Of a stretch of DNA of 64,000 bases, positions 1-64,000 are shown in pieces. A program made the position numbers and the translations under genes. The notes under the pieces are model-generated. The model worked only from the letters and a program-made list of their open reading frames with translations, was not told where the DNA came from and made no database searches. The stretch covers positions 248,001 through 312,000 of the forward strand of contig NZ_CP059182.1 in assembly GCF_014251255.1 (NCBI RefSeq). The letters are read 5' to 3'. This stretch comes from Blattabacterium cuenoti (GTDB taxonomy: Bacteria; Bacteroidota; Bacteroidia; Flavobacteriales; Blattabacteriaceae). Positions within the stretch are counted from its first letter, which is position 1; each line of letters begins with the position of its first letter.

Positions 1-77
1 TTATTAACATTATTAATAACAAAAAAAAAATTAAAAGAATAATAAAAATTTATTTAACTCTTTATATAAGATTACAC

Positions 78-85
78 TATATTTG
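78..85 (+). promoter_or_regulatory. Putative Bacteroidetes -7 promoter box for the ompA-like gene
   Basis: TATATTTG at 78-85 matches the Bacteroidetes housekeeping -7 consensus TAnnTTTG exactly. A one-mismatch -33 box (TTTA, 53-56) lies 21 nt upstream. Transcription would start near 92, giving a leader of about 20 nt before the ATG at 114. The rest of 1-113 is A/T-rich with no gene seen. Inference from consensus match only. Confidence 0.45.
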
Positions 86-113
86 TTGGTATTCAAAGAA
101 ATTATATAGTTTT

Positions 114-3100
114 ATGAAAAACGTCAATTTTTTTATTATTACTTTATTTATTTTTCTTTCATTTTTTTCGTTTTTATTTTCTCAATCTTATACTAAAAAG
201 TATAAATGGTTTATTAAAATAAGATCGCATGATATAAATTATTATCCTATTCCTAAAAATAGATCTATTTTTACTGCCAAATCAACTTTATTAGATTTTT
301 TTGAAAAAAAAAACAATACAATTAATCCTTTTTTTTCCGATGTAGAAATCGGATATTTTTTCAATAGAAGAATAGGTTTTTATTTGAATAGTATGTTAGG
401 AATGGTTGATAATCAGAGATGGAATAAAATGGATTATTTTTTTGTGAAATTCATTCATGGAATGAATATTCATCTATTTTCAAAATATAAAATTGATCCT
501 TATTTGAGATTAGGAGGAGGATATCATCAATATAATTACGAAAATAGCATGTTAAAATTAAAAACTGACAATTCAAATTTCTATAAGTTAAATCAAAAAC
601 ATTTTGTTCTGTTTAATGGAGGATTGGGAATAAATTTTTGGATTGTTTCTAATGTGGGGTTAAATGTTCAAAGTGATTACAATTATGTTATTTCATATCT
701 TTCTAAAGACTATTTGAATTTTTGGGGACATTCTGTGGGATTAACATTTCGTTTTGGAAACAATGATGATCATTATGATGATGATTATATTAAAATTAAA
801 AAAAATGAAAAGGAAAAACAAAAAGAAAATAAAGAAATTACTGATATAGAAAAAGAAAAAAAAGAAGAAAATACTACTTCTACTACGACACTTTCTTCCC
901 CTCTTGACCTTAAAGAAAAAACACTTACTAATACTACTTCTACTACGACACTTTCTTCCCCTCTTGACCTTAAAGAAAAAAAAGAAGAAAATACTACTTC
1001 TACTACGACACTTTCTTCCCCTCTTGACCTTAAAGAAAAAAAAGAAGAAAATACTACTTCTACTACGACACTTTCTTCCCCTCTTGACCTTAAAGAAAAA
1101 AAAGAAGAAAATACTACTTCTACTACGACACTTTCTTCCCCTCTTGACCTTAAAGAAAAAAAAGAAGAAAATACTACTTCTACTACGACACTTTCTTCCC
1201 CTCTTGACCTTAAAGAAAAAAAAGAAGAAAATACTACTTCTACTACGACACTTTCTTCCCCTCTTGACCTTAAAGAAAAAAAAGAAGAAAATACTACTTC
1301 TACTACGACACTTTCTTCCCCTCTTGACCTTAAAGAAAAAAAAGAAGAAAATACTACTTCTACTACGACACTTTCTTCCCCTCTTGACCTTAAAGAAAAA
1401 AAAGAAGAAAATACTACTTCTACTACGACACTTTCTTCCCCTCTTGACCTTAAAGAAAAAAAAGAAGAAAATACTACTTCTACTACGACACTTTCTTCCC
1501 CTCTTGACCTTAAAGAAAAAAAAGAAGAAAATACTACTTCTACTACGACACTTTCTTCCCCTCTTGACCTTAAAGAAAAAAAAGAAGAAAATACTACTTC
1601 TACTACGACACTTTCTTCCCCTCTTGACCTTAAAGAAAAAAAAGAAGAAAATACTACTTCTACTACGACACTTTCTTCCCCTCTTGACCTTAAAGAAAAA
1701 AAAGAAGAAAATACTACTTCTACTACGACACTTTCTTCCCCTCTTGACCTTAAAGAAAAAAAAGAAGAAAATACTACTTCTACTACGACACTTTCTTCCC
1801 CTCTTGACCTTAAAGAAAAAAAAGAAGAAAATACTACTTCTACTACGACACTTTCTTCCCCTCTTGACCTTAAAGAAAAAAAAGAAGAAAATACTACTTC
1901 TACTACGACACTTTCTTCCCCTCTTGACCTTAAAGAAAAAAAAGAAGAAAATACTACTTCTACTACGACACTTTCTTCCCCTCTTGACCTTAAAGAAAAA
2001 AAAGAAGAAAATACTACTTCTACTACGACACTTTCTTCCCCTCTTGACCTTAAAGAAAAAAAAGAAGAAAATACTACTTCTACTACGACACTTTCTTCCC
2101 CTCTTGACCTTAAAGAAAAAAAAGAAGAAAATACTACTTCTACTACGACACTTTCTTCCCCTCTTGACCTTAAAGAAAAAAAAGAAGAAAATACTACTTC
2201 TACTACGACACTTTCTTCCCCTCTTGACCTTAAAGAAAAAAAAGAAGAAAATACTACTTCTACTACGACACTTTCTTCCCCTCTTGACCTTAAAGAAAAA
2301 AAAGAAGAAAATACTACTTCTACTACGACACTTTCTTCCCCTCTTGACCTTAAAGAAAAAAAAGAAGAAAATACTACTTCTACTACGACACTTTCTTCCC
2401 CTCTTGACCTTAAAGAAAAAAAAGAAGAAAATACTACTTCTACTACGACACTTTCTTCCCCTCTTGACCTTAAAGAAAAAAAAGAAGAAAATACTACTTC
2501 TACTACGACACTTTCTTCCCCTCTTGACCTTAAAGAAAAAAAAGAAGAAAATACTACTTCTACTACGACACTTTCTTCCCCTCTTGACCTTAAAGAAAAA
2601 AAAGAAGAAAATACTACTTCTACTACGACACTTTCTTCCCCTCTTGACCTTAAAGAAAAAAAAGAAGAAAATACTACTTCTACTACGACACTTTCTTCCC
2701 CTCTTGACCTTAAAGAAAAAAAAGAAGAAAATACTACTTCTACTACGACACTTTCTTCCCCTCTTGACCTTAAAGAAAAAAAAGAAGAAAATACTACTTC
2801 TACTACGACACTTTCTTCCCCTCTTGACCTTAAAGAAAAAAAAGAAGAAAATACTACTTCTACTACGACACTTTCTTCCCCTCTTGACCTTAAAGAAAAA
2901 AAAGAAGAAAATACTACTTCTACTACGACACTTTCTTCCCCTCTTGACCTTAAAGAAAAAAAAGAAGAAAATACTACTTCTACTACGACACTTTCTTCCC
3001 CTCTTGACCTTAAAGAAAAAAAAGAAGAAAATACTACTTCTACTACGACACTTTCTTCCCCTCTTGACCTTAAAGAAAAAAAAGAAGAAAATACTACTTC

Positions 3101-3662
3101 TACTACGACACTTTCTTCCCCTCTTGACCTTAAAGAAAAAACACTTACTATCCCAGATAATGAAAAAAATTGCTGTGAAGGAGAAGAAGATCAAGATGAA
3201 GATCGAATTCCAGATAAAAAAGATTTATGTCCTGATCAATTTGGATTAAAAAAATTTCATGGATGTCCTGATACAGATTCAGATAATATTCCAGATTATG
3301 AAGATAAATGTCCAAAAGAATTTGGAAGAAGGAAAAATAATGGATGTCCTAATCAGAATATAATTTTTAGACCTATTTTATTTAATACTGGTCAACATAC
3401 ATTATCTTCTAATTCTATTTCTATTCTTAATGAAGCAGCTGAAATTATGATAAAAAAAATTCCTAATTCAAAATTTTATATAATTGGATGCACAGATATT
3501 CATGGAAAATCTTCCTTTAACAAAACTTTAGCCATGAAAAGAGCTTCTTCCGTTTTTAAATTTTTAGTTTCTAAAGGAGTATCTCCTTATAGGATAAAAA
3601 TGAAAAGATTTATAAAATGTAAAAATAAAGGAAAACGTGTTGAAATCATTATAAAAAAATAA
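114..3662 (+). CDS. OmpA-family outer-membrane protein with a 38-copy 20-residue repeat linker
   Basis: The 1182-residue product has four parts. Residues 1-23 are a hydrophobic signal peptide ending FLFSQ/SYTKK. Residues about 24-235 look like an outer-membrane beta-barrel, with alternating aromatic strands and 'RLGGGY' and 'GLGINF' turns. Residues 250-1009 are 38 tandem 20-mers rich in Thr, Ser, Lys and Glu. Residues about 1025-1078 carry thrombospondin type-3-like Asp/Cys repeats (DQDEDRIPDKKDLCPD, DTDSDNIPDYEDKCP), followed by an OmpA C-terminal domain (about 1080-1182). That domain keeps the Thr-Asp of the DAP-binding loop (GCTDIHG) and a final KRVEI motif, with Lys where Asn-Arg usually stands. 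Family knowledge suggests it ties the outer membrane to peptidoglycan. Typical OmpA/OprF proteins are 350-450 residues, so the repeats account for the excess length. It converges on tatC across a shared terminator. Confidence 0.93.
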   Translation: MKNVNFFIITLFIFLSFFSFLFSQSYTKKYKWFIKIRSHDINYYPIPKNRSIFTAKSTLLDFFEKKNNTINPFFSDVEIGYFFNRRIGFYLNSMLGMVDNQRWNKMDYFFVKFIHGMNIHLFSKYKIDPYLRLGGGYHQYNYENSMLKLKTDNSNFYKLNQKHFVLFNGGLGINFWIVSNVGLNVQSDYNYVISYLSKDYLNFWGHSVGLTFRFGNNDDHYDDDYIKIKKNEKEKQKENKEITDIEKEKKEENTTSTTTLSSPLDLKEKTLTNTTSTTTLSSPLDLKEKKEENTTSTTTLSSPLDLKEKKEENTTSTTTLSSPLDLKEKKEENTTSTTTLSSPLDLKEKKEENTTSTTTLSSPLDLKEKKEENTTSTTTLSSPLDLKEKKEENTTSTTTLSSPLDLKEKKEENTTSTTTLSSPLDLKEKKEENTTSTTTLSSPLDLKEKKEENTTSTTTLSSPLDLKEKKEENTTSTTTLSSPLDLKEKKEENTTSTTTLSSPLDLKEKKEENTTSTTTLSSPLDLKEKKEENTTSTTTLSSPLDLKEKKEENTTSTTTLSSPLDLKEKKEENTTSTTTLSSPLDLKEKKEENTTSTTTLSSPLDLKEKKEENTTSTTTLSSPLDLKEKKEENTTSTTTLSSPLDLKEKKEENTTSTTTLSSPLDLKEKKEENTTSTTTLSSPLDLKEKKEENTTSTTTLSSPLDLKEKKEENTTSTTTLSSPLDLKEKKEENTTSTTTLSSPLDLKEKKEENTTSTTTLSSPLDLKEKKEENTTSTTTLSSPLDLKEKKEENTTSTTTLSSPLDLKEKKEENTTSTTTLSSPLDLKEKKEENTTSTTTLSSPLDLKEKKEENTTSTTTLSSPLDLKEKKEENTTSTTTLSSPLDLKEKKEENTTSTTTLSSPLDLKEKKEENTTSTTTLSSPLDLKEKKEENTTSTTTLSSPLDLKEKKEENTTSTTTLSSPLDLKEKKEENTTSTTTLSSPLDLKEKKEENTTSTTTLSSPLDLKEKTLTIPDNEKNCCEGEEDQDEDRIPDKKDLCPDQFGLKKFHGCPDTDSDNIPDYEDKCPKEFGRRKNNGCPNQNIIFRPILFNTGQHTLSSNSISILNEAAEIMIKKIPNSKFYIIGCTDIHGKSSFNKTLAMKRASSVFKFLVSKGVSPYRIKMKRFIKCKNKGKRVEIIIKK
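861..3140 (+). repeat. Tandem array of 38 x 60-bp units inside the ompA-like gene
   Basis: The period is exactly 60 bp, so copy-number changes keep the reading frame. Copy 1 is 861-920. Copy 2 (921-980) differs only in its first ten bases (acacttacta instead of aaagaagaaa). Copies 3-38 (981-3140) look identical at nucleotide level. The ten bases after the array (3141-3150) repeat the copy-2 variant, so the variant motif brackets the homogeneous block. Every unit junction carries an A8 tract. Each unit encodes a 20-mer containing ENTTSTTTLSSPLDLKE. Near-perfect identity indicates recent expansion or ongoing homogenisation. Confidence 0.98.
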
Positions 3663-3668
3663 ACTAAG

Positions 3669-3710
3669 AATTAAGAAAAAACCTCTCGATCAAGAGGTTT
3701 TTTCTTAATT
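3669..3710. terminator. Bidirectional intrinsic terminator between ompA-like gene and tatC
   Basis: Perfect 18-bp inverted repeat (3669-3686 with 3693-3710) and a 6-nt loop (cgatca). Its A-rich and T-rich outer stem gives a U-tract in either direction around the core acctct/agaggt. It lies between two convergent genes, and its right arm supplies the tatC stop codon (3705-3707). The strongest terminator seen in the window. Confidence 0.93.
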
Positions 3711-4493
3711 CTTCTTAGAAAGAGAAAAGGAAATATAAAGACTCAATTGATAAAGAATAATCAAAGGAATTAAAACAATTATTGTGCTTAAAATATCTCC
3801 AGGAGTAATTGCAGAAGCAATAATAAATATGATTAAAAAAGCATGTTTTCTATACTTTTTTAAAAAGGAATAAGATAACAATTCTATTTTTGTTAAGAAA
3901 TATATAAAAACTGGAAAAAGAAAAGTAATTCCCATAGATAATATAGAATGCATCATAAGAGATATGTAATCAGATAAATCAAATACATTTCTTGGAAATG
4001 AACTTATTTTAAAAGAATAACCAAAATAAATTAAAAACGGACATAACACAAAATAACCGAAAAAGATCCCTAATGAAAATAAAAATGTAACAATTGCAAT
4101 GATTTTTTGAGAATATTTTTTTTCTTTCTCAGAAAGAGCAGGTTTTATAAACTTCCAAAATTCATAAAAAACATAAGGAAAGGACAAGATAATTCCTCCT
4201 ATAAAACAAGTCCATACATATGTATTAAATTGACCGAATATTTTTCTATTTTGTATTTCCAAGTTTTTAGAAAAATGGAAAATGGATTTTTTTTTGAATA
4301 AAAAATTTTCTAATTTGGAAAACATGCGATAAGTAATAAAATCCGTTTTTGCAGGACCAAAAAGAATATAATCAAATAGAATATGTTTATTATTCATTAA
4401 TAAAACCATTGCTATTATAATAGCACATAGACTGTGAATCACATGTTTTCTTAATTCTTCTATATGTTCCAAAAATGGCATTTCTTTTTTCAT
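3705..4493 (-). CDS. tatC: Sec-independent protein translocase subunit TatC
   Basis: Integral membrane receptor of the twin-arginine pathway, which exports folded proteins. The 262 residues begin with the TatC N-terminal signature (FLEHIEELRKHV, including the conserved Glu). They contain the FYEFWKFIKPALSEKEKK cytoplasmic-loop motif and about six hydrophobic segments, ending with ITPGD followed by LIPLIILYQLSLY. Length is normal for the family. The loop after the first membrane helix (residues about 45-90) is Lys/Phe-rich and longer than usual. No tatA or tatB lies within the window. Its 3' end overlaps the terminator shared with the ompA-like gene. Upstream, 4494-4590 separates it from divergent ychF. 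Confidence 0.93.
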   Translation of the reverse strand: MKKEMPFLEHIEELRKHVIHSLCAIIIAMVLLMNNKHILFDYILFGPAKTDFITYRMFSKLENFLFKKKSIFHFSKNLEIQNRKIFGQFNTYVWTCFIGGIILSFPYVFYEFWKFIKPALSEKEKKYSQKIIAIVTFLFSLGIFFGYFVLCPFLIYFGYSFKISSFPRNVFDLSDYISLMMHSILSMGITFLFPVFIYFLTKIELLSYSFLKKYRKHAFLIIFIIASAITPGDILSTIIVLIPLIILYQLSLYISFSLSKKN

Positions 4494-4590
4494 ATGTAAA
4501 AAATGAAACAGATTTAAAACAAATAAGATAAAAAAAACAAATCCAAATTGAACATAATAATTTGTCAGTTATTTGAAAATTTTTTATTAC

Positions 4591-5625
4591 ATGAAATGTG
4601 GAATTATTGGACTTCCAAATACAGGAAAATCAACACTTTTTAATATTATTTCTAATAATGAAGTTTTATCAGAAAATTTCCCTTTTTGTACCATAGAACC
4701 AAATTATGGAATCGTAAGTGTTCCAGACAAAAGATTGTATGAACTCAAAAAGATCATTAATCCAATAAGAATAATTCCATACAAAATAAAAATTGTAGAT
4801 ATTGCTGGATTAATTAAAGGTTCCCATAAAGGAGATGGATTAGGAAATAAATTCTTATCTCATATTCGGGAAACAAATATTCTCATTCATATGATCCGAT
4901 TTTTCACTGATATTAGTGTTCTTCATGTAGAAAAATCTATTGACCCTATTCGAGATAAAGAAATCATTGATTTAGAATTACAGTTAAAAGATTTAGAAAC
5001 AATAGAAAAAAGATTAGATAAAATGAAAAAAAATAAAATCGATCAATCTTATATTCTATTAAAAAAAGTTTTTTCTTTTTTAAAAGAAGGAAAAAATATT
5101 AGGATGTTTCCTTTTAAAAGTCATGAAAAAGAATACATAAAAAATTTGCATTTATTGACAATAAAACCTGTTATATATGTATGCAATATAGATGACAATC
5201 AAAATTGTTTTTTTCTAAAAACTATAAAGGAAATGGGAAAAAAAGAAAAATCTCATACGATAATTTTATCGTTAAAAAACAAATCAATAATAAAAAAAAA
5301 TAATAAAGAAAATTTCCATGAATCTGGAATTTATAAATTAATAAAAAAAGCATATGAACTATTAAATCTGCAAACTTTTTTTACAATAGGAAAAAAAGAA
5401 ATTCGCGGATGGTCTATTCCAAATCACTGGACTGCTTATCAAGCATCTTCTGTAATACATACAGATTTAAAAAAAGGATTCCTATGTGCAGAAGTCATTC
5501 ATTACAATGATTTTATCAAATATGGTTCATTAGAAAATGCAAAAAAAGCAGGAAAAATGTTTTTAGCAGGAAAAAATTCTTTTCTCCAAGATGGGGATAT
5601 TATTCATTTTCGATTTAATAAATGA
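4591..5625 (+). CDS. ychF: Redox-regulated ATPase YchF (Obg-family)
   Basis: P-loop NTPase of the Obg/YchF family, ribosome-associated and usually ATP-preferring. The Walker A motif is GLPNTGKST (residues 7-15). FPFCTIEPNYGIV (switch I region), DIAGLIKGSHKGDGLGNKFL (switch II) and a C-terminal TGS-type domain (TFFTIGKKEIRGWSIP through LQDGDIIHFRFNK) follow. The G4 position reads NIDD, not NKxD, in line with the family's lack of GTP specificity. I chose ATG 4591 (MKCGIIGLPN), which matches the usual family start. An in-frame ATG at 4573 would add six residues. Its 3' end overlaps the convergent M42 peptidase gene by 22 nt. Confidence 0.95.
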   Translation: MKCGIIGLPNTGKSTLFNIISNNEVLSENFPFCTIEPNYGIVSVPDKRLYELKKIINPIRIIPYKIKIVDIAGLIKGSHKGDGLGNKFLSHIRETNILIHMIRFFTDISVLHVEKSIDPIRDKEIIDLELQLKDLETIEKRLDKMKKNKIDQSYILLKKVFSFLKEGKNIRMFPFKSHEKEYIKNLHLLTIKPVIYVCNIDDNQNCFFLKTIKEMGKKEKSHTIILSLKNKSIIKKNNKENFHESGIYKLIKKAYELLNLQTFFTIGKKEIRGWSIPNHWTAYQASSVIHTDLKKGFLCAEVIHYNDFIKYGSLENAKKAGKMFLAGKNSFLQDGDIIHFRFNK

Positions 5626-6704
5626 CAAATTTTATTTTGATTAATTTCTTTTAAAATTTCAAAAATTAATTGTATAGTTTTCTCTACATCTTCTTTATGA
5701 ATCATTTCTACTGTCGTATGCATATATCTGAGAGGAATAGATATTAATGCAGATGCGACTCCTTTATTTGAATAAGCGAAAGCATCTGTATCTGTTCCAG
5801 TAGATCTAGATGAAACTAAACGTTGAAAGGAAATTTTTTTACTTTTAGCAGTATTAATAATAAGTTCTCTAAGATTTTTTTGTATTGAAGGTGCATATCC
5901 AATAACAGGACCTTTTCCACATTTAACATCTCCTTGGATTTTTTTATCAATCATAGGAGTAGAAGTATCATGTGTAACATCAGTAACTATAGCTATATTA
6001 GGTTGAATTGTATTGGAAATCATTTTAGCTCCTTTTAATCCTATTTCTTCTTGAACAGAATTTACTACGTATAATCCAAATTCAAAATTATGTTGATATT
6101 CCTTTATCATTTTTGCGACTTCGGCAATTATAAATCCTCCTATTTTATTATCTAACGCTCTAGAAACAAAATAATTCTTGTTCATAATAAAAAATTGATC
6201 AGGATAAGTTATTACACAACCAACATGAACTCCCATTTGAGAAACTTCTTTTTTATTTAAAGCACCTATATCCACGAATAGATTATCTATATTTGGGGAT
6301 TTTTCTTCTAAAAATTTTCTTGTATGAATAGCAGGCCAACCAAATATTCCATGTATATATCCGTTTTCTGTATGTATAATGACTCTTTTAGATGGAGCTA
6401 TTTGATGATCTGATCCTCCATTTCTAGATACATAAATAATTCCATTATCTGTTATATAATTCACATACCAAGATATTTCATCTGCATGTGCTTCAATAAT
6501 TAATTTATATGAAGAATTAGGATTAATTATCCCTACTGCTGTTCCATATAAATCCGTTTCTACTTTCTCTACATAAGTAGAGATGTAACTTTTCCATATT
6601 TTTTGTCCTTCATTTTCATCTCCTGTTGGAGAAAAACTATTTAAATAATTTTTTAAAAATTTTAGAGACTCTTCACTTATAGAATAAAAATCTTTTTTTT
6701 TCAT
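5604..6704 (-). CDS. M42-family metallopeptidase (glutamyl/deblocking aminopeptidase type)
   Basis: Cytosolic di-metal aminopeptidase family, often misnamed endoglucanase. Visible features are SPTGDENEG near the N-terminus, the metal-binding EAHADEISW (His73, Asp75), the bridging Asp in SRALDNKIGGF, the catalytic Glu pair in SVQEEIGLKGA and a C-terminal metal ligand in the RYMHTTVE region. At 366 residues it is full length. Its start codon overlaps the dapF stop (TCAT on +, ATGA on -, 6701-6704), indicating translational coupling with dapF upstream. The 3' end overlaps ychF by 22 nt. The likely role is turnover of small peptides; the substrate cannot be read from sequence. Confidence 0.9.
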   Translation of the reverse strand: MKKKDFYSISEESLKFLKNYLNSFSPTGDENEGQKIWKSYISTYVEKVETDLYGTAVGIINPNSSYKLIIEAHADEISWYVNYITDNGIIYVSRNGGSDHQIAPSKRVIIHTENGYIHGIFGWPAIHTRKFLEEKSPNIDNLFVDIGALNKKEVSQMGVHVGCVITYPDQFFIMNKNYFVSRALDNKIGGFIIAEVAKMIKEYQHNFEFGLYVVNSVQEEIGLKGAKMISNTIQPNIAIVTDVTHDTSTPMIDKKIQGDVKCGKGPVIGYAPSIQKNLRELIINTAKSKKISFQRLVSSRSTGTDTDAFAYSNKGVASALISIPLRYMHTTVEMIHKEDVEKTIQLIFEILKEINQNKICHLLNRK

Positions 6705-7552
6705 GACATTAAATTAATACAACCTTTAAATACAAATTTAACAGAACCAGTTAAATAAATTTCTTTATATTTGTTTTGTGTTTTTTGAAATGAAACCCAC
6801 AATTTTCCTCCAAAAGTATGAACTAAAAATTCTTGATGAGTGTTTTTTTTTTCTGAATGATTTTTTTTTATTTCATTTATTTCATATGCTGCGATTACAG
6901 AAGCAACAATTCCTGTTCCACAGGATAAAGTTTCATTTTCTACACCTCTTTCATAAGTACGAACTTGTAAAATGTTGTTTTTAAGTATTTTTACAAAATT
7001 TACATTAACTCCACCTATTTTAGAATAAAAATTGTGAAATCGTATAATTTTTCCACGTTTGAAAACATCTATTTTTTTTATGTCTTTTTCTTTTATAAAA
7101 AAAATATGATGTGGAGAACCTGTGTTCAAAAAAACATGATTATTAGAATTAGCAACTTTTTTTATCATATTTCTATCTATATCAAGTAACTTTACAGAAA
7201 TTAAATCTTTATTTTTTATTATTCCATAATGATATCCATCTACAGCTTTGAAATAGATTTTATTTTTTTTTGTGATTTCTAATTTTCTTGAAAAAGAAAC
7301 GGCACAACGTCCTCCATTTCCACACATTGTGCTTTCTTTTCCATCAGAATTATAATATTTCATATAAAAATCACTTTTGGAATCATTTTTAATGAAAATA
7401 ATTCCATCTGCTCCAATTCCAAAATGTCTATCACATAATTTTTTTAAAAAATGATTTTCTTTCTGAATCTGTGTTTCTTTGTTTTTGTTTCTAATATCTA
7501 TTAAAATAAAATCATTTCCTGTCCCCTGAAATTTAAAAAAATCTATTTTCAC
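6701..7552 (-). CDS. dapF: Diaminopimelate epimerase
   Basis: Converts LL-DAP to meso-DAP, used for lysine and as the MurE substrate in peptidoglycan. The two catalytic cysteines are in motif: Cys77 in STMCGNGGRC and Cys211 in LSCGTGIVAS. The N-terminal KFQGTGNDFILID and HFGIGADGIIFI blocks are typical. The 283 residues are near the family norm of about 275. It is first in a two-gene unit with the M42 peptidase (4-nt overlap). It works with murE in this window, whose DNPR motif predicts DAP specificity. Confidence 0.96.
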   Translation of the reverse strand: MKIDFFKFQGTGNDFILIDIRNKNKETQIQKENHFLKKLCDRHFGIGADGIIFIKNDSKSDFYMKYYNSDGKESTMCGNGGRCAVSFSRKLEITKKNKIYFKAVDGYHYGIIKNKDLISVKLLDIDRNMIKKVANSNNHVFLNTGSPHHIFFIKEKDIKKIDVFKRGKIIRFHNFYSKIGGVNVNFVKILKNNILQVRTYERGVENETLSCGTGIVASVIAAYEINEIKKNHSEKKNTHQEFLVHTFGGKLWVSFQKTQNKYKEIYLTGSVKFVFKGCINLMS

Positions 7553-7556
7553 AATA

Positions 7557-7623
7557 ATTCAATTCACAATAATTCAAAATAATTCAATTCACAATAATTC
7601 AAAATAATTCAATTCACAATAAT
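7557..7623. repeat. Short tandem repeat in the dapF-degP divergent region
   Basis: A 25-nt unit, aattcacaataattc followed by aaaataattc, occurs about 2.5 times (7561-7623), itself made of pentamer-like aattc/acaat/aaaat blocks. It lies just upstream of the dapF start codon in a 252-nt non-coding gap. No protein is encoded. It may be a slippage product; a regulatory role is not demonstrable. Confidence 0.8.
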
Positions 7624-7654
7624 GAAGTTAATAGATAGAAGTTAATATAATTTT

Positions 7655-7683
7655 TTAAACTTTTTTACTAAAAAAAAGTTTAA
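7655..7683 (+). other. A/U-rich hairpin upstream of degP
   Basis: A 12-bp perfect inverted repeat (ttaaactttttt at 7655-7666 with aaaaaagtttaa at 7672-7683), 5-nt loop, followed by a T-rich run. It resembles an intrinsic terminator, yet it sits between divergent genes with nothing upstream on the + strand to terminate. With a single G-C pair it may be a chance structure in A/T-rich DNA. Confidence 0.35.
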
Positions 7684-7689
7684 TTTTTA

Positions 7690-7721
7690 TTTATTATTGT
7701 TTCAACAAATTTATATATTTG
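7690..7721 (+). promoter_or_regulatory. Putative degP promoter
   Basis: TATATTTG at 7714-7721 matches TAnnTTTG exactly. TTTA at 7690-7693 lies 20 nt upstream as a one-mismatch -33 box. The predicted start is near 7728, leaving a leader of about 77 nt before the degP ATG. Confidence 0.4.
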
Positions 7722-7804
7722 TGTTGTATTTGTTTATATGTATTGTATATTGATTGATTACAAAGATCTAAGATTATAGTTTATTATACAAACTTTCAAA
7801 AGTT

Positions 7805-9361
7805 ATGATTATGAAGAAAATAATCACTTACATTATCATTAGCAGTTTAATGAGTTCAGTAGTAACTATTGCTGCTTACAAAAAATATTCTAACGAAGAA
7901 TCTTTTCCTTTTCCATCGTCATCTGTCATTTCCCCTTCTTTGATGAAAACGTCATCAAATCCTTCAGCCTCTTTAGTTAGTAGTTCTGCTACTACAACAG
8001 GATACCCTGATTTCACTAGAGTTGTGGAAAAAACTATACATGCAGTAGTTAATGTAAAAAATTATTCTAGAAAATCTAATGTAAGAGGAAATGGAAGAAT
8101 GGATCCGTTTGACTTTTTCTTTGGATTTCCTGATGATTCCTTTGGAGAAAAAGAAAAAACTTCTCAAAAAAATGATTTTATAGGACTTCATGGATCTGGA
8201 GTGATTATATCTCCTAATGGATATATTGTAACTAACAATCATGTCGTAAAAGATGCAGACAAAATAGAAATAACTCTTAATAATCAAAGATCTTATAGAG
8301 CAAAATTAATTGGATCAGATCCTAGTACAGATATTGCATTGTTAAAAATAAATGAGAATAATTTGCCTTTCATTTATTTTTCAGATTCTAATAAAGTGAA
8401 AGTGGGAGAATGGGTTTTGGCAATAGGAAATCCTTTTGATTTAAATTCTACTGTTACTGCAGGAATTATAAGTGCTAAAAATAGAAGTCTAGGAATTTTG
8501 AGAGAGGAGAATCAAGCTGCTATAGAATCTTTTTTTCAAACAGATGCAGCGGTTAATCCTGGAAATAGTGGAGGAGCATTAGTTAATACAAATGGAGAAT
8601 TAATTGGAATTAACACTGCTATTTCTTCAAATTCTGGAAATTTTATAGGATATAGCTTTGCCGCTCCTTCTAATTTAGTGAGAAAAGTTATACAGGACAT
8701 CAAAAAATATGGAACTGTGCAACGTGCATTTTTAGGAATTAAAGGAATGGATCTTTCTCAAGATGAATATTTAAAAGCTTATAATAATGAAACACACAAA
8801 AATATAAAACAACAACAAGGTTTTTTGGTTGGAGAAGTTCTTAATGGAAGTGGTGCGTATGAAGCAGGAATTAAAAAAGGAGACATTATTAAAAGTATAA
8901 ATGGAAAGAGAATACAAAATCTTGCTGATTTATCATTTATTGTGGGGACAAAACATCCAGGAGATAAAGTCAAAGTAAGTCTTATTAGAAATGGAAAAAT
9001 AAAGAGTTTTGATATAACTTTAAGAGATTTACAAGGAAGAAAGAAAATTAGAAAAAAAGAGGAAATTAGTTCATATGAATTACTGGGAGCAACTTTTGAA
9101 TCTGTTGGAAAAGAAGACAAAAAATATTTTGGGATTAATCACGGAATTAGAATAAAAGAAATAAATCCAGGTCGTTTAAGTAATATGGGAATGGAAGAAG
9201 GAGATATTATTTTATCTATTAATGGAGAAAAAATGGAAACATCTAGTGATGTAGATCAAATCTTATCTCGTCTTTTAAAAAAATGTTCAGTAACAGATGT
9301 GACCATAAAATCCATTAAACAAAATGGACAAGTTTATATAGTAGGATTTGAAATTAATTGA
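7805..9361 (+). CDS. degP: Periplasmic serine protease/chaperone of the DegP/HtrA (Do) family
   Basis: Degrades or refolds misfolded envelope proteins. The N-terminal hydrophobic segment (residues about 4-24) is a signal peptide or anchor, followed by a Ser/Pro-rich linker. The trypsin-like triad is complete: His146 (TNNHVVKD), Asp176 (STDIALLKI) and Ser255 (NPGNSGGAL). Two PDZ domains follow (about 310-405 and 425-518), with GFLVGEVLNGSGAYEAGIKKGD and IKEINPGRLSNMGMEEGD regions. At 518 residues it is a full-length two-PDZ Do protease. ATG 7805 or the next in-frame ATG at 7811 could start it. Its 3' end overlaps the convergent permease gene by 8 nt. As a substrate processor it could serve the large OmpA-like protein (inference). 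Confidence 0.95.
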   Translation: MIMKKIITYIIISSLMSSVVTIAAYKKYSNEESFPFPSSSVISPSLMKTSSNPSASLVSSSATTTGYPDFTRVVEKTIHAVVNVKNYSRKSNVRGNGRMDPFDFFFGFPDDSFGEKEKTSQKNDFIGLHGSGVIISPNGYIVTNNHVVKDADKIEITLNNQRSYRAKLIGSDPSTDIALLKINENNLPFIYFSDSNKVKVGEWVLAIGNPFDLNSTVTAGIISAKNRSLGILREENQAAIESFFQTDAAVNPGNSGGALVNTNGELIGINTAISSNSGNFIGYSFAAPSNLVRKVIQDIKKYGTVQRAFLGIKGMDLSQDEYLKAYNNETHKNIKQQQGFLVGEVLNGSGAYEAGIKKGDIIKSINGKRIQNLADLSFIVGTKHPGDKVKVSLIRNGKIKSFDITLRDLQGRKKIRKKEEISSYELLGATFESVGKEDKKYFGINHGIRIKEINPGRLSNMGMEEGDIILSINGEKMETSSDVDQILSRLLKKCSVTDVTIKSIKQNGQVYIVGFEIN

Positions 9362-10448
9362 TTTTTTTACAGTAAAGAAAAATTGCAATTATTCCAAAAA
9401 TACCGTTTGGCAGCCAAATGAATAAATAAGAAGGAAAATAATCTTTTTCTGAATATATTTTCGTAATTTCTATGAAAAAAACATATAAAAAAGCTAATAT
9501 GATTCCAATCATAAGATTGTTTTCTGTTTCTCCTTTTTTTTTTACTGATGAAATAGATAATCCTAAAATAGTAAAAATTAAAGTAGAAAAAGGCAAACTT
9601 GTTCTTTGATAATATTCATTTAAGTGGGAATTAATATTTTTGGATCCTCTTTTTCTTTCTATTTCAATAAATTTTTTCAATTCAGGAGTGGTCATAGTTT
9701 CTGCTATATATTCTTCAGGAAGGAGTTCTTCTGGAGAAATAGAAAAATATTTCTCCAGATAAATTCCTTTTGAAGTTGAAGAGAAATCTTTATTATTATT
9801 ATTTCTTATATAGGTTTCTATATAATTAGATAAAATATATTTCCTATATTTTATAGACCAAAAAATGGTTTTAGATTTTAGAATATATACTAATCTTTTT
9901 CCATTAAATTTTTGATAAACACATTCATATCCAATATTTTTTTTTCTTGAAAAATTTCGAATAAAAATATATTCATTTTTAGATATTTGAGTACTTATTG
10001 TTCGAATGTTTCCATATTTATATTTTTGACTTGCCAAATATTTATAATGAAATTTATTTTTTATTTTATTAGATAAAGGCAAAAGAGAATAGTTTATTGT
10101 AAAATTCCCCAGTCCTATGATAGAAGATGAAACTAGATAAGGAATTGTTATTCTTTTGAAACTAATTCCGCTTCCTAAAATAGGAATATATTCTGAATAT
10201 TGAGTTAATCTAGAAGAGAAAAATATAACAGATAAAAAAAGAGCAATAGGAGAAAAAGTATTAGCTAACCATATCGACCAAAATGGATAATAATGGATTA
10301 AAGCTTCTTTAATAGATCCTTGGTTACTTTCTAATCTGTGGATTCTGTAAGTTAAATCAATAATAACAGATAGTACTTGTATTGCAATAATAATAAATAG
10401 AAAAGTGAGAAGAACATTACGAATGATATAACGATCAAGTATTTTCAT
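9354..10448 (-). CDS. LptF/LptG (YjgP/YjgQ) family permease
   Basis: Inner-membrane permease family of the Lpt lipopolysaccharide export ABC transporter. It starts with the family-typical MKILDRYIIRNVLLTFLFI and has two N-terminal membrane helices plus a third at about 100-120. A soluble periplasmic beta-rich part (about 130-255) and further C-terminal helices (about 275-360) follow. The 364 residues match the family. Neither the LptB ATPase nor a second permease is in the window, so F versus G cannot be decided. Its tail overlaps degP by 8 nt. The adjacent 415-nt gap separates it from the divergent dcw cluster. Confidence 0.88.
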   Translation of the reverse strand: MKILDRYIIRNVLLTFLFIIIAIQVLSVIIDLTYRIHRLESNQGSIKEALIHYYPFWSIWLANTFSPIALFLSVIFFSSRLTQYSEYIPILGSGISFKRITIPYLVSSSIIGLGNFTINYSLLPLSNKIKNKFHYKYLASQKYKYGNIRTISTQISKNEYIFIRNFSRKKNIGYECVYQKFNGKRLVYILKSKTIFWSIKYRKYILSNYIETYIRNNNNKDFSSTSKGIYLEKYFSISPEELLPEEYIAETMTTPELKKFIEIERKRGSKNINSHLNEYYQRTSLPFSTLIFTILGLSISSVKKKGETENNLMIGIILAFLYVFFIEITKIYSEKDYFPSYLFIWLPNGIFGIIAIFLYCKKIN

Positions 10449-10863
10449 TTATAATCTTTTTTTTATAAAAATATAAAAACATGTATGATTTATTTTTCTT
10501 AGAACTGAAAAATTCATCTAATTTTGATTCCTATGGTTTTGTTTGTATAACTTAGTATCTGAATGGATCAGATCAGTATCCTCTAACTAACTACTTATAT
10601 TATGTTTTGAGACTACTGACTATAATAATGAAAAAGGGAGCAATCATAACTAACAATAATTCCTAAATTTAGGAATAGATTTTTTTATCTAAAAAAAAAA
10701 GATGATTTGATCATAATTGATAAAATAAATCAAACTATTTTATAGTTTTCTTATTTCTTATATGATTCAATATAAAAATCATTATAAAAATGAAGTTTCA
10801 AGTTTTTTTTAAAAAAAATAAAAAATTATATTGTCTTTGTCTTTTTTGAATTCAAAATAAAAA
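10449..10863. other. 415-nt non-coding gap before the dcw cluster
   Basis: No ORF with recognisable coding character on either strand. It contains an exact TAnnTTTG box (TAATTTTG, 10519-10526), a one-mismatch box (TGTCTTTG, 10832-10839) about 25 nt before rsmH, and an 18-nt palindrome at 10659-10676. In related bacteria mraZ usually sits here. I could not translate any mraZ remnant. The region presumably holds the dcw promoter(s) and perhaps eroded sequence. Confidence 0.6.
10659..10676. promoter_or_regulatory. Perfect 18-nt palindrome, possible operator
   Basis: attcctaaatttaggaat is a perfect 9+9 palindrome with no loop, in the gap between the divergent permease gene and rsmH. The symmetric form suits a dimeric DNA-binding protein, but no regulator can be named and A/T-rich DNA makes chance palindromes easier. 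Confidence 0.35.
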
Positions 10864-11790
10864 ATGAATTTACGGCATGATTTTTACTCTCATAATCCAG
10901 TTCTTTTGAAAGAAAGTATAGAGAATTTGATTACAGATAAAAATGGAATTTATGTAGATGTTACCTTCGGTGGAGGTGGACACTCTTATGCTCTTTTAAA
11001 GAGATTAGATAAAAGAGCAACTTTAATTGCTTTGGATAAAGATAAGGAAGCAATTAAAAATAATTTTATAAAAGATGAACGATTTCATTTATTTCATGAT
11101 AATTTTATTCATATTAAACATATATTAAATTGCAATCATATTAAAAAGGTATCAGGGTTATTAGCAGATTTAGGAATTTCTTCTTTACAAATAGAAAATC
11201 CTCTTAGAGGATTTTCTTATAGATTAAGAAATTGTATTTTGGATATGAGAATGAATCAAGATGATCCTTATTCTGCTCAATATATTATTAATAAATATTC
11301 TAAAGATAAATTATTTCATATGTTTTATGAGTATGGAGAATTTAAAAATGCAAAAAAAATTGTAAAAAAAATATTAAGAGAACGTTTTAACAAACCTATT
11401 AAAACAACATTTGATTTAAAAAAAATTTTTTTTCTAAAAAAAGTATCTTTTAAAGAGAAAAAAAATTTTTTTTCTAGACTTTTTCAGTCTCTACGAATAG
11501 AAGTTAATAATGAAATCAACTTTTTAAAAAATTTATTGATAGAATCTTCTAAAATTATGCAAAAAGGAGGGAGAATTGCTATTATTTCATATCATTCAAT
11601 AGAAGATAGAATTGTAAAGTCTTTTTTTAAAACAGGTTTTTTTCTTAAAAAAAAAGGAATTATAAATATTCATAATGATATGATTCCATTCAGAATGATA
11701 CATAAAAAAGTTATTAAACCAAATAGATTAGAAATTATAAATAATCCAAGATCTAGAAGTGCTAGGTTAAGAATTGCTGAAAAACAATAA
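10864..11790 (+). CDS. rsmH: 16S rRNA (cytosine1402-N4)-methyltransferase RsmH
   Basis: SAM-dependent methylation of C1402 in the ribosomal P site; first gene of the dcw cluster. HNPVLLKESI at the N-terminus, the SAM-binding DVTFGGGGHSYALL (residues about 32-45), GLLADLGISSLQIE, RGFSYR, and the C-terminal AIISYHSIEDRIVKSFF and NPRSRSARLR blocks are all present. At 308 residues it is full length. It opens a same-strand run of twelve wall/division genes ending at ftsZ. mraZ, normally just upstream, is missing. Confidence 0.97.
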   Translation: MNLRHDFYSHNPVLLKESIENLITDKNGIYVDVTFGGGGHSYALLKRLDKRATLIALDKDKEAIKNNFIKDERFHLFHDNFIHIKHILNCNHIKKVSGLLADLGISSLQIENPLRGFSYRLRNCILDMRMNQDDPYSAQYIINKYSKDKLFHMFYEYGEFKNAKKIVKKILRERFNKPIKTTFDLKKIFFLKKVSFKEKKNFFSRLFQSLRIEVNNEINFLKNLLIESSKIMQKGGRIAIISYHSIEDRIVKSFFKTGFFLKKKGIINIHNDMIPFRMIHKKVIKPNRLEIINNPRSRSARLRIAEKQ

Positions 11791-11832
11791 AAATATTTTT
11801 AATTTGTTAATTAAAATCAAAATAATCATAAA

Positions 11833-12165
11833 ATGAAGAAAAATTTTTCTATCAAAGACATCCTGAAAGGAAAATTTTTAGTTAAAGGAAATGCATATCG
11901 TAGCTGGAACTTTATTGTTTTTCTGACGGGGCTTTCTTTAATAAGTATTACTAGTTCTCATCTCATGGACAGAAAAATTAGAAAAATGACTAAGATTAGT
12001 GAAGAAATAAAAGAATTAAAATCTGTGTATGCAGATGTACATAGTCAATGTATGAAAAGACAATTAGCATCTTCTTTAAAAAAGAAATTAGATAATAAGT
12101 TGAAATACTTAAAAGAACCACCATACGAATTAATTTTAGAGGAAAAACAAGATATGTATAGTTAA
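11833..12165 (+). CDS. ftsL: FtsL-like cell-division protein
   Basis: Small bitopic membrane protein of 110 residues: a basic cytoplasmic N-terminus (1-27), one transmembrane helix (about 28-45, WNFIVFLTGLSLISITSSHL), then a coiled-coil-like periplasmic segment rich in Lys, Glu and Leu (about 50-100). Topology, size and position between rsmH and ftsI fit the Bacteroidetes FtsL-like family, which bridges FtsQ and the FtsW/FtsI pair at the septum. Identity rests on synteny and topology, since FtsL sequence is poorly conserved. It ends 12 nt before ftsI. Confidence 0.85.
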   Translation: MKKNFSIKDILKGKFLVKGNAYRSWNFIVFLTGLSLISITSSHLMDRKIRKMTKISEEIKELKSVYADVHSQCMKRQLASSLKKKLDNKLKYLKEPPYELILEEKQDMYS

Positions 12166-12177
12166 GTCTTTAAAGAA

Positions 12178-14211
12178 ATGATGAAACAAAAAAGATATAT
12201 TTCATTATATAAGTCTTATTTAATTGGTTTTCTATTCATGTTTCTTGCGGCAAGAATTATTTTTAATTTATTCCAGATTCAAAATTCTTCAGAAAAAAAT
12301 AGAAAATTTGTTATTAGAACCAATTTAATTAAAGCAAAACGCGGAAATATTTATGCTTCTGACAATAGTCTTATAGCTATGTCTGTTATTAAATATGATG
12401 TTCATATAGATTTTAAATCTATTTCAGAAAAATTATTTCGAGAGAATATTTTTTTTTTATGTGATTCTTTGGAATGTTTGTTAAAAAAACCAAAATCTTT
12501 TTTCTATAAAAAATTTAAATCAGAAAAAAAAAAGGGAAATAGATATTTTTTATTAGGAAAAAATTTGGATTATACATCCTTAAAAAAATTACGTGAGTTT
12601 CCTATTTTCAATCAAGGACAAATACGAGGAGGTTTTATTGTGGAAAAGAAAATATGTAGAATTTCTACATTGAAAAATGTAGGAGAAAGAACATTAGGAT
12701 ATGATGACCATAGAGGAAAAGCTGGATTAGAAGGTGCCTTTAGTAAATATCTTAAAGAAAAAGATGGAAAAAGATTAGAACAACGTATTAGTTATAAAGT
12801 ATGGAAACCATTGAAAAATGAAGTAGATCCAGAAGATGGAAAAGATGTTTATTCTACTATAGATATATCTTTGCAAGATATTGCTTACCATGCATTACTT
12901 AAAGAGTTATCCATTTCCCGTGCAGAACATGGATGTGTTGTTCTCATGGATGTAAAAAGTGGAGAAATTCCTGTTATGGTGAATTTGGAAAGGACAAAAA
13001 AAAATACTTATGAAGATTTAAGAAATTTTGCCGTATGGGAAGGAAATGAACCTGGATCTACTTTCAAGACTATGTCTATTCTTGCTGCTTTAGAAGATAA
13101 AAAAATAGATGTAAATATGATTGTCAATACTGAAGGAGGTGTTTTCAAATTGAAAGGGAGAGAAATACGTGACACCCATTATAAAGGAGAAAAAAAAATG
13201 ACTCCAAAACAGATTTTGGAACGTTCCTCAAACATAGGAGTGGTAAAAATTATTTTGGATCATTACAAAAATGATATAAAAGGATTTATAAAACATTTAT
13301 ACAAATGGAAACTAAATCAAAAAATAGGAATAGATATTCCAGGAGAAAGTGATCCTTTCATTCCAAAACCTGGAGAAAAAAATTGGAGTGATTTAACATT
13401 ACCATGGATGACTTTTGGATACAACATAAAACTAACTCCTTTGCAAATTCTTACTTTTTATAATGCTATTGCAAATGGAGGAAAAATGATAAAACCTCTT
13501 TTTATTAGAGAAATAAAATTTCATGGAAAAAGCATAAAAAAATATACAAAACCTATAATCATAAATCCTTCTATAGCGTCAAAAACATCTTTAAAAAAAA
13601 TTCAAAACATGTTAGAAGGAGTTGTAAAAAATGGAACAGCTAAGAAATATTATCATCCAGAATATCCTTATGCAGGGAAAACTGGAACTACACAATTAGA
13701 TTATTGGAAAAGAAAATTTTTAACGACTTTTTATAAAAAAAATAAGAATAAAACAATTTTTAATAAAAAAAATAAAAGAACAGCTTATTATTATAATAGT
13801 TCTTTTGTAGGATATTTTCCTGCTCATGCTCCTAAATATTCCTGTATTGTTGTGATTTCAAAGCCGAAAAAAAGATATTATGGAATAGAAGTCGCAGTTC
13901 CAATTTTTGATAAAATAGCTAGATACATTTACACAAGAACAGAAAAAAAAATGTTTTCCAAAACAAATAAAGCAAATATTGATTTTTTGAAAAAAATTAA
14001 AGAATCTAAAAAATACTTTTACTCTACTATTATTGAAAAAGGAATTATGCCTAACCTTCTCTCTGTTCCTGGAAAAGAAATCATTCCTATTTTGGAAAAT
14101 AAAGGGTTAAATATAAAATATAATGGAATAGGAAAAGTTCTTCATCAATCAGTGAAACCAGGAGAAAAATTGAAAAAAAATCAAACAATAGTTCTTGAAT
14201 TAGAAGAATGA
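12178..14211 (+). CDS. ftsI: Septal peptidoglycan transpeptidase (penicillin-binding protein) FtsI
   Basis: Class B PBP that cross-links septal peptidoglycan. One N-terminal membrane helix (about 13-33), a dimerisation/pedestal region, then the transpeptidase domain with all three motifs: Ser294-Thr-Phe-Lys297, Ser350-Ser-Asn352 and Lys501-Thr-Gly503. A C-terminal PASTA-like domain (about 625-677, IMPNLLSVPGKEIIPILENK, VKPGEKLKKNQ) ends the protein. The 677 residues match Bacteroidetes FtsI. An insert rich in Lys/Asn (about 515-533) follows the KTG motif. Start at ATG 12178 or 12181. The stop overlaps the murE start (ATGA, 14208-14211), indicating coupling. Confidence 0.96.
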   Translation: MMKQKRYISLYKSYLIGFLFMFLAARIIFNLFQIQNSSEKNRKFVIRTNLIKAKRGNIYASDNSLIAMSVIKYDVHIDFKSISEKLFRENIFFLCDSLECLLKKPKSFFYKKFKSEKKKGNRYFLLGKNLDYTSLKKLREFPIFNQGQIRGGFIVEKKICRISTLKNVGERTLGYDDHRGKAGLEGAFSKYLKEKDGKRLEQRISYKVWKPLKNEVDPEDGKDVYSTIDISLQDIAYHALLKELSISRAEHGCVVLMDVKSGEIPVMVNLERTKKNTYEDLRNFAVWEGNEPGSTFKTMSILAALEDKKIDVNMIVNTEGGVFKLKGREIRDTHYKGEKKMTPKQILERSSNIGVVKIILDHYKNDIKGFIKHLYKWKLNQKIGIDIPGESDPFIPKPGEKNWSDLTLPWMTFGYNIKLTPLQILTFYNAIANGGKMIKPLFIREIKFHGKSIKKYTKPIIINPSIASKTSLKKIQNMLEGVVKNGTAKKYYHPEYPYAGKTGTTQLDYWKRKFLTTFYKKNKNKTIFNKKNKRTAYYYNSSFVGYFPAHAPKYSCIVVISKPKKRYYGIEVAVPIFDKIARYIYTRTEKKMFSKTNKANIDFLKKIKESKKYFYSTIIEKGIMPNLLSVPGKEIIPILENKGLNIKYNGIGKVLHQSVKPGEKLKKNQTIVLELEE

Positions 14212-15671
14212 AAAAAAAATTAAAACATCTTTTAGAAAAAGTCAATGTATTAGAAATAATAGGAGATTCTTTAAAATGGATAGAAGGAATTTCTATGAAT
14301 TCTAAAACAGTCAAAAAAAATATGATTTTTGTTGCCAATAAAGGCAAAAGAATAGATGGACATCAATTTATTATGGAAGCGATCCAAAAAGGCGCTACTG
14401 CTATAATTTGTGAAAAAAAACCTTTTCTCTTACACAAGAGTGTAACCTATATCCTTGTTCCAAATTCTACGGATTCTTTAGGAGTAATTTCTTCTAATTT
14501 TTATGATCATCCTACAAAAAAAATAAAATTAGTAGGAATTACTGGAACGAATGGAAAAACTTCTGTTGCAACCATACTTCACCACTTATTTTATAAGATG
14601 GGAGAAAAATCTATTCTTATTTCTACCATGGGGATAAAAATTTTATTAGAGGAATTTTATACTATATATCCTCATACCACACCTAATATTATTGAAATCA
14701 ATAAATATTTAAATCTATCTATACAAAAAAAATGTAAATATGCATTTATGGAAGTTAGTTCACATGGAATTCATCAAAAAAGAATTTCAGGATTATTATT
14801 TACAGGTGGAGTATTTACTAATATTACACATGATCACTTAGATTATCATAAATCTTTTGAAAATTATCTTTCAACTAAAAGAGATTTTTTTGAAAAATTT
14901 TTGCATAAAAATTCTTTCGCATTAATTAATTCAGATGATAAAAATTCACATAAGATCATAAGAAATGTTTTGTCAAAAACTTATTTTTATGGAGTAAAAA
15001 AAAAAGCAGATTATAATATAGAAATTTTAGAAAAAAATATTCATGGAAACAATTTGATGATTAATGGACAGACTTTTTTTACTCGTTTGATTGGAGAATT
15101 TAATGTTTACAATTTATTAGCAAGTTATGCAACAGCTATGCTATTGGGAAAAAAAGAACATGAAATATTGAAAATCATAAAAACAATACAACCTATAAAA
15201 GGACGTTTTGAACAATTTGTCTCTCATTCAGAAAGACGTATAATTGTTGATTACGCTCATAATCCAGATGGATTAAAGAACGTTTTAAATACTATTAAGA
15301 AAATGAAAAAACAATATGAAAAATTAATTTGTGTAATAGGTTGTGGAGGAAATAGAGATAGAAAAAAACGTTCTTTAATGGGAAAAAGAGTTTATGAAAC
15401 ATGTGATATATCTATTTTCACATCAGATAATCCTAGAGAGGAGGATCCAAATCAAATTTTGAAAGATATGAAGAAATTCAGATCATATCTAAAAAAATCT
15501 GCTATTATAACTGTTATAAATAGAAAAAAAGCTATTCAAACTGCAATTCAAATTTCAAAAAAAAAAGATATCATTCTTATAGCAGGAAAGGGACACGAAA
15601 ATTATCAGGAAATAAAAGGAAAACGTTATCCTTTTGACGATATGCAAATCGTTAAAACATTATTAAAATGA
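14208..15671 (+). CDS. murE: UDP-MurNAc-L-Ala-D-Glu:meso-DAP ligase MurE
   Basis: Adds meso-diaminopimelate to the peptidoglycan precursor in the cytoplasm. ATP-binding GTNGKT at residues 113-118, central Mur-ligase domain, and a C-terminal domain containing DNPR (407-410), the motif typical of DAP rather than lysine specificity. AGKGHENYQ near the end is also characteristic. Full length at 487 residues. It shares ATGA with ftsI. dapF in this window supplies the substrate. Confidence 0.97.
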   Translation: MKKKLKHLLEKVNVLEIIGDSLKWIEGISMNSKTVKKNMIFVANKGKRIDGHQFIMEAIQKGATAIICEKKPFLLHKSVTYILVPNSTDSLGVISSNFYDHPTKKIKLVGITGTNGKTSVATILHHLFYKMGEKSILISTMGIKILLEEFYTIYPHTTPNIIEINKYLNLSIQKKCKYAFMEVSSHGIHQKRISGLLFTGGVFTNITHDHLDYHKSFENYLSTKRDFFEKFLHKNSFALINSDDKNSHKIIRNVLSKTYFYGVKKKADYNIEILEKNIHGNNLMINGQTFFTRLIGEFNVYNLLASYATAMLLGKKEHEILKIIKTIQPIKGRFEQFVSHSERRIIVDYAHNPDGLKNVLNTIKKMKKQYEKLICVIGCGGNRDRKKRSLMGKRVYETCDISIFTSDNPREEDPNQILKDMKKFRSYLKKSAIITVINRKKAIQTAIQISKKKDIILIAGKGHENYQEIKGKRYPFDDMQIVKTLLK

Positions 15672-15692
15672 AAATATTAGAGGTATATAAGT

Positions 15693-16889
15693 ATGATGAT
15701 TTTTCATAGTTTTTTTTTTAATATTCTTGATTATTCTTTTGTAAATTCTATTTCTTTAAAATTAAGATCAGGAATTGCTTTTGTTTTGTCTCTTTTTATA
15801 GCATTAATTTTGAATAGAAAAATTATTCTATGGAATTATAGAAAAAAAAGAATAGGAGAACATATACGAGACCTTGGGTTAATTGGACAAAAGGAAAAAG
15901 AAGGAACTCCAACAATGGGGGGGGTTATAATCATAATTTCTGCATTAATTCCCACATTTTTTTTTTCTACATTGAAGAATGTATACGTGATAATTTTGAT
16001 TGTGACTACACTATATATGGGATGTCTTGGTTTTATAGATGATTACATAAAAATCAAATATAATAAAAATGGACTTAATGTCATTGGGAAAATATTTGGT
16101 CAAATAATTTTAGGAATTTTTATTGGAAGTATTATGTCTTTTCATAAAAATATTACTATTTTAAAAAAAATAGATCCTATAAAAATCGTTCAAAAATATT
16201 CTTCAGTAGTAGAAAAAGAACATGCTTTGAAAACAACTCTTCCTATTCCTAGGATTGTTCATAACAATGAGTTTGACTATGCTTGTCTTTTGAAATGGTA
16301 TAATAAGAAATGGGAAAAATATGCATGGTTGATTTTTATTCCTATAGTCATTTTCATGACGATCTCATTATCCAATGGGGCTAACCTTACTGATGGAATG
16401 GATGGGTTAACAGCTGGAATTTCTTCTATTATTTTACTCACATTATTTTTAATAATATCTATTTCTAGAATATTATCTTATGAGGATATTCCTAATATCA
16501 GAGAAATATTTGTATTCTCTTTTTCTTTTTTAGGATCTTTGATTGGATTTCTTTGGTATAATACATATCCAGCACAAATTTTTATGGGGGATACGGGAAG
16601 TTTAACTATAGGGGGAGTTATTTCTACACTGGCGTTTCTTACTAGAAAAGAATTAATACTTCCTATTTTATGTGGTATTTTTTTTATAGAAAATATTTCT
16701 GTTACAATACAAGTGTTGTATTTTAAATGTTCTAAAAAAAAATATGGGACAGGAAGAAGAATTTTTCTAATGGCTCCTTTACATCATCATTTTCAAAAAT
16801 TAGGATATCATGAAAGCAAAATTGTCAATCGTTTTTTTATTATACAAGTGATTCTTTCTATGATCGTATTGGGTTTGTTCATTATATAA
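15693..16889 (+). CDS. mraY: Phospho-MurNAc-pentapeptide transferase MraY
   Basis: Polytopic membrane enzyme that transfers phospho-MurNAc-pentapeptide to undecaprenyl phosphate, making lipid I. Visible motifs: GTPTMGGVIII, GFIDDYIKIKYNKNGL (catalytic Asp pair), NLTDGMDGLTAG, FMGDTGSLTIGG and the cytoplasmic histidine motif APLHHHFQKLG. About ten hydrophobic segments. The 398 residues include an extended loop (about 165-205) common in Bacteroidetes MraY. The stop codon overlaps the murD start by one base (TAATG). Confidence 0.97.
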   Translation: MMIFHSFFFNILDYSFVNSISLKLRSGIAFVLSLFIALILNRKIILWNYRKKRIGEHIRDLGLIGQKEKEGTPTMGGVIIIISALIPTFFFSTLKNVYVIILIVTTLYMGCLGFIDDYIKIKYNKNGLNVIGKIFGQIILGIFIGSIMSFHKNITILKKIDPIKIVQKYSSVVEKEHALKTTLPIPRIVHNNEFDYACLLKWYNKKWEKYAWLIFIPIVIFMTISLSNGANLTDGMDGLTAGISSIILLTLFLIISISRILSYEDIPNIREIFVFSFSFLGSLIGFLWYNTYPAQIFMGDTGSLTIGGVISTLAFLTRKELILPILCGIFFIENISVTIQVLYFKCSKKKYGTGRRIFLMAPLHHHFQKLGYHESKIVNRFFIIQVILSMIVLGLFII

Positions 16890-18283
16890 TGATGACAATA
16901 ATGGAAAAGAAATTAATAGTTGTATTGGGAGGAAGAGAAAGCGGAGTTGGAGCTGCTTTACTAGCTAAAAAAAAGGGGTTTACTCCATTTGTATCTGATT
17001 CTGCAGTTATTCCAAAAAAATATAAAAGAATTTTAATAGAAAATAAAATTTCTTTTGAGGAAAATGGACATACAGAAAATTTAATAGCTAAAGAAGCACT
17101 CAAAGTAATAAAAAGTCCTGGAATTTCTTCTGTAAAAAATCCATTGATAAATAAAATTAATCACTTGAAAATTCCTATTGTTTCTGAGTTGGAATTTGTA
17201 AAAAGTTATCTGAAAACTTCTTATGTTATTGGAATTACAGGAAGTAATGGAAAAACGACAACCAGTTTCATTGTTTACAGAATTCTTAAGAAAGAAGGTC
17301 TTCGTGTAGGAATAGCAGGAAATATTGGACGTAGTTTCTCACGGGAAGCTCTAAAGAAAGAAAAAAAAGATGTTTATGTTTTAGAATTGAGTAGTTTTCA
17401 ACTAGATGATTTTTTAAAATTTCGTTCTAATATTGCAGTAATATTAAATATTACAAGGGATCATTTAGATAGATATAATAATATTGAAGAGTATATTTTT
17501 TCAAAATTTAAAATTGCAACCCTTCAAAAAAGGGAAGATTTTTTGATTTACAATTACGATGATCCTATGATCAGAGAAGGATTGAAAAAATATTCTATTC
17601 AATCCAAATGTATTCCTTTTTCTATTAAAAAAGAATTACATGTGGGAACTTATATAAAATGGAATAATATTTTTTTTAAGAAAAAAGAAAATGAAGAAAG
17701 AGATATTTTAAATGTAAAAAATATTCCTTTAAAAGGAGATCATAATCTTTATAATATTATGGCTTCAATCACCATATCAGAAACATTAAATATTCAAAAA
17801 AAATCAATAATCTCTACTATATCAAAATTAAAACCTATCAAACATAGGATGGAAAAAGTATTAAGTATTAATGGAGTGCAATTTATCAATGATTCTAAAG
17901 CAACAAATGTCAATGCTGTTTTTTATGCATTAAAAAACATGAATCCTCCTATAATATGGATTGCGGGAGGAAAAGATAAAGGAAATGATTATAGAGAACT
18001 TGTCCTCTTGGTTAAAAAAAAAGTCAAAGCAATAATTTGTTTAGGAAAACAAAATAAAAAATTTGTAGATTTTTTTAAAGAAATCATAGATATTATTGTG
18101 GAAACGGATAACCTGAAAAAGGCTGTTCGTATTGCTTACACTTTATCTACTCGTGGAGATAATATTATTTTATCTCCTGCATGTTCTAGTTTAGATCTTT
18201 TTCAAGATTATAAAGAAAGAGGAAACAAATTTAAACAAGAAGTAAGAAATCTTTTCTATGAAAAAAATAGATATTTTTTTTAA
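16889..18283 (+). CDS. murD: UDP-MurNAc-L-alanine:D-glutamate ligase MurD
   Basis: Adds D-Glu to UDP-MurNAc-L-Ala. N-terminal nucleotide-binding fold (VVLGGRESGVGAALLAKKKG), ATP-binding GSNGKT at residues 118-123, the Mur central domain (NITRDHLDRY) and the C-terminal FINDSKATNVNAVFYAL and GGKDKGNDY blocks. At 464 residues it is full length. I use ATG 16889, which overlaps the mraY stop; ATG 16901 (MEKKLIVVLGG) would fit the family start equally well. The 3' end overlaps ftsW by 26 nt. Confidence 0.96.
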   Translation: MMTIMEKKLIVVLGGRESGVGAALLAKKKGFTPFVSDSAVIPKKYKRILIENKISFEENGHTENLIAKEALKVIKSPGISSVKNPLINKINHLKIPIVSELEFVKSYLKTSYVIGITGSNGKTTTSFIVYRILKKEGLRVGIAGNIGRSFSREALKKEKKDVYVLELSSFQLDDFLKFRSNIAVILNITRDHLDRYNNIEEYIFSKFKIATLQKREDFLIYNYDDPMIREGLKKYSIQSKCIPFSIKKELHVGTYIKWNNIFFKKKENEERDILNVKNIPLKGDHNLYNIMASITISETLNIQKKSIISTISKLKPIKHRMEKVLSINGVQFINDSKATNVNAVFYALKNMNPPIIWIAGGKDKGNDYRELVLLVKKKVKAIICLGKQNKKFVDFFKEIIDIIVETDNLKKAVRIAYTLSTRGDNIILSPACSSLDLFQDYKERGNKFKQEVRNLFYEKNRYFF

Positions 18284-19502
18284 TAGATATATCAAAGGAG
18301 ATAGATATCTGTGGGCTTTTATCACTTTATTAGCTATATTTTCTTTTTTACCAGTTTACTCTGCGAGTACAAATTTAGTGTCTATATATGGAGGAACAAA
18401 TACAGTATTCAGTTATCTATTCAAACATGCTATTTTTTTGTTAGTAGGATTCTGCATTCTTTTTTTTACTCAATTCATAGACTACAAATATTTTTATCAT
18501 CTTTCTATCTTTTTAATGCCTATAGTGTTCATATTACTTGTTTTTACTGTTAGTCAAGGAAGAGAAGTCTATGGCGTAAATGCTTCTCGTTGGTTGCATA
18601 TTCCTATTATTAATATCTCTTTTCAAACTTCTAATATTGCTGGAGTTGTTCTCTTTATTTATTGCGCTAGATTTTTATCTCAAGAAAATAAAAAAATAAA
18701 TTTTTTGAATTCTTTTTTTCCTTTAATTTTTCCTATATTTTTTATTATTGGACTTATTTTTCCATCTAATGGATCTACAGCAGCTATTGTTTTTATTTCA
18801 GTTTTAATTTTACTTTTTATAGGAGGATATCCATTTACAGGAATTATAGGTATTTTATTAATGGGAATCATAGCTGCAAGTATATACATTTATTTTGTAC
18901 TAAAATGGGGAGAAAAAAATCCAAAAAATAGAGTTTATACGTGGAAAAGTCGTATCGAAAATTTTTTGGATCACAACTCTGAAGAGAGTTATCAAATGAA
19001 ACAATCCAAAACAGCTATTTTTTTAGGAAATAAATTTGGACGTGGTCCTGGGAAAAGTGTTTTAAAAGCTTTTCTTCCTCAATCTTCTTCAGATTTTATT
19101 TATGCTATTATTATAGAAGAATATGGATCTGTAGGAGGAGTTATTCTTTTGTTTATTTATCTCCTTATTTTGCTTAGAATTATGATAATTGCAACAAAAG
19201 TACAAAATTATTTTTGTACTTTATTAGTCTTTGCTGTCGGGTTTCCGATTATCAATCAAGCACTGATTAATATGGGAATCACCGTTGGATTATTTCCTGT
19301 CACAGGACAAACTTTACCATTAATTAGTGCTGGAGGGACTTCTATGTGGGTTACTTTTTTTAGTTTTGGAATAATACTGAGTGTTAGTAAAATGATAAAA
19401 CATCCTGATACGTCTGATCATAATAGTAAGAGAAAAGAAACAGATGTTTCTACTCCTCCTACTACTAAAAAAAAAGATTTTTATTATAAAAATATGAATT
19501 AA
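18258..19502 (+). CDS. ftsW: SEDS-family cell-division protein FtsW
   Basis: Septal peptidoglycan glycosyltransferase partner of FtsI. About ten transmembrane helices across 414 residues. Family blocks include ASRWLHIPIINISFQTSN, the loop with FLGNKFGRGPGKSVLKAFLP and DFIYAIIIEEYGSVGG, and the C-terminal TGQTLPLISAGGTSMW. A Lys/Thr-rich tail (about 385-414) is cytoplasmic. The start lies 26 nt inside the end of murD, so translation is probably coupled. ftsW and ftsI in one cluster supply the divisome synthase pair. Confidence 0.95.
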   Translation: MKKIDIFFNRYIKGDRYLWAFITLLAIFSFLPVYSASTNLVSIYGGTNTVFSYLFKHAIFLLVGFCILFFTQFIDYKYFYHLSIFLMPIVFILLVFTVSQGREVYGVNASRWLHIPIINISFQTSNIAGVVLFIYCARFLSQENKKINFLNSFFPLIFPIFFIIGLIFPSNGSTAAIVFISVLILLFIGGYPFTGIIGILLMGIIAASIYIYFVLKWGEKNPKNRVYTWKSRIENFLDHNSEESYQMKQSKTAIFLGNKFGRGPGKSVLKAFLPQSSSDFIYAIIIEEYGSVGGVILLFIYLLILLRIMIIATKVQNYFCTLLVFAVGFPIINQALINMGITVGLFPVTGQTLPLISAGGTSMWVTFFSFGIILSVSKMIKHPDTSDHNSKRKETDVSTPPTTKKKDFYYKNMN

Positions 19503-19505
19503 TTC

Positions 19506-20609
19506 ATGAAGAATATTTCTCCTAGAATTATTATTTGTAGTGGAGGGACCGGAGGGCATATTTACACAGGGATAGCTATTGCAGATGAACTTAAAAATAA
19601 AATTCCAGAAATCAATGTTTTATTTATTGGATCTAAAAAAAACATGGAAATGCAAGAAATTCCTAAATGTGGATATCCAATAGAAAGGATTTGTATTTCA
19701 GGTGGAAAAAGAAAACTTTTTTCTTCTTCAGGGTTTATTTTATTTATAGAATTGATATATAGTTTTTTTTTAGCCAATAAAATTATTAAAAAATTTTCTC
19801 CTGATATAGTTGTTGGAACAGGAGGATACGTGAGTTTTCCAACATTATATGCTGCAAAAAAAAATAGAGTTCCCATTCTTATTCAAGAACAAAATTCTTT
19901 TCCTGGGTTAACCAATAGAATATTTTCTCGTTATGCAAGAAAAATATGTATTGCTTATGAAGAATCCAAAGAATATTTTCCAAAAGAAAGAACTATAATC
20001 ACTGGAAATCCAGTTAGATCTGGAATATTACAATTACCAAGTAGAGAAGAAGCTTGTTTTCACTTAGGATTAAAAAAAGAAAAACCGATTATTTTATCTA
20101 TAGGAGGAAGTCAAGGTTCTAATAGTATTAATAATGCTTGGATAAAAGGATTAAAAAAACTGATACATCTAGATATACAATTGATTTGGCAATTAGGAAA
20201 AGTAGATATTCATAGAGTAAGAAAAAATGGAATTTCTCATCATCATAATTTTATTTTAATGGAATTTATTGATAATGTTCCGATGTGTTATGCAGCAGCA
20301 GATATCATTGTATCTAGAGCTGGGGCTTTAACTATATCAGAGATATGTTTAATAGGAAAACCTTATATATTAATTCCTTTACCTTGGTCATCAGATGATC
20401 ATCAAAATAAAAATGCTAAAATATTAGAAGAGAAAGAAGCTGCTTTGATAATAAAAAACGAGGATATAGATGAAAAATTAGTGGATTCTACTATTCAACT
20501 TCTTAAGAATTCTAGTATGAAAAAAAAAATGAGTAAAAATATCTTCCAATTAGGAAAACCTAAAGCAACTAACGATATTGCAAATGAAATATTACAGATT
20601 ATTTTATGA
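19506..20609 (+). CDS. murG: UDP-GlcNAc:undecaprenyl-PP-MurNAc-pentapeptide transferase MurG
   Basis: GT-B glycosyltransferase on the inner face of the membrane that converts lipid I to lipid II. Gly-rich loops GGTGGH (residues 13-18) and VGTGGYVSFP, the UDP-GlcNAc-binding SIGGSQGSNSIN, and the C-terminal SRAGALTISEICLIGKP followed by the DDHQNKNA segment are all intact. At 367 residues it is full length. Its stop overlaps the murC start in ATGA (20606-20609). Confidence 0.97.
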   Translation: MKNISPRIIICSGGTGGHIYTGIAIADELKNKIPEINVLFIGSKKNMEMQEIPKCGYPIERICISGGKRKLFSSSGFILFIELIYSFFLANKIIKKFSPDIVVGTGGYVSFPTLYAAKKNRVPILIQEQNSFPGLTNRIFSRYARKICIAYEESKEYFPKERTIITGNPVRSGILQLPSREEACFHLGLKKEKPIILSIGGSQGSNSINNAWIKGLKKLIHLDIQLIWQLGKVDIHRVRKNGISHHHNFILMEFIDNVPMCYAAADIIVSRAGALTISEICLIGKPYILIPLPWSSDDHQNKNAKILEEKEAALIIKNEDIDEKLVDSTIQLLKNSSMKKKMSKNIFQLGKPKATNDIANEILQIIL

Positions 20610-21979
20610 ATATTATTAATCAAATTGATTCTTTTTACTTTTTAGGAATAGGAGGAATAGGAATGAGTTCTTTAGCCAGATATTTTCATAAGATGGGAAA
20701 AACAGTTTCTGGATATGATAGAGATAAAACCCTTTTAACAAAAAAGTTAGAAAAAGAAGGAATATCAATTCATTATCATGATAACATAGAAATATTGCCT
20801 AAATGGATTCATTCCAGACGATGTTTAATTGTTTATACTCCAGCTATTCCTGATAATCAAAAACAATGGATTTTTATAAAAAAATATGTAAAAAATATAA
20901 AAAAACGTTCTCAAGTATTATCTTTAATAACAAAAAATAAAATTTGTATAGCTATAGGAGGAGCACATGGAAAAACAACCACTTGTACTTTACTAGGACA
21001 TATTTTATATAGTTCTGGAAAAAATGTAACTGCTTTTTTGGGAGGAATATCTGAAAATTATCAATCGAATCTTATATCTAATGGAACGGAAATTTTTTTA
21101 GTAGAAGCTGATGAATTTGATCGTTCTTTTTTATATTTATCCCCAAATATAGCATGTATTACGTCTTTAGATCAAGATCATATAGAGACTTATCCAGAAA
21201 AAGAATCCTTGATAAAGGCTTACGTAGAATTTTCTAATAGAATAAAAAGTCCATATGAAAAAATATTTCTTTGCAAAGAAGAATCTTTTTCATCTAAAAA
21301 CGCTATCTATTATTCTGTAGAAAGAAAAGCAAATTATTATTCCAATCATGTTTATGTAAAAGAAAATAAATGGTATTTTGATTTTCATACTCCAACAGAA
21401 ACATGGAAATCTCTTCCCTTACCGATTCCAGGAATACATAACTTAAAAAATGTGACAGCCGCATTAGCTATATCAGATTTTTTAAAAATAAAAAATGAAG
21501 ATGTTAGAAAAGCTTTATTTTTATTTAAGGGAATTAAAAGAAGATTTTCGATTCATTATCAATCTATAAAAAAAATATATATAGATGATTATGCACATCA
21601 TCCTACAGAAATTAATGCTCTAATTACTACTGTAAAAAAATGTTTTCCAGGAAAAAAAATATTGGGAATTTTTCAACCACATTTATTTAGTAGAACTAAA
21701 TACTTTGAAGTCGCTTTTGCTAAAAGTTTAGAAAAACTTGATCTTTTGATTTTATTAGATGTTTATCCAGCCAGAGAGTTCCCTATTGATGGAATTAGTT
21801 CTAACCGTTTATTAGATAAGATTCAAATGAGTTCTGAAAAAAAAGAAGTTTCTACTATAAACAAAGTTTTAAAAAAAATTAAAAAAAAAAATTTTGATAT
21901 TCTTCTCACAATAGGAGCCGGAAATATTGATATTTTAATCCGTCCTATAAAAGAATGGTTGTATAAACAATATGGATAG
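20606..21979 (+). CDS. murC: UDP-N-acetylmuramate:L-alanine ligase MurC
   Basis: First Mur ligase, adding L-Ala to UDP-MurNAc. N-terminal FLGIGGIGMSS (12-22), ATP-binding GAHGKT (119-124), EADEFDRSFLYLSP, DQDHIETYP, and C-terminal DDYAHHPTEI with FQPHLFSRTK. The 457 residues match the family. It follows murG with a 4-nt overlap and abuts ftsQ directly. In many other bacteria murB and ddl are neighbours; here murB is about 9 kb away and ddl is not in the window. Confidence 0.97.
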   Translation: MNIINQIDSFYFLGIGGIGMSSLARYFHKMGKTVSGYDRDKTLLTKKLEKEGISIHYHDNIEILPKWIHSRRCLIVYTPAIPDNQKQWIFIKKYVKNIKKRSQVLSLITKNKICIAIGGAHGKTTTCTLLGHILYSSGKNVTAFLGGISENYQSNLISNGTEIFLVEADEFDRSFLYLSPNIACITSLDQDHIETYPEKESLIKAYVEFSNRIKSPYEKIFLCKEESFSSKNAIYYSVERKANYYSNHVYVKENKWYFDFHTPTETWKSLPLPIPGIHNLKNVTAALAISDFLKIKNEDVRKALFLFKGIKRRFSIHYQSIKKIYIDDYAHHPTEINALITTVKKCFPGKKILGIFQPHLFSRTKYFEVAFAKSLEKLDLLILLDVYPAREFPIDGISSNRLLDKIQMSSEKKEVSTINKVLKKIKKKNFDILLTIGAGNIDILIRPIKEWLYKQYG

Positions 21980-22714
21980 ATGAAAAAAAAAATAATATTT
22001 ATCACTATTTTATTAGTATATATAATTTTTATGATATTTTTTTATTTTTTTTCTCAAAAAATACATATAAATAGAAATTTTAAAAGATTCAATATAGTTA
22101 TTAATCCATTATCATCTAATGATCATTTTGTAAATGAAAAACTTATTAAAAAAATTCTATTTTCTAGAATAGAAAAAATTGAAAAAAAAATCGGTCAATT
22201 ATGTATATTAAGAATGGAAAAACAATTAAATGATTACCCTTTTATAAAAAAATCTGAAGTGTTTATTGATGTGGATGGAACCCTAAATATTAAAGTTTTG
22301 CAAAAAGAACCTATTTTAAGAATAAAAAATGGAAATAAAGAAAAAGAATATTATCTGACTAAAGAAGCGGAAAATTTAGAACTTTCTTCTTTTTATTCAT
22401 CAAAAGTGATTTTAGCAAAAGGATCTTTTTCAAAAGAAGAAAAAAAACATTTAGCTAATTTAGTCAAGGAAATCAATTCTGATGAGTTATTAAAAAATCA
22501 AATTATTAGTATCAAGAAAACGGCTCATAATTTATTTTTTTTAATTCCAAAAATAGGAAATCATCAAATTATATTAGGGGATCTGGAGGATTTTAAAAGT
22601 AAATTAAATAAATTAAAAGCTTTTTATAAGCAATACTTAAATAAAATAGAGATCAATCAATATAAAAGTATTGATTTACAATATAAGGACCAAGTAGTCG
22701 CTAAAAAAAGATAA
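21980..22714 (+). CDS. ftsQ: Cell-division protein FtsQ
   Basis: Bitopic division protein: short basic N-terminus, one transmembrane helix (about 5-26), then a periplasmic POTRA-like and FtsQ/DivIB-like part. Visible features are CILRMEKQLNDYPFIKKSEV followed by a VDGTLNIKVLQKEPILRI strand pair, matching the conserved pattern of the family. At 244 residues it is typical for Bacteroidetes. It begins on the base after the murC stop and ends 4 nt before ftsA. Assignment rests on pattern plus synteny. Confidence 0.9.
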   Translation: MKKKIIFITILLVYIIFMIFFYFFSQKIHINRNFKRFNIVINPLSSNDHFVNEKLIKKILFSRIEKIEKKIGQLCILRMEKQLNDYPFIKKSEVFIDVDGTLNIKVLQKEPILRIKNGNKEKEYYLTKEAENLELSSFYSSKVILAKGSFSKEEKKHLANLVKEINSDELLKNQIISIKKTAHNLFFLIPKIGNHQIILGDLEDFKSKLNKLKAFYKQYLNKIEINQYKSIDLQYKDQVVAKKR

Positions 22715-22718
22715 ATTT

Positions 22719-24068
22719 ATGGAATATCAAGATATAGCTATAGGTCTTGATGTAGGTACTACGAAGATTGTAGCTATGGTAGGAAGGAGAAATGAATATA
22801 ATAAAGTTGAGATTTTAGGTATAGGGAGATCTAAAAGTATAGGTGTTCATATAGGTGTTGTGAACAATATCACTCAGACAATAGAAGCCATTCGTGAAGC
22901 TGTGTCAGAGGCAGAACATAGTTCAGGTTTAAAAATTAAAGAAGTAGTTGTTGGAATTGCAGGACAACATATTAGAAGTCTACAACATAATGATTATATT
23001 ACAAGGTTAGATTTCGAAAATGTTATTAATCAAAAAGATATACAAAAATTAATAGATCAAGTTCATCAACTGGTGATGCTTCCAGGAGAAGAAATAATTC
23101 ATGTTCTTCCACAAGAATACAAAGTAGATAGTCAAGCAGAAATAGTAGAACCTATAGGAATGTATGGAAGTCGTTTAGAGGCAAATTTTCATGTAGTGGT
23201 AGGACAAATTTCTTCAATTAGAAATATTGGAAGATGTGTAAAAGCAGCAGGATTGAATTTGGCAGGAATGACTTTAGAACCTTTAGCTTCTGCAGAAGCT
23301 GTATTAAACATGGAAGAAAGAGAAGCTGGTGTGGCTTTAGTGGATATAGGAGGAGGGACGACGGATATTGCTATCTTTAAAGATAACATTATTAGACATA
23401 CAGCCGTTATCCCTTTTGGGGGAAATGTAATCACTGAAAATATTAAAACAGATTGTTTAATTATTGAAAGACAAGCAGAATTGCTAAAAATAAAATTTGG
23501 ATCCGCGTGGCCTGGTGAAAATAAAGAAACAGAAATTGTTTGCATTCCTGGATTAAGAGGTCGTGATCCTAAAGAAATTTCTTTAAAACGTCTTTCCCAA
23601 ATTATCCATACAAGGGTATGCGAAATTTTGGAACAAGTAAATATAGAAATAAAAAATTATGGAAATGAGGAACAAAAAAAACGACTTATAGCAGGATTAG
23701 TGATGACAGGAGGAGGATCTCAATTAAAGCATATTCGTCCTTTAACAGAATATATTACGGGAATGGATGTTCGTGTAGGATATTCAAATGAGCATATTGC
23801 AGGAGGAGAAAATGGAATGATAAGTAATCCAGAATATGCAACTTCTATAGGACTGGTTATTAAAGGATTAGAAGATAATAAAATTTGTACAGAAATGATT
23901 TCTAGATATGATGAGGAAAATTCTTATGAGTTTTTTCCGATTTCTAATCGTAGATCTAATTATAACAAGGATTCTTTTCAAAAGAAGAAAAAAAATAAAA
24001 AAAAATCTAAATCTTTTCTTGAAATTTGGGCAGATAAATTCCGTCAAATATTGAATGATACAGAATAA
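22719..24068 (+). CDS. ftsA: Cell-division ATPase FtsA
   Basis: Actin-like protein that tethers FtsZ to the membrane. Phosphate-1 loop GLDVGTTKIVAMVGR near residues 9-23, domain 1C, VALVDIGGGTTDIAIF (phosphate-2) and VMTGGGSQLKHI (adenosine motif). The C-terminus is Lys-rich followed by SFLEIWADKFRQILND, an amphipathic helix suited to membrane attachment. Full length at 449 residues. It directly precedes ftsZ with a 6-nt gap. Confidence 0.97.
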   Translation: MEYQDIAIGLDVGTTKIVAMVGRRNEYNKVEILGIGRSKSIGVHIGVVNNITQTIEAIREAVSEAEHSSGLKIKEVVVGIAGQHIRSLQHNDYITRLDFENVINQKDIQKLIDQVHQLVMLPGEEIIHVLPQEYKVDSQAEIVEPIGMYGSRLEANFHVVVGQISSIRNIGRCVKAAGLNLAGMTLEPLASAEAVLNMEEREAGVALVDIGGGTTDIAIFKDNIIRHTAVIPFGGNVITENIKTDCLIIERQAELLKIKFGSAWPGENKETEIVCIPGLRGRDPKEISLKRLSQIIHTRVCEILEQVNIEIKNYGNEEQKKRLIAGLVMTGGGSQLKHIRPLTEYITGMDVRVGYSNEHIAGGENGMISNPEYATSIGLVIKGLEDNKICTEMISRYDEENSYEFFPISNRRSNYNKDSFQKKKKNKKKSKSFLEIWADKFRQILNDTE

Positions 24069-24074
24069 TAAACA

Positions 24075-25487
24075 ATGAAAAAAGAAGATTACATACAAAA
24101 AAACAACAACGTTCAATTTGGAATTCCAAAAAATCGTTCCGCTGCAATCAAAGTTATTGGTGTAGGAGGGGGGGGAAGTAATGCTTTAAGCTATATGTTT
24201 GAACAAGGAATTACTGGGGTCGATTTTATAGCATGTAATACAGATGCACAAGCTCTCAATAATAATCCAGTCCCTGTAAAAATTCAATTAGGAGCTTCTA
24301 TTACAGAAGGATTAGGAGCAGGAGCAGATCCAGAAGTAGGAGAAAAAGCGGCTTTAGAAAGTCTAGAAGAAATTAAAAGTATTTTAGATTCTAATACAAA
24401 AATGACTTTTATCACAGCAGGGATGGGAGGTGGAACTGGAACAGGTGCAGCTCCAATTATTGCAGGAATTTCTAAAGAAAAAGGGATTCTTACTGTAGGA
24501 ATTGTAACAATTCCATTCCATTTTGAAGGAAAAATGAGGTTACAACAAGCCCAAAAAGGGATAGAAGCTCTCAGAAAAAATGTGGATTCTCTCATTGTCA
24601 TTAATAATGATAAATTGAGAGAATTATATGGAAATTTAGGATTTAAAGCAGGATTTGCAAAAGCAGATGAAGTGCTGACTACTGCGGCTAAAGGAATAGC
24701 AGAAGTTATTACTCACCATTATAAACAGAACATCGATTTGAGAGATACTAGAACCGTTCTCAAAGAAAGTGGAACAGCGATTATGGGATCAGCAATTTCT
24801 GTAGGAGAAAATAGAGCCAAAGAAGCCGTTGTACAAGCGTTAGATTCTCCATTACTGAATGATAATAAGATAACGGGAGCAAAAAACGTTCTTTTGCTAA
24901 TTGTTTCAGGAAAAATTGAAATAACTATAGATGAAATAGGAATTATCAGTGATTATATACAAGCAGAAGCAGGAAACAATGCGAATATTATTATGGGGAT
25001 AGGAGAAGACGAAAATTTAGAGGAAAGTATTTCAGTGACAATAGTTGCTACTGGATTTCCTACTGAAGTTCAGAGAGCTATTCACCACGAAGAAAAAAAA
25101 ATATTTCATAGGTTAGAAGAACCTTCTAAAAAAAAATTAAAGAAAGTAGAAGAAATTCATTCTTATACTAAAAAACGAATAGACTCTTTTCCTTCACAAA
25201 AAAAATATCCTCAAGATATAGGAATTTCTTCTTATAAAAAAGGAAACTTATCATCTAATCAAAAACAAAATATTTTTAATCAAGCTATTACTTCTTCTCC
25301 TTCTTCCAGCAGAAGTAGTAATTTTGTGGAAGAGAAACATAAAAAATATATGATGCTAGAAGATCATTTTGATCTTCCTATTTCTTCGGAAAAAAGAAAG
25401 AAACCATTCTTAAAAGATAGAATGAAACATTCTCATCCTCATATGAATAAGAATCATAATTCAGAAACAGAAAATAATAATTCATAA
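24075..25487 (+). CDS. ftsZ: Cell-division GTPase FtsZ
   Basis: Tubulin homologue forming the Z ring. GTP-binding VIGVGGGGSNAL and tubulin signature GGGTGTG (118-124) are intact, as is the synergy loop region NIDLRDTRTVLKESGTAIMG. After about residue 330 comes a Lys/Ser/His-rich linker of about 140 residues. The end (KNHNSETENNNS) has no obvious DIPAFLRK-like conserved peptide for FtsA binding; the nearest candidate is LEDHFDLPIS about 45 residues from the end. The 470 residues exceed E. coli FtsZ (383) because of this tail. Last gene of the dcw run. Confidence 0.97.
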   Translation: MKKEDYIQKNNNVQFGIPKNRSAAIKVIGVGGGGSNALSYMFEQGITGVDFIACNTDAQALNNNPVPVKIQLGASITEGLGAGADPEVGEKAALESLEEIKSILDSNTKMTFITAGMGGGTGTGAAPIIAGISKEKGILTVGIVTIPFHFEGKMRLQQAQKGIEALRKNVDSLIVINNDKLRELYGNLGFKAGFAKADEVLTTAAKGIAEVITHHYKQNIDLRDTRTVLKESGTAIMGSAISVGENRAKEAVVQALDSPLLNDNKITGAKNVLLLIVSGKIEITIDEIGIISDYIQAEAGNNANIIMGIGEDENLEESISVTIVATGFPTEVQRAIHHEEKKIFHRLEEPSKKKLKKVEEIHSYTKKRIDSFPSQKKYPQDIGISSYKKGNLSSNQKQNIFNQAITSSPSSSRSSNFVEEKHKKYMMLEDHFDLPISSEKRKKPFLKDRMKHSHPHMNKNHNSETENNNS

Positions 25488-25527
25488 AAAATGAGGATCT
25501 TAATAAGAAAAATTAAGAAAATTCTAT

Positions 25528-26940
25528 ATGAACCATTCTCCTAGTATTCCCAAAGGGACCAGAGATTTTTCCTCAATGGAGATGAATAAACGAAATTATT
25601 TAATTCAAATTATTAGAAATTATTTTGAACTTTTTGGATTCTATTCTATAGAAACACCTTCTTTTGAAAATATTTCCACTCTTATTGGAAAATATGGAGA
25701 AGAAGGAGAATATTTAATGTTTAAGTTACTTCATTCAGGAAATTTTTTAAAGAAAAAAATTTCAGACTTTTTTTTAAAAAAAAATAAAGAAACTATTATT
25801 GATAGTACAAAATATTTAACGGAACAAATATCCAATAAAGCACTTAGGTATGATTTAACAGTTCCTTTTGTTCGTTATGTAGTCATGCATAAAAATGAAA
25901 TTCTTTTTCCTTTTAAAAGATATCAAATACAACCTGTATGGCGTGCAGATAAACCACAAAAAGGAAGATTTAGAGAATTTTATCAATGTGATGCGGATAT
26001 CATAGGGTCTTCTTCTTTATCTTTATGGCAAGAAATAGAATTCATTCAACTTTGCGACAAAATTTTTACGAAATTAAAGTTTCCTATAATCATTCATATT
26101 AACCATAGGGATATTTTAGGAGGATTATTGGAAATTTCTGAAATAGAAGATCATTTATGGAAAAATTTTACGACTTCTTTAGATAAATGGAATAAAATAG
26201 GAAGAAATTTAGTAAAGAAAGAAATGCTTAAAAAAGGAATTTCATCTGCTTCTTTCGAAAAGATAGCATATTTTTTTGAAATGAAAGAGAATTTTTCAAA
26301 AAAAAGGAAACTTTTAAACGTTGCCTTCCAATTTTCTAAAAAAGGAAAAAAAGGAATAGAAGATCTTAGTTTTATTTTTAATAAAATAAAAAACATTTCT
26401 TTAAAAAAGACAAAATTAGAATGGAATATTTCTCTAGCCAGAGGAATGAACTATTATACAGGAACAATATTTGAAATATTCCCAACAAATAGTGATGATT
26501 CTTATTCTATTGGAGGAGGAGGGAGATATGACCAGTTAGCTAGTTTTTTTGGAATGAAAAACATTTCTGGAGTAGGAGTTTCCTTAGGGTTAGATAGAAT
26601 TTATTTAGCTATGGAAAAAGAAAATTTATTCCAAACTATTTCTAATTTTCCTTCAAAAGTATTGTTTATTAACTTCGGAGATGAAGAAGTTCTATATGCA
26701 TATAAAATGATCAATTTTTTGAGAGAAAAAGAAATTTCTACTCAATTGTATCCAAATGCGGTGAGAATCAATAAACAATTTAAATACGCCAACGACAATA
26801 ATATTCCATTTACTATCAGTATAGGGAAAAATGAAATGGAAAAAAATAAAATAAGAGTAAAAAATATAAAAAAAAGAATAGAAACAGAATATGACAATAT
26901 AAATGATGTGGCTAAACTGATAAAAAATTCATCAGAATGA
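25528..26940 (+). CDS. hisS: Histidyl-tRNA synthetase
   Basis: Class II aminoacyl-tRNA synthetase. PKGTRDFSSMEM at the start, motif 2 (RYQIQPVWRADKPQKGRFRE FYQCD region), the histidine-binding LARGMNYYTGTIFEIF, GGGGRYDQLASFFG, motif 3 (GVGVSLGLDRIYLAM) and a C-terminal anticodon-binding domain. At 470 residues it is full length. It is 40 nt after ftsZ on the same strand and may be co-transcribed. Its substrate tRNA-His is encoded at 48.67 kb. Confidence 0.96.
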   Translation: MNHSPSIPKGTRDFSSMEMNKRNYLIQIIRNYFELFGFYSIETPSFENISTLIGKYGEEGEYLMFKLLHSGNFLKKKISDFFLKKNKETIIDSTKYLTEQISNKALRYDLTVPFVRYVVMHKNEILFPFKRYQIQPVWRADKPQKGRFREFYQCDADIIGSSSLSLWQEIEFIQLCDKIFTKLKFPIIIHINHRDILGGLLEISEIEDHLWKNFTTSLDKWNKIGRNLVKKEMLKKGISSASFEKIAYFFEMKENFSKKRKLLNVAFQFSKKGKKGIEDLSFIFNKIKNISLKKTKLEWNISLARGMNYYTGTIFEIFPTNSDDSYSIGGGGRYDQLASFFGMKNISGVGVSLGLDRIYLAMEKENLFQTISNFPSKVLFINFGDEEVLYAYKMINFLREKEISTQLYPNAVRINKQFKYANDNNIPFTISIGKNEMEKNKIRVKNIKKRIETEYDNINDVAKLIKNSSE

Positions 26941-26999
26941 ACATGTTATATGGTAAAAAAAAAGAAAAACACATCCTCATTCATCAAATACACCATTTA

Positions 27000-27644
27000 T
27001 TAATGATAAATAATTTTTTTTGAAACTTTTTTCTTCCAAAGAACATAACCTCCTATAGCCAATAAGAAAAGAAAAATAAATAAAAAACCTGTTAAAAAAA
27101 GCCCTTTAAAAAAATAAAGAGGGACAGAAATAATGTTTCCAATTATCCAGAATATCCAACTTTCTACTTTTTTCATAGACATTTGATACATCCCAGAAAA
27201 AAAAATACCAGTTGTCAACACATCAACCCAATCAGAATTGGATTGAAGTTTTCCATTATTGAAATAATAATAAACTATTGTACTCAAAATACAAGTAGAT
27301 ACAAACAATAAAGCTGTATAGCAATAATCTTTTTTATCTGAAAAAGATATAGAAAAATTTTTTTCTTTTTTCCTGTATTTCCATACATACCATCCATACA
27401 AACTCATTCCTGTATAATATAGATTGATAAGACAATCTCCATAAAGAGAGTTGATAAAAGTTATATAACAGTATATCACTGTACTTCCAATTCCTATTGG
27501 ATATAACCATATATTATTTTTTTGTGCGAAAATGACACTCAATATACTAAATGTTGCAGCAGAAGATTCTAAAAAAATCTGGAAGAAACTCCTATTTTGA
27601 TAAGGATATAAAAAAATATGAATCCATTCATTGATCATAACCAA
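27000..27644 (-). CDS. pnuC: PnuC-family vitamin/nucleoside transporter
   Basis: Seven-helix facilitator family taking up nicotinamide riboside or related vitamins. The signature stretch IWLYPIGIGSTVIYCYITF, NLYYTGMSLYGWYVW, and later MKKVESWIFWIIGN with a polar pocket (Asn/Trp) fit PnuC. The 214 residues match the family. The substrate (nicotinamide riboside, thiamine or riboflavin) cannot be told. For an obligate symbiont it would be an import route for a cofactor precursor. It lies 15 nt downstream of the phosphopantetheinyl transferase gene. Confidence 0.85.
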   Translation of the reverse strand: MVMINEWIHIFLYPYQNRSFFQIFLESSAATFSILSVIFAQKNNIWLYPIGIGSTVIYCYITFINSLYGDCLINLYYTGMSLYGWYVWKYRKKEKNFSISFSDKKDYCYTALLFVSTCILSTIVYYYFNNGKLQSNSDWVDVLTTGIFFSGMYQMSMKKVESWIFWIIGNIISVPLYFFKGLFLTGFLFIFLFLLAIGGYVLWKKKVSKKIIYH

Positions 27645-27659
27645 ATCAATTTATTTTTT

Positions 27660-28277
27660 TTATTTATCTATAATATAAACAAGGTAATGCTCATCTATTT
27701 TTCTATAAAAAGCAGAAAATCTCTTACTATATGATTTTTTAAGAATCCAACACGATATACAAAAATCTTTGTTTATGCAAAAAGGAGAAACTTTATAATG
27801 ATCCAAAAAACTTGACGAGAGACCTCCTTCTAATTTATATAAACTTTCTTTGATCCCCCATATAATATGAAGATATTCTTCTTCTTGGTTTGGATGTATA
27901 AAAAGAGATTCATCCTCTCTAATAAATTTTTCTTTTACTTTAATTATTTTATTTTTTCTGAATTTTTCTATATCTATTCCTATATGGTAGGAACTAATTG
28001 CTATAGCTATTTTTTCAAAAGAATGACTTAATGAAATATACTTTTTTTGAGGAAAAAGAAAAGGTTTTCTTTTCTCATTGTAAAAAAGATTCATAATTCC
28101 TATATATCTTAAAGCATAACGAACTCCTAAAAATTCTTTTTTACGTTTTTTTGATAAAGAAAAAAAAATTTTTCTTTCTTTTTCAGAAAGAGTAATTAAT
28201 TCTTTAGAAAATAGAGTTTCTAAATTGAACCATTTAAAAACGATAATTTTCGTATGAAATTTATTCAGTAGTATCAT
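27660..28277 (-). CDS. 4'-phosphopantetheinyl transferase (Sfp-type)
   Basis: Transfers phosphopantetheine from CoA to a serine of acyl carrier protein. The core motif HIGIDIEKF has metal ligands Asp102 and Glu104. The second motif is Trp140...Lys143-Glu144...Lys148 (WGIKESLYKLEGG). SLSHS at about 82-86 is the family's first conserved block. The 205 residues and extended N-terminus indicate Sfp-like rather than AcpS type. In a reduced genome it presumably activates the fatty-acid ACP used by fabI. It is upstream of pnuC on the same strand. Confidence 0.88.
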   Translation of the reverse strand: MILLNKFHTKIIVFKWFNLETLFSKELITLSEKERKIFFSLSKKRKKEFLGVRYALRYIGIMNLFYNEKRKPFLFPQKKYISLSHSFEKIAIAISSYHIGIDIEKFRKNKIIKVKEKFIREDESLFIHPNQEEEYLHIIWGIKESLYKLEGGLSSSFLDHYKVSPFCINKDFCISCWILKKSYSKRFSAFYRKIDEHYLVYIIDK

Positions 28278-28403
28278 AAAAATGAGTGATGTCGTAGTAG
28301 AAATTCATAAAAATTATTTTCTAATAAGATTAAATCTCGTCATTTTTTGTACTATTGTGAAAATATCAATCTCAAAAAATTGAGAGAAGAACAATCTTTT
28401 TTT

Positions 28404-29450
28404 ATGAAAAAAAAAATTTCAAAAGCATTAGAAAATGTTTTTATTACTACTGTTGATAATGAAAAAAAAAATATTATTGAAGCAGGAATAGTAAAAAATA
28501 TAGATTTTCTTGAAGAAGAAATCATAATTCATCTCCACTTATCTAATCCTACTATGCACATAAAAAAAAAATTAGAAAAAGATATTGACCAATCTATAAA
28601 AAAAAATCAGAATGTAAATGATGCAACAAAGATTAAGATAAAAATAGAAACTGTATTATTAGATGCTACTAAAAAAACAATCAATGGGATAAAAAATATA
28701 ATTGCCGTTGCTTCTGGAAAAGGAGGAGTAGGAAAATCCACAATAGCAACTAATATCGCTGTTTCTTTAGTGAAAATGGGATTTCATGTAGGATTGTTGG
28801 ATGCAGATATTTATGGACCTTCTATTCCTTTAATGTTTAATATAAAAGAAGATATGATTTCCTCATGTATCGTCATAAAAAATGGAATTCATAAGATGAA
28901 TCCTATCATTCGTTATGGGGTAAAAATTTTATCTTTAGGTTTTTTTTCAAAATCTGGACAGGCTATTGTTTGGAGGGGGCCTATGGCTACTAAAGCTTTA
29001 AGACAATTTATTCATGAAACTGATTGGGGAGGTTTAGATTTTTTAATTGTAGATTTACCTCCAGGAACAGGAGATATCCATTTATCCCTTTCACAAGAAA
29101 TTCCATTAAAAGGAATTATTATAGTTAGTACTCCTCAAAAAATAGCTTTATCTGATGTCCATAGAACTGTAGGAATGTTTCGGATGAAATCTATTCATGT
29201 TCCAATACTTGGAATCATAGAAAATATGTCTTTTTTTTTGAAAAAAAAAGAAGAAAAATGCTTTTTTTTTGGAAAAAATGGAGTAAAAAATTTTTCTAAA
29301 AAAATGAATATTTTTTTTCTTGGAGAAATACCTATGATACAAAAAATACGAGAATCCTCTGATTTAGGAATTCCTATTGTTTTAGAAAACAATGAAATAA
29401 GAAAAATTTTTGGAAATATTACGAAAAATATAATTGATAAATTATCATAA
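28404..29450 (+). CDS. mrp: Mrp/ApbC-type Fe-S cluster carrier ATPase
   Basis: P-loop ATPase that carries and delivers iron-sulfur clusters. N-terminal MIP18/DUF59-like domain (about 1-85), then the deviant Walker A ASGKGGVGKSTIATNIA, LLDADIYGPSIPLMF, FLIVDLPPGTGDIHLSLSQ and STPQKIALSDVHR. Start chosen at ATG 28404 (MKKKISKALENV), giving 348 residues. The open frame reaches a TTG at 28347 but the extra 19 residues do not look conserved. Converges on the PNP-like gene with a 23-nt gap. Confidence 0.94.
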   Translation: MKKKISKALENVFITTVDNEKKNIIEAGIVKNIDFLEEEIIIHLHLSNPTMHIKKKLEKDIDQSIKKNQNVNDATKIKIKIETVLLDATKKTINGIKNIIAVASGKGGVGKSTIATNIAVSLVKMGFHVGLLDADIYGPSIPLMFNIKEDMISSCIVIKNGIHKMNPIIRYGVKILSLGFFSKSGQAIVWRGPMATKALRQFIHETDWGGLDFLIVDLPPGTGDIHLSLSQEIPLKGIIIVSTPQKIALSDVHRTVGMFRMKSIHVPILGIIENMSFFLKKKEEKCFFFGKNGVKNFSKKMNIFFLGEIPMIQKIRESSDLGIPIVLENNEIRKIFGNITKNIIDKLS

Positions 29451-29473
29451 AAATATATTTATTCAATAAAAAA

Positions 29474-30292
29474 TTAATAACAAAATTTTATAAATTCTTT
29501 TACAATTAATATTAGAATAGGGATAGATTTTTCAGTTTCTTGAAAAATGGAATTAGTTTGATATTTTTTATTATGTTGATTCGATAAGCCCATTATAATA
29601 ATGGAGATAGCAAATACTCGTAAACTCATATATCTAGCTGTAATCACATACGAAATGATATTATTCATTCCAACACTATCTCCACCCATGGATTGTATCA
29701 TTGCATATTCTGCAGGGGTTTTATAGTTTGGATAAGGAAAAGCAACATATACTCCTTTTTGTATGATAATATTATGATTCATCGCTATATTTTCTGCTAT
29801 TTCAAGCATTTTTTTATCATATGGTTCTTCTGTAATTCCAAAAAAAGAACTATTCAAATGATGATTTTCTTTTAAAGAAAAAAGAGATTTATCTGGTGGA
29901 AAAAGATTGATATGATCTTTAACCAACATGACATCTCCCATTTTGTAATTGGGATTCACTCCTACAGAAATATTGATTAGTATTAATTTATCTATGCCTA
30001 TATTTTTACACAAGACAACAGGAAAAGTATTTTTCTCCTTTTCTTCATAAGAAGAAGACAAAGAAAAGGGTTCTATTAAAAAAACAACTTTTTTTTCTTC
30101 TATCTCTCCGAAAATCAATTCTCCACATAAATTTGAAAAATTTGGAATTTCTTCGTAAGAAATACATATAGGTTTTTTTATTATTTCCTTTACAAGTTTA
30201 TTAAAAAACTGGCTTCCTAATAATAGAATTCCAAAATCAGGTTTTGTTTTGATTTTATTTTTTATATATATTGTTGATTTTTCTAAAGTCAT
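29474..30292 (-). CDS. Divergent purine-nucleoside phosphorylase homologue, probably altered active site
   Basis: The fold-level signature of the PNP/MTAP family is clear: ILLLGSQFF (phosphate loop, Ser27), GVNPNYKMGDVMLVKDHINL, KTPAEYAMIQSMGGDSVGMN and ITARYMSLRVFAISII. At 272 residues it has family length. However, residues that bind purine in canonical trimeric PNP seem changed: the FET/YET Glu is Lys191, the Asn of the ITN motif is Met234, and the GRFH Arg/His block reads IEPF. These comparisons are from memory of human and bacterial PNP. Its reaction may be altered or lost, although the frame is intact. Stand-alone gene. Confidence 0.75.
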   Translation of the reverse strand: MTLEKSTIYIKNKIKTKPDFGILLLGSQFFNKLVKEIIKKPICISYEEIPNFSNLCGELIFGEIEEKKVVFLIEPFSLSSSYEEKEKNTFPVVLCKNIGIDKLILINISVGVNPNYKMGDVMLVKDHINLFPPDKSLFSLKENHHLNSSFFGITEEPYDKKMLEIAENIAMNHNIIIQKGVYVAFPYPNYKTPAEYAMIQSMGGDSVGMNNIISYVITARYMSLRVFAISIIIMGLSNQHNKKYQTNSIFQETEKSIPILILIVKEFIKFCY

Positions 30293-30499
30293 AAATGAAA
30301 TTTTTTTTATTTTTTTCTCAAAAAATTATTGACGACATTTTTCCTATCCTAAAGGAAAAGGTAAATAAAAATAAAACAAAGTAAAATTGATTGAAATAAG
30401 ATATACATTTTTTAGTATTTATGTTTTTTAAATGAGTAGTGAGTTAAGTTATTTTCACAATAGGATAATAGAATAGTAGTTATTGGTTTTTTTTTTTTA
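30293..30499. other. Non-coding spacer between PNP-like gene and murB
   Basis: 207 nt of A/T-rich sequence upstream of the PNP-like gene and downstream of murB, both on -. It contains a weak 7-bp inverted repeat (ttttcct/aggaaaa, about 30352-30371). No RNA gene or exact promoter box recognised. Confidence 0.5.
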
Positions 30500-31519
30500 T
30501 CATCGTATAACATTTACTTCTCTAGATAAAACAATCCCTAACTTGTTTTTGATGTCTTTAGTTATTTTTTCTGAAAAAGAATATATATCTATTCCACTCG
30601 CCTTTCCATAGTTGACTAAAACTATAGGTTGTTTTTTATAGACTCCCACATCTCCTATTTTTTTTCCTTTCCATCCAGTTAATTGAATCAATGAACTAGC
30701 AGATAATTTTACTTTTTTTTTAGAAATAGAATATCCAATAATAGTCGGGTATTTATTTTTCAATTTTTTGAATTCAAAAATTCCTACTATAGGATTCATA
30801 AAAAAACTACCAGCATTTCCAATTTTTTTTGGATCGGGAAGTTTTCTTTGTCTAATGTGAAGAATTGCCTTCCTCAAGTCATGAGTATTAGGTTTTTGAA
30901 TATTCATTTTTTCTAATTCCTTTTGTATTTCAATGGATGATGTATTCAATTCTTGATGTTTTTTTTTTAATAAAAAAAGGACTGATAAAATCAGGAATTT
31001 ATTTCTGTATTTTTTAAAAAAAGAATGACGGTATTGTAGTTGACATTCTTCACGTGTTAATTCTCTAATTATTCCATTGTCTGTTTCATAGACTTCCACT
31101 TTCAATAAAGTATCCTTTATTTCCGTTCCATATGCTCCAATATTTTGAATAGGAGCTGCTCCAACTGTCCCAGGGATAAAAGATAAATTCTCTAACCCAC
31201 TGAATCCTTTTTTTATAGTCCAATTGACAAATTCATTCCAATTTTCTCCCGCAAAAGCTTTCACTATTACTTGATCGTTGTTTTCCTGAATGATATTTTT
31301 TCCTTTTATTCCCATTTTTATTACTAGTCCCTGATAAAAATTTTTTAAAAAAAGAATATTACTTCCATTCCCCAAAAAAAATTTTGGAATAGATGGATAT
31401 TTACAAAAAGTTTCTTGGATATCTTCTATCCCTTTCACATTTACAAAATAATGCGCATACACATTGATTCCAAATGTATTAAACTTTTTTAAAGAAAAAT
31501 TTTTTTTAATATTTAACAT
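30500..31519 (-). CDS. murB: UDP-N-acetylenolpyruvoylglucosamine reductase MurB (type I)
   Basis: FAD/NADPH enzyme completing UDP-MurNAc synthesis before MurC. N-terminal FNTFGINVYAHYFVNV, FAD-binding FLGNGSNILFL, LSFIPGTVGAAPIQNIGAYGTEI, catalytic serine in GNAGSFFMNP and terminal Glu in LSREVNVI. The type I layout matches the E. coli enzyme. I start at ATG 31519 (MLNIKKNFSLKKFNTFG), 339 residues. A further 25 upstream codons are open but hydrophobic and atypical. It lies outside the dcw cluster, divergent from the YtxH gene. Confidence 0.95.
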   Translation of the reverse strand: MLNIKKNFSLKKFNTFGINVYAHYFVNVKGIEDIQETFCKYPSIPKFFLGNGSNILFLKNFYQGLVIKMGIKGKNIIQENNDQVIVKAFAGENWNEFVNWTIKKGFSGLENLSFIPGTVGAAPIQNIGAYGTEIKDTLLKVEVYETDNGIIRELTREECQLQYRHSFFKKYRNKFLILSVLFLLKKKHQELNTSSIEIQKELEKMNIQKPNTHDLRKAILHIRQRKLPDPKKIGNAGSFFMNPIVGIFEFKKLKNKYPTIIGYSISKKKVKLSASSLIQLTGWKGKKIGDVGVYKKQPIVLVNYGKASGIDIYSFSEKITKDIKNKLGIVLSREVNVIR

Positions 31520-31617
31520 GCATATAAACATTTTTATAAAAAAAATAAATAAAGACAATTTTGTACGTAAATATTGTATGATTAAATTTATCAATTAATA
31601 TAAAATTGTTTTTCTTT

Positions 31618-31893
31618 ATGAAAATGAAAAAAGTAGGAAGTTTTTTTTGGGGAGTCATCCTAGGAACAATGGCAGGGTTCGTCGTTGGAATTCTGTTAGC
31701 TCCAAAAAAAGAGAAAGAGTCTAAAATTAGAAATATATTAGGAAAAAAAACTGAAGAATTGATAGAAAATTTACAAAATATAAGCAAAAAAATAGGAAAT
31801 CAAGTTGATCAAATCAAATCAAATTTTGAAAAAAAATGGAGCAAAAATAAAATTGATAAAATGGATAAAGTAGAAGATGAATTGGGGACTTAA
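31618..31893 (+). CDS. YtxH-domain small membrane-anchored protein
   Basis: 91 residues: an N-terminal hydrophobic glycine-rich helix (GSFFWGVILGTMAGFVVGILLAP, residues about 7-29) followed by Lys-rich amphipathic helices. APKKEKESKIRNILGKK after the helix is the YtxH pattern (LLAPxxGxxxR). The function of this family is unknown, though it is often stress-related. Start at ATG 31618; a TTG at 31606 is also in frame. The 3' end overlaps the next gene by 17 nt, a pairing common in flavobacteria. Confidence 0.8.
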   Translation: MKMKKVGSFFWGVILGTMAGFVVGILLAPKKEKESKIRNILGKKTEELIENLQNISKKIGNQVDQIKSNFEKKWSKNKIDKMDKVEDELGT

Positions 31894-32230
31894 TAAGTGT
31901 TTCTTTTTTATCCTATTTAAAAATTTTTTCAATAAAAAGTTGACATTTTTTAAAAAAAAAGCAATAAAACTGTTCGTCTCCATCATGACAGAAATTTTTT
32001 TAAATTTCCTTTTACTTATGTTTTTCATAATTATCCTTTTTGTAGGAAGTTTTTCTTTATCTTTTTTCTTATCCTATTATTTTGGAAATTATGTTGTAGG
32101 GTTTGGAGTTATAACTATTTTATATCTTTTTATTTTTCTATTTTTATTTTTTTTCTGTAAAAATATTATACGTATTTGTATAAAAAATTCATTAAAAAAA
32201 TCAATATTTAAATTTTTTGATCCAAAATAA
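31877..32230 (+). CDS. Holin-X-like small membrane protein (putative)
   Basis: 117 residues with two long hydrophobic stretches (about 36-65 and 72-95). The pattern GSFSLSFFLSYYFGNYVVGFGVITILYLF resembles the flavobacterial 'phage holin family'/actinobacterial Holin-X-like proteins that follow YtxH genes. In those bacteria it is a housekeeping membrane protein of unknown role, not a lysis gene. The ATG at 31877 lies inside the YtxH gene (17-nt overlap). rlmB follows 6 nt later, so the three probably form an operon. Confidence 0.65.
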   Translation: MNWGLNKCFFFILFKNFFNKKLTFFKKKAIKLFVSIMTEIFLNFLLLMFFIIILFVGSFSLSFFLSYYFGNYVVGFGVITILYLFIFLFLFFFCKNIIRICIKNSLKKSIFKFFDPK

Positions 32231-32236
32231 AAACTC

Positions 32237-32995
32237 ATGAAGAAATCAGAAGTGATTTATGGGATTCATCCCCTGATAGAAGCAATTCAATCTAATAAAA
32301 AAACTATTAGTAAACTTTTTTTTCAAAAAGGACAACAACCAAAATCTAATACTTATAAAAAATTAATAAATCTTTCCAAAAAAAAAAATATTCCAATTCA
32401 AATTGGAACAAAAAAAAAATTTTCTCAATTGAGAAATAAAAATCATCAAGGAGTTTTTGGAATTTTATCTCCAATAGCCACTTATCATATAGAAGATTTA
32501 CTTCCTATGTTTTATGAAAAAAGAAAAAACCCTCTTTTGCTCATTTTAGATCGTATTACTGATGTTAGAAATTTTGGATCTATCATTCGTACTGCTGCAT
32601 GCGCAGGAACAGATGCTATCATTATTCCAAAAAAAAATACAGCATTAATAGGATCTGATTCTATCAAAACTTCCTCAGGAGCTTTATTTAAAATTCCAAT
32701 ATGTAAAGAGAAAAATATTCATAACACAATAGAATATTTAATGTCCTACGGATTAAAAATTGTTTCTGCTACAACAGAAAAAGAGAAATCTAGTATCTAT
32801 TATAATGTTGATTTTTCAGGACCGATAGCACTAATCCTAGGAAATGAAAAAAATGGAATTTGCAAAAAATATTTAGAACTTTCTTCAGAAAAAGCAAAAA
32901 TACCAGCAGTAAAGAAAGGAATATCATCTTTAAATGTATCTGTCGCTTGTGGAATTCTTTTATATGAAATCTTTAGACAAAGACATTTTTTATAA
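32237..32995 (+). CDS. rlmB: 23S rRNA (guanosine2251-2'-O)-methyltransferase RlmB
   Basis: SpoU-family knotted methyltransferase. N-terminal substrate-binding domain begins YGIHPLIEAIQSNKKTI, and the SPOUT motifs are DRITDVRNFGSIIRTAACAG (motif 1), ALILGNEKNGI (motif 2) and SLNVSVACGILLYEI (motif 3). Full length at 252 residues. TrmH-type alternatives are possible because specificity is hard to read. It ends 2 nt before the convergent pheS gene. Confidence 0.92.
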   Translation: MKKSEVIYGIHPLIEAIQSNKKTISKLFFQKGQQPKSNTYKKLINLSKKKNIPIQIGTKKKFSQLRNKNHQGVFGILSPIATYHIEDLLPMFYEKRKNPLLLILDRITDVRNFGSIIRTAACAGTDAIIIPKKNTALIGSDSIKTSSGALFKIPICKEKNIHNTIEYLMSYGLKIVSATTEKEKSSIYYNVDFSGPIALILGNEKNGICKKYLELSSEKAKIPAVKKGISSLNVSVACGILLYEIFRQRHFL

Positions 32996-32997
32996 AT

Positions 32998-33993
32998 TTA
33001 AAAATCATTTTGAAATTGTTTTAAAAAACGAATATCGTTTTCGAAACAAATTCGAATATCATCTATTTGATAAATTAGTAGAGCGAGTCTCTCTATGCCC
33101 ATTCCAAAAGCAAATCCAGAATAAATTTCTGAGTTAATGTGAACGTTTTTCAAAACTTGTGGATCTATCATTCCACAACCCATTACTTCTAACCATCCTG
33201 TCTTATCATCACGATAGATATCCACTTCAGCACTAGGTTCTGTAAATGGAAAATACGAAGGACGAAATCGTATTTTGACTGATTTTCCAAAAAGAGAATT
33301 TATCAAATATTGAATGATTTTTTTTAGGTCTAAAAAAGATACTTTTTTATCTATATAAAATCCTTCTGCTTGATGAAACATAAAATTTGAATGAGATGAA
33401 ATTGTTTCATTTCTATACACTTTCCCTATAGATAAAACACGAAAAGGAGGCTTATGTTTTTTCATATATCGTATTTGCACAGAGGAAGTATGTGTTCTTA
33501 ACAAAATTTCTGGATTTTTACATAAAAAAAATGTGTCCTGCATCTCTCTAGATGGATGATCTACAGGAATATTTAAAGCTGTGAAATTGTGCCAGTCATT
33601 TTCTATTTCAGGTCCCTCAACATAAGAAAAACCAATCATTTTAAAGATGTCTAGAATCCTATTTTTTACAATAGATATGGGATGTAAAGACCCTATTTCT
33701 AGAGATTTTCCTGGAATTGTAGGATCGAATTTTAAGGTTTTTTTATTTTCTATGAGGTTTATTTTTTGAAAATGAAGTATTTTATCTTGAACATTTTTTT
33801 TTAATTCATTGATAATTTTTCCAATATTTTTTCTATTTTCATGTGGAATTTCTTTTAATTTTTTAAATAAAAAAGTTAAAATTCCCTTTTTTTTACCAAG
33901 AAATTTAATTCTAAAAAATTCTAAATCATTAGATGTTTTAGCTTGAAAACACTTGATCTCCTCTCTTATTTGATCCATCTCTTTTTGATCCAT
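32998..33993 (-). CDS. pheS: Phenylalanyl-tRNA synthetase alpha subunit
   Basis: Catalytic subunit of the alpha2beta2 class II synthetase. N-terminal coiled-coil (about 1-85), [16 protein letters not shown], the class II motif 1 region ([20 protein letters not shown]), [19 protein letters not shown], motif 2 ([20 protein letters not shown]) and motif 3 ([14 protein letters not shown]). At 331 residues it is normal. pheT is not in the window. It is 10 nt downstream of the conserved hypothetical gene. Confidence 0.97.
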
Positions 33994-34003
33994 AAAATTT
34001 TTA

Positions 34004-34381
34004 TTACATTATAATTTCGTCAATAATTTTTTCGTCCTTCATATAACGAATGATAGCTTCTTTAATAAAAAAAGATTGTTCTTCTTGATTGAAGAATGGA
34101 ATATTTTTTATCAATAAATAATGAGGCCATCCTTCTCTATCTCTTCCAATAAAAACATAATAACCAAAAGGTTCTAAAATTCTACATATTGCAATATGCA
34201 AAATATTGATTTTATCTTCTCTACTGAAAAATATATTTTGACCTTTGCCTAGTTCTTGAATTCCTATCAAATAAATAATTCCAATGAGATCAATTTTTCC
34301 CTCTATGCAAAAATGATTTCGTATGTATAAAATAACTTTATTCCAATTGAAATGAAATTTTTGTATAAATTCTTTTTTCAT
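34004..34381 (-). CDS. Conserved uncharacterised Bacteroidetes protein adjacent to pheS
   Basis: 125-residue soluble protein with no signal peptide. Segments [37 protein letters not shown] and [10 protein letters not shown] resemble a conserved family that I recall beside pheS in flavobacterial genomes. No known catalytic motif is evident. Retention in a reduced genome suggests a useful function. It is 10 nt upstream of pheS on the same strand and divergent from cvpA. Confidence 0.75.
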
Positions 34382-34416
34382 TTTACTAAAAACTAAAAAT
34401 AAAATAGTTATTATTT

Positions 34417-34953
34417 ATGACTGTTTCAGATATTATGATTATAATTACAATTTTATATGGTGGATATCAAGGATTTAGAAAAGGGTTTCTTTCTCAGCTA
34501 TTTTTAGCTATGATATTTTTTATTCTGATTTACAAAGGAGTAGATTTATTTAATTTTTCTTCCAATGTCTTAATAAAGACAGTCAATATAAGAAATAAAG
34601 AACCTATTTTGACAGGATATTCTCTAGTCATTTCATTTTTTATGATAACGATTATAGCTTTTTTAATAAAAAAAATCATAGAATTTTTTTTATCCATTAC
34701 ATGGATGAATCCCATTGATAAATGGATGGGTGGGATCCTAGGCATGATTAAATATTTTTTTTATCTATCAATATGTCTTTTTTTTATTAAAGAAACAAAT
34801 AAAAAAATAGATTTAGTTCCTGATAATTTTCTTAAAAACTCTTTTGAAAAAGAATTTCAATATTTTTTCTCTATCTATAAGAAAGGTCCACTCTTTTTTT
34901 TTAGAAAATTGGAAGAATTATACTTCTTATTTTCAAATTGGATCAAAAAATGA
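34417..34953 (+). CDS. CvpA-family membrane protein
   Basis: 178 residues with about four transmembrane helices in the first 130 residues and a cytoplasmic Lys/Phe-rich tail. YGGYQGFRKGFLSQLF near the N-terminus and WMNPIDKWMGGILGMIKYFFYL are the CvpA/colicin V production patterns. The molecular role is poorly defined; links to envelope function are reported for the family. The flavobacterial arrangement next to pheS is kept. It converges on the phosphate permease with a 50-nt gap. Confidence 0.85.
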   Translation: MTVSDIMIIITILYGGYQGFRKGFLSQLFLAMIFFILIYKGVDLFNFSSNVLIKTVNIRNKEPILTGYSLVISFFMITIIAFLIKKIIEFFLSITWMNPIDKWMGGILGMIKYFFYLSICLFFIKETNKKIDLVPDNFLKNSFEKEFQYFFSIYKKGPLFFFRKLEELYFLFSNWIKK

Positions 34954-35003
34954 TAAAATGGATAGGAAAAAAATAAATGAATCTAAGAAGAATCAGAGGA
35001 GGA

Positions 35004-37355
35004 CTAGGAAGAAATCAGATGATATAAAAATATGATTATGTATGAAAAAAGAGAGTCTAAAAAAAACGTTTTTTTTTTGTTGAAATTAGAGGATCCATAA
35101 TAGGTCTTATACAAGGAAATGATATCTTCTATATTTTCTGTAATTTTTTTTGATTGTAAAAGCACATCCAACATTAATAGAGTATTTTTTGTTCCATATT
35201 TTTTATGAATAATTCCCATTACCTGTTGATTGATTTGTTCCTCTATTTTTCTTAAAATTTTAATTTTTGTAGTAGGATCATTCCCTTCTTTTCTATTATT
35301 ATATGTTCTATTTCTATTATCATCTATTGTTATTTTTTTTATAATGTTGAAATGTTCAATCATAAGATGCTCAAGTATCACTAAATTTTTCTTTTGTTTA
35401 TATTTTAAAGGTTTATGACTATTCATCACATGAAATAAGGTTCTATTAGTAATAATCTCTGCAGATTCAATGATTTCTTTCGTTTTATTGCATATATGAA
35501 TATAAAGAATCCCAGCAATTGGTTCACTGTTTCTTGTCTTTCTAAGAACTCTAATTAAAGAATTATGGATTTTAGAAAAATTTTCTTTTACTTTTAAAAG
35601 TATTTTTCTACTCTCTCTAAGATTTTTAAAATTTTCTTGAGTAATTCCTTCTATACTCTTTTTGTAAAGATTTTCTATAGATTCAAGTATAGGTTCTAAA
35701 AAATAAGAAGTTTTTTTTAAACTTTTTACTAAAGTGAAGTCCTCTATTCCAAGAATACCTTTTTTATCTTCTATTTTTTGATCTATTTTAGAATTTTTAT
35801 AACTCTTATAAAAAACAAAAAAAATTGAAATAAGAAAAAATATAAGGGCCCATATTTTTAAATAATACAGAAAATATGCAGTTATTCCTGCCATTATAAA
35901 AGCTATTAACCCTGTTAAAAACCAACCTCTTATAACTTTTAAAACCCCTGACACTCTATAAACAGCACTTTCTCTATCCCAAGCTCTATCTGAAAGAGAA
36001 GTTCCCATAGAAACCATAAAAGTGACAAAAGTTGTAGATAGAGGAAGTTTCTGAACAGTTGCTATAGAGATCAATATACTAGATATGGTCAAATTAGCAG
36101 AAGCCCGAACCAAGTCAAAAGCAACATTGTCATCTTGTTGTTTTTTTTGCTTAAAATTTTTTTCTATTTTAACCAGAAATCTTTTTGGAAAGAATTTAAA
36201 AAATTTATTTCCAAAATATAAAAAGAACCGAACAATTCCTCTAGAAAAAGAATTTGATAAAAACTTTTCTGTTCCTTCATTTTGTCTACTTAAATTAATT
36301 TCCGTACTGGTAATTGTTTTGGTTTTATTGGAAAACCAAAGTGTTAATATCATAATAACCCCTGAAAATATCAAAACTAAAGATGGAACCTTTACATTTC
36401 CAGATAAACTTTTCATATTAAATTCTTCTGCAGGTGGACTTCCTGCTTCTTTCCATATATTATAAGATTGTATACTCGCTATAGGAATTCCTATAAAGTT
36501 GACTAAATCATTCCCAGAAAATGCCATTGCTAATGAAAATGTCCCATATAAGACGACAAATTTTAAAATATTATATCCTATAGAAACAAAGAGATTTGCT
36601 ACAATAATACATGTAGAAAATAATACAAATAAAAAAACAAAAAAATGATTGTGAATCCATTTGATAAAATGTCCTATAATTAAGTAGAATCCCCCCGTAA
36701 AATTATCTAATCCTTGTAAAGTACTATGCAGTCCTTTGACAATAAGAAAATAGGTCATACTACTCAATGAAATAGCTGACCATATGATTACATACTTTAA
36801 TCTATTTTTATATTCAAAACTTAATAAAAATCGTACAAAATAATGAATAAAAGCACCAGAGACAAAAGAAATTATAATAGATAAAAAAATTCCTATACTG
36901 ATTGTCAATGTTTTTTCTGATTTAATGTATTGACTTAAATAATGAAGAGGGACATTGTTGTAATACATTTTGATTATGGAGATACTGAATGCTCCACCTA
37001 ATAAACAAAAGACCATAGAGACTGTAGTAGAAGTAGGTAATCCTAATGTGTTAAAAATATCCAATAAAATAATATCGGAGATCATTACAGATAAAAAAAT
37101 AAAAAGAAGATCAGAAAAATAAAAATAAGAAGGATCAAAAACTCCTTTTCTTGCGACTTCCATCATTCCACTTGATAAAAAAGCACCCAATAAAATGCCT
37201 AAACTAGAAAAAATCATGATTGTTTTACGAGAAGCAACCTGAGATCCAATAGCGGAATTTAAAAAATTAACGGCATCATTAATCAAACCCACAATAAGAT
37301 CAAAAATAGATAATACAAAAAGGATGACTATAATTGATGGATAAAAAAGTTTCAT
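35004..37355 (-). CDS. PiT-family inorganic phosphate transporter with PhoU-like C-terminal domain
   Basis: 783 residues. The PHO4 duplicated signatures are GLINDAVNFLNSAIG (23-37) and FSGNDLVNFIGIPIAS (about 285-300). Ten or more transmembrane helices extend to about residue 525. The last 240 residues (about 545-783) are charged and helical, resembling DUF47/PhoU-like proteins that usually are separate PiT partners. The fusion is common in Bacteroidetes. It is a low-affinity, ion-coupled phosphate importer by family knowledge. The upstream region has an exact -7 box. Confidence 0.9.
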   Translation of the reverse strand: MKLFYPSIIVILFVLSIFDLIVGLINDAVNFLNSAIGSQVASRKTIMIFSSLGILLGAFLSSGMMEVARKGVFDPSYFYFSDLLFIFLSVMISDIILLDIFNTLGLPTSTTVSMVFCLLGGAFSISIIKMYYNNVPLHYLSQYIKSEKTLTISIGIFLSIIISFVSGAFIHYFVRFLLSFEYKNRLKYVIIWSAISLSSMTYFLIVKGLHSTLQGLDNFTGGFYLIIGHFIKWIHNHFFVFLFVLFSTCIIVANLFVSIGYNILKFVVLYGTFSLAMAFSGNDLVNFIGIPIASIQSYNIWKEAGSPPAEEFNMKSLSGNVKVPSLVLIFSGVIMILTLWFSNKTKTITSTEINLSRQNEGTEKFLSNSFSRGIVRFFLYFGNKFFKFFPKRFLVKIEKNFKQKKQQDDNVAFDLVRASANLTISSILISIATVQKLPLSTTFVTFMVSMGTSLSDRAWDRESAVYRVSGVLKVIRGWFLTGLIAFIMAGITAYFLYYLKIWALIFFLISIFFVFYKSYKNSKIDQKIEDKKGILGIEDFTLVKSLKKTSYFLEPILESIENLYKKSIEGITQENFKNLRESRKILLKVKENFSKIHNSLIRVLRKTRNSEPIAGILYIHICNKTKEIIESAEIITNRTLFHVMNSHKPLKYKQKKNLVILEHLMIEHFNIIKKITIDDNRNRTYNNRKEGNDPTTKIKILRKIEEQINQQVMGIIHKKYGTKNTLLMLDVLLQSKKITENIEDIISLYKTYYGSSNFNKKKTFFLDSLFSYIIIFLYHLISS

Positions 37356-37402
37356 AAAGAGGTTAATATTGTATTAATTAATAATCAATTTCACGAAAAA
37401 AA

Positions 37403-37410
37403 CAAAAGTA
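37403..37410 (-). promoter_or_regulatory. Putative -7 box for the phosphate permease
   Basis: Reading on -, TACTTTTG matches TAnnTTTG exactly, about 48 nt upstream of the start codon. No matching -33 TTTG at the expected distance, so support is modest. Confidence 0.35.
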
Positions 37411-37455
37411 TCTCATTTTTATAGGTTGTTTTTTTTTATAATTTTTTATGTGATT

Positions 37456-38076
37456 TTACAATTTTTTTAAAGATTCTTTTATGAGATTTTCTACTGTAGA
37501 AAATTCTGGATGTTGCTCTAAAATTTCATCCAAAACTTTCTTAGATTCTTTAGTAGAAAAACCAAGGACGTTCAAAGCACTTAAAGCTTCTTTTTTGATT
37601 CTATCAGGAAATAAGTTTTCTTTCTTAACGTTATTATTTTCTGTTTTTTTCTTAGGAGGAAGAATGACTTTAGTAATTTTATCCTTTAGTTCAATTATAA
37701 TTCTTTTTGCCGTTTTTATTCCGATTCCTTTTACTCTATTGAATGTTTCTATATCTTCTATAGAAATAGATTTTTCTATTTCATATGGAGTTAAGGAAGA
37801 CAATAAAATTATAGCAGAATTTGGACCAATCCCATTGACAGAGATCAAATATGAAAATATTTTTCTCTCTTTTTTATCAAAAAATCCATACAAAACATGT
37901 TGATTTTCTTTTATAAAAAGATAAGTATATATGTGTATTTTTTTTCCTTCTCTTTCATTTAAGAATGAAGAATAGGTATACGAAGAGATATGAATATAAT
38001 ATCCTATTCCATGACAATCTATTATTAAATAAGATTGATTTTTTTCTATTAACTTTCCTCTTAAATGTGTTATCAC
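37456..38076 (-). CDS. ruvA: Holliday junction branch-migration protein RuvA
   Basis: DNA-junction-binding subunit of RuvAB. Domain I OB-fold begins MITHLRGKLIEKNQSYLII with GIGYYIHIS. Two helix-hairpin-helix motifs (ISVNGIGPNSAI, FNRVKGIGIKTAKRIIIELKD) are seen, then a flexible linker, and domain III (KKEALSALNVLGFSTKES) for RuvB. Full length at 206 residues. It follows der by 43 nt on the same strand. Recombination capacity matters for the nearby long tandem array. Confidence 0.95.
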   Translation of the reverse strand: MITHLRGKLIEKNQSYLIIDCHGIGYYIHISSYTYSSFLNEREGKKIHIYTYLFIKENQHVLYGFFDKKERKIFSYLISVNGIGPNSAIILLSSLTPYEIEKSISIEDIETFNRVKGIGIKTAKRIIIELKDKITKVILPPKKKTENNNVKKENLFPDRIKKEALSALNVLGFSTKESKKVLDEILEQHPEFSTVENLIKESLKKL

Positions 38077-38119
38077 CTTTTAAATTCTAAAGAAAAAAAA
38101 TATTTTTCATAAAATTATT

Positions 38120-39448
38120 TTATTTTTTTCTAAAAAAAATTTTAATAGGGACTCCTCTGAAATCGAAGTGATAACGAATATTTTTTTCAATAAATCTTTT
38201 ATAAGATTCTTTTATATATTGAGGAAAATTAGAAAAAAAAATAAATTTTGGTGTATTATATGTGGGAAGCTGAGTGCAATATTTTATTGTTATCAACTTT
38301 TTTTTTCCAGAAAGAGGAGGGTTTTTTTGCATAATGGGTAACATAACTCTATTTAATAGATTTGTTTTTAATCTGTTTTTACGTCTTTTCAAAACTTGAT
38401 AAGCTGTAGGAATAATCTTGTTAATTCCTACTTTATTTTTCGCAGATATAAAAAGAATAGGAACATTCTCAAATGGAGCAATTTTTTTTCTAATAAAAAT
38501 TTCGTAATTTTTTTGTAGAGAAAAATTTCTACTTAAATCCCATTTATTCATAAGAATTATGATTCCTTTGTAATTTTTTTCAACTAGTCGGAAAATATTC
38601 GTATCCTGTGCTTCCCATCCACGAACAGTATCTCCCATCAAGAGACAAATATCTGTATATTCAATCGTTTTTATTGTTCTCATAGTAGAATAAAATTCAA
38701 GACTTTCACTAATTTTTGATTTTTTTCTAACCCCAGGAGTATCAACTAAAATACATTTATATCCACATTTTTTGTAGAAGACATCTAAACTATCTCTAGT
38801 GGTTCCAGAAATATTTGTTACAATATGATGGTTTTTTTCTAAGAAAGAGTTAATTAGTGTCGATTTTCCTACATTTGGACGACCAATGACAGAAAAACGG
38901 GGAATATCCTCGTTTTCCTTGATTCTTATTTTTTTTTTTCTTCCTTTCAATATTTCTATTAATTTATCTAATAATTCTCCCGTCCCACTGCCATTGATAG
39001 CGGATATACAGTAATAATTACTAAATCCTAACATAAAAAAATCTGTATCGTAATACATGTATTTTCCATTATCTACTTTATTCACTACTAATAAAATAGT
39101 TTTTTTTAATTTTCTTAATAATTGAGAAATTTCTTTATCCGTATCTAAAATTCCCATTTGGATATCTACTAAAAATAAAATAACATCCGATTCTTTTACA
39201 GATATGAAAATTTGGTTTCTAATTTCTTTTTCAATGACATTGTTCTTCTTTTTTTCAGAAGTATATCCTCCTGTATCTACTATAGAAAATGGAATTCCAT
39301 TCCATTCAGAATTTCCATAAATACGATCTCTTGTGACACCACTTTGGACATGAACAATTGCTTTTTTTCTTCCTACAAGACGATTAAATAGTGTCGATTT
39401 TCCTACATTTGGACGACCTACTATAGAGACGATATAACTATAACTCAT
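38120..39448 (-). CDS. der: Ribosome-biogenesis GTPase Der (EngA)
   Basis: Two tandem GTPase domains: G1 GRPNVGKST at 11-19 and again at 189-197. Both have DTG/DTPG G3 motifs and NKxD G4 motifs (NKVD, NKWD). A C-terminal KH-like domain follows (about 345-442). Acts in 50S subunit assembly. Length 442 is normal. ruvA lies downstream, and trmD is divergent. Confidence 0.97.
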   Translation of the reverse strand: MSYSYIVSIVGRPNVGKSTLFNRLVGRKKAIVHVQSGVTRDRIYGNSEWNGIPFSIVDTGGYTSEKKKNNVIEKEIRNQIFISVKESDVILFLVDIQMGILDTDKEISQLLRKLKKTILLVVNKVDNGKYMYYDTDFFMLGFSNYYCISAINGSGTGELLDKLIEILKGRKKKIRIKENEDIPRFSVIGRPNVGKSTLINSFLEKNHHIVTNISGTTRDSLDVFYKKCGYKCILVDTPGVRKKSKISESLEFYSTMRTIKTIEYTDICLLMGDTVRGWEAQDTNIFRLVEKNYKGIIILMNKWDLSRNFSLQKNYEIFIRKKIAPFENVPILFISAKNKVGINKIIPTAYQVLKRRKNRLKTNLLNRVMLPIMQKNPPLSGKKKLITIKYCTQLPTYNTPKFIFFSNFPQYIKESYKRFIEKNIRYHFDFRGVPIKIFFRKK

Positions 39449-39499
39449 AATAGATATTCTTAACGTTTTATGATTTTTAAAAGAAATTAATTATGTAAA

Positions 39500-39507
39500 C
39501 AAAGGTA
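39500..39507 (-). promoter_or_regulatory. Putative -7 promoter box for der
   Basis: TACCTTTG on - is an exact TAnnTTTG match about 52 nt upstream of the der start. No clear -33 TTTG found at 19-21 nt. Confidence 0.4.
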
Positions 39508-39577
39508 AAAATTTTTCATTAGTTTCATTCATAGATTCTTAGTCAAAGTGTATCTTGCTAAAAATTGAAAAAAAATA

Positions 39578-40246
39578 ATGCGTTTCGATATTGTTAGCGT
39601 TATTCCTGAAATTCTAAAGGGCCCATTCTCCAATTCTATTTTAAAAAAAGCCATAACTAAAGGGGTCATTGAAGTTTATGTTCATGATTTAAAACAGTAT
39701 GGAATCGGAAAACGTAAGCAAGTGGACGATTATCCTTATGGGGGAGGAGATGGAATGGTTCTTAGGATAGAGCCTGTATATCAGTGTTTTTACAATCTTT
39801 TATCAGAAAGAAATTATGATGAAAAAATTTTCATGACTCCTGAGGGAAAAGTTTTCTCACAAAAAGATGCTCAAGAATTCACTCAAAAAAAAAATATTCT
39901 TATTCTTTGTGGACGTTACAAAGGGATTGATCAGAGAATTAGAGATCACTTAATTTCCAAAGAAATATCTATTGGACATTATGTTTTATCTGGAGGAGAA
40001 CTTGCGGCAGCTGTAATAGTAGAAGCAATAGTTAGATTGTTACCTGGAGTCATCAATAATCCAGATTCTATTCTTACGGATTCGTTTCAAAAAAACATTC
40101 CACCTCCTCCTCTTTATACTCGTCCAAGAATCTATAAAGGTTGGGAGGTTCCAAAAATTCTTTTATCTGGACATCATAAAAAAATAAAAGATTGGCAGAA
40201 TAAGAAATCTTTGCAGGATAAGAATAAAAAGAAAATAAAATTTTGA
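39578..40246 (+). CDS. trmD: tRNA (guanine37-N1)-methyltransferase TrmD
   Basis: SPOUT methyltransferase that makes m1G37 and prevents frameshifting. RFDIVSVIPEI start, DDYPYGGGDGMVLR, ILCGRYKGIDQRIRD and the trefoil-knot region HYVLSGGELAAAVIVEAIVRLLPG are complete. The 222 residues are close to family length. It converges on argH with a one-base gap. Usual neighbours rpsP and rplS are not here; rpsP is 5 kb away. Confidence 0.97.
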   Translation: MRFDIVSVIPEILKGPFSNSILKKAITKGVIEVYVHDLKQYGIGKRKQVDDYPYGGGDGMVLRIEPVYQCFYNLLSERNYDEKIFMTPEGKVFSQKDAQEFTQKKNILILCGRYKGIDQRIRDHLISKEISIGHYVLSGGELAAAVIVEAIVRLLPGVINNPDSILTDSFQKNIPPPPLYTRPRIYKGWEVPKILLSGHHKKIKDWQNKKSLQDKNKKKIKF

Positions 40247-40247
40247 T

Positions 40248-41600
40248 CTAATGGATTTTCCCATAAATTAATCTTTGAACCACTTTATTGATTTTTTCGA
40301 AATCAAATTCTTTTATCACATCTTGCATCATTTTTCTAATCTTTTGATTACACAAATTTCCTATACTTCCTTCATGAGAATGAGAAAATATCCCATTCGT
40401 AAATGGCTCAAAACATCCATTTTTGATATCCATCCCAACTTTATGATAAGCTTCTCTAAATGAAAAACCTTCTTTGACTAATTTATTAACAACTTCTACA
40501 CTGAATAAATATTTATACTTATCCTCTTTAAGGATATCATTTCTCACTATGATATTGTTTAACATATATCTAAATATAGAAAAACATTTTTTTAATTCAT
40601 CAAATATAGGAAGAAATCTTTCCTTAACAATTTGAAAATCTCTATGATATCCTGAACACAAATTGGAAGAAATCAAAGAAATTTCATTTGGCAATGAAGA
40701 GATCCTATTACATTTCGCTCTGATGATCTCAAAAACATCTGGATTTTTCTTATGAGGCATGATACTAGATCCGGTAGTAAGATGATCAGGAAAACTAATG
40801 AAATTGAAATTCTGACTTAAATATAAACAAATATCTTGAGACATTTTACTCAAAGTTATCGCAAGAGAAGAAAGTGATTCTGTAACTATTCTTTCCATTT
40901 TTCCACGTCCCATTTGAGCATATACGACATTATAATTTAAATTTTCAAATCCTAATAACTCAGTGGTCATTTTTCTATTTAAAGGAAAAGAAGATCCGTA
41001 CCCAGCTGCGGATCCTAAAGGATTTTTGTTGGTGATACGATAAGCTGTTCTAATTAACAACATATCATCTACCAAGCTTTCTGCATAAGCAGCAAACCAA
41101 AGACCAAAAGAAGAAGGCATAGCTATTTGATAATGAGTATAACCAGGAACTAATACGTTTTTATATTGTTCACTTAATTCTAATAATAAGTCAAAAAAAG
41201 AAGAAACAATAAATACAATTTCTTTGATTTTTTCTCTAACAAAGAGTTTCAAATCTACCAAAATTTGATCATTTCTAGATCTACCACTATGAATTTTTTT
41301 CCCTACTTCTCCCAAACGATCTGTTAATAATAATTCTATTTGAGAATGAATATCTTCTATTCCTTCATCTATTTTTAAATTATTTGTTAATATTTCGTTT
41401 GTGTAAATATTTCGTAACTCTTTGATTAAAATTTCTAAATCTTTTTTATTTAACAATCCAATATTTTCTAACATCATCACATGAGCTATGGTTCCGATAA
41501 CATCATGTGGAGCCAGAAGTATATCTAATTTAGAATCCTTTTCTGAAGTGAAATCTTCTATTTCTTTATTAAGAAGATTATTTTTTTCCCAAATTTTCAC
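40248..41600 (-). CDS. argH: Argininosuccinate lyase
   Basis: Last step of arginine synthesis: argininosuccinate to arginine plus fumarate. Fumarase/aspartase superfamily signature GSSIMPHKKNPDVFEI (catalytic Ser region), HSGRSRNDQ, and the TxxH motif in PGYTHYQIAMP are present. The 450 residues are typical. No other arg gene lies in the window. The start codon is 135 nt from divergent gyrB. Confidence 0.96.
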   Translation of the reverse strand: MKIWEKNNLLNKEIEDFTSEKDSKLDILLAPHDVIGTIAHVMMLENIGLLNKKDLEILIKELRNIYTNEILTNNLKIDEGIEDIHSQIELLLTDRLGEVGKKIHSGRSRNDQILVDLKLFVREKIKEIVFIVSSFFDLLLELSEQYKNVLVPGYTHYQIAMPSSFGLWFAAYAESLVDDMLLIRTAYRITNKNPLGSAAGYGSSFPLNRKMTTELLGFENLNYNVVYAQMGRGKMERIVTESLSSLAITLSKMSQDICLYLSQNFNFISFPDHLTTGSSIMPHKKNPDVFEIIRAKCNRISSLPNEISLISSNLCSGYHRDFQIVKERFLPIFDELKKCFSIFRYMLNNIIVRNDILKEDKYKYLFSVEVVNKLVKEGFSFREAYHKVGMDIKNGCFEPFTNGIFSHSHEGSIGNLCNQKIRKMMQDVIKEFDFEKINKVVQRLIYGKIH

Positions 41601-41625
41601 GTAATAACATTTTTTATATTTTCTC

Positions 41626-41633
41626 TATCTTTG
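41626..41633 (+). promoter_or_regulatory. Putative gyrB -7 promoter box
   Basis: TATCTTTG matches TAnnTTTG exactly, about 100 nt upstream of the gyrB start. No good -33 TTTG at the usual spacing. The predicted start point (about 41640) falls inside the hairpin at 41637-41655. Confidence 0.4.
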
Positions 41634-41636
41634 ATT

Positions 41637-41655
41637 GCATGATGATGCATCATGC
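41637..41655 (+). other. Hairpin/palindrome at the predicted gyrB transcription start
   Basis: gcatgatg-atg-catcatgc: 8-bp perfect arms with a 3-nt loop, directly after the -7 box. It could be an operator or a 5' stem protecting the mRNA. Its symmetric core atgatgcatcat stands out against the surrounding A/T-rich gap (41601-41735). Confidence 0.45.
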
Positions 41656-41735
41656 CTACAATAGATGATTGGTAGGGTAAAACTATAAATTTTTATGGAA
41701 ATAGGGAAAATTTATTCTAATAAAATTCATGGATT

Positions 41736-43721
41736 ATGAACAAACATAATAATAAAAATACAGATTCTTCTTCTAAAACATATAATACGGATACAACGTA
41801 TACGGCAGATAGTATCCAATCTCTAGAAGGAATTGAGCATATAAGACTTAGACCTTCTATGTATATTGGAGATGTAGGAATTAGAGGTCTGCATCATTTA
41901 GTCTTTGAAGTCATAGATAATTCTGTTGATGAAGCATTAGCAGGCTTTTGTAATAAAATATGGGTAACTATTCACAAAAATGGATTTGTAACAATATTAG
42001 ACAATGGTCGTGGAATCCCAATAGACATTCATAAAAAAGAAGGAAAATCTGCTCTTGAAGTAGTTATGACGAAAATTGGTGCAGGTGGAAAATTTGATAA
42101 AAATTCCTATAAAGTTTCTGGAGGGTTACATGGAGTCGGAATATCCTGTGTTAATGCTTTATCAAAAAAACTTATAGCCACAATTTATAGAAATGGAAAA
42201 ATTTATCAACAAGAATATTTCAAAGGAAAACCTCTTTATAACGTAAGAAATTTAGGAGAAACTAATATGCAAGGAACAAAAATTCATTATCTAGCTGATA
42301 GTTCTATCTTTAGTTCTATTATATATCATTATGATATATTGTCAACACGTTTGAAAGAATTATCTTTTTTAAATAAAGGACTTCACTTATTTTTAACAGA
42401 CGAAAGAAATAATATAGAAAAAAATCATTCAAAAAAAGAATATTTTTTTTCTAAAAATGGGTTAAAAGAATATCTACCTATTCTAGATAAAAATCAAGAA
42501 TCATTAACAAAAAATATTATTTTTATTGAAGGAAAAAAAGAAAATACTTTTGTGGAAGTAGCTATGCAATATAATACTTCTTTTAAAGAAAGAATTTATT
42601 CTTATGTAAATAATATCAACACTTGTGAAGGAGGGACACATCTTTCTGGGTTTAGGAGAGCCTTAACCAGAACATTAAAAAAATATGTAGAAGGATATGG
42701 TGGAATTCTTTCCAATAAGGAAAAAGTGGAATTGACGGGAGATGATTTCAGAGAAGGAATCACAGCGATTATATCTATTAGAGTTATGGATCCTCAATTT
42801 GAGGGACAAACCAAAACAAAATTAAGCAATCACGAAGTGGGAGGAATTGTAGAGAAAATTGTAGGGGGAATGTTTGCTACTTATTTAGAAGAACATCCTG
42901 TTGATAGAAAAAAAATTATTGACAAGGTGATATTGTCAGCTAAAGCACGTCAAGCTGCTAAGAAAGCACGTGAATTAATACAAAAAAAAAATACTATTCA
43001 TAATAGTATTTTACCTGGAAAGTTAGCAGATTGTTCTTTAAACAATCCAGAAACTTGTGAAATTTATTTAGTAGAAGGAGATTCTGCAGGTGGAACAGCT
43101 AAACAAGGGAGAGATAGAAATTTTCAAGCTATTTTACCTTTGCGAGGAAAAATACTAAATGTAGAAAAAGCAATGCAATATAAAATATTCGAAAATGAGG
43201 AAATAAGAAACATATTTACTTCTTTAGGAGTTTCTATTGGAACAGAAGAAAATCAAAAAATTTTAAATGTAAAAAAACTTAGATACAATAAAATTATCAT
43301 TATGACAGACGCGGATATAGATGGAAGTCATATTTCTACTTTGATTTTGACATTATTCTTTCGTTATATGAAACCTTTAATAGAAAAAGGGCATATTTAT
43401 ATTGCAACACCCCCACTTTATTTAATCAAAAAAGGGAATCATTCTCAATACGCTTGGAGTGATCAAGAAAGAGAAACTATTTTCAACAGATTAGGAGGAA
43501 GAAAACATGTCAATGTTCAACGTTATAAAGGATTAGGAGAAATGAATGCAGAACAACTTTGGGAAACAACCATGAACCCTAAAAAAAGAACTCTACGAAA
43601 AGTTCATATAGAAAATCATTCTGAAGCAGATAAAATATTCTCCATTCTTATGGGAGATGAAGTCCCTCCACGTAGAATTTTTATAGAAAACAATGCGATA
43701 CATGCAAAAATTGATGTGTAA
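41736..43721 (+). CDS. gyrB: DNA gyrase subunit B
   Basis: ATPase subunit of gyrase, which introduces negative supercoils. GHKL ATPase motifs EVIDNSVDEAL, LDNGRGIPI and GGLHGVGISCVNAL, transducer domain, then TOPRIM with VEGDSAGGTAKQGRDR and DADIDGSHI. A terminal GyrB tail includes QRYKGLGEMN. The 661 residues indicate the shorter gyrase B form, without the E. coli insert. gyrA is not in the window. uppP follows 51 nt later. Confidence 0.97.
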   Translation: MNKHNNKNTDSSSKTYNTDTTYTADSIQSLEGIEHIRLRPSMYIGDVGIRGLHHLVFEVIDNSVDEALAGFCNKIWVTIHKNGFVTILDNGRGIPIDIHKKEGKSALEVVMTKIGAGGKFDKNSYKVSGGLHGVGISCVNALSKKLIATIYRNGKIYQQEYFKGKPLYNVRNLGETNMQGTKIHYLADSSIFSSIIYHYDILSTRLKELSFLNKGLHLFLTDERNNIEKNHSKKEYFFSKNGLKEYLPILDKNQESLTKNIIFIEGKKENTFVEVAMQYNTSFKERIYSYVNNINTCEGGTHLSGFRRALTRTLKKYVEGYGGILSNKEKVELTGDDFREGITAIISIRVMDPQFEGQTKTKLSNHEVGGIVEKIVGGMFATYLEEHPVDRKKIIDKVILSAKARQAAKKARELIQKKNTIHNSILPGKLADCSLNNPETCEIYLVEGDSAGGTAKQGRDRNFQAILPLRGKILNVEKAMQYKIFENEEIRNIFTSLGVSIGTEENQKILNVKKLRYNKIIIMTDADIDGSHISTLILTLFFRYMKPLIEKGHIYIATPPLYLIKKGNHSQYAWSDQERETIFNRLGGRKHVNVQRYKGLGEMNAEQLWETTMNPKKRTLRKVHIENHSEADKIFSILMGDEVPPRRIFIENNAIHAKIDV

Positions 43722-43772
43722 GAAACATTTCTATTTCCTTTTTTTGTTTTTTTTACACAAAAAAATAAATTA

Positions 43773-44639
43773 ATGAATTATACCCAATCAATCCTATTAG
43801 GGATTATTGAAGGGCTGACAGAGTTTTTTCCTATTTCTTCTACAGGACACATGATACTTGCAGCTTCTCTGATGGGAATACTGGAAAAAAAAATAACTAA
43901 ATTATTTCTAATATCTGTTCAGTTAGGAGCTGTTTTATCGGTATTCTTTTTATATAGAAAACAGTTTTTTTTTCAAAAATGGGATTTTTATCTAAAAATT
44001 TTTATAGCAAGTCTTCCTATAGGATTTTTCGGTTTTTTATTGAATGATAAAATAAATTTATTTTTAGAAAATACACTTATGGTGTCCATCTCCCTTTTTA
44101 TAGGAGGACTAATAATTCTAAAAGTAGAAAATTATTATGAAAAAAACTTTACTAAAAGTAGTAATAATAATAACAACATCACTTATTTGAAAGCTTTCAT
44201 TATTGGATTGTGTCAATGTATGGCGCTTATTCCAGGAGTCTCTAGAAGTGCAACGACGATAGTTTCTTGTATGTTACAAAATGTTCATAGAAAAAAGTCT
44301 ATTGAATTTTCTTTTTTTTTATCCGTTCCTGTTATTGGAATTGCTACATGTAAAAAGTTACATGACTTTTATTTTCGTTTTCTTGATTTCCATTCCTTCA
44401 ACAGATTATTTTTCACAAATACAAATCCATGTCCTCCATTCTTATTGCAAGAAATAGGATTATTAGTTATTGGAAATATAGTATCTTTTATTACAGGAAT
44501 GATAGCTATCAAGTGCTTTATGACATATATAAAAAAAAATAATTTTAAATTATTCGGATATTACAGAATCATTTTGGGAATTGTTTTTATAGTTATTCAT
44601 TATTTTATGAATAGTCCATTATTTTTTGGAAAGTTTTGA
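43773..44639 (+). CDS. uppP: Undecaprenyl-diphosphatase UppP (BacA)
   Basis: Integral membrane phosphatase regenerating undecaprenyl phosphate for lipid II synthesis. The catalytic region EGLTEFFPISSTGHMILA and the phosphate motif PGVSRSATTIVSCM are intact, with about eight hydrophobic helices. At 288 residues it is near family length. Its TGA stop overlaps the TTG start of truB (TTGA, 44636-44639). It complements the dcw enzymes in this window. Confidence 0.95.
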   Translation: MNYTQSILLGIIEGLTEFFPISSTGHMILAASLMGILEKKITKLFLISVQLGAVLSVFFLYRKQFFFQKWDFYLKIFIASLPIGFFGFLLNDKINLFLENTLMVSISLFIGGLIILKVENYYEKNFTKSSNNNNNITYLKAFIIGLCQCMALIPGVSRSATTIVSCMLQNVHRKKSIEFSFFLSVPVIGIATCKKLHDFYFRFLDFHSFNRLFFTNTNPCPPFLLQEIGLLVIGNIVSFITGMIAIKCFMTYIKKNNFKLFGYYRIILGIVFIVIHYFMNSPLFFGKF

Positions 44640-45364
44640 TTCAAAATCTTTCAGAATTTATCAATGGAAGGCTTTTATTAATAGATAAACCATGGGGGTA
44701 TACTTCTTTTGAAGTAATTAAAAAAATTAGGAAAAAGATTAGGAGTTTTCTTTCTCCTACTACTCCCATGAGGAAAAATTCATTCAAAATAGGACATGCA
44801 GGAACTTTAGATCCTCTTACGACAGGACTTTTAATTGTTTTGACAGGAAGATATACGAAACAAGTAAATCACATTCAAAATTACAATAAGATTTATACAG
44901 GAATTCTAAAACTTGGATGCGAAACTCCATCATTTGATTCAGAAACAGAAGAATGTAATTTTTCTTCTTTATCTCACATTACTCCTGAATTGATTCAACA
45001 AGTTTCTAAAAAATTTTTAGGGGAAATAGATCAATTTCCTCCCTCTTTTTCTGCTTTAAAAAGGAAAGGAAAACGATACTATGAATATGCTAGAAAAGGA
45101 AAAGAAGTAAATCATATGAAACCTAGACGTGTAAAAATTTATCAGTTTCATCTCCTAAAAATTAGAATTCCCTATATCAAATTTTTCATAGAATGTGGGA
45201 AAGGAACTTATGTTAGATCTATAGCTAAAGACTTTGGGAAAGTCTTAAAAAGTGGAGCATATTTACTTTCTTTAAGAAGAGAACAAATAGGATCTTTTTC
45301 TATGAATAAACCTATAGAACTAGAACTTTCAAAAATTATAGGATTTCCATGTCACATGGAATAA
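44636..45364 (+). CDS. truB: tRNA pseudouridine-55 synthase TruB
   Basis: Makes pseudouridine 55 in the T-loop of tRNAs. LLIDKPWGYTSFEVIKKI, catalytic Asp in KIGHAGTLDPLTTGLL, the Tyr-containing RYYEYARKGK and ECGKGTYVRSIAKDFG motifs are present. The 242-residue frame has no in-frame ATG ahead of the conserved N-terminus, so the TTG at 44636, overlapping the uppP stop, is the best start. It ends on the base before the convergent rpsP stop. Confidence 0.95.
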   Translation: MIQNLSEFINGRLLLIDKPWGYTSFEVIKKIRKKIRSFLSPTTPMRKNSFKIGHAGTLDPLTTGLLIVLTGRYTKQVNHIQNYNKIYTGILKLGCETPSFDSETEECNFSSLSHITPELIQQVSKKFLGEIDQFPPSFSALKRKGKRYYEYARKGKEVNHMKPRRVKIYQFHLLKIRIPYIKFFIECGKGTYVRSIAKDFGKVLKSGAYLLSLRREQIGSFSMNKPIELELSKIIGFPCHME

Positions 45365-45709
45365 TTATTGAATTTTATATTTTTTTTTGTACCACATATG
45401 AAATTTTTCATGTGCTTCTTCATTAGTTAATCCTCCTTTTTTTACTCCTTCTAATAAATGTATTTTTAGGAATACGCCATTTTTAGATAAAATAGATTTT
45501 ACAGTTTCTGTAGGTTGTGCTCCTTTCATTAACCATGATATAGCATTTTTTATTTTTAAGACTGTTGAAGGAGGATCCGTATGAGGATTGTAAGTTCCTA
45601 GTTTCTCAATAAATTTTCCATCTCTTGGAGAACGAGAATCTGTTACAACTATATGATAAACAGGTCTATGTTTTTTCCCAATTCTTTTTAACCGTATTTT
45701 TACAGACAT
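45365..45709 (-). CDS. rpsP: 30S ribosomal protein S16
   Basis: Small-subunit protein of 114 residues: [39 protein letters not shown], and [16 protein letters not shown] are the family core. A Bacteroidetes-like C-terminal extension rich in Lys is present. Its promoter is the clearest on the - strand (45750-45780). Unlike the common rpsP-trmD arrangement, it stands alone, converging on truB with zero spacing. Confidence 0.97.
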
Positions 45710-45749
45710 AGTTTTTATAATTTTTTGACTTAATTTTTTTATTATAAAA

Positions 45750-45780
45750 CAAAATTATTGAATATGATTTTTTTATCAAA
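45750..45780 (-). promoter_or_regulatory. Consensus Bacteroidetes promoter for rpsP
   Basis: On - the -33 TTTG (45780-45777) and -7 TAATTTTG (45757-45750) are separated by exactly 19 nt, a full match to TTTG-N19-TAnnTTTG. The start codon is about 40 nt downstream, consistent with a short leader. Confidence 0.8.
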
Positions 45781-45823
45781 AAAATTTTTTGTGTGAAGAT
45801 ATGAAAATCTATTATATAACGAT

Positions 45824-45880
45824 CACTCTCCTCACTCTCCCTATCCCTATCCTTACTTTACTAAAACCTAAAAGGAGGAG
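45824..45880. other. Pyrimidine-rich stretch and isolated GGAGG in the rpsP/tRNA-Gln gap
   Basis: The gap 45710-45936 holds an unusual C-rich tract (cactctcctcactctccc, then ccctat repeated) at 45824-45854 and, at 45871-45878, aaaggagg, a perfect Shine-Dalgarno core, followed by an ATG 11 nt later (45890). The six bases ctcctc (45829-45834) can pair with gaggag (45875-45880). No convincing gene follows, since that frame runs through the tRNA. Confidence 0.5.
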
Positions 45881-45911
45881 ATAATTATAATGTTTTTGAA
45901 AAAAAATGGTA

Positions 45912-45919
45912 TATATTTA
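45912..45919 (+). promoter_or_regulatory. Possible -7 box for tRNA-Gln
   Basis: TATATTTA has one mismatch to TAnnTTTG and lies 17 nt before the mature tRNA 5' end. No -33 TTTG at 19 nt. Weak support. Confidence 0.3.
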
Positions 45920-45936
45920 CATTTTTCATATTTTAT

Positions 45937-46007
45937 AGACCCGTTGTGTAACGGTAGCACAGCAGATTTTGGTTCTGTTAGTTGGGGTTCGAGTCCCTGC
46001 GGGTCTG
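45937..46007 (+). tRNA. tRNA-Gln (anticodon UUG)
   Basis: 71-nt cloverleaf: acceptor AGACCCG/CGGGTCT, D-stem GTG/CAC, anticodon stem GCAGA/TCTGT with loop TTTTGGT giving anticodon TTG, and T-loop TTCGAGT closed by a 5-bp stem. The discriminator base is G, as expected for Gln. The 3' CCA is not encoded. It is 95 nt upstream of the symporter gene on the same strand. Confidence 0.95.
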
Positions 46008-46101
46008 TTACTGTATTTTTTGGGGAAGGGAAAAGGTAAAAATATGTTGTATATATTTACTAAGACATACTTTCTTATTGAGATATGTTGAATTTTACAA
46101 A

Positions 46102-47496
46102 ATGAGTATTGGAATGAAAGTAAAAAAAGAAAAAATTTTACTAATAGCATTTTTAAGTGTTTTAGCATGTGTGTTGATACATTTATTAAAATCCTTTTTG
46201 GGATTGGAAAAATTTACTCTTTGCATATTAAGATATTTTGTCATATCTCTTTTTATGTTATATGCCTTTATGAAAAAGGATTTAACAACTTGGATTTTGT
46301 TATCCATCATTATAGGAATAGAAGTAGGACTAGATTTTCCAAAAATAGCCATAGAACTGAGATTTTTGTCTCAAATATTTTTGAGAATGATTAAAACAAT
46401 TATAGCTCCAATCTTATTTTCCACTTTAGTTGTTGGGATAGCGAGTCATTCAAATATTAAACAATTAGGGAGTATGGGGTGGAAATCCCTTCTTTATTTC
46501 GAAATAGTTACGACCCTCGCATTGTTCATTGGTCTTATTGCAATTAATTTATCTCAAGCTGGAGTAGGAATTGTAATGCCATCAGGAATCACGGAACAAC
46601 AACTCCCTAAAGTTGAAAATAGAACTTGGCAAGAGACTGTCCTTCATGTTTTTCCAGAAAATTTTATAAAATCCATATATCATGGAGATGTATTACCTAT
46701 TGTCGTTTTTTCCGTTATTTTTGGTATATCTATGGTCTTCTTGGATGAAAAAAAACGTACCCCTATATTACTCTTTGCAGAGAGTCTTTCAGAGATCATG
46801 TTTAAATTTACGAAGATCATTATGTATTTTGCTCCTATAGGAGTAGGATCCGCTATTGCTTATACAGTAGGACATATGGGATTGGATATATTATATAATC
46901 TTTTTCAGTTATTATTAACACTTTATATTGCTTTATTTATCTTTTTGATATTTGTTTTATTCCCCATTCTTTTATGGATAAAAGTTCCTTTAAAAGGTTT
47001 TGTGAAAGCTTTAACTGAACCTGTATCACTAGCCTTTGCGACTACAAGTTCAGAATCTGCTTTACCTCTACTTATGGAAAATTTAGAAAAATTAGGCGTT
47101 CCTAGAAAAATTATTGCTTTTGTTATTCCTACAGGGTATAGTTTTAATTTAGATGGAACGACTCTTTATCTATCTTTAGCGACTGTATTCGTTGCACAAG
47201 CTTCTGGAATTCCTTTAAGTTTTAGTCAACAAATATTTATAGGGTTAACGTTAATTTTAACTAGTAAAGGGGTCGCTGGAGTTCCTAGAGCCTCTTTAGT
47301 CATTCTTTTAGCAACTGTAGCATCTTTTGGATTACCTACTTGGCCTATTTTAGCTATTATAGGAATAGATGAATTAATGGATATGGCTAGAACGACCGTA
47401 AATGTTATAGGAAATGGATTAGCTAGTTGTGTTATAGCTCGTTCAGAAGGAGAATTAGACGATAAAAAAATGTTAGATTATCTCAATAAAGATTGA
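46102..47496 (+). CDS. gltP: Dicarboxylate/amino acid:cation symporter (GltP/DctA type)
   Basis: Inner-membrane DAACS-family importer for glutamate, aspartate or C4-dicarboxylates. FLRMIKTIIAPILFSTLVVGIA, the Ser-rich hairpin TTSSESALPLLMENLEKLGVP, and substrate/cation motif IPTGYSFNLDGTTLYLS with the C-terminal DELMDMARTTVNVIGNGLAS are all present. The frame stays open back into tRNA-Gln, so I take ATG 46102 (MSIGMKVKKEK), 464 residues. Its TGA overlaps the TTG start of mvaD. Glutamate or dicarboxylate import would suit a nitrogen-provisioning symbiont (inference). Confidence 0.92.
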   Translation: MSIGMKVKKEKILLIAFLSVLACVLIHLLKSFLGLEKFTLCILRYFVISLFMLYAFMKKDLTTWILLSIIIGIEVGLDFPKIAIELRFLSQIFLRMIKTIIAPILFSTLVVGIASHSNIKQLGSMGWKSLLYFEIVTTLALFIGLIAINLSQAGVGIVMPSGITEQQLPKVENRTWQETVLHVFPENFIKSIYHGDVLPIVVFSVIFGISMVFLDEKKRTPILLFAESLSEIMFKFTKIIMYFAPIGVGSAIAYTVGHMGLDILYNLFQLLLTLYIALFIFLIFVLFPILLWIKVPLKGFVKALTEPVSLAFATTSSESALPLLMENLEKLGVPRKIIAFVIPTGYSFNLDGTTLYLSLATVFVAQASGIPLSFSQQIFIGLTLILTSKGVAGVPRASLVILLATVASFGLPTWPILAIIGIDELMDMARTTVNVIGNGLASCVIARSEGELDDKKMLDYLNKD

Positions 47497-48596
47497 GAAT
47501 TAATGAATTATTTTTTATTCTTTTTGTTTTGAATTTGAAGGATTTTTTTTATAGAAAAAAAAAATATTCTATAGATACAAATGGAGTAGTTACAAAAAAG
47601 AGTTTTTCCAATATTGCTCTAATAAAATATTGGGGGAAACAAAAGAATAAAATTCAAATTCCGTTGAATTCGTCTATTAGTTATTCTCTAGAAGATGTTT
47701 ACACGGTAACACGATTGATTTACCATCTTAAAGAAAGAAAAAAAAGAAATTTTTCTGTAAGAGTTTTTTTTTCAGGAAAAGAAGAAAATCGTTTTATTCC
47801 AAAAATTTTAGAATTTTTTCATAGAATTTCATTTTATTGTTCTTATTTACGAGATTTTCATTTCGTGATAGAAACAGAAAATACTTTTCCACACAGTAGT
47901 GGAATCGCTTCTTCTGCTTCTTCTATGAGTGCTTTAGCTTTATGTATCATGGAAATAGAAAGAAAATTAGTTTCTTCTTTGAAGGAAGATTTTTTTTTAA
48001 GAAAAGCTTCTTTTTTAGCTAGATTAGGATCCGGTAGCGCTTGTAGATCTATTTATCCTGGACTTGTAGTTTGGGGGATTCATAAATCCATAAAAGGAAG
48101 TAATAATCTTTATGCTATCCCCTACCCCTATCAAGTTCATCCTATTTTTACCGAAATGGTAGATACTATTTTAGTCATAGATGAAGAGCCTAAAGAAATA
48201 TCTAGTTCCAAAGGACATCAATTAATGAATAATAATCCTTATGCCAAAGAGAGATTTAAATGCGCCCATAAAAATATGGAGAGACTGATCTCTATATTAA
48301 AAGTAGGAGATTTACAAGATTTTGGAGAATTAATAGAACATGAAGCTTTGAGCCTTCATGCCATGATTATGACCTCTCATCCCTATTTTTTATGGATGAA
48401 GCCAAATACACTTAACGTTCTTTATAAAGTATGGGATTTTAGAAAACAAAGCAGAAAAAATATCTATTTTACACTAGATGCAGGAGCCAACGTTCATCTT
48501 TTATATCCTATTCAAGAAAAAAAATTCATCATGAAATTGATAGATAATGATCTGTTATCTTACTGTAAAAAAATTATAGAAAGTTTTTGTAAATAA
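47493..48596 (+). CDS. mvaD: Diphosphomevalonate decarboxylase
   Basis: GHMP-superfamily enzyme making isopentenyl diphosphate from mevalonate diphosphate with ATP. SNIALIKYWGK (39-49), the phosphate-binding PHSSGIASSASS (133-144), GSGSACRSIYPGLVVW and the catalytic-Asp region TLDAGANVHLLYP are characteristic. The 367-residue frame has no ATG before the conserved core. TTG 47493, overlapping the gltP stop, mirrors uppP/truB; TTGs at 47529 and 47535 are alternatives. It indicates a mevalonate rather than MEP route to isoprenoids, feeding undecaprenyl carriers. Confidence 0.93.
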   Translation: MRINELFFILFVLNLKDFFYRKKKYSIDTNGVVTKKSFSNIALIKYWGKQKNKIQIPLNSSISYSLEDVYTVTRLIYHLKERKKRNFSVRVFFSGKEENRFIPKILEFFHRISFYCSYLRDFHFVIETENTFPHSSGIASSASSMSALALCIMEIERKLVSSLKEDFFLRKASFLARLGSGSACRSIYPGLVVWGIHKSIKGSNNLYAIPYPYQVHPIFTEMVDTILVIDEEPKEISSSKGHQLMNNNPYAKERFKCAHKNMERLISILKVGDLQDFGELIEHEALSLHAMIMTSHPYFLWMKPNTLNVLYKVWDFRKQSRKNIYFTLDAGANVHLLYPIQEKKFIMKLIDNDLLSYCKKIIESFCK

Positions 48597-48613
48597 ATTC
48601 ATATCGATCATGA

Positions 48614-48645
48614 ATTGATGAATATGATGAAATTGTCTATATTTG
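48614..48645 (+). promoter_or_regulatory. Promoter of tRNA-His
   Basis: TATATTTG (48638-48645) is an exact -7 match. ATTG at 48614-48617 is a near-match -33 box at 20-nt spacing. The tRNA begins 28 nt downstream. Confidence 0.6.
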
Positions 48646-48672
48646 ACTTACAATTAAAATAAGAGAATAAAT

Positions 48673-48748
48673 GGTGGACGTAGCTCAGTTGGTTTAGAGC
48701 ATCAGATTGTGGTTCTGAGGGTCGCCGGTTCGAATCCGGTTGTCCACC
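48673..48748 (+). tRNA. tRNA-His (anticodon GUG), with encoded G-1
   Basis: Cloverleaf with acceptor GTGGACG/TGTCCAC, anticodon loop TTGTGGT (anticodon GTG), T-loop TTCGAAT. A genomic G at 48673 (position -1) faces discriminator C at 48748, the identity pair needed by HisRS (hisS at 25.5 kb). The 3' CCA is not encoded. It ends 10 nt before the convergent aspC stop. Confidence 0.97.
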
Positions 48749-48758
48749 CTCCTTAGGA

Positions 48759-49952
48759 TTAGGAATTTAATACTTGTTTTATTCTTGTCAAAGCTTTTAT
48801 GATTTCTTCTTCTGTAGAAGCATAAGAAATACGTAAACTTTCATTATCGCCAAAAGCGCTTCCACTAACAGTAGCTACTTGAGCTTTTTCAAGTAAAAAC
48901 GTTGATAATTCATCAGAATTATGAATAATTTTTCCATTAAATTTTTTACCAAAAAGATCTGAAACATTTGGAAAAACATAAAAAGCTCCATCAGGGTTAT
49001 TAAATTGGAATCCAGGGATTTCTTTCATCATTTCCAAAATTAAATTTCTTCTTTTTTTAAATTCCTTGATCATATATCCAATTTGATTGGGTGAAGCTTG
49101 TAACGCAGAAATAGCTGCACGTTGCGCGATAGAATTAGCACAAGATGTTGTTTGTCCTTGTATTTTATCACAAGATTTAGAAATCCATTCTGGAGCTCCA
49201 ATATATCCAATTCTCCATCCCGTCATAGAAAAAGCTTTAGATAACCCATTCATTGTAATGACTTGATTCTGAATATCAGGAAAAACACCAATACTGGTAT
49301 GTTTTACTGAGTAACAAATGTGTTCATAAATTTCGTCAGAAAGAATGATGATTTTGGAATGTTTCTTAAAAACTTCTACTAAGTTTCCTAATTCTTGATA
49401 GGAATAAATACTTCCTGTAGGATTGCAAGGGGTACTAAAAATAAATAATTTCGTTTTAGGTGTAATAGCTTTTTCTAACTGTTTTGGATGAATTTTAAAA
49501 TTTGTTTTCATAGTTGTTGGAATAATTACAGGAGAAGCTTCACACAATTTTACCATTTGATAATAACTCACCCAATAGGGAGATGGAATAAGAACTTCAT
49601 CATCTTTATTAAGTAAAGATAAAAGAACATTCATAATAGATTGTTTCCCACCGGTAGAAACCACAATTTGAGACGTAGAATATTTTAATCCATTATCACG
49701 TAAAAACTTTTTGCATATTGTTTCTCTCAGTTCTAAATATCCAGAGACTGGAGTATAATAATGAAACCCTTCATCAATCGCTTTTTTTGCTGCTTTTAAA
49801 ACAAAATCAGGTGGAAAAAAATTAGGTTCTCCCAAACTTAAATTAATAATGTCATATCCTTTTTTTTTTAATTCTCTAGCTTTTCCAGACATAGCTAAAG
49901 TTTGCGAATAAGATAGATTTTTTAATCTATGGGATAATAATCTATTTTTCAT
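48759..49952 (-). CDS. aspC: Aspartate aminotransferase (class I PLP enzyme)
   Basis: Fold-type I aminotransferase converting aspartate and 2-oxoglutarate to oxaloacetate and glutamate. INLSLGEPNFFPPDFV N-terminal block, STGGKQSIMNVLL, FSTPCNPTGSIYS, SDEIYEHICY and the PLP-lysine motif MNGLSKAFSMTGWRIGYIG are complete, with the substrate-binding Arg in ESLRISYAS. The 397 residues are normal. It is the Igamma-like type common in Bacteroidetes, possibly also acting on aromatic amino acids. Upstream lie overlapping divergent -7 boxes shared with rsmG. Confidence 0.92.
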   Translation of the reverse strand: MKNRLLSHRLKNLSYSQTLAMSGKARELKKKGYDIINLSLGEPNFFPPDFVLKAAKKAIDEGFHYYTPVSGYLELRETICKKFLRDNGLKYSTSQIVVSTGGKQSIMNVLLSLLNKDDEVLIPSPYWVSYYQMVKLCEASPVIIPTTMKTNFKIHPKQLEKAITPKTKLFIFSTPCNPTGSIYSYQELGNLVEVFKKHSKIIILSDEIYEHICYSVKHTSIGVFPDIQNQVITMNGLSKAFSMTGWRIGYIGAPEWISKSCDKIQGQTTSCANSIAQRAAISALQASPNQIGYMIKEFKKRRNLILEMMKEIPGFQFNNPDGAFYVFPNVSDLFGKKFNGKIIHNSDELSTFLLEKAQVATVSGSAFGDNESLRISYASTEEEIIKALTRIKQVLNS

Positions 49953-49962
49953 AGATAGAAAA

Positions 49963-49993
49963 TTTGAAATGATTACAAATCTAAATAAATTTG
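49963..49993 (+). promoter_or_regulatory. Consensus Bacteroidetes promoter for rsmG
   Basis: TTTG (49963-49966), exactly 19 nt, then TAAATTTG (49986-49993): a full consensus match. The rsmG ATG is 70 nt downstream. Confidence 0.75.
49976..49983 (-). promoter_or_regulatory. Putative -7 box for aspC, back to back with the rsmG promoter
   Basis: On -, TAGATTTG matches TAnnTTTG exactly, 24 nt before the aspC start. It lies within the spacer of the rsmG promoter, 2 nt from that promoter's -7 box. No -33 TTTG at 19-21 nt. Confidence 0.45.
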
Positions 49994-50063
49994 ATTTATA
50001 TTATTTATTATTTTGATTCTTATCTCTTATCCATCATTTCAATAATAAAAATTGTTTCTCAGT

Positions 50064-50684
50064 ATGGAATTGATTCAAAAATATTTTCCAGATTTATTGA
50101 ATAAACAAATTGATCAATTATCATCTTTAAAAAAATTATATGCATACTGGAATGCTTCTGTAAATGTGATTTCTAAAAAAACATTTCACGATTTTTATCA
50201 AAAACATGTCCTTTTTTGTTTAGGAATTGCTAAAGTTTTTCCTTTTTTTTATGGATCCCGTGTTCTGGATTTGGGAACGGGAGGTGGATTTCCAGGAATT
50301 CCTTTATCCATAGTTTTTCCTTGTACAGAGTTTATATTGGTTGATTCTATTAATAAGAAAATAAAAATTGTAGAGGAAATTATAAAAAATTTGCATTTAA
50401 AAAATGCACATGCTATTTGTATACGTGCAGAAAAATTAGAAAATAAATTTGATTTTGTTGTGAGTAGAGCTGTAGCAAAAACATACAAAATACAGAATTG
50501 GATTAAAAATAAATTTCGATATAAATTGAATCCAATCATTCCAAATGGATCCTTATTTTTAAAAGGAGGAGACCTTGATAAGGAACTAAAACAATTTCCT
50601 CATGCAGTAGAATATCCTCTATCTCATTATTTTAATGAACCATTTTTTATTACTAAAAAAGTGATTTGGATTTCTAATCAATAA
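50064..50684 (+). CDS. rsmG: 16S rRNA (guanine527-N7)-methyltransferase RsmG
   Basis: Also called GidB. N-terminal LYAYWNASVNVISKKT, then the SAM-binding VLDLGTGGGFPGIPLSI, LVDSINKKIKIVEEI and FDFVVSRAVAK blocks. Start at ATG 50064 (MELIQKYFPDLL), 206 residues; a TTG 12 nt earlier is also in frame. It is 23 nt upstream of the amidohydrolase gene, likely one transcript. Confidence 0.95.
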   Translation: MELIQKYFPDLLNKQIDQLSSLKKLYAYWNASVNVISKKTFHDFYQKHVLFCLGIAKVFPFFYGSRVLDLGTGGGFPGIPLSIVFPCTEFILVDSINKKIKIVEEIIKNLHLKNAHAICIRAEKLENKFDFVVSRAVAKTYKIQNWIKNKFRYKLNPIIPNGSLFLKGGDLDKELKQFPHAVEYPLSHYFNEPFFITKKVIWISNQ

Positions 50685-50707
50685 AATAAAAAAAAACAAA
50701 AATAAAT

Positions 50708-51673
50708 ATGAACCCTAAAAAAATATTTCTAGAAAAAATAAAACAAAAAGGAGGATGGGTCAATGCTCATGCTCATTTAGATAGAGCTTATACTTTAACA
50801 AAAAAAAATTTTCAATACTCTTATTCTTCTCTTGAGAAAAAATGGTATTTGGTTGATGAAATAAAACGTTTAGCAACAGAAGAAGACATTTATATTCGTA
50901 TGGAAAAAGCTTTGGAATACTTTTTAAGACAAGGAACACAAGCTTTGTGTACTTTCATTGATGTCGATGAAATTATTGAAGACCGCGCCTTAAAAGCCGC
51001 AAAAAAGTTGAAAAATAATTATGGGAATTCTATCCGTATTCTTTTTGCAAATCAAGTTCTTAAAGGAGTTTTGAATAAAAAATCTAAATATTGGTTTGAT
51101 AAATCAATAGAATTTGTGGATATCATTGGGGGATTACCTGCTAAAGATTCTGGGAGAGAAGATGAACATCTTGATATTTTACTTAATACAGCTAAAAAAA
51201 ATGGAAAGTTAGTTCATGTTCATGTAGATCAATTTAATACGGATAAAGAAAAAGAAACTGAAAAACTTGCAAAAAAAACTATTGAACATGGAATGCAAGG
51301 AAAAGTAGTGGCTATTCATAGTATTTCTTTAGCAGCGCATACTAGAAAATATCGTTATGAAATATACAAATTAATGAAAAAAGCGAATTTAATGGTAATC
51401 TCTTGTCCTATTGCTTGGATAGATCACACTAGAAGTGAACGTTTGACTCCAAGTCATAATTCTATCACTCCAGTAGATGAAATGGTTCCTGAAGGAATCA
51501 TAGTTGCTTTTGGAACAGATAATATCTGTGATATATACAAACCCTTTTCTGATGGAAATCTTTGGATAGAATTACGTGTGATGTTAGAAGCTTGTCATTA
51601 TTATGATATAGATCATTTGATTCAAATCGCTACAGAAAACGGATTAAGAGTATTAGGACTCCTTCCTAAATAA
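50708..51673 (+). CDS. Metal-dependent amidohydrolase, cytosine-deaminase-like
   Basis: 321-residue TIM-barrel amidohydrolase. Metal ligands visible: His21 and His23 in VNAHAHLDRAY, then HVHVDQFN, VVAIHSISLA, and the Asp in AFGTDNICD. WIDHTRSERLTPSHNS resembles the substrate-binding part of cytosine deaminases and related enzymes. The family is usually 400 or more residues; this one lacks the composite beta domain at both ends and starts directly with the barrel. The substrate is unknown: a pyrimidine or other cyclic amide is possible. No pathway partner adjoins it. Confidence 0.75.
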   Translation: MNPKKIFLEKIKQKGGWVNAHAHLDRAYTLTKKNFQYSYSSLEKKWYLVDEIKRLATEEDIYIRMEKALEYFLRQGTQALCTFIDVDEIIEDRALKAAKKLKNNYGNSIRILFANQVLKGVLNKKSKYWFDKSIEFVDIIGGLPAKDSGREDEHLDILLNTAKKNGKLVHVHVDQFNTDKEKETEKLAKKTIEHGMQGKVVAIHSISLAAHTRKYRYEIYKLMKKANLMVISCPIAWIDHTRSERLTPSHNSITPVDEMVPEGIIVAFGTDNICDIYKPFSDGNLWIELRVMLEACHYYDIDHLIQIATENGLRVLGLLPK

Positions 51674-51688
51674 ATAACTTAACTCCTA

Positions 51689-51715
51689 ACTCAACTCATA
51701 AAATATGAGTTGAGT
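51689..51715. terminator. Hairpin between amidohydrolase gene and lysS, possible terminator
   Basis: 12-bp perfect arms (actcaactcata/tatgagttgagt) and a 3-nt loop between convergent genes. Neither side is directly followed by a good T-tract, so it is only a probable transcript-end structure. Confidence 0.5.
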
Positions 51716-51751
51716 AAAGAAGAAACACAAAAAAAAAATAGATTGATTCCT

Positions 51752-53293
51752 TTACTTTTTTCCTTCTTTTTCTGTCCGCATTTGCGGAAAAAATAATACT
51801 TCTTGAATCGAATTTTGTTTGGTGAGTAACATGACCAATCTATCTATCCCAATTCCAATTCCTGCAGTGGGAGGCATTCCAAATTCTAAAGCACGTATAA
51901 AATCTTTATCAAGAAACATAGATTCATCTGTACTTTTTTTTTCTGAAAATTTGATTTGTTCTCGAAAACGATCCAGTTGATCTATGGGATCATTCAGTTC
52001 TGAATAGGCATTAGCAATTTCTTGTCCATTAATAATAAGTTCAAAACGTTCTGATAAATTTTCTTTATAACGATGTTTTTTAGTTAAAGGACTCATTTCT
52101 ATAGGATAATCTATAATAAAAGTAGGATCTATGTAATGTTTCTCACATTTTTCTTCAAAAATAGTTTCAATCATTTTTGCTTTACTCATTTTTATATTCT
52201 CTTTTATATTTAGAATATTCAACTGTTTACAAACTTTTCTTAAGTCCTTCTCTTCCATTTTTATAAGATCAAATCCCGTATGTGTTTTAATAGCGTCTAA
52301 TATAGGAATTCTTGGAAATGATTTTTGAAAATCAATATTTTTGTTTTCTATAATAAAAATATCTTTTTTTTGAACTACTTTATTGTAAATACACTTTATC
52401 AGTTCTTCTGTAAATTTCATCATCCAGTAATAATCTTTATAAGCAACATAAAGCTCTAACACAGTAAATTCTGGATTATGAATTCTATCCATCCCCTCAT
52501 TCCTAAAATTTTTAGAAAATTCATAGACTCCGTGAAATCCACCAATTATAAGTCTTTTCAAATAAAGTTCATTAGCAATACGTAAATACAATGGAATTCC
52601 AAGTGAATTATGATAGGTTACAAAAGGACGAGCCACAGCTCCTCCAGGAATGGATTGTAAAGTAGGAGTTTCCACTTCTATATATCCTTTCTTGTCTAAA
52701 AAATTCCTCATTTCCCGTATAATACGAGTTCTTTTTAAAAAAATTTCTTTTACATGATCATTTACAATAAGATCGACATAACGCATACGATAACGTTGTT
52801 CCGTATTGGAAAAAGCATCATATATTTTTTTGTTCTGATCGACTTTAACTTGTGGTAATGGACGCAAAGATTTAGATAATAAAGTTAATTTATGAACATG
52901 GATTGTTATTTCATCCATTTTTGTTTTAAATAAAAAACCTTTTACTCCAATAATATCTCCTATATCTATAAGTTTTTTTAAAAAAATATTGTAAGAATCC
53001 TCTTTCCCCATTTTTTCTGAATCGAAATGATTCTTATTCAAATAAATTTGAATACGACCTGTATGGTCTTGAATCTCTCCAAAAGAAGCTTTTCCTAAAA
53101 TACGTAAACGAATTAAACGTCCCGCAATACTGATAGTTTTTTTTTCTGTAAATTTTTTTTGTATATTAACAATAGTAGTTGTAATGTAATATTCTTCTGA
53201 TGGATAAGGGTTGATCCCTAACAATTTTAGTTGATCTAATTTTTTTCTACGTATAATTTGTTGTTCTGATAGTTGTTCTGATAAATGAAGCAT
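51752..53293 (-). CDS. lysS: Lysyl-tRNA synthetase (class II)
   Basis: N-terminal OB-fold anticodon-binding domain (ISIAGRLIRLRILGKASFGEI), then the class II core: motif 1 around GYIEVETPTLQSIPGGAVARPF, motif 2 FRNEGMDRIHNPEFTVLE, motif 3 GIGIGIDRLVMLL. Start chosen at ATG 53293 (MLHLSEQLSEQQIIRRKKL), 513 residues. The frame extends nine codons to a TTG at 53320 but the ATG fits the family. It converges on the amidohydrolase gene across a hairpin. Confidence 0.96.
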   Translation of the reverse strand: MLHLSEQLSEQQIIRRKKLDQLKLLGINPYPSEEYYITTTIVNIQKKFTEKKTISIAGRLIRLRILGKASFGEIQDHTGRIQIYLNKNHFDSEKMGKEDSYNIFLKKLIDIGDIIGVKGFLFKTKMDEITIHVHKLTLLSKSLRPLPQVKVDQNKKIYDAFSNTEQRYRMRYVDLIVNDHVKEIFLKRTRIIREMRNFLDKKGYIEVETPTLQSIPGGAVARPFVTYHNSLGIPLYLRIANELYLKRLIIGGFHGVYEFSKNFRNEGMDRIHNPEFTVLELYVAYKDYYWMMKFTEELIKCIYNKVVQKKDIFIIENKNIDFQKSFPRIPILDAIKTHTGFDLIKMEEKDLRKVCKQLNILNIKENIKMSKAKMIETIFEEKCEKHYIDPTFIIDYPIEMSPLTKKHRYKENLSERFELIINGQEIANAYSELNDPIDQLDRFREQIKFSEKKSTDESMFLDKDFIRALEFGMPPTAGIGIGIDRLVMLLTKQNSIQEVLFFPQMRTEKEGKK

Positions 53294-53361
53294 AGAAATA
53301 CTTAATTTTTTTCCTTGCAAAGGCCCCTAACTATAACTAGAAACTACTAACCTAACTAAGG

Positions 53362-53369
53362 TACATTTG
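53362..53369 (+). promoter_or_regulatory. Putative -7 box for lipB
   Basis: TACATTTG matches TAnnTTTG, 47 nt before the lipB start. No TTTG at 19-21 nt upstream. Confidence 0.35.
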
Positions 53370-53416
53370 TTTTTTTATATAATTAAATTTTTCAAAAAAA
53401 AAAGAAAAAAAGAAAT

Positions 53417-54124
53417 ATGAAAAAGAAAATCCTATTCGAAGATTTAGGAAAAAAAGGATATAAAGAAACTTGGGATTATCAAAAATTTTTATTTGATGAT
53501 CTCATACAAAAAAAAATAAAATTTTCTAAAAAGTCTCCACAAATTCATGTCGGATATTTGTTATTTGTGGAACATCCACATGTATATACTATAGGTAAAA
53601 ATGGAAAAAAAGATAAACATTTATTAGTCTCATCAGATTTTTTAAAAAAAATAAATGCCACATTTTATCAAACAGATAGGGGAGGAGATATTACTTACCA
53701 TGGTCCCGGACAGTTAGTCGGATATCCTATTTTAAATATGGATTATTTTTTCACAGATATTCATAAATATTTACGTTTTTTAGAAGAAGTAATTCTTCAT
53801 TTTTTACTAAAAAATTATGGAATAAAAGGGATAAGAGAAGAAGGAAAAACGGGAGTTTGGTTAGAAGAAAAAAACGGAAAATCAAGAAAAATATGTGCGA
53901 TAGGAATTAGAATCAGTCGTTGGGTAACAATGCATGGATTTGCTTTGAATATAAATACAGATTTACGGTATTTTAATTATATCATTCCTTGTGGAATTAA
54001 GAATAAAGAAGTGACTTCTTTAAAAAAAGAATTAAAAAATAATCATCACATTTCTTTTTCAGAAGTGAAGCTTTTAGTCAAAAAATCTTTTCAAGAAATT
54101 TTTCAGGTAGAATTCATTTCATGA
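53417..54124 (+). CDS. lipB: Lipoyl(octanoyl) transferase LipB
   Basis: Moves octanoate from ACP to lipoyl domains of 2-oxoacid dehydrogenases. HPHVYTIGKNGKKDKHLL, RGGDITYHGPGQLVGYPI, the Lys (159) in RKICAIGIR and catalytic Cys192 in NYIIPCGIKNKEV are seen. Full length at 235 residues. lipA is not in the window. Its 3' end overlaps mtaB by 22 nt. Confidence 0.95.
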   Translation: MKKKILFEDLGKKGYKETWDYQKFLFDDLIQKKIKFSKKSPQIHVGYLLFVEHPHVYTIGKNGKKDKHLLVSSDFLKKINATFYQTDRGGDITYHGPGQLVGYPILNMDYFFTDIHKYLRFLEEVILHFLLKNYGIKGIREEGKTGVWLEEKNGKSRKICAIGIRISRWVTMHGFALNINTDLRYFNYIIPCGIKNKEVTSLKKELKNNHHISFSEVKLLVKKSFQEIFQVEFIS

Positions 54125-55461
54125 ATAGATTGAGCAATCATAATCCCATCTTTTTCATCTATTTCTTTTAAAATGACATCTTGTAATGTATTTATAAATG
54201 TTGGAATAAAAGAAATTTTTGTTCTAATATAATTTTCTGTATATCCATACAAATATTCATTATTAGAGTTTTTTTCAAACAATACCGTTTTTTTTGTATG
54301 AATTTGTTTTTCACAAAAAAAACGATATTTTCTTTTTGAAAGAATTCTTAGTATTTTGTTTCGTTTTTTCTGTATTTTTTTAGAGACGTGATCCCCTTGC
54401 TGGGTATTATAATACGATTTTGTATTCGGTCTATGAGAATAGGTAAATATGTGAAAAGATGAAATATCTAGTTTTTTCATGAAATGATAAGTTTCTAAAA
54501 AATATCTATGTGTTTCTCCAGGAAATCCCACAATAACATCTGAACCTATATAAGCATTTGGTATTAAATGACGTATTGTTTTTACTTTTTCTTGATAAAG
54601 CTCTTTTCTATAACGTCTCTGCATTTTTCCCAAAATATAATTACTTCCAGATTGGAAAGGAATATGAAAATGAGGAACAAAATGTTTACTTTTTGACAAA
54701 AATTCAATACATTCATTTTTTAACAAATTAGGTTCTATTGAAGATAACCGAATTCTTCCCATTTCTATTTCTTTTATTTGATTGATTTCCTGTATCAAAT
54801 CAAAAAAGGTATATGTCCGACGTTCATTTTTATGAAATATTTTTTTTCCATAGTCTCCAATGTTAATTCCTGTTAATACAATTTCTTTAACTCCTTTTTT
54901 TAAAAGATATTTGATATTTTTTAATATAGTTTCTATACTCTCAGAACGAGAAGGACCTCTTGCTATAGGAATGACACAATAACTACACTTGTAATCACAT
55001 CCATCCTGGATTTTTAAAAAAGAACGAGTTCGATATCCAATAGAATATGATGAAAAATAAGAATAAGAACATGTTTCCTTTGAAAACAGAATCTTTGCAG
55101 GAGAATTTTTTTTTGAAAAATTGATTTGATTCAAATAATCTATGATATGAAATTTTTCTTCATAACCTAACACGAGATCAACTCCGATTATTTCAGAGAC
55201 TTCTTTAGGATAAAGTTGAGCATAACATCCTATTGCAATAACAAAAGCTTTTTCGTTTTTCCTCATAGCATAACGGACAATACACTTAAATTCAGTCTCC
55301 GCATTTTTTGTGACAGAACAACTATTGATCACATAAATATCTGCAAACCCATTGAAAGAAACATGTTCATAATTCAAATCAGAAAATTTTCTTGCAATCG
55401 TAGAAGTTTCTGCGTAATTTAGTTTACAACCTATCGTATAAAATGCAACTTTTTTTTTCAT
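54103..55461 (-). CDS. mtaB: tRNA t6A37 methylthiotransferase MtaB
   Basis: Radical-SAM enzyme converting t6A37 to ms2t6A37. N-terminal MTTase domain with Cys ligands (FYTIGCKLNYAET, VINSCSVTKNAE, IAIGCYAQL). The radical SAM motif is DGCDYKCSYCVIP, followed by ARGPSRS, DVIVGFPGET and a C-terminal TRAM-like domain. The opening YTIGCKLN points to MtaB rather than MiaB. 452 residues. It lies 49 nt downstream of the peroxiredoxin gene. Confidence 0.93.
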   Translation of the reverse strand: MKKKVAFYTIGCKLNYAETSTIARKFSDLNYEHVSFNGFADIYVINSCSVTKNAETEFKCIVRYAMRKNEKAFVIAIGCYAQLYPKEVSEIIGVDLVLGYEEKFHIIDYLNQINFSKKNSPAKILFSKETCSYSYFSSYSIGYRTRSFLKIQDGCDYKCSYCVIPIARGPSRSESIETILKNIKYLLKKGVKEIVLTGINIGDYGKKIFHKNERRTYTFFDLIQEINQIKEIEMGRIRLSSIEPNLLKNECIEFLSKSKHFVPHFHIPFQSGSNYILGKMQRRYRKELYQEKVKTIRHLIPNAYIGSDVIVGFPGETHRYFLETYHFMKKLDISSFHIFTYSHRPNTKSYYNTQQGDHVSKKIQKKRNKILRILSKRKYRFFCEKQIHTKKTVLFEKNSNNEYLYGYTENYIRTKISFIPTFINTLQDVILKEIDEKDGIMIAQSIHEMNST

Positions 55462-55510
55462 AAATTAGATTTAGATTCTATAGATAGACTCCGCAGATAA
55501 GCATATTTGA

Positions 55511-56152
55511 TCATTTTGAGTTTGAGGAAAAATAATCTATAATTCCACTATGATTAGCTTTGATAGCACGTTTTCCTTTTGTCCAATTTGCTGGACATAC
55601 TTCTCCTTTTTTTTCATAATACTGAAGTGCATCTATCATACGAATTGCTTCATTGACATTTCTTCCTAAAGGAAAGTCATTAATTAAAAGATGTCGTATA
55701 ATTCCTTCTTTGTCTATTAAAAACAATCCTCTATAAGCAATAAGTTCTCCCGTTGCTTTCCATTCCTCATGATTATGATTGCAAATCCAATCTCCAGATA
55801 AAACTCCATAATTATGGGAAATAGTTTTATTTACATCAGAAACAATAGGATAAGTAACCCCTAATATTCCTCCTTTTTCTTTTGGCATTTGCAACCAAGT
55901 CCAATGAGATTGTTCTGTATCCGTAGAAATCGCAATAATTTGTACATTTCTTGATTCAAATTCCTTGATTTTTTCTTGAAATGCATAGATTTCTGTAGGA
56001 CAAACAAAAGTAAAATCTTTTGGGTAGAAAAAAAGTAAAACGTACTGACTCCCTTTAAATTGTTCTAAAGTAAAATTGTGGACAATATCTTTTCCATTCA
56101 ATACTGCGCTAGATGTAAAACTAGGTGCTTTTTTTGCAATTAATGTATTCAT
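55511..56152 (-). CDS. ahpC: Typical 2-Cys peroxiredoxin (AhpC/TSA family)
   Basis: Reduces peroxides. Peroxidatic Cys51 sits in FYPKDFTFVCPTEI and resolving Cys186 in GEVCPANW; the Thr of the PxxxTxxC motif (TFVC) is present. 213 residues with the C-terminal extension typical of dimeric 2-Cys Prx. AhpC versus thiol-peroxidase partner use cannot be settled, since no ahpF or reductase is adjacent. Confidence 0.92.
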   Translation of the reverse strand: MNTLIAKKAPSFTSSAVLNGKDIVHNFTLEQFKGSQYVLLFFYPKDFTFVCPTEIYAFQEKIKEFESRNVQIIAISTDTEQSHWTWLQMPKEKGGILGVTYPIVSDVNKTISHNYGVLSGDWICNHNHEEWKATGELIAYRGLFLIDKEGIIRHLLINDFPLGRNVNEAIRMIDALQYYEKKGEVCPANWTKGKRAIKANHSGIIDYFSSNSK

Positions 56153-56236
56153 TTTTATCTAATTTTAGATGACGAATTTACCAAAATTCTTATTAAGAGT
56201 CAAAAAGATAATGATGATTGGGTTTATTTGTAAATT

Positions 56237-58126
56237 TCATACATACCTATGTAATTTTTTATTCAGTTCATTTTTTCTATTTGTTAGATGCATTATTTTT
56301 TTTATAATATGATTTCTCTTTTCATCATCACTTTCTATATTTTTTTGAAAATGCATAATTTCTTGTTGAATTGATTTCAAAATATATTGTAATTGATATC
56401 TCAATAACATGTCCGTGAGATATTTGTCTATGTTCTCTTTTTCTGAAGAAACTTCAATTCCTTTTTTATCCCATTTGGATAATGAATAACAGGATTTTTT
56501 ATTCTGTTTTTTTGAAATTTTTAATTTTCCATTATTTCTATTGCATATTTTATCAAATAATTTCTGATTAGAATCCAAAGCAAAACGTAACCCATGGCAT
56601 TCAAAAATATGCAATATTTCTTCAATCACTGTAATTTCTTGTTTTCCTTTTTTTATTATTTGATTTCCATGATTTAAAATAAACTGAATCAACTTTTCTT
56701 CCATGAGAAGAAGGTTGTTCTTAGGACTCCTAAGAACAACCTTCTTCTCATTCAAAAATTTTCTCTTTTTCTTTTTAAGACTTCTTATTCTTTGAAATTC
56801 AGAAATTAGAATTTCTTGACGAAGTTCTAATACTTTTGAAGCTTCTTGTAAATATAATTCCTGTTGGATCACATTAGATATTTTTGAAATACTATTCAAA
56901 ATATTTATAACTAAAAATGATTTTTTAATTGGATCATCCTTGTGAAATTTTTCATATACTTTTTTTTTGAAAGAAACAAAATTATAACTATTTTTTTCTA
57001 TAAAATCTTTCAATTGAGAAGAGGAATATTTTTTTGAGAGAGAATCTGGATCTTCTCCATCAGAAAGAAATAATATACGAAGATTCATTTCTTGTTCCAG
57101 AAACATATTTATTCCTCTTAAAGAAGCTTGAATCCCAGATTTATCTCCATCATAAAATAGAACGATAGTTTTCGTAAATTTTTTTATCAATAAGATTTGA
57201 TCAACAGTAATAGCAGTTCCAGAAGAGGAAACAACATTTTTTATTCCAGATTGATGTAAAGAAATGACATCTGTATATCCTTCTACTAAATAACAAAAAT
57301 TTTCTTTTAAAATGGCTGTTTTTGCTTGTAATAAGCCATATAAAATTTTGCTTTTTTGAAATAAATTACTTTCAGATGAATTTAAATATTTTATAATAGA
57401 TCGGAAAGAAGAACTTATTATATTCCTCTTCCTCCTCCTACTATTATTATTATTACTACTACTCTCAATCGTTCTTCCACCAAATCCTATAACCATTCCT
57501 GATAGATTATGTATTGGAAATATCACACGTTTACGAAAACAATCGAAATAATTATTCGATTTTTTATTCAAAACCGTAAGACCATATTTTTTTAAATCAC
57601 CTATTTTGAATCCTTTTTTTAAGGCTTTTTCTGTAAAAAAACTCCAAGAAGAAGGTGCATAACCTAATTCAAATTCATGAATTATTTTCATATTAAATCC
57701 TCTTTGTTTTATCAAATAACTCAATCCCTTTTCTTTTCCTTCTTTTGTAAACCACAATTGATTGATAAAAAAACGTTTTGCATAATCTTGCATTAAGTAT
57801 AAATTTTTTTTATGGTCTCTCTTTTTAAGATCTGTTTCTTCATGAATATTTATCTCGTATTTTTTAGCTAAAAAATGTAATGATTCGACATAAGTGAAAT
57901 GTTCGTGTTCCATAAGAAAAGTTATAATATTCCCACCTTTTCCAGAACTAAAATCTTTCCATATTTTTTTTGTAGGAGAAACGATGAGAGAAGGCGTTTT
58001 TTCATTAGAAAATGGACTCAGTCCTCTATAATTGATTCCACTTTTTTTTAAGGAAACAAAATCTCCTATAACTTCTTCAATGCAGGAAACTGAAAATATT
58101 CGTTTTATAGTTTCTTTAGAAATCAT
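56237..58126 (-). CDS. dnaG: DNA primase DnaG lacking the canonical zinc ligands
   Basis: Makes RNA primers at the fork. The N-terminal domain retains NEKTPSLIVSPTKK, but the CHC2 zinc ligands appear replaced: CPFH reads Ser37-Pro-Phe-Ser40 and HCFGC reads KDFSS (57-61). I recall similar loss in flavobacterial DnaG, so this is probably a lineage trait. The core is intact: VIGFGGRTIE, the TOPRIM part VEGYTDVISLHQ, LFYDGDKSGIQASLRG and GEDPDSL. The 629 residues end in a Lys-rich helicase-binding region. A perfect palindrome lies in the linker (residues about 459-474). Confidence 0.94.
   Translation of the reverse strand: MISKETIKRIFSVSCIEEVIGDFVSLKKSGINYRGLSPFSNEKTPSLIVSPTKKIWKDFSSGKGGNIITFLMEHEHFTYVESLHFLAKKYEINIHEETDLKKRDHKKNLYLMQDYAKRFFINQLWFTKEGKEKGLSYLIKQRGFNMKIIHEFELGYAPSSWSFFTEKALKKGFKIGDLKKYGLTVLNKKSNNYFDCFRKRVIFPIHNLSGMVIGFGGRTIESSSNNNNSRRRKRNIISSSFRSIIKYLNSSESNLFQKSKILYGLLQAKTAILKENFCYLVEGYTDVISLHQSGIKNVVSSSGTAITVDQILLIKKFTKTIVLFYDGDKSGIQASLRGINMFLEQEMNLRILFLSDGEDPDSLSKKYSSSQLKDFIEKNSYNFVSFKKKVYEKFHKDDPIKKSFLVINILNSISKISNVIQQELYLQEASKVLELRQEILISEFQRIRSLKKKKRKFLNEKKVVLRSPKNNLLLMEEKLIQFILNHGNQIIKKGKQEITVIEEILHIFECHGLRFALDSNQKLFDKICNRNNGKLKISKKQNKKSCYSLSKWDKKGIEVSSEKENIDKYLTDMLLRYQLQYILKSIQQEIMHFQKNIESDDEKRNHIIKKIMHLTNRKNELNKKLHRYV
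56704..56750. repeat. Perfect 47-nt palindrome inside dnaG
   Basis: Arms 56704-56726 and 56728-56750 are exact reverse complements (23 bp each) around a single central C. Outer ends read tgagaagaagg...ccttcttctca. It is fully coding on -, in the linker between the TOPRIM core and the C-terminal domain. Too long and perfect to be expected by chance. Confidence 0.95.
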
Positions 58127-58172
58127 AATTATTTTGATTGAATCAAAATTGAAAATAATAATAATAAATCAA

Positions 58173-58832
58173 TTATTTATTGATTTCTAATTTCATTTTA
58201 TGAATAATTTTTTTTGGATTAGAATTAGAAAAAATGGTAGTTCCTGCTACTAATATATCTGCTCCATTTTTGAATAATAAAGAAGCATTTTCTAAATTGA
58301 CTCCTCCATCCACTTCTATCAATGCAGAAGAGTCTTTTTTTAATATTAAGTCTTTAGTATCTTTTAGTTTTTGATACGTTTGACTAATAAATTTTTGTCC
58401 GCTAAACCCAGGATTTACGCTCATTATCAAAACAAAATCTATATCTTTAATGATATCTTGCAAAAGAAAAACTGGAGTATGTGGATTGACTGCTACTCCG
58501 ACCTTCATCCCATATTCCTTAATAGAAAAAATAGTTCTATTTAAGTGAATACAAGCTTCGTAATGAACATGTAAATGATCTGCTCCACATTCTTTAAATT
58601 GTTCTATATACCGTTCCGGGTGTAGAATCATTAAATGGACATCTATAGGTTTGGATGCATATTTTTTGACATATTTTATAAATAATGCTCCAAAAGAGAT
58701 ATTAGAAACAAAAGAAGAATCCATAATGTCAATATGGAACCAATCCGCTTCACTTTTATTCAACATTTCTATATCACGATATAAAAAAGCTAAATCTGCT
58801 GAAAATAGAGATGGAGCTATAATTTTTTTCAT
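58173..58832 (-). CDS. rpe: Ribulose-phosphate 3-epimerase
   Basis: Pentose-phosphate enzyme interconverting ribulose-5-P and xylulose-5-P. TIM barrel with APSLFSADLAFL, the metal-binding FHIDIMDSSFVSNISFG, VHLMILHPERYI, LIMSVNPGFSGQKFI and EVDGGVNLENA. Full length at 219 residues. It lies 46 nt upstream of dnaG and 22 nt downstream of fabI, all on -. Confidence 0.97.
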   Translation of the reverse strand: MKKIIAPSLFSADLAFLYRDIEMLNKSEADWFHIDIMDSSFVSNISFGALFIKYVKKYASKPIDVHLMILHPERYIEQFKECGADHLHVHYEACIHLNRTIFSIKEYGMKVGVAVNPHTPVFLLQDIIKDIDFVLIMSVNPGFSGQKFISQTYQKLKDTKDLILKKDSSALIEVDGGVNLENASLLFKNGADILVAGTTIFSNSNPKKIIHKMKLEINK

Positions 58833-58854
58833 ATTAGAATCAGTTATAGGTTCG

Positions 58855-59670
58855 TTATTTATTATTTAATTGTGAAATCATAATTTCACTAATTCCTGTA
58901 TTAGAAAAACCTCCATCATGATACAGATTTTGCATTGTTACTTTTCTTGTCAAATCAGAAAAAAGTGTAATAATGTAATTTGCACAATCTTGTGCAGAAG
59001 CGTTTCCTAAAGGAGACATTTTCTCAGAAAAAAGAAAAAATTGGTTGAATCCTTTAATTGATTTTGCTGCTTTTGTAAAACTAGGAGATTGTGAAACGGT
59101 ATTTACTCTTACCTTTTTTTTGGTTCCCCAATGATAACCAAAATTACGTGTAATACTTTCTAAATATGCCTTATAATCAGACATATCTTCATAATATGGA
59201 ATACTTTTTTGAGAGGCTATGTATGTCAGAGCAACAATAGAACCCCATTCATTCATGGCGTTTTTATCCCAAGCAATTTGCATGATCTTATGATAAGATA
59301 CTGCAGAGATATCCCATCCCTTCTTTAAGAATTCATAATTAAGAGATGTATAATGGCATCCTTTTCTAATATTTATGGACATAGCAATGGAATGTAAAAT
59401 AAAATCTATTCCTCCTCCAAAATGATCCAATGTCTTATCAAAAAGAATATTCAGATCTCTAACAGAAGTAGCATCAGCTGGAATTACCATAGATTCTGTT
59501 TTATGAGATAAAATATGAATTTTTCCCATTCTTAAAGAAGAAGGAGTATTGGTTAATACAAAAGACGCTTTTTCCTCATAAGCACGTTCTGCTACTTTCC
59601 AAGCAATAGAATTTTCATCCAAAGCCCCAAATATAATTCCTTTTTTTCCCTTCAATAGATTGTAAGACAT
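58855..59670 (-). CDS. fabI: Enoyl-[acyl-carrier-protein] reductase FabI
   Basis: NADH-dependent last step of each fatty-acid elongation cycle. KGKKGIIFGALDENSIAWKVA is the SDR-like cofactor loop. The Tyr/Lys pair sits in KSIPYYEDMSDYKAYLES, and the substrate-loop SPSFTKAAKSIKGF follows. 271 residues. ACP is presumably activated by the PPTase at 27.7 kb. Confidence 0.96.
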   Translation of the reverse strand: MSYNLLKGKKGIIFGALDENSIAWKVAERAYEEKASFVLTNTPSSLRMGKIHILSHKTESMVIPADATSVRDLNILFDKTLDHFGGGIDFILHSIAMSINIRKGCHYTSLNYEFLKKGWDISAVSYHKIMQIAWDKNAMNEWGSIVALTYIASQKSIPYYEDMSDYKAYLESITRNFGYHWGTKKKVRVNTVSQSPSFTKAAKSIKGFNQFFLFSEKMSPLGNASAQDCANYIITLFSDLTRKVTMQNLYHDGGFSNTGISEIMISQLNNK

Positions 59671-59701
59671 AATATAACTCTTAGTTCAAAGAAAAATTTA
59701 A

Positions 59702-60973
59702 CTAATAAAAATACCTATTTTTTGACATATTAAAAACTTCCTTTAGGATAGAGAAATAGTCCAATTTTTCCCATGTAAAAAGTTCAACTTCTTGTTTTTT
59801 TTTATTTCCTTCTATATCCGAAAAAGACTTACATACTTTTCTTGGGTTCTTTCCCATATGCCCATAAGCAGCAGTTTCTTCATATATAGGATGACGTAAT
59901 TTTAATCTTTTTTCTATAGCGTAAGGTCGTAAGTCAAAAATTTTCTTTATTTTGACTACGATCTCTTCATCTAGATAATTAGATGTTCCATAAGTGTTCA
60001 CAAAAATTCCTATGGGTTCTGCTACTCCTACAGCATAGGATATTTGTATCAATAATTCATCTGCAATTCCTGACGCAACAAGATTTTTAGCAATATGTCT
60101 AGCTGCATAAGCTCCAGATCTATCTACTTTAGAAGAATCCTTTCCAGAAAAAGCACCTCCTCCGTGTGAACCTCTTCCTCCATAAGTATCTACGATAATT
60201 TTTCTACCGGTAAGACCTGTATCTCCATGAGGCCCACCAATAACAAATTGACCTGTAGAATTTATGTAATATTTTGTTTGATCCGTAAACAATTTTTTTA
60301 TTTTCTTAGAGAGGATATTTCTTTTAACCCTTGGAATTAATATATTTTTAATATCGTGAACAATACGTTCATGCATTTTTTCTTTTGTATCAAATTCATC
60401 ATGCTGAGTAGAAATGACGATAGAGTGAATATGAATAGGAACATTTTTATCCGAATACTCTAAAGTCACTTGTGATTTTGCATCTGGACGTAAATAAGTC
60501 ATTTCTTCTCCTTCATTTCGTATGAATGAAAGTTCTTTCAATAAATTATGTGACATTTCTAATGTTAAAGGCATATAATTTTCTGTTTCCTTAACCGCAT
60601 ATCCAAATACGATTCCTTGATCTCCAGATCCTTGTTCTTCTTTATTAGAACGTTGAATTCCTTTGAATAAATCTATAGACTGTTCTTGAATAGAAGAAAT
60701 CACTCCACAAGAATCCGCATTGAATCTATATTCATTTTTAGTATATCCAATTTTTCTAAGGAGATCACGTGCAATTTTATGAACATTCACCCAAACTTTA
60801 GAATTCACTTCTCCAGACAATACAATTTGACCTGTAGTCACTAAAGTTTCTATAGCGACTTTTGCTTCTGGATCATATGCCAAAAAATGATCTAATATAG
60901 CGTCCGATATTTGATCGGAAATTTTATCAGGATGTCCCTCTGAAACAGATTCACTAGTAAATAAATAAGTCAT
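59702..60973 (-). CDS. metK: S-adenosylmethionine synthetase
   Basis: Makes SAM from methionine and ATP. FTSESVSEGHPDKISDQISD, GDQGIVFGYA, GGPHGDTGLTGRKIIVDTYGG and GGGAFSGKDSSKVDRSGAYAAR are the family signatures. The 423 residues are slightly longer than E. coli MetK, with an extended C-terminus. SAM is used by rsmH, rlmB, trmD, rsmG and mtaB in this window. Confidence 0.97.
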   Translation of the reverse strand: MTYLFTSESVSEGHPDKISDQISDAILDHFLAYDPEAKVAIETLVTTGQIVLSGEVNSKVWVNVHKIARDLLRKIGYTKNEYRFNADSCGVISSIQEQSIDLFKGIQRSNKEEQGSGDQGIVFGYAVKETENYMPLTLEMSHNLLKELSFIRNEGEEMTYLRPDAKSQVTLEYSDKNVPIHIHSIVISTQHDEFDTKEKMHERIVHDIKNILIPRVKRNILSKKIKKLFTDQTKYYINSTGQFVIGGPHGDTGLTGRKIIVDTYGGRGSHGGGAFSGKDSSKVDRSGAYAARHIAKNLVASGIADELLIQISYAVGVAEPIGIFVNTYGTSNYLDEEIVVKIKKIFDLRPYAIEKRLKLRHPIYEETAAYGHMGKNPRKVCKSFSDIEGNKKKQEVELFTWEKLDYFSILKEVFNMSKNRYFY

Positions 60974-61026
60974 TTTTTTTAGGATGTATTCTTTTGATCC
61001 TATTCTCCTAAATCTTAATCTTTACT

Positions 61027-62118
61027 TTAATTAATTCTATTTTGAATATTAATGGACTCTTTGTGTAAAAGTTTGAAAACTCCTTCAAGGAGTTCTTTAG
61101 AAAGTCCTAAACTTGTTCCTAAGTTGATAGATTTCTTCAGAAGATCACACCATCTATTTGGTTGTAAAATAGCTATATCTGACTCCTTCTTTAGGGATCC
61201 TAATTGTTTAGAAATTTTCATCCTTTCTGATAAAAGAGCAATTAGATTTTCATCTAATTCATCAATGAATATTCTTAAAGAATCTAAATTTTTTTGAATT
61301 TGATTTTGATTCTTCTTAATTGAAGAGCAATTCATCAACTTTTTTAATAGAACTAAAAGTTCTTCTGGAGTAATTTGTTGTTGAGAATCACTCCAAGCCC
61401 TTTCAGGATCACAATGGCTTTCTATCATTAATCCATCATATTGAAAATGATAAGCTATTTTTGAAATATCCAAAATTCTTTCTTTATTTCCACAAATATG
61501 TGAAGGATCACATATCACAGGAATTCTAGGAAAAAATCTCCTAAATTTTGACAAAATATTCCAATTTGGCTGATTTCTGTATTTAGCCGATTTATATGTG
61601 TAAAAACCACGGTGGATCACCCCTAATTTTCTAACTCCTTTTCTAAATAAACGCTCTAAAGCTCCTATCCATAATTCTATATCAGGATGAATAGGATTTT
61701 TTACTAAAATAATTGGATCCTTTTCTCCTTCTAAAGAATCCGCTATTTCTTGAACAATAAATGGACTCGATGTACTTCTTGCTCCTATCCAAAGGATATC
61801 TATATCAAAAGACAACGCTAACTCAACATGTTCTGAATTAGCTATTTCCGTAGCAACCATGAATCCTGTATTTCTCTTTACATTTTTTAACCATTGAAGT
61901 CCTTCTTTTCCAACTCCTTCAAAATTATTTGGCTTAGTTCTCGGTTTCCATATCCCTGCTCTAAATACTTGCACATATGTAGGATCCAATCTCTTAGCTG
62001 TTTCTATGACTTGTTGTTCACTTTCTGCACTACAAGGTCCGGAAATGGTTAAAGGGTTCTTCCATTTTTCAATCCAGGATCTATCTATACTATTATTTAG
62101 AATATTTTTTTCCATCAC
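61027..62118 (-). CDS. Bifunctional DAHP synthase/chorismate mutase
   Basis: N-terminal DAHP synthase (about 1-260, type I-beta/KDO8PS-like): NPLTISGPCSAESEQQVIETA, FRAGIWKPRTKPNNFEGVG, PVICDPSHICGNKERI, DGLMIESHCDPERAWSD. C-terminal AroQ-type chorismate mutase (about 275-363): LRIFIDELDENLIALLSERM. It thus carries the first step of the shikimate route and the branch to prephenate, a fusion typical of Bacteroidetes. Start at ATG 62118 or 62115. It is 41 nt downstream of tyrA. Confidence 0.94.
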   Translation of the reverse strand: MMEKNILNNSIDRSWIEKWKNPLTISGPCSAESEQQVIETAKRLDPTYVQVFRAGIWKPRTKPNNFEGVGKEGLQWLKNVKRNTGFMVATEIANSEHVELALSFDIDILWIGARSTSSPFIVQEIADSLEGEKDPIILVKNPIHPDIELWIGALERLFRKGVRKLGVIHRGFYTYKSAKYRNQPNWNILSKFRRFFPRIPVICDPSHICGNKERILDISKIAYHFQYDGLMIESHCDPERAWSDSQQQITPEELLVLLKKLMNCSSIKKNQNQIQKNLDSLRIFIDELDENLIALLSERMKISKQLGSLKKESDIAILQPNRWCDLLKKSINLGTSLGLSKELLEGVFKLLHKESINIQNRIN

Positions 62119-62159
62119 AATAGATTATTTAATAATTGATTATACATATTTTTTATCTT

Positions 62160-62996
62160 TTATATTTTTGCATTTTTCATATATCTATCAACTTTATGAA
62201 AGTCTTTATTTTTTAATAAATCACGAAATATTTCTATCTGATTCAGATAAACATTTATAGCTTGAATTAAATTATTTCTATTAGAAATAAAAATAGGTAA
62301 CCAAGTTTCAGGATTGCTTTTCGCTAAACGCGTAGTAGAAGTCAATCCACTTCCTATCATATTATTAAAAATTTTTTCTTCATTTTCATTTTTAAATTTT
62401 TTTAAAACTGTACTGGACAAAGCAAAAGAAATGACATGAGGCAAATGAGAGATGTAAGCAATATATAAATCATGTTCTTTAGAAGTCATATTATAAATTA
62501 GACGCATTTTCATGGTTGAATAAATTTTTTCTGTCATCTCTATCGCATCTGGAGCACTCAGTTCTGAGTCACAAATAACACAATTTTTTTTATAAAAAAG
62601 ATCTGAATGAGCTGAAGTAGGTCCAGAATTTTCAACTCCTGCAATCGGATGTGTTGCTACAAAACGACTTCTTTTTGGATGTGAAAAAACACTATTACAA
62701 ATATCATATTTAGTAGAACCAGTATCCAAAATAACTGTATCACTTCTAATTTTATTAAGAATACTTGGAAGTATTTTTTCTATTCCATCGACAGGAATAG
62801 ATAAAATAATTACTGAAGATTGCAAAATAAGATCCTGTAAAGGAATAATTTCATCTACAATGCCAAGTTCCACAGCATGTGTCGCATTTTTATGATTAGA
62901 ATCTGTTCCTATAAATTTATCTCCAAAATTGGATTTTCTTAATCCTAAACTAATAGATCCCCCTATTAACCCTAATCCTATAATTCCAATATTCAT
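62160..62996 (-). CDS. tyrA: Prephenate dehydrogenase TyrA
   Basis: Oxidative decarboxylation of prephenate to 4-hydroxyphenylpyruvate. NAD-binding GIIGLGLIGGSISLGL, the conserved VATHPIAGVENSGP catalytic region with His, and AYISHLPHVISFAL. 278 residues, so no fused mutase. ATGA overlap (62993-62996) with the aminotransferase gene upstream suggests coupling. With the DAHPS/CM gene it forms an aromatic operon. Confidence 0.95.
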   Translation of the reverse strand: MNIGIIGLGLIGGSISLGLRKSNFGDKFIGTDSNHKNATHAVELGIVDEIIPLQDLILQSSVIILSIPVDGIEKILPSILNKIRSDTVILDTGSTKYDICNSVFSHPKRSRFVATHPIAGVENSGPTSAHSDLFYKKNCVICDSELSAPDAIEMTEKIYSTMKMRLIYNMTSKEHDLYIAYISHLPHVISFALSSTVLKKFKNENEEKIFNNMIGSGLTSTTRLAKSNPETWLPIFISNRNNLIQAINVYLNQIEIFRDLLKNKDFHKVDRYMKNAKI

Positions 62997-64000
62997 GAAA
63001 TAATTCTATTTTTTGCTTTTTCCAAAGTGTTGACAGAACAACAAAGAGAAAATCGGACATATCCTTTTCCATTTTTACCAAATACACACCCAGGTGTAAT
63101 AAATATGTGATAATCCTTGAGAATCCTGTCAGAGAATTTCTGATCATTTTTATCTAAATGAGTAATTCTTGACCAAACGAAAATTCCGGAACTTTTTTTC
63201 TTATATTCTAAACGAAGATGATCACATATTTCCCAAATAATTTTTCTACGTTTTGTATATTCTTGATTGAGTTTCTCAAACCATTCTGAATTTTGATTCA
63301 TGGCTTCTATAGCTCCAATCTGGATTGGATAATACATTCCAGAATCCATTTGACTCTTTACTTTTATGATATTCTGAATAAATTCTTTTTTTCCTATTAT
63401 CATTCCCACACGCCATCCAGCCATATTATAGCTTTTACTTAAAGAATTTAATTCTAATGCAACATTTTTGGCTTCTCTAATATTAAAAATACTCAAAGGA
63501 AATTCGTTAGTTAATAAACTATAAGGGTTATCATGAACTAGTAAAATATGGTTTTTTTTCGCAAAAGAAACAATTTTTTCTAAATCTTCAAAAGAAATAG
63601 TTGCACCTGTAGGCATATGAGGATAATTAATCCACATTATTTTTACTTTGGATAAGTTTTTTTTATTCAACAATTGAATATCAGGACACCAATTTTCTTT
63701 TTCATGTAGATCATAATAAATAATTTTCGATTCCAAAAGTTTAGATACTGAAGAATAAGTAGGATATCCTGGATCTGGTATTAAAACTTGATTTCCTTTA
63801 TCCAAATAAGACATACTAATATGCATAATTCCCTCTTTAGAACCCATTAATGGCAAAATCTCATTGGTAGGATCAATATCCACTTGGTATGTTTTTTTAT
63901 ACCAAATAGAAATTGCGTTACGCAATTTTTCTATTCCAATATAGCTTTGATAAGTATTAGCATTTTCTAGTTTTGATGATTCTTGCATTTTATGGATAAC
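62993..64000 (-). CDS. Class I aminotransferase, N-terminus outside the window
   Basis: The frame is open from 62993 to the window edge at 64000, so the 5' end is missing. An internal ATG at 63988 is not the true start because the first 40-50 family residues are lacking. YQSYIGIEKLRNAISIWYKK, PLMGSKEGIMHISMSYLDKG, WINYPHMPTGATIS, the PLP-lysine SLSKSYNMAGWRVGMIIG and a terminal Arg block (GYVRFSLC) are visible. Being upstream of tyrA and DAHPS/CM, it probably aminates aromatic 2-oxoacids (inference). LL-DAP aminotransferase-like activity is an alternative. Confidence 0.88.
   Translation of the reverse strand, partial: VIHKMQESSKLENANTYQSYIGIEKLRNAISIWYKKTYQVDIDPTNEILPLMGSKEGIMHISMSYLDKGNQVLIPDPGYPTYSSVSKLLESKIIYYDLHEKENWCPDIQLLNKKNLSKVKIMWINYPHMPTGATISFEDLEKIVSFAKKNHILLVHDNPYSLLTNEFPLSIFNIREAKNVALELNSLSKSYNMAGWRVGMIIGKKEFIQNIIKVKSQMDSGMYYPIQIGAIEAMNQNSEWFEKLNQEYTKRRKIIWEICDHLRLEYKKKSSGIFVWSRITHLDKNDQKFSDRILKDYHIFITPGCVFGKNGKGYVRFSLCCSVNTLEKAKNRIIS

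Follow-up and report, generated by a model that had tools for sequence, protein, structure and literature searches.

The dnaG gene of a Blattabacterium genome carries a long perfect palindrome, which is probably a mutational scar. Judging from the sequences compared here, the hypervariable linker that precedes the C-terminal part of the primase would have contained a short inverted repeat with imperfect arms, which template switching during replication would have made perfect, and the result would have been tolerated. The genome (G000) is that of a cockroach endosymbiont and consists of a single contig of 632,233 bases. The DNA analyzed, which we refer to as the window, is a stretch of 64,000 nucleotides of this contig.

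The palindrome consists of two perfect 24-bp arms around a one-base centre and occupies 49 nt (positions 56703-56751 of the window), as determined from the sequence with a repeat search and a script. An initial reading made from the sequence alone (referred to below as the sequence-only reading) had reported 23-bp arms at positions 56704-56750. The perfect pairing and the one-base centre were confirmed, while the arm length and the span had to be corrected. The same reading had placed the palindrome inside the dnaG coding sequence, and this is indeed so: all 49 nt (codons 459-475) are in frame and enclosed by an intact 629-aa ORF. The product of this ORF matches the Pfam families Zn_ribbon_DnaG, DNAG_N and Toprim above the cut-off. 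The coordinates of the individual features are given in Table 1.

Table 1. Positions of the dnaG palindrome, its parts and the surrounding gene in the window
Feature	Position	Strand	Basis
dnaG (DNA primase) coding sequence, intact	56237..58126	-	629 aa ORF, no internal stop; Pfam matches
24-bp gene-upstream arm, in codons 459-467	56728..56751	-	Best match of 45 relatives is G054 (17/24 bases)
One-base centre of the palindrome	56727	no strand	Sequence and script
24-bp gene-downstream arm, in codons 467-475	56703..56726	-	Compared with 45 relatives
Codons 461-469, variable linker, pLDDT <50 between two predicted helices	56720..56746	-	Relatives and model

Among perfect inverted repeats of the 64-kb window (loops up to 20), the dnaG palindrome is the longest. 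We used an order-3 Markov model (three replicates; runs of N excluded from palindrome counts) as a control for the Blattabacterium sequence analyzed, which comprises 2,462,293 bases (N not counted) of 49 genomes. The control sequences contained no perfect palindromes with arms of at least 18 bp and loops of up to 30. Set against the observed arms of 24 bp, this result led us to reject a chance origin.

To place the palindrome in its protein context, we considered both the relatives and a structural model. Comparison with the dnaG genes of 45 relatives revealed that the linker is hypervariable across the genus. In the AlphaFold2 model of DnaG (alignment of 23 sequences; overall mean pLDDT 74.9, pTM 0.53), helices 437-462 and 471-486 are joined by a stretch (residues 461-469) with pLDDT values under 50. 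Low pLDDT alone is no proof of linker disorder, because values below 50 also extend across most of residues 32-64, which belong to the conserved zinc domain. The earlier placement of the palindrome in the primase linker, which is variable among the relatives, holds. The part of DnaG beyond the linker we take to be the helicase-binding C-terminal domain. The same gene also has a simple-sequence tract (window 57424-57470; CTCCTCCT..ATTATTATTATT..ACTACTACT on the plus strand, coding SSSNNNNSRRRKR), which falls within another region of pLDDT below 50 (residues 223-246).

Rickettsia palindromic elements are repeated mobile elements. They are referred to in PMC6649704 and resemble the dnaG palindrome in being read in frame within a protein gene. 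The sequence-only reading had considered the insertion of a small palindromic element and had suggested two ways to check it, namely aligning dnaG of related genomes (inserted or conserved) and searching the genome for the arm sequence. A mobile element of the Rickettsia type, inserted in frame, would be compatible with the reading frame of the palindrome and with the tolerance of the linker. However, the linker is of ordinary length: measured from codon 440 to shortly after the palindrome, it comprises 117 nt, compared with 93-165 nt (median 120) in the 45 relatives, and the codon alignment with one of them (G008) is gap-free within the palindrome. The alignment of related dnaG genes thus revealed no added length, and the palindrome is absent from the 45 relatives. 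Moreover, the arm has no second place in the whole genome at up to three mismatches, no exact match in viral contigs and no blastn match in plasmids. Thus, unlike Rickettsia palindromic elements, the dnaG palindrome is single-copy and adds no length. Coding palindromes of the genus with arms of at least 18 bp also differ from each other in sequence, except for a pair within G054 and a pair common to G012 and G042. We rejected the insertion on linker length and copy number and regard a mobile element as exceedingly improbable; on the sequence evidence, the palindrome is not an inserted element.

We then asked where the arms might have come from. The dnaG gene was recovered from 46 of the 49 genomes of the genus, that is, from G000 and 45 relatives. 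The remaining three were left out owing to a spurious match (G048, E 6.2) or to no dnaG place among the matches listed (G045 and G062). The palindrome of G000 is absent in all 45 relatives examined. Within codons 430-500, perfect arms of at least 10 bp (loop up to 20) are present in six of the 46 genes, with arm lengths of 24 (G000), 13 (G054), 13 (G052), 12 (G016), 11 (G008) and 10 (G018). The palindromes of G052, G008 and G018 fall outside the G000 site, the unrelated 12-bp one of G016 touches its edge, and that of G054 sits on it. G054 is also the nearest relative by DnaG identity (84%; 78% for G008). Tree support for G000 and G054 as sisters is 0.65, and that for the trio with G008 is 1.0.

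The palindrome of G054, TCATAGGAGGAGG-GATTCT-CCTCCTCCTATGA, has 13-bp arms and the core TAGGA...TCCTA in common with that of G000. The two differ by one double compensatory change (CTTAGG/CCTAAG in G000 versus CATAGG/CCTATG in G054). In addition, one arm of G054 contains AGG three times and the other arm a matching CCT three times. The arms of G000 and G054 thus change together, which fits the prediction of arm-to-arm copying, i.e. template switching. Pairing is not conserved by compensatory change across the 45 relatives; the same core with one compensatory pair is found in G054 alone. The automatic alignment of G000 and G054 puts the downstream arm at 25% identity.

Individual arms were also matched to the relatives separately. 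For the gene-upstream arm, best matches outside G054 comprise 11-15 of 24 bases in the other 44 relatives, and the mean over all 45 is 12.8, compared with 12.3 for shuffled arms. At the position of the gene-downstream arm, mean identity to the 45 relatives is 59% for the outer 14 bases and 38% for the inner 10. When all 24 bases of this arm are considered, the mean best match is 13.3 compared with 12.0 for shuffled arms, and for 20 of the 45 relatives it coincides with the homologous position. Based on these arm-by-arm matches, the arms seem to have separate older roots, AAGAAG... and ...CTTCTT, which would have been partly pairable. At the homologous 49 bases the relatives form on average 9.4 of 24 pairs, while windows along the G008 dnaG average 7.3; G008 itself has 13 pairs at the site. 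We looked for a genus-wide imperfect palindrome at this dnaG site and did not find it, as most relatives are near background pairing.

The proposed course of events is as follows. The common ancestor of G000 and G054 would have borne a short imperfect inverted repeat in the dnaG linker, with the core TAGGA...TCCTA and the flanks AAGAAG...CTTCTT. During replication one arm may have served as template for the growing 3' end, after this end had folded back or changed strands, and the arms would thereby have become exact reverse complements. With the frame kept and only the variable primase linker altered, such a change could have been tolerated. It may then have been fixed in a small, drift-dominated endosymbiont population, and the palindrome would have no dedicated function. 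As expected of a quasipalindrome template-switch product, the perfect arms are far beyond chance and no foreign sequence has been added. The sequence-only reading had listed a template switch perfecting an imperfect repeat among its possibilities. This is the one best supported by the 45 relatives and by recurrence in other genes (see below), while the imperfect ancestor is something that we infer, because the homologous stretch is barely palindromic in most relatives (9.4 versus a background of 7.3 pairs). Our confidence is also lowered slightly, because the full downstream arm matches relatives barely better than shuffled arms do. The sister support of 0.65 for G000 and G054 and the 25% identity of the downstream arm in their automatic alignment count against this reading too.

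A variant of the same explanation, falling within its probability, concerns dating: the perfect palindrome may have arisen by template switching already in the common ancestor of G000 and G054, the outer arms of G054 having changed later. The shared core and the similar upstream arm (17/24) speak for this variant, but two strains cannot decide polarity, and we consider it possible rather than likely.

An alternative to a scar is a selected RNA hairpin. A 23-bp stem in the dnaG message might delay ribosomes once the catalytic core has been translated and before the C-terminal part is reached, or might protect the transcript or lead to its cleavage, so that pairing would be under selection. As RNA, the palindrome stretch is predicted to form a very stable 23-pair hairpin (-39.7 kcal/mol, z -9.1), with none of 200 shuffles as stable; the corresponding values for DNA are -24.8 and z -7.8. 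In the protein, the hairpin site lies towards the end of the catalytic part, flanked by two predicted helices, and G054 retains a hairpin at this place that differs by one double compensatory change. However, among the 45 relatives only the palindrome of G054 resembles it in position and core, the one at the edge in G016 being unrelated. No terminator-like sites with a T-run were found in 55400-58200, and the palindrome stretch has no Rfam family match. Finally, other coding palindromes occur in unrelated genes, which favours a mutational cause. We therefore consider a selected hairpin unlikely. A putative regulatory role of the dnaG palindrome, in the earlier proposal a transcript hairpin acting on dnaG or downstream expression, is unsupported by these comparisons, the hairpin being unconserved in the genus.

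The recurrence of perfect palindromes was assessed in a survey of the genus, covering the same 2.46 Mb from 49 genomes with loops of up to 30; palindromes within open frames of at least 100 codons were considered coding. With arms of at least 16 bp there are 52 perfect palindromes (41 coding), compared with a Markov mean of 2.3 over all sequence. The numbers are 26 (19 coding) for arms of at least 18 bp, with none in the Markov control, and 10 (8 coding) for arms of at least 22 bp. The longest coding palindromes have arms of 24-27 bp. One case deserves caution. In G054 (L143), a run of N in one frame has an identical 46-bp perfect palindrome on each side (5850-5895 and 5964-6009), possibly an assembly break at a palindrome. 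Both are included in the 19 coding palindromes with arms of at least 18 bp and in the eight perfect ones with 22-bp arms, where they may represent one palindrome or none.

The G054 pair also bears on whether the dnaG palindrome is an assembly or sequencing artefact, produced by a fold-back chimaera or mis-joined reads, since it shows identical palindromes next to a run of N. Against an artefact in dnaG, reading frame and homology are maintained on both sides, the length is as in relatives and there is no N nearby. Furthermore, a fold-back chimaera would run on into inverted flanking sequence. We judge an artefact to be very unlikely.

For comparison, we used 20 stretches (399,820 bases, 0.40 Mb) from eight genomes of the same order, 1.9-5.4 Mb in size. 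They contain six perfect palindromes with arms of at least 16 bp, none of them coding. At the Blattabacterium rate, about 3 (arms of at least 18 bp) and 6.7 (arms of at least 16 bp) coding palindromes would be expected. This absence is weak evidence for arms of at least 18 bp and somewhat stronger for arms of at least 16 bp; the sample is small and its composition differs (36.5% G+C versus 25.7% in Blattabacterium).

Orthologues were compared for 25 of the 41 coding palindromes with arms of at least 16 bp, namely those with at least two G+C, an N-free frame and an orthologue spanning the flanks. Of these 25, 16 are free of indels, and for 12 at least 75% of the positions are already paired in the orthologue. 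Pairing in orthologues is raised by shared ancestry, and in individual cases the change may have run either way. In some palindromes, e.g. those of G012/L173 and G024/L197, one arm is closer to the orthologues than the other; this arm-by-arm inspection covered those of the 19 palindromes with arms of at least 18 bp that have two or more G+C in the arm (all but six). A general test of 'one arm conserved, one replaced' on the 25 palindromes gave mean identities of 0.75 for the lower arm, 0.87 for the higher arm and 0.82 for the rest of the gene. We discarded this test, since sorting arms by identity would produce a gap of this kind on its own.

We also examined the distribution of mismatches. 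For 22-bp arms with at least four G+C, there are 8, 3, 5, 14 and 42 cases with 0-4 mismatches, compared with 0, 0, 0, 1 and 18 in the Markov control. The surplus at exactly zero is based on few cases, which include the G054 pair beside the run of N. For arms of 18, the corresponding series is 13, 9, 33 and 121 versus 0, 1, 7 and 80, with a smaller surplus at zero. The genus also has many close direct repeats (68 with arms of at least 14). Local repeats are thus generally common in Blattabacterium and not only inverted ones; slippage by itself cannot make the inverted ones.

Template-switch events of this kind have already been described elsewhere. According to PMC6357072, a mutation at a quasipalindrome universally makes the palindrome perfect, both in bacteria and in yeast, and fold-back of the nascent 3' end is countered by RecBCD; a paper on ExoI aborting template switching is cited there as well. 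The lacZ quasipalindrome reporters of E. coli (QP5/QP6; PMC6357072, PMC7202029) offer a bacterial parallel, in which an imperfect inverted repeat is made perfect by one arm templating the other. The 18-bp reporter is of the same order of arm size as the 24 bp in dnaG, whereas the dnaG event is deduced from a comparison of species. In yeast, template-switch changes with homogenization of the arms are reported for 39 protein genes (PMC8604942). These multinucleotide changes also lie in protein-coding DNA and alter neighbouring amino acids; in contrast to yeast, the relatives of our endosymbiotic bacterium are far more diverged and single events are less well resolved. A perfect stem can come from one event, as stated in PMC8794818.

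The nematomorph mitochondrial genes described in PMC6649704 carry perfect coding palindromes, with template switching named as a possible cause. As in Blattabacterium, perfect inverted repeats are dispersed over the coding genes of a small genome, are gained or lost between species and are in surplus over slightly imperfect ones. However, arms in nematomorphs reach 284 bp, compared with 24-27 bp for the longest coding ones in Blattabacterium, and both arms encode conserved protein there as opposed to a variable linker in dnaG. As for the genus itself, a Blattabacterium is listed among the genomes of highest inverted-repeat frequency (PMC10434271), and PMC6128925 describes the loss of many repair genes and evolution under drift. 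We found no paper on template-switch palindromes in Blattabacterium in the open-licence literature. While the kind of event is known, the lineage-wide pattern in Blattabacterium coding genes is worth a proper count.

To see whether the palindromes are accompanied by changes in repair, we looked for relevant genes in 25 Blattabacterium and 15 same-order genomes. RecJ was detected in none of the 25 and in 13 of the 15, and the ExoVII large subunit in none and four, respectively. SbcD, likewise undetected in the 25, is present in two of the 15 above the cut-off and in six at E 0.001. ExoI was detected in none of the 40 genomes, whereas MutS and a RecB/AddB-type nuclease domain were found in all 40. 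The results for RecJ, SbcD and the ExoVII large subunit fit repair-gene loss as a cause of the palindromes. Because of the uniform distribution of ExoI, MutS and the RecB/AddB-type domain, and because SbcD and ExoVII went undetected in most of the 15 other genomes as well, we regard this as no more than a correlation. In G007, G018 and G020, one or two in-frame TAA codons interrupt the mutS match, and mismatch repair may be decaying in some Blattabacterium lineages.

More speculatively, Blattabacterium could be a bacterial counterpart of the nematomorph mitochondrion. Unusually frequent template switching would keep making and perfecting inverted repeats in essential coding genes, the nucleases that remove fold-backs having been lost, and the palindromes would be self-maintaining passengers. 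We put this forward tentatively and consider it less likely than not. One palindrome of this kind is a curiosity, and more weight attaches to the recurrence of such palindromes in coding genes of a genus in which RecJ, SbcD and the ExoVII large subunit went undetected. The recurrence points to short-range template switching as a process that measurably contributes multi-residue changes to the proteins of a reduced genome. It further suggests that related sequences be compared before a perfect hairpin in coding DNA is taken for a regulatory signal. With the many Blattabacterium genomes already sequenced, events, their dates and gene losses could be counted on a tree.

Several other repeats were observed along the way. 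The window contains a direct repeat at 870-981, two exact 52-nt copies separated by an 8-nt gap, inside a large ORF (114-3662). A near-perfect palindrome (21-bp perfect arms, loop 6) is situated between convergent genes at 3666-3713 and overlaps the minus-strand ORF 3705-4493 at its 3' end. It has A- and T-runs on both sides and, by sequence, looks like a two-way terminator. Five of the sampled genomes (L162 1353-1426, L182, L205, L209 and L214) share an intergenic hairpin whose core is AAAAAATAGTGTC...GACACTATTTTTT or closely similar, and its perfect arms reach 35 bp in G005.
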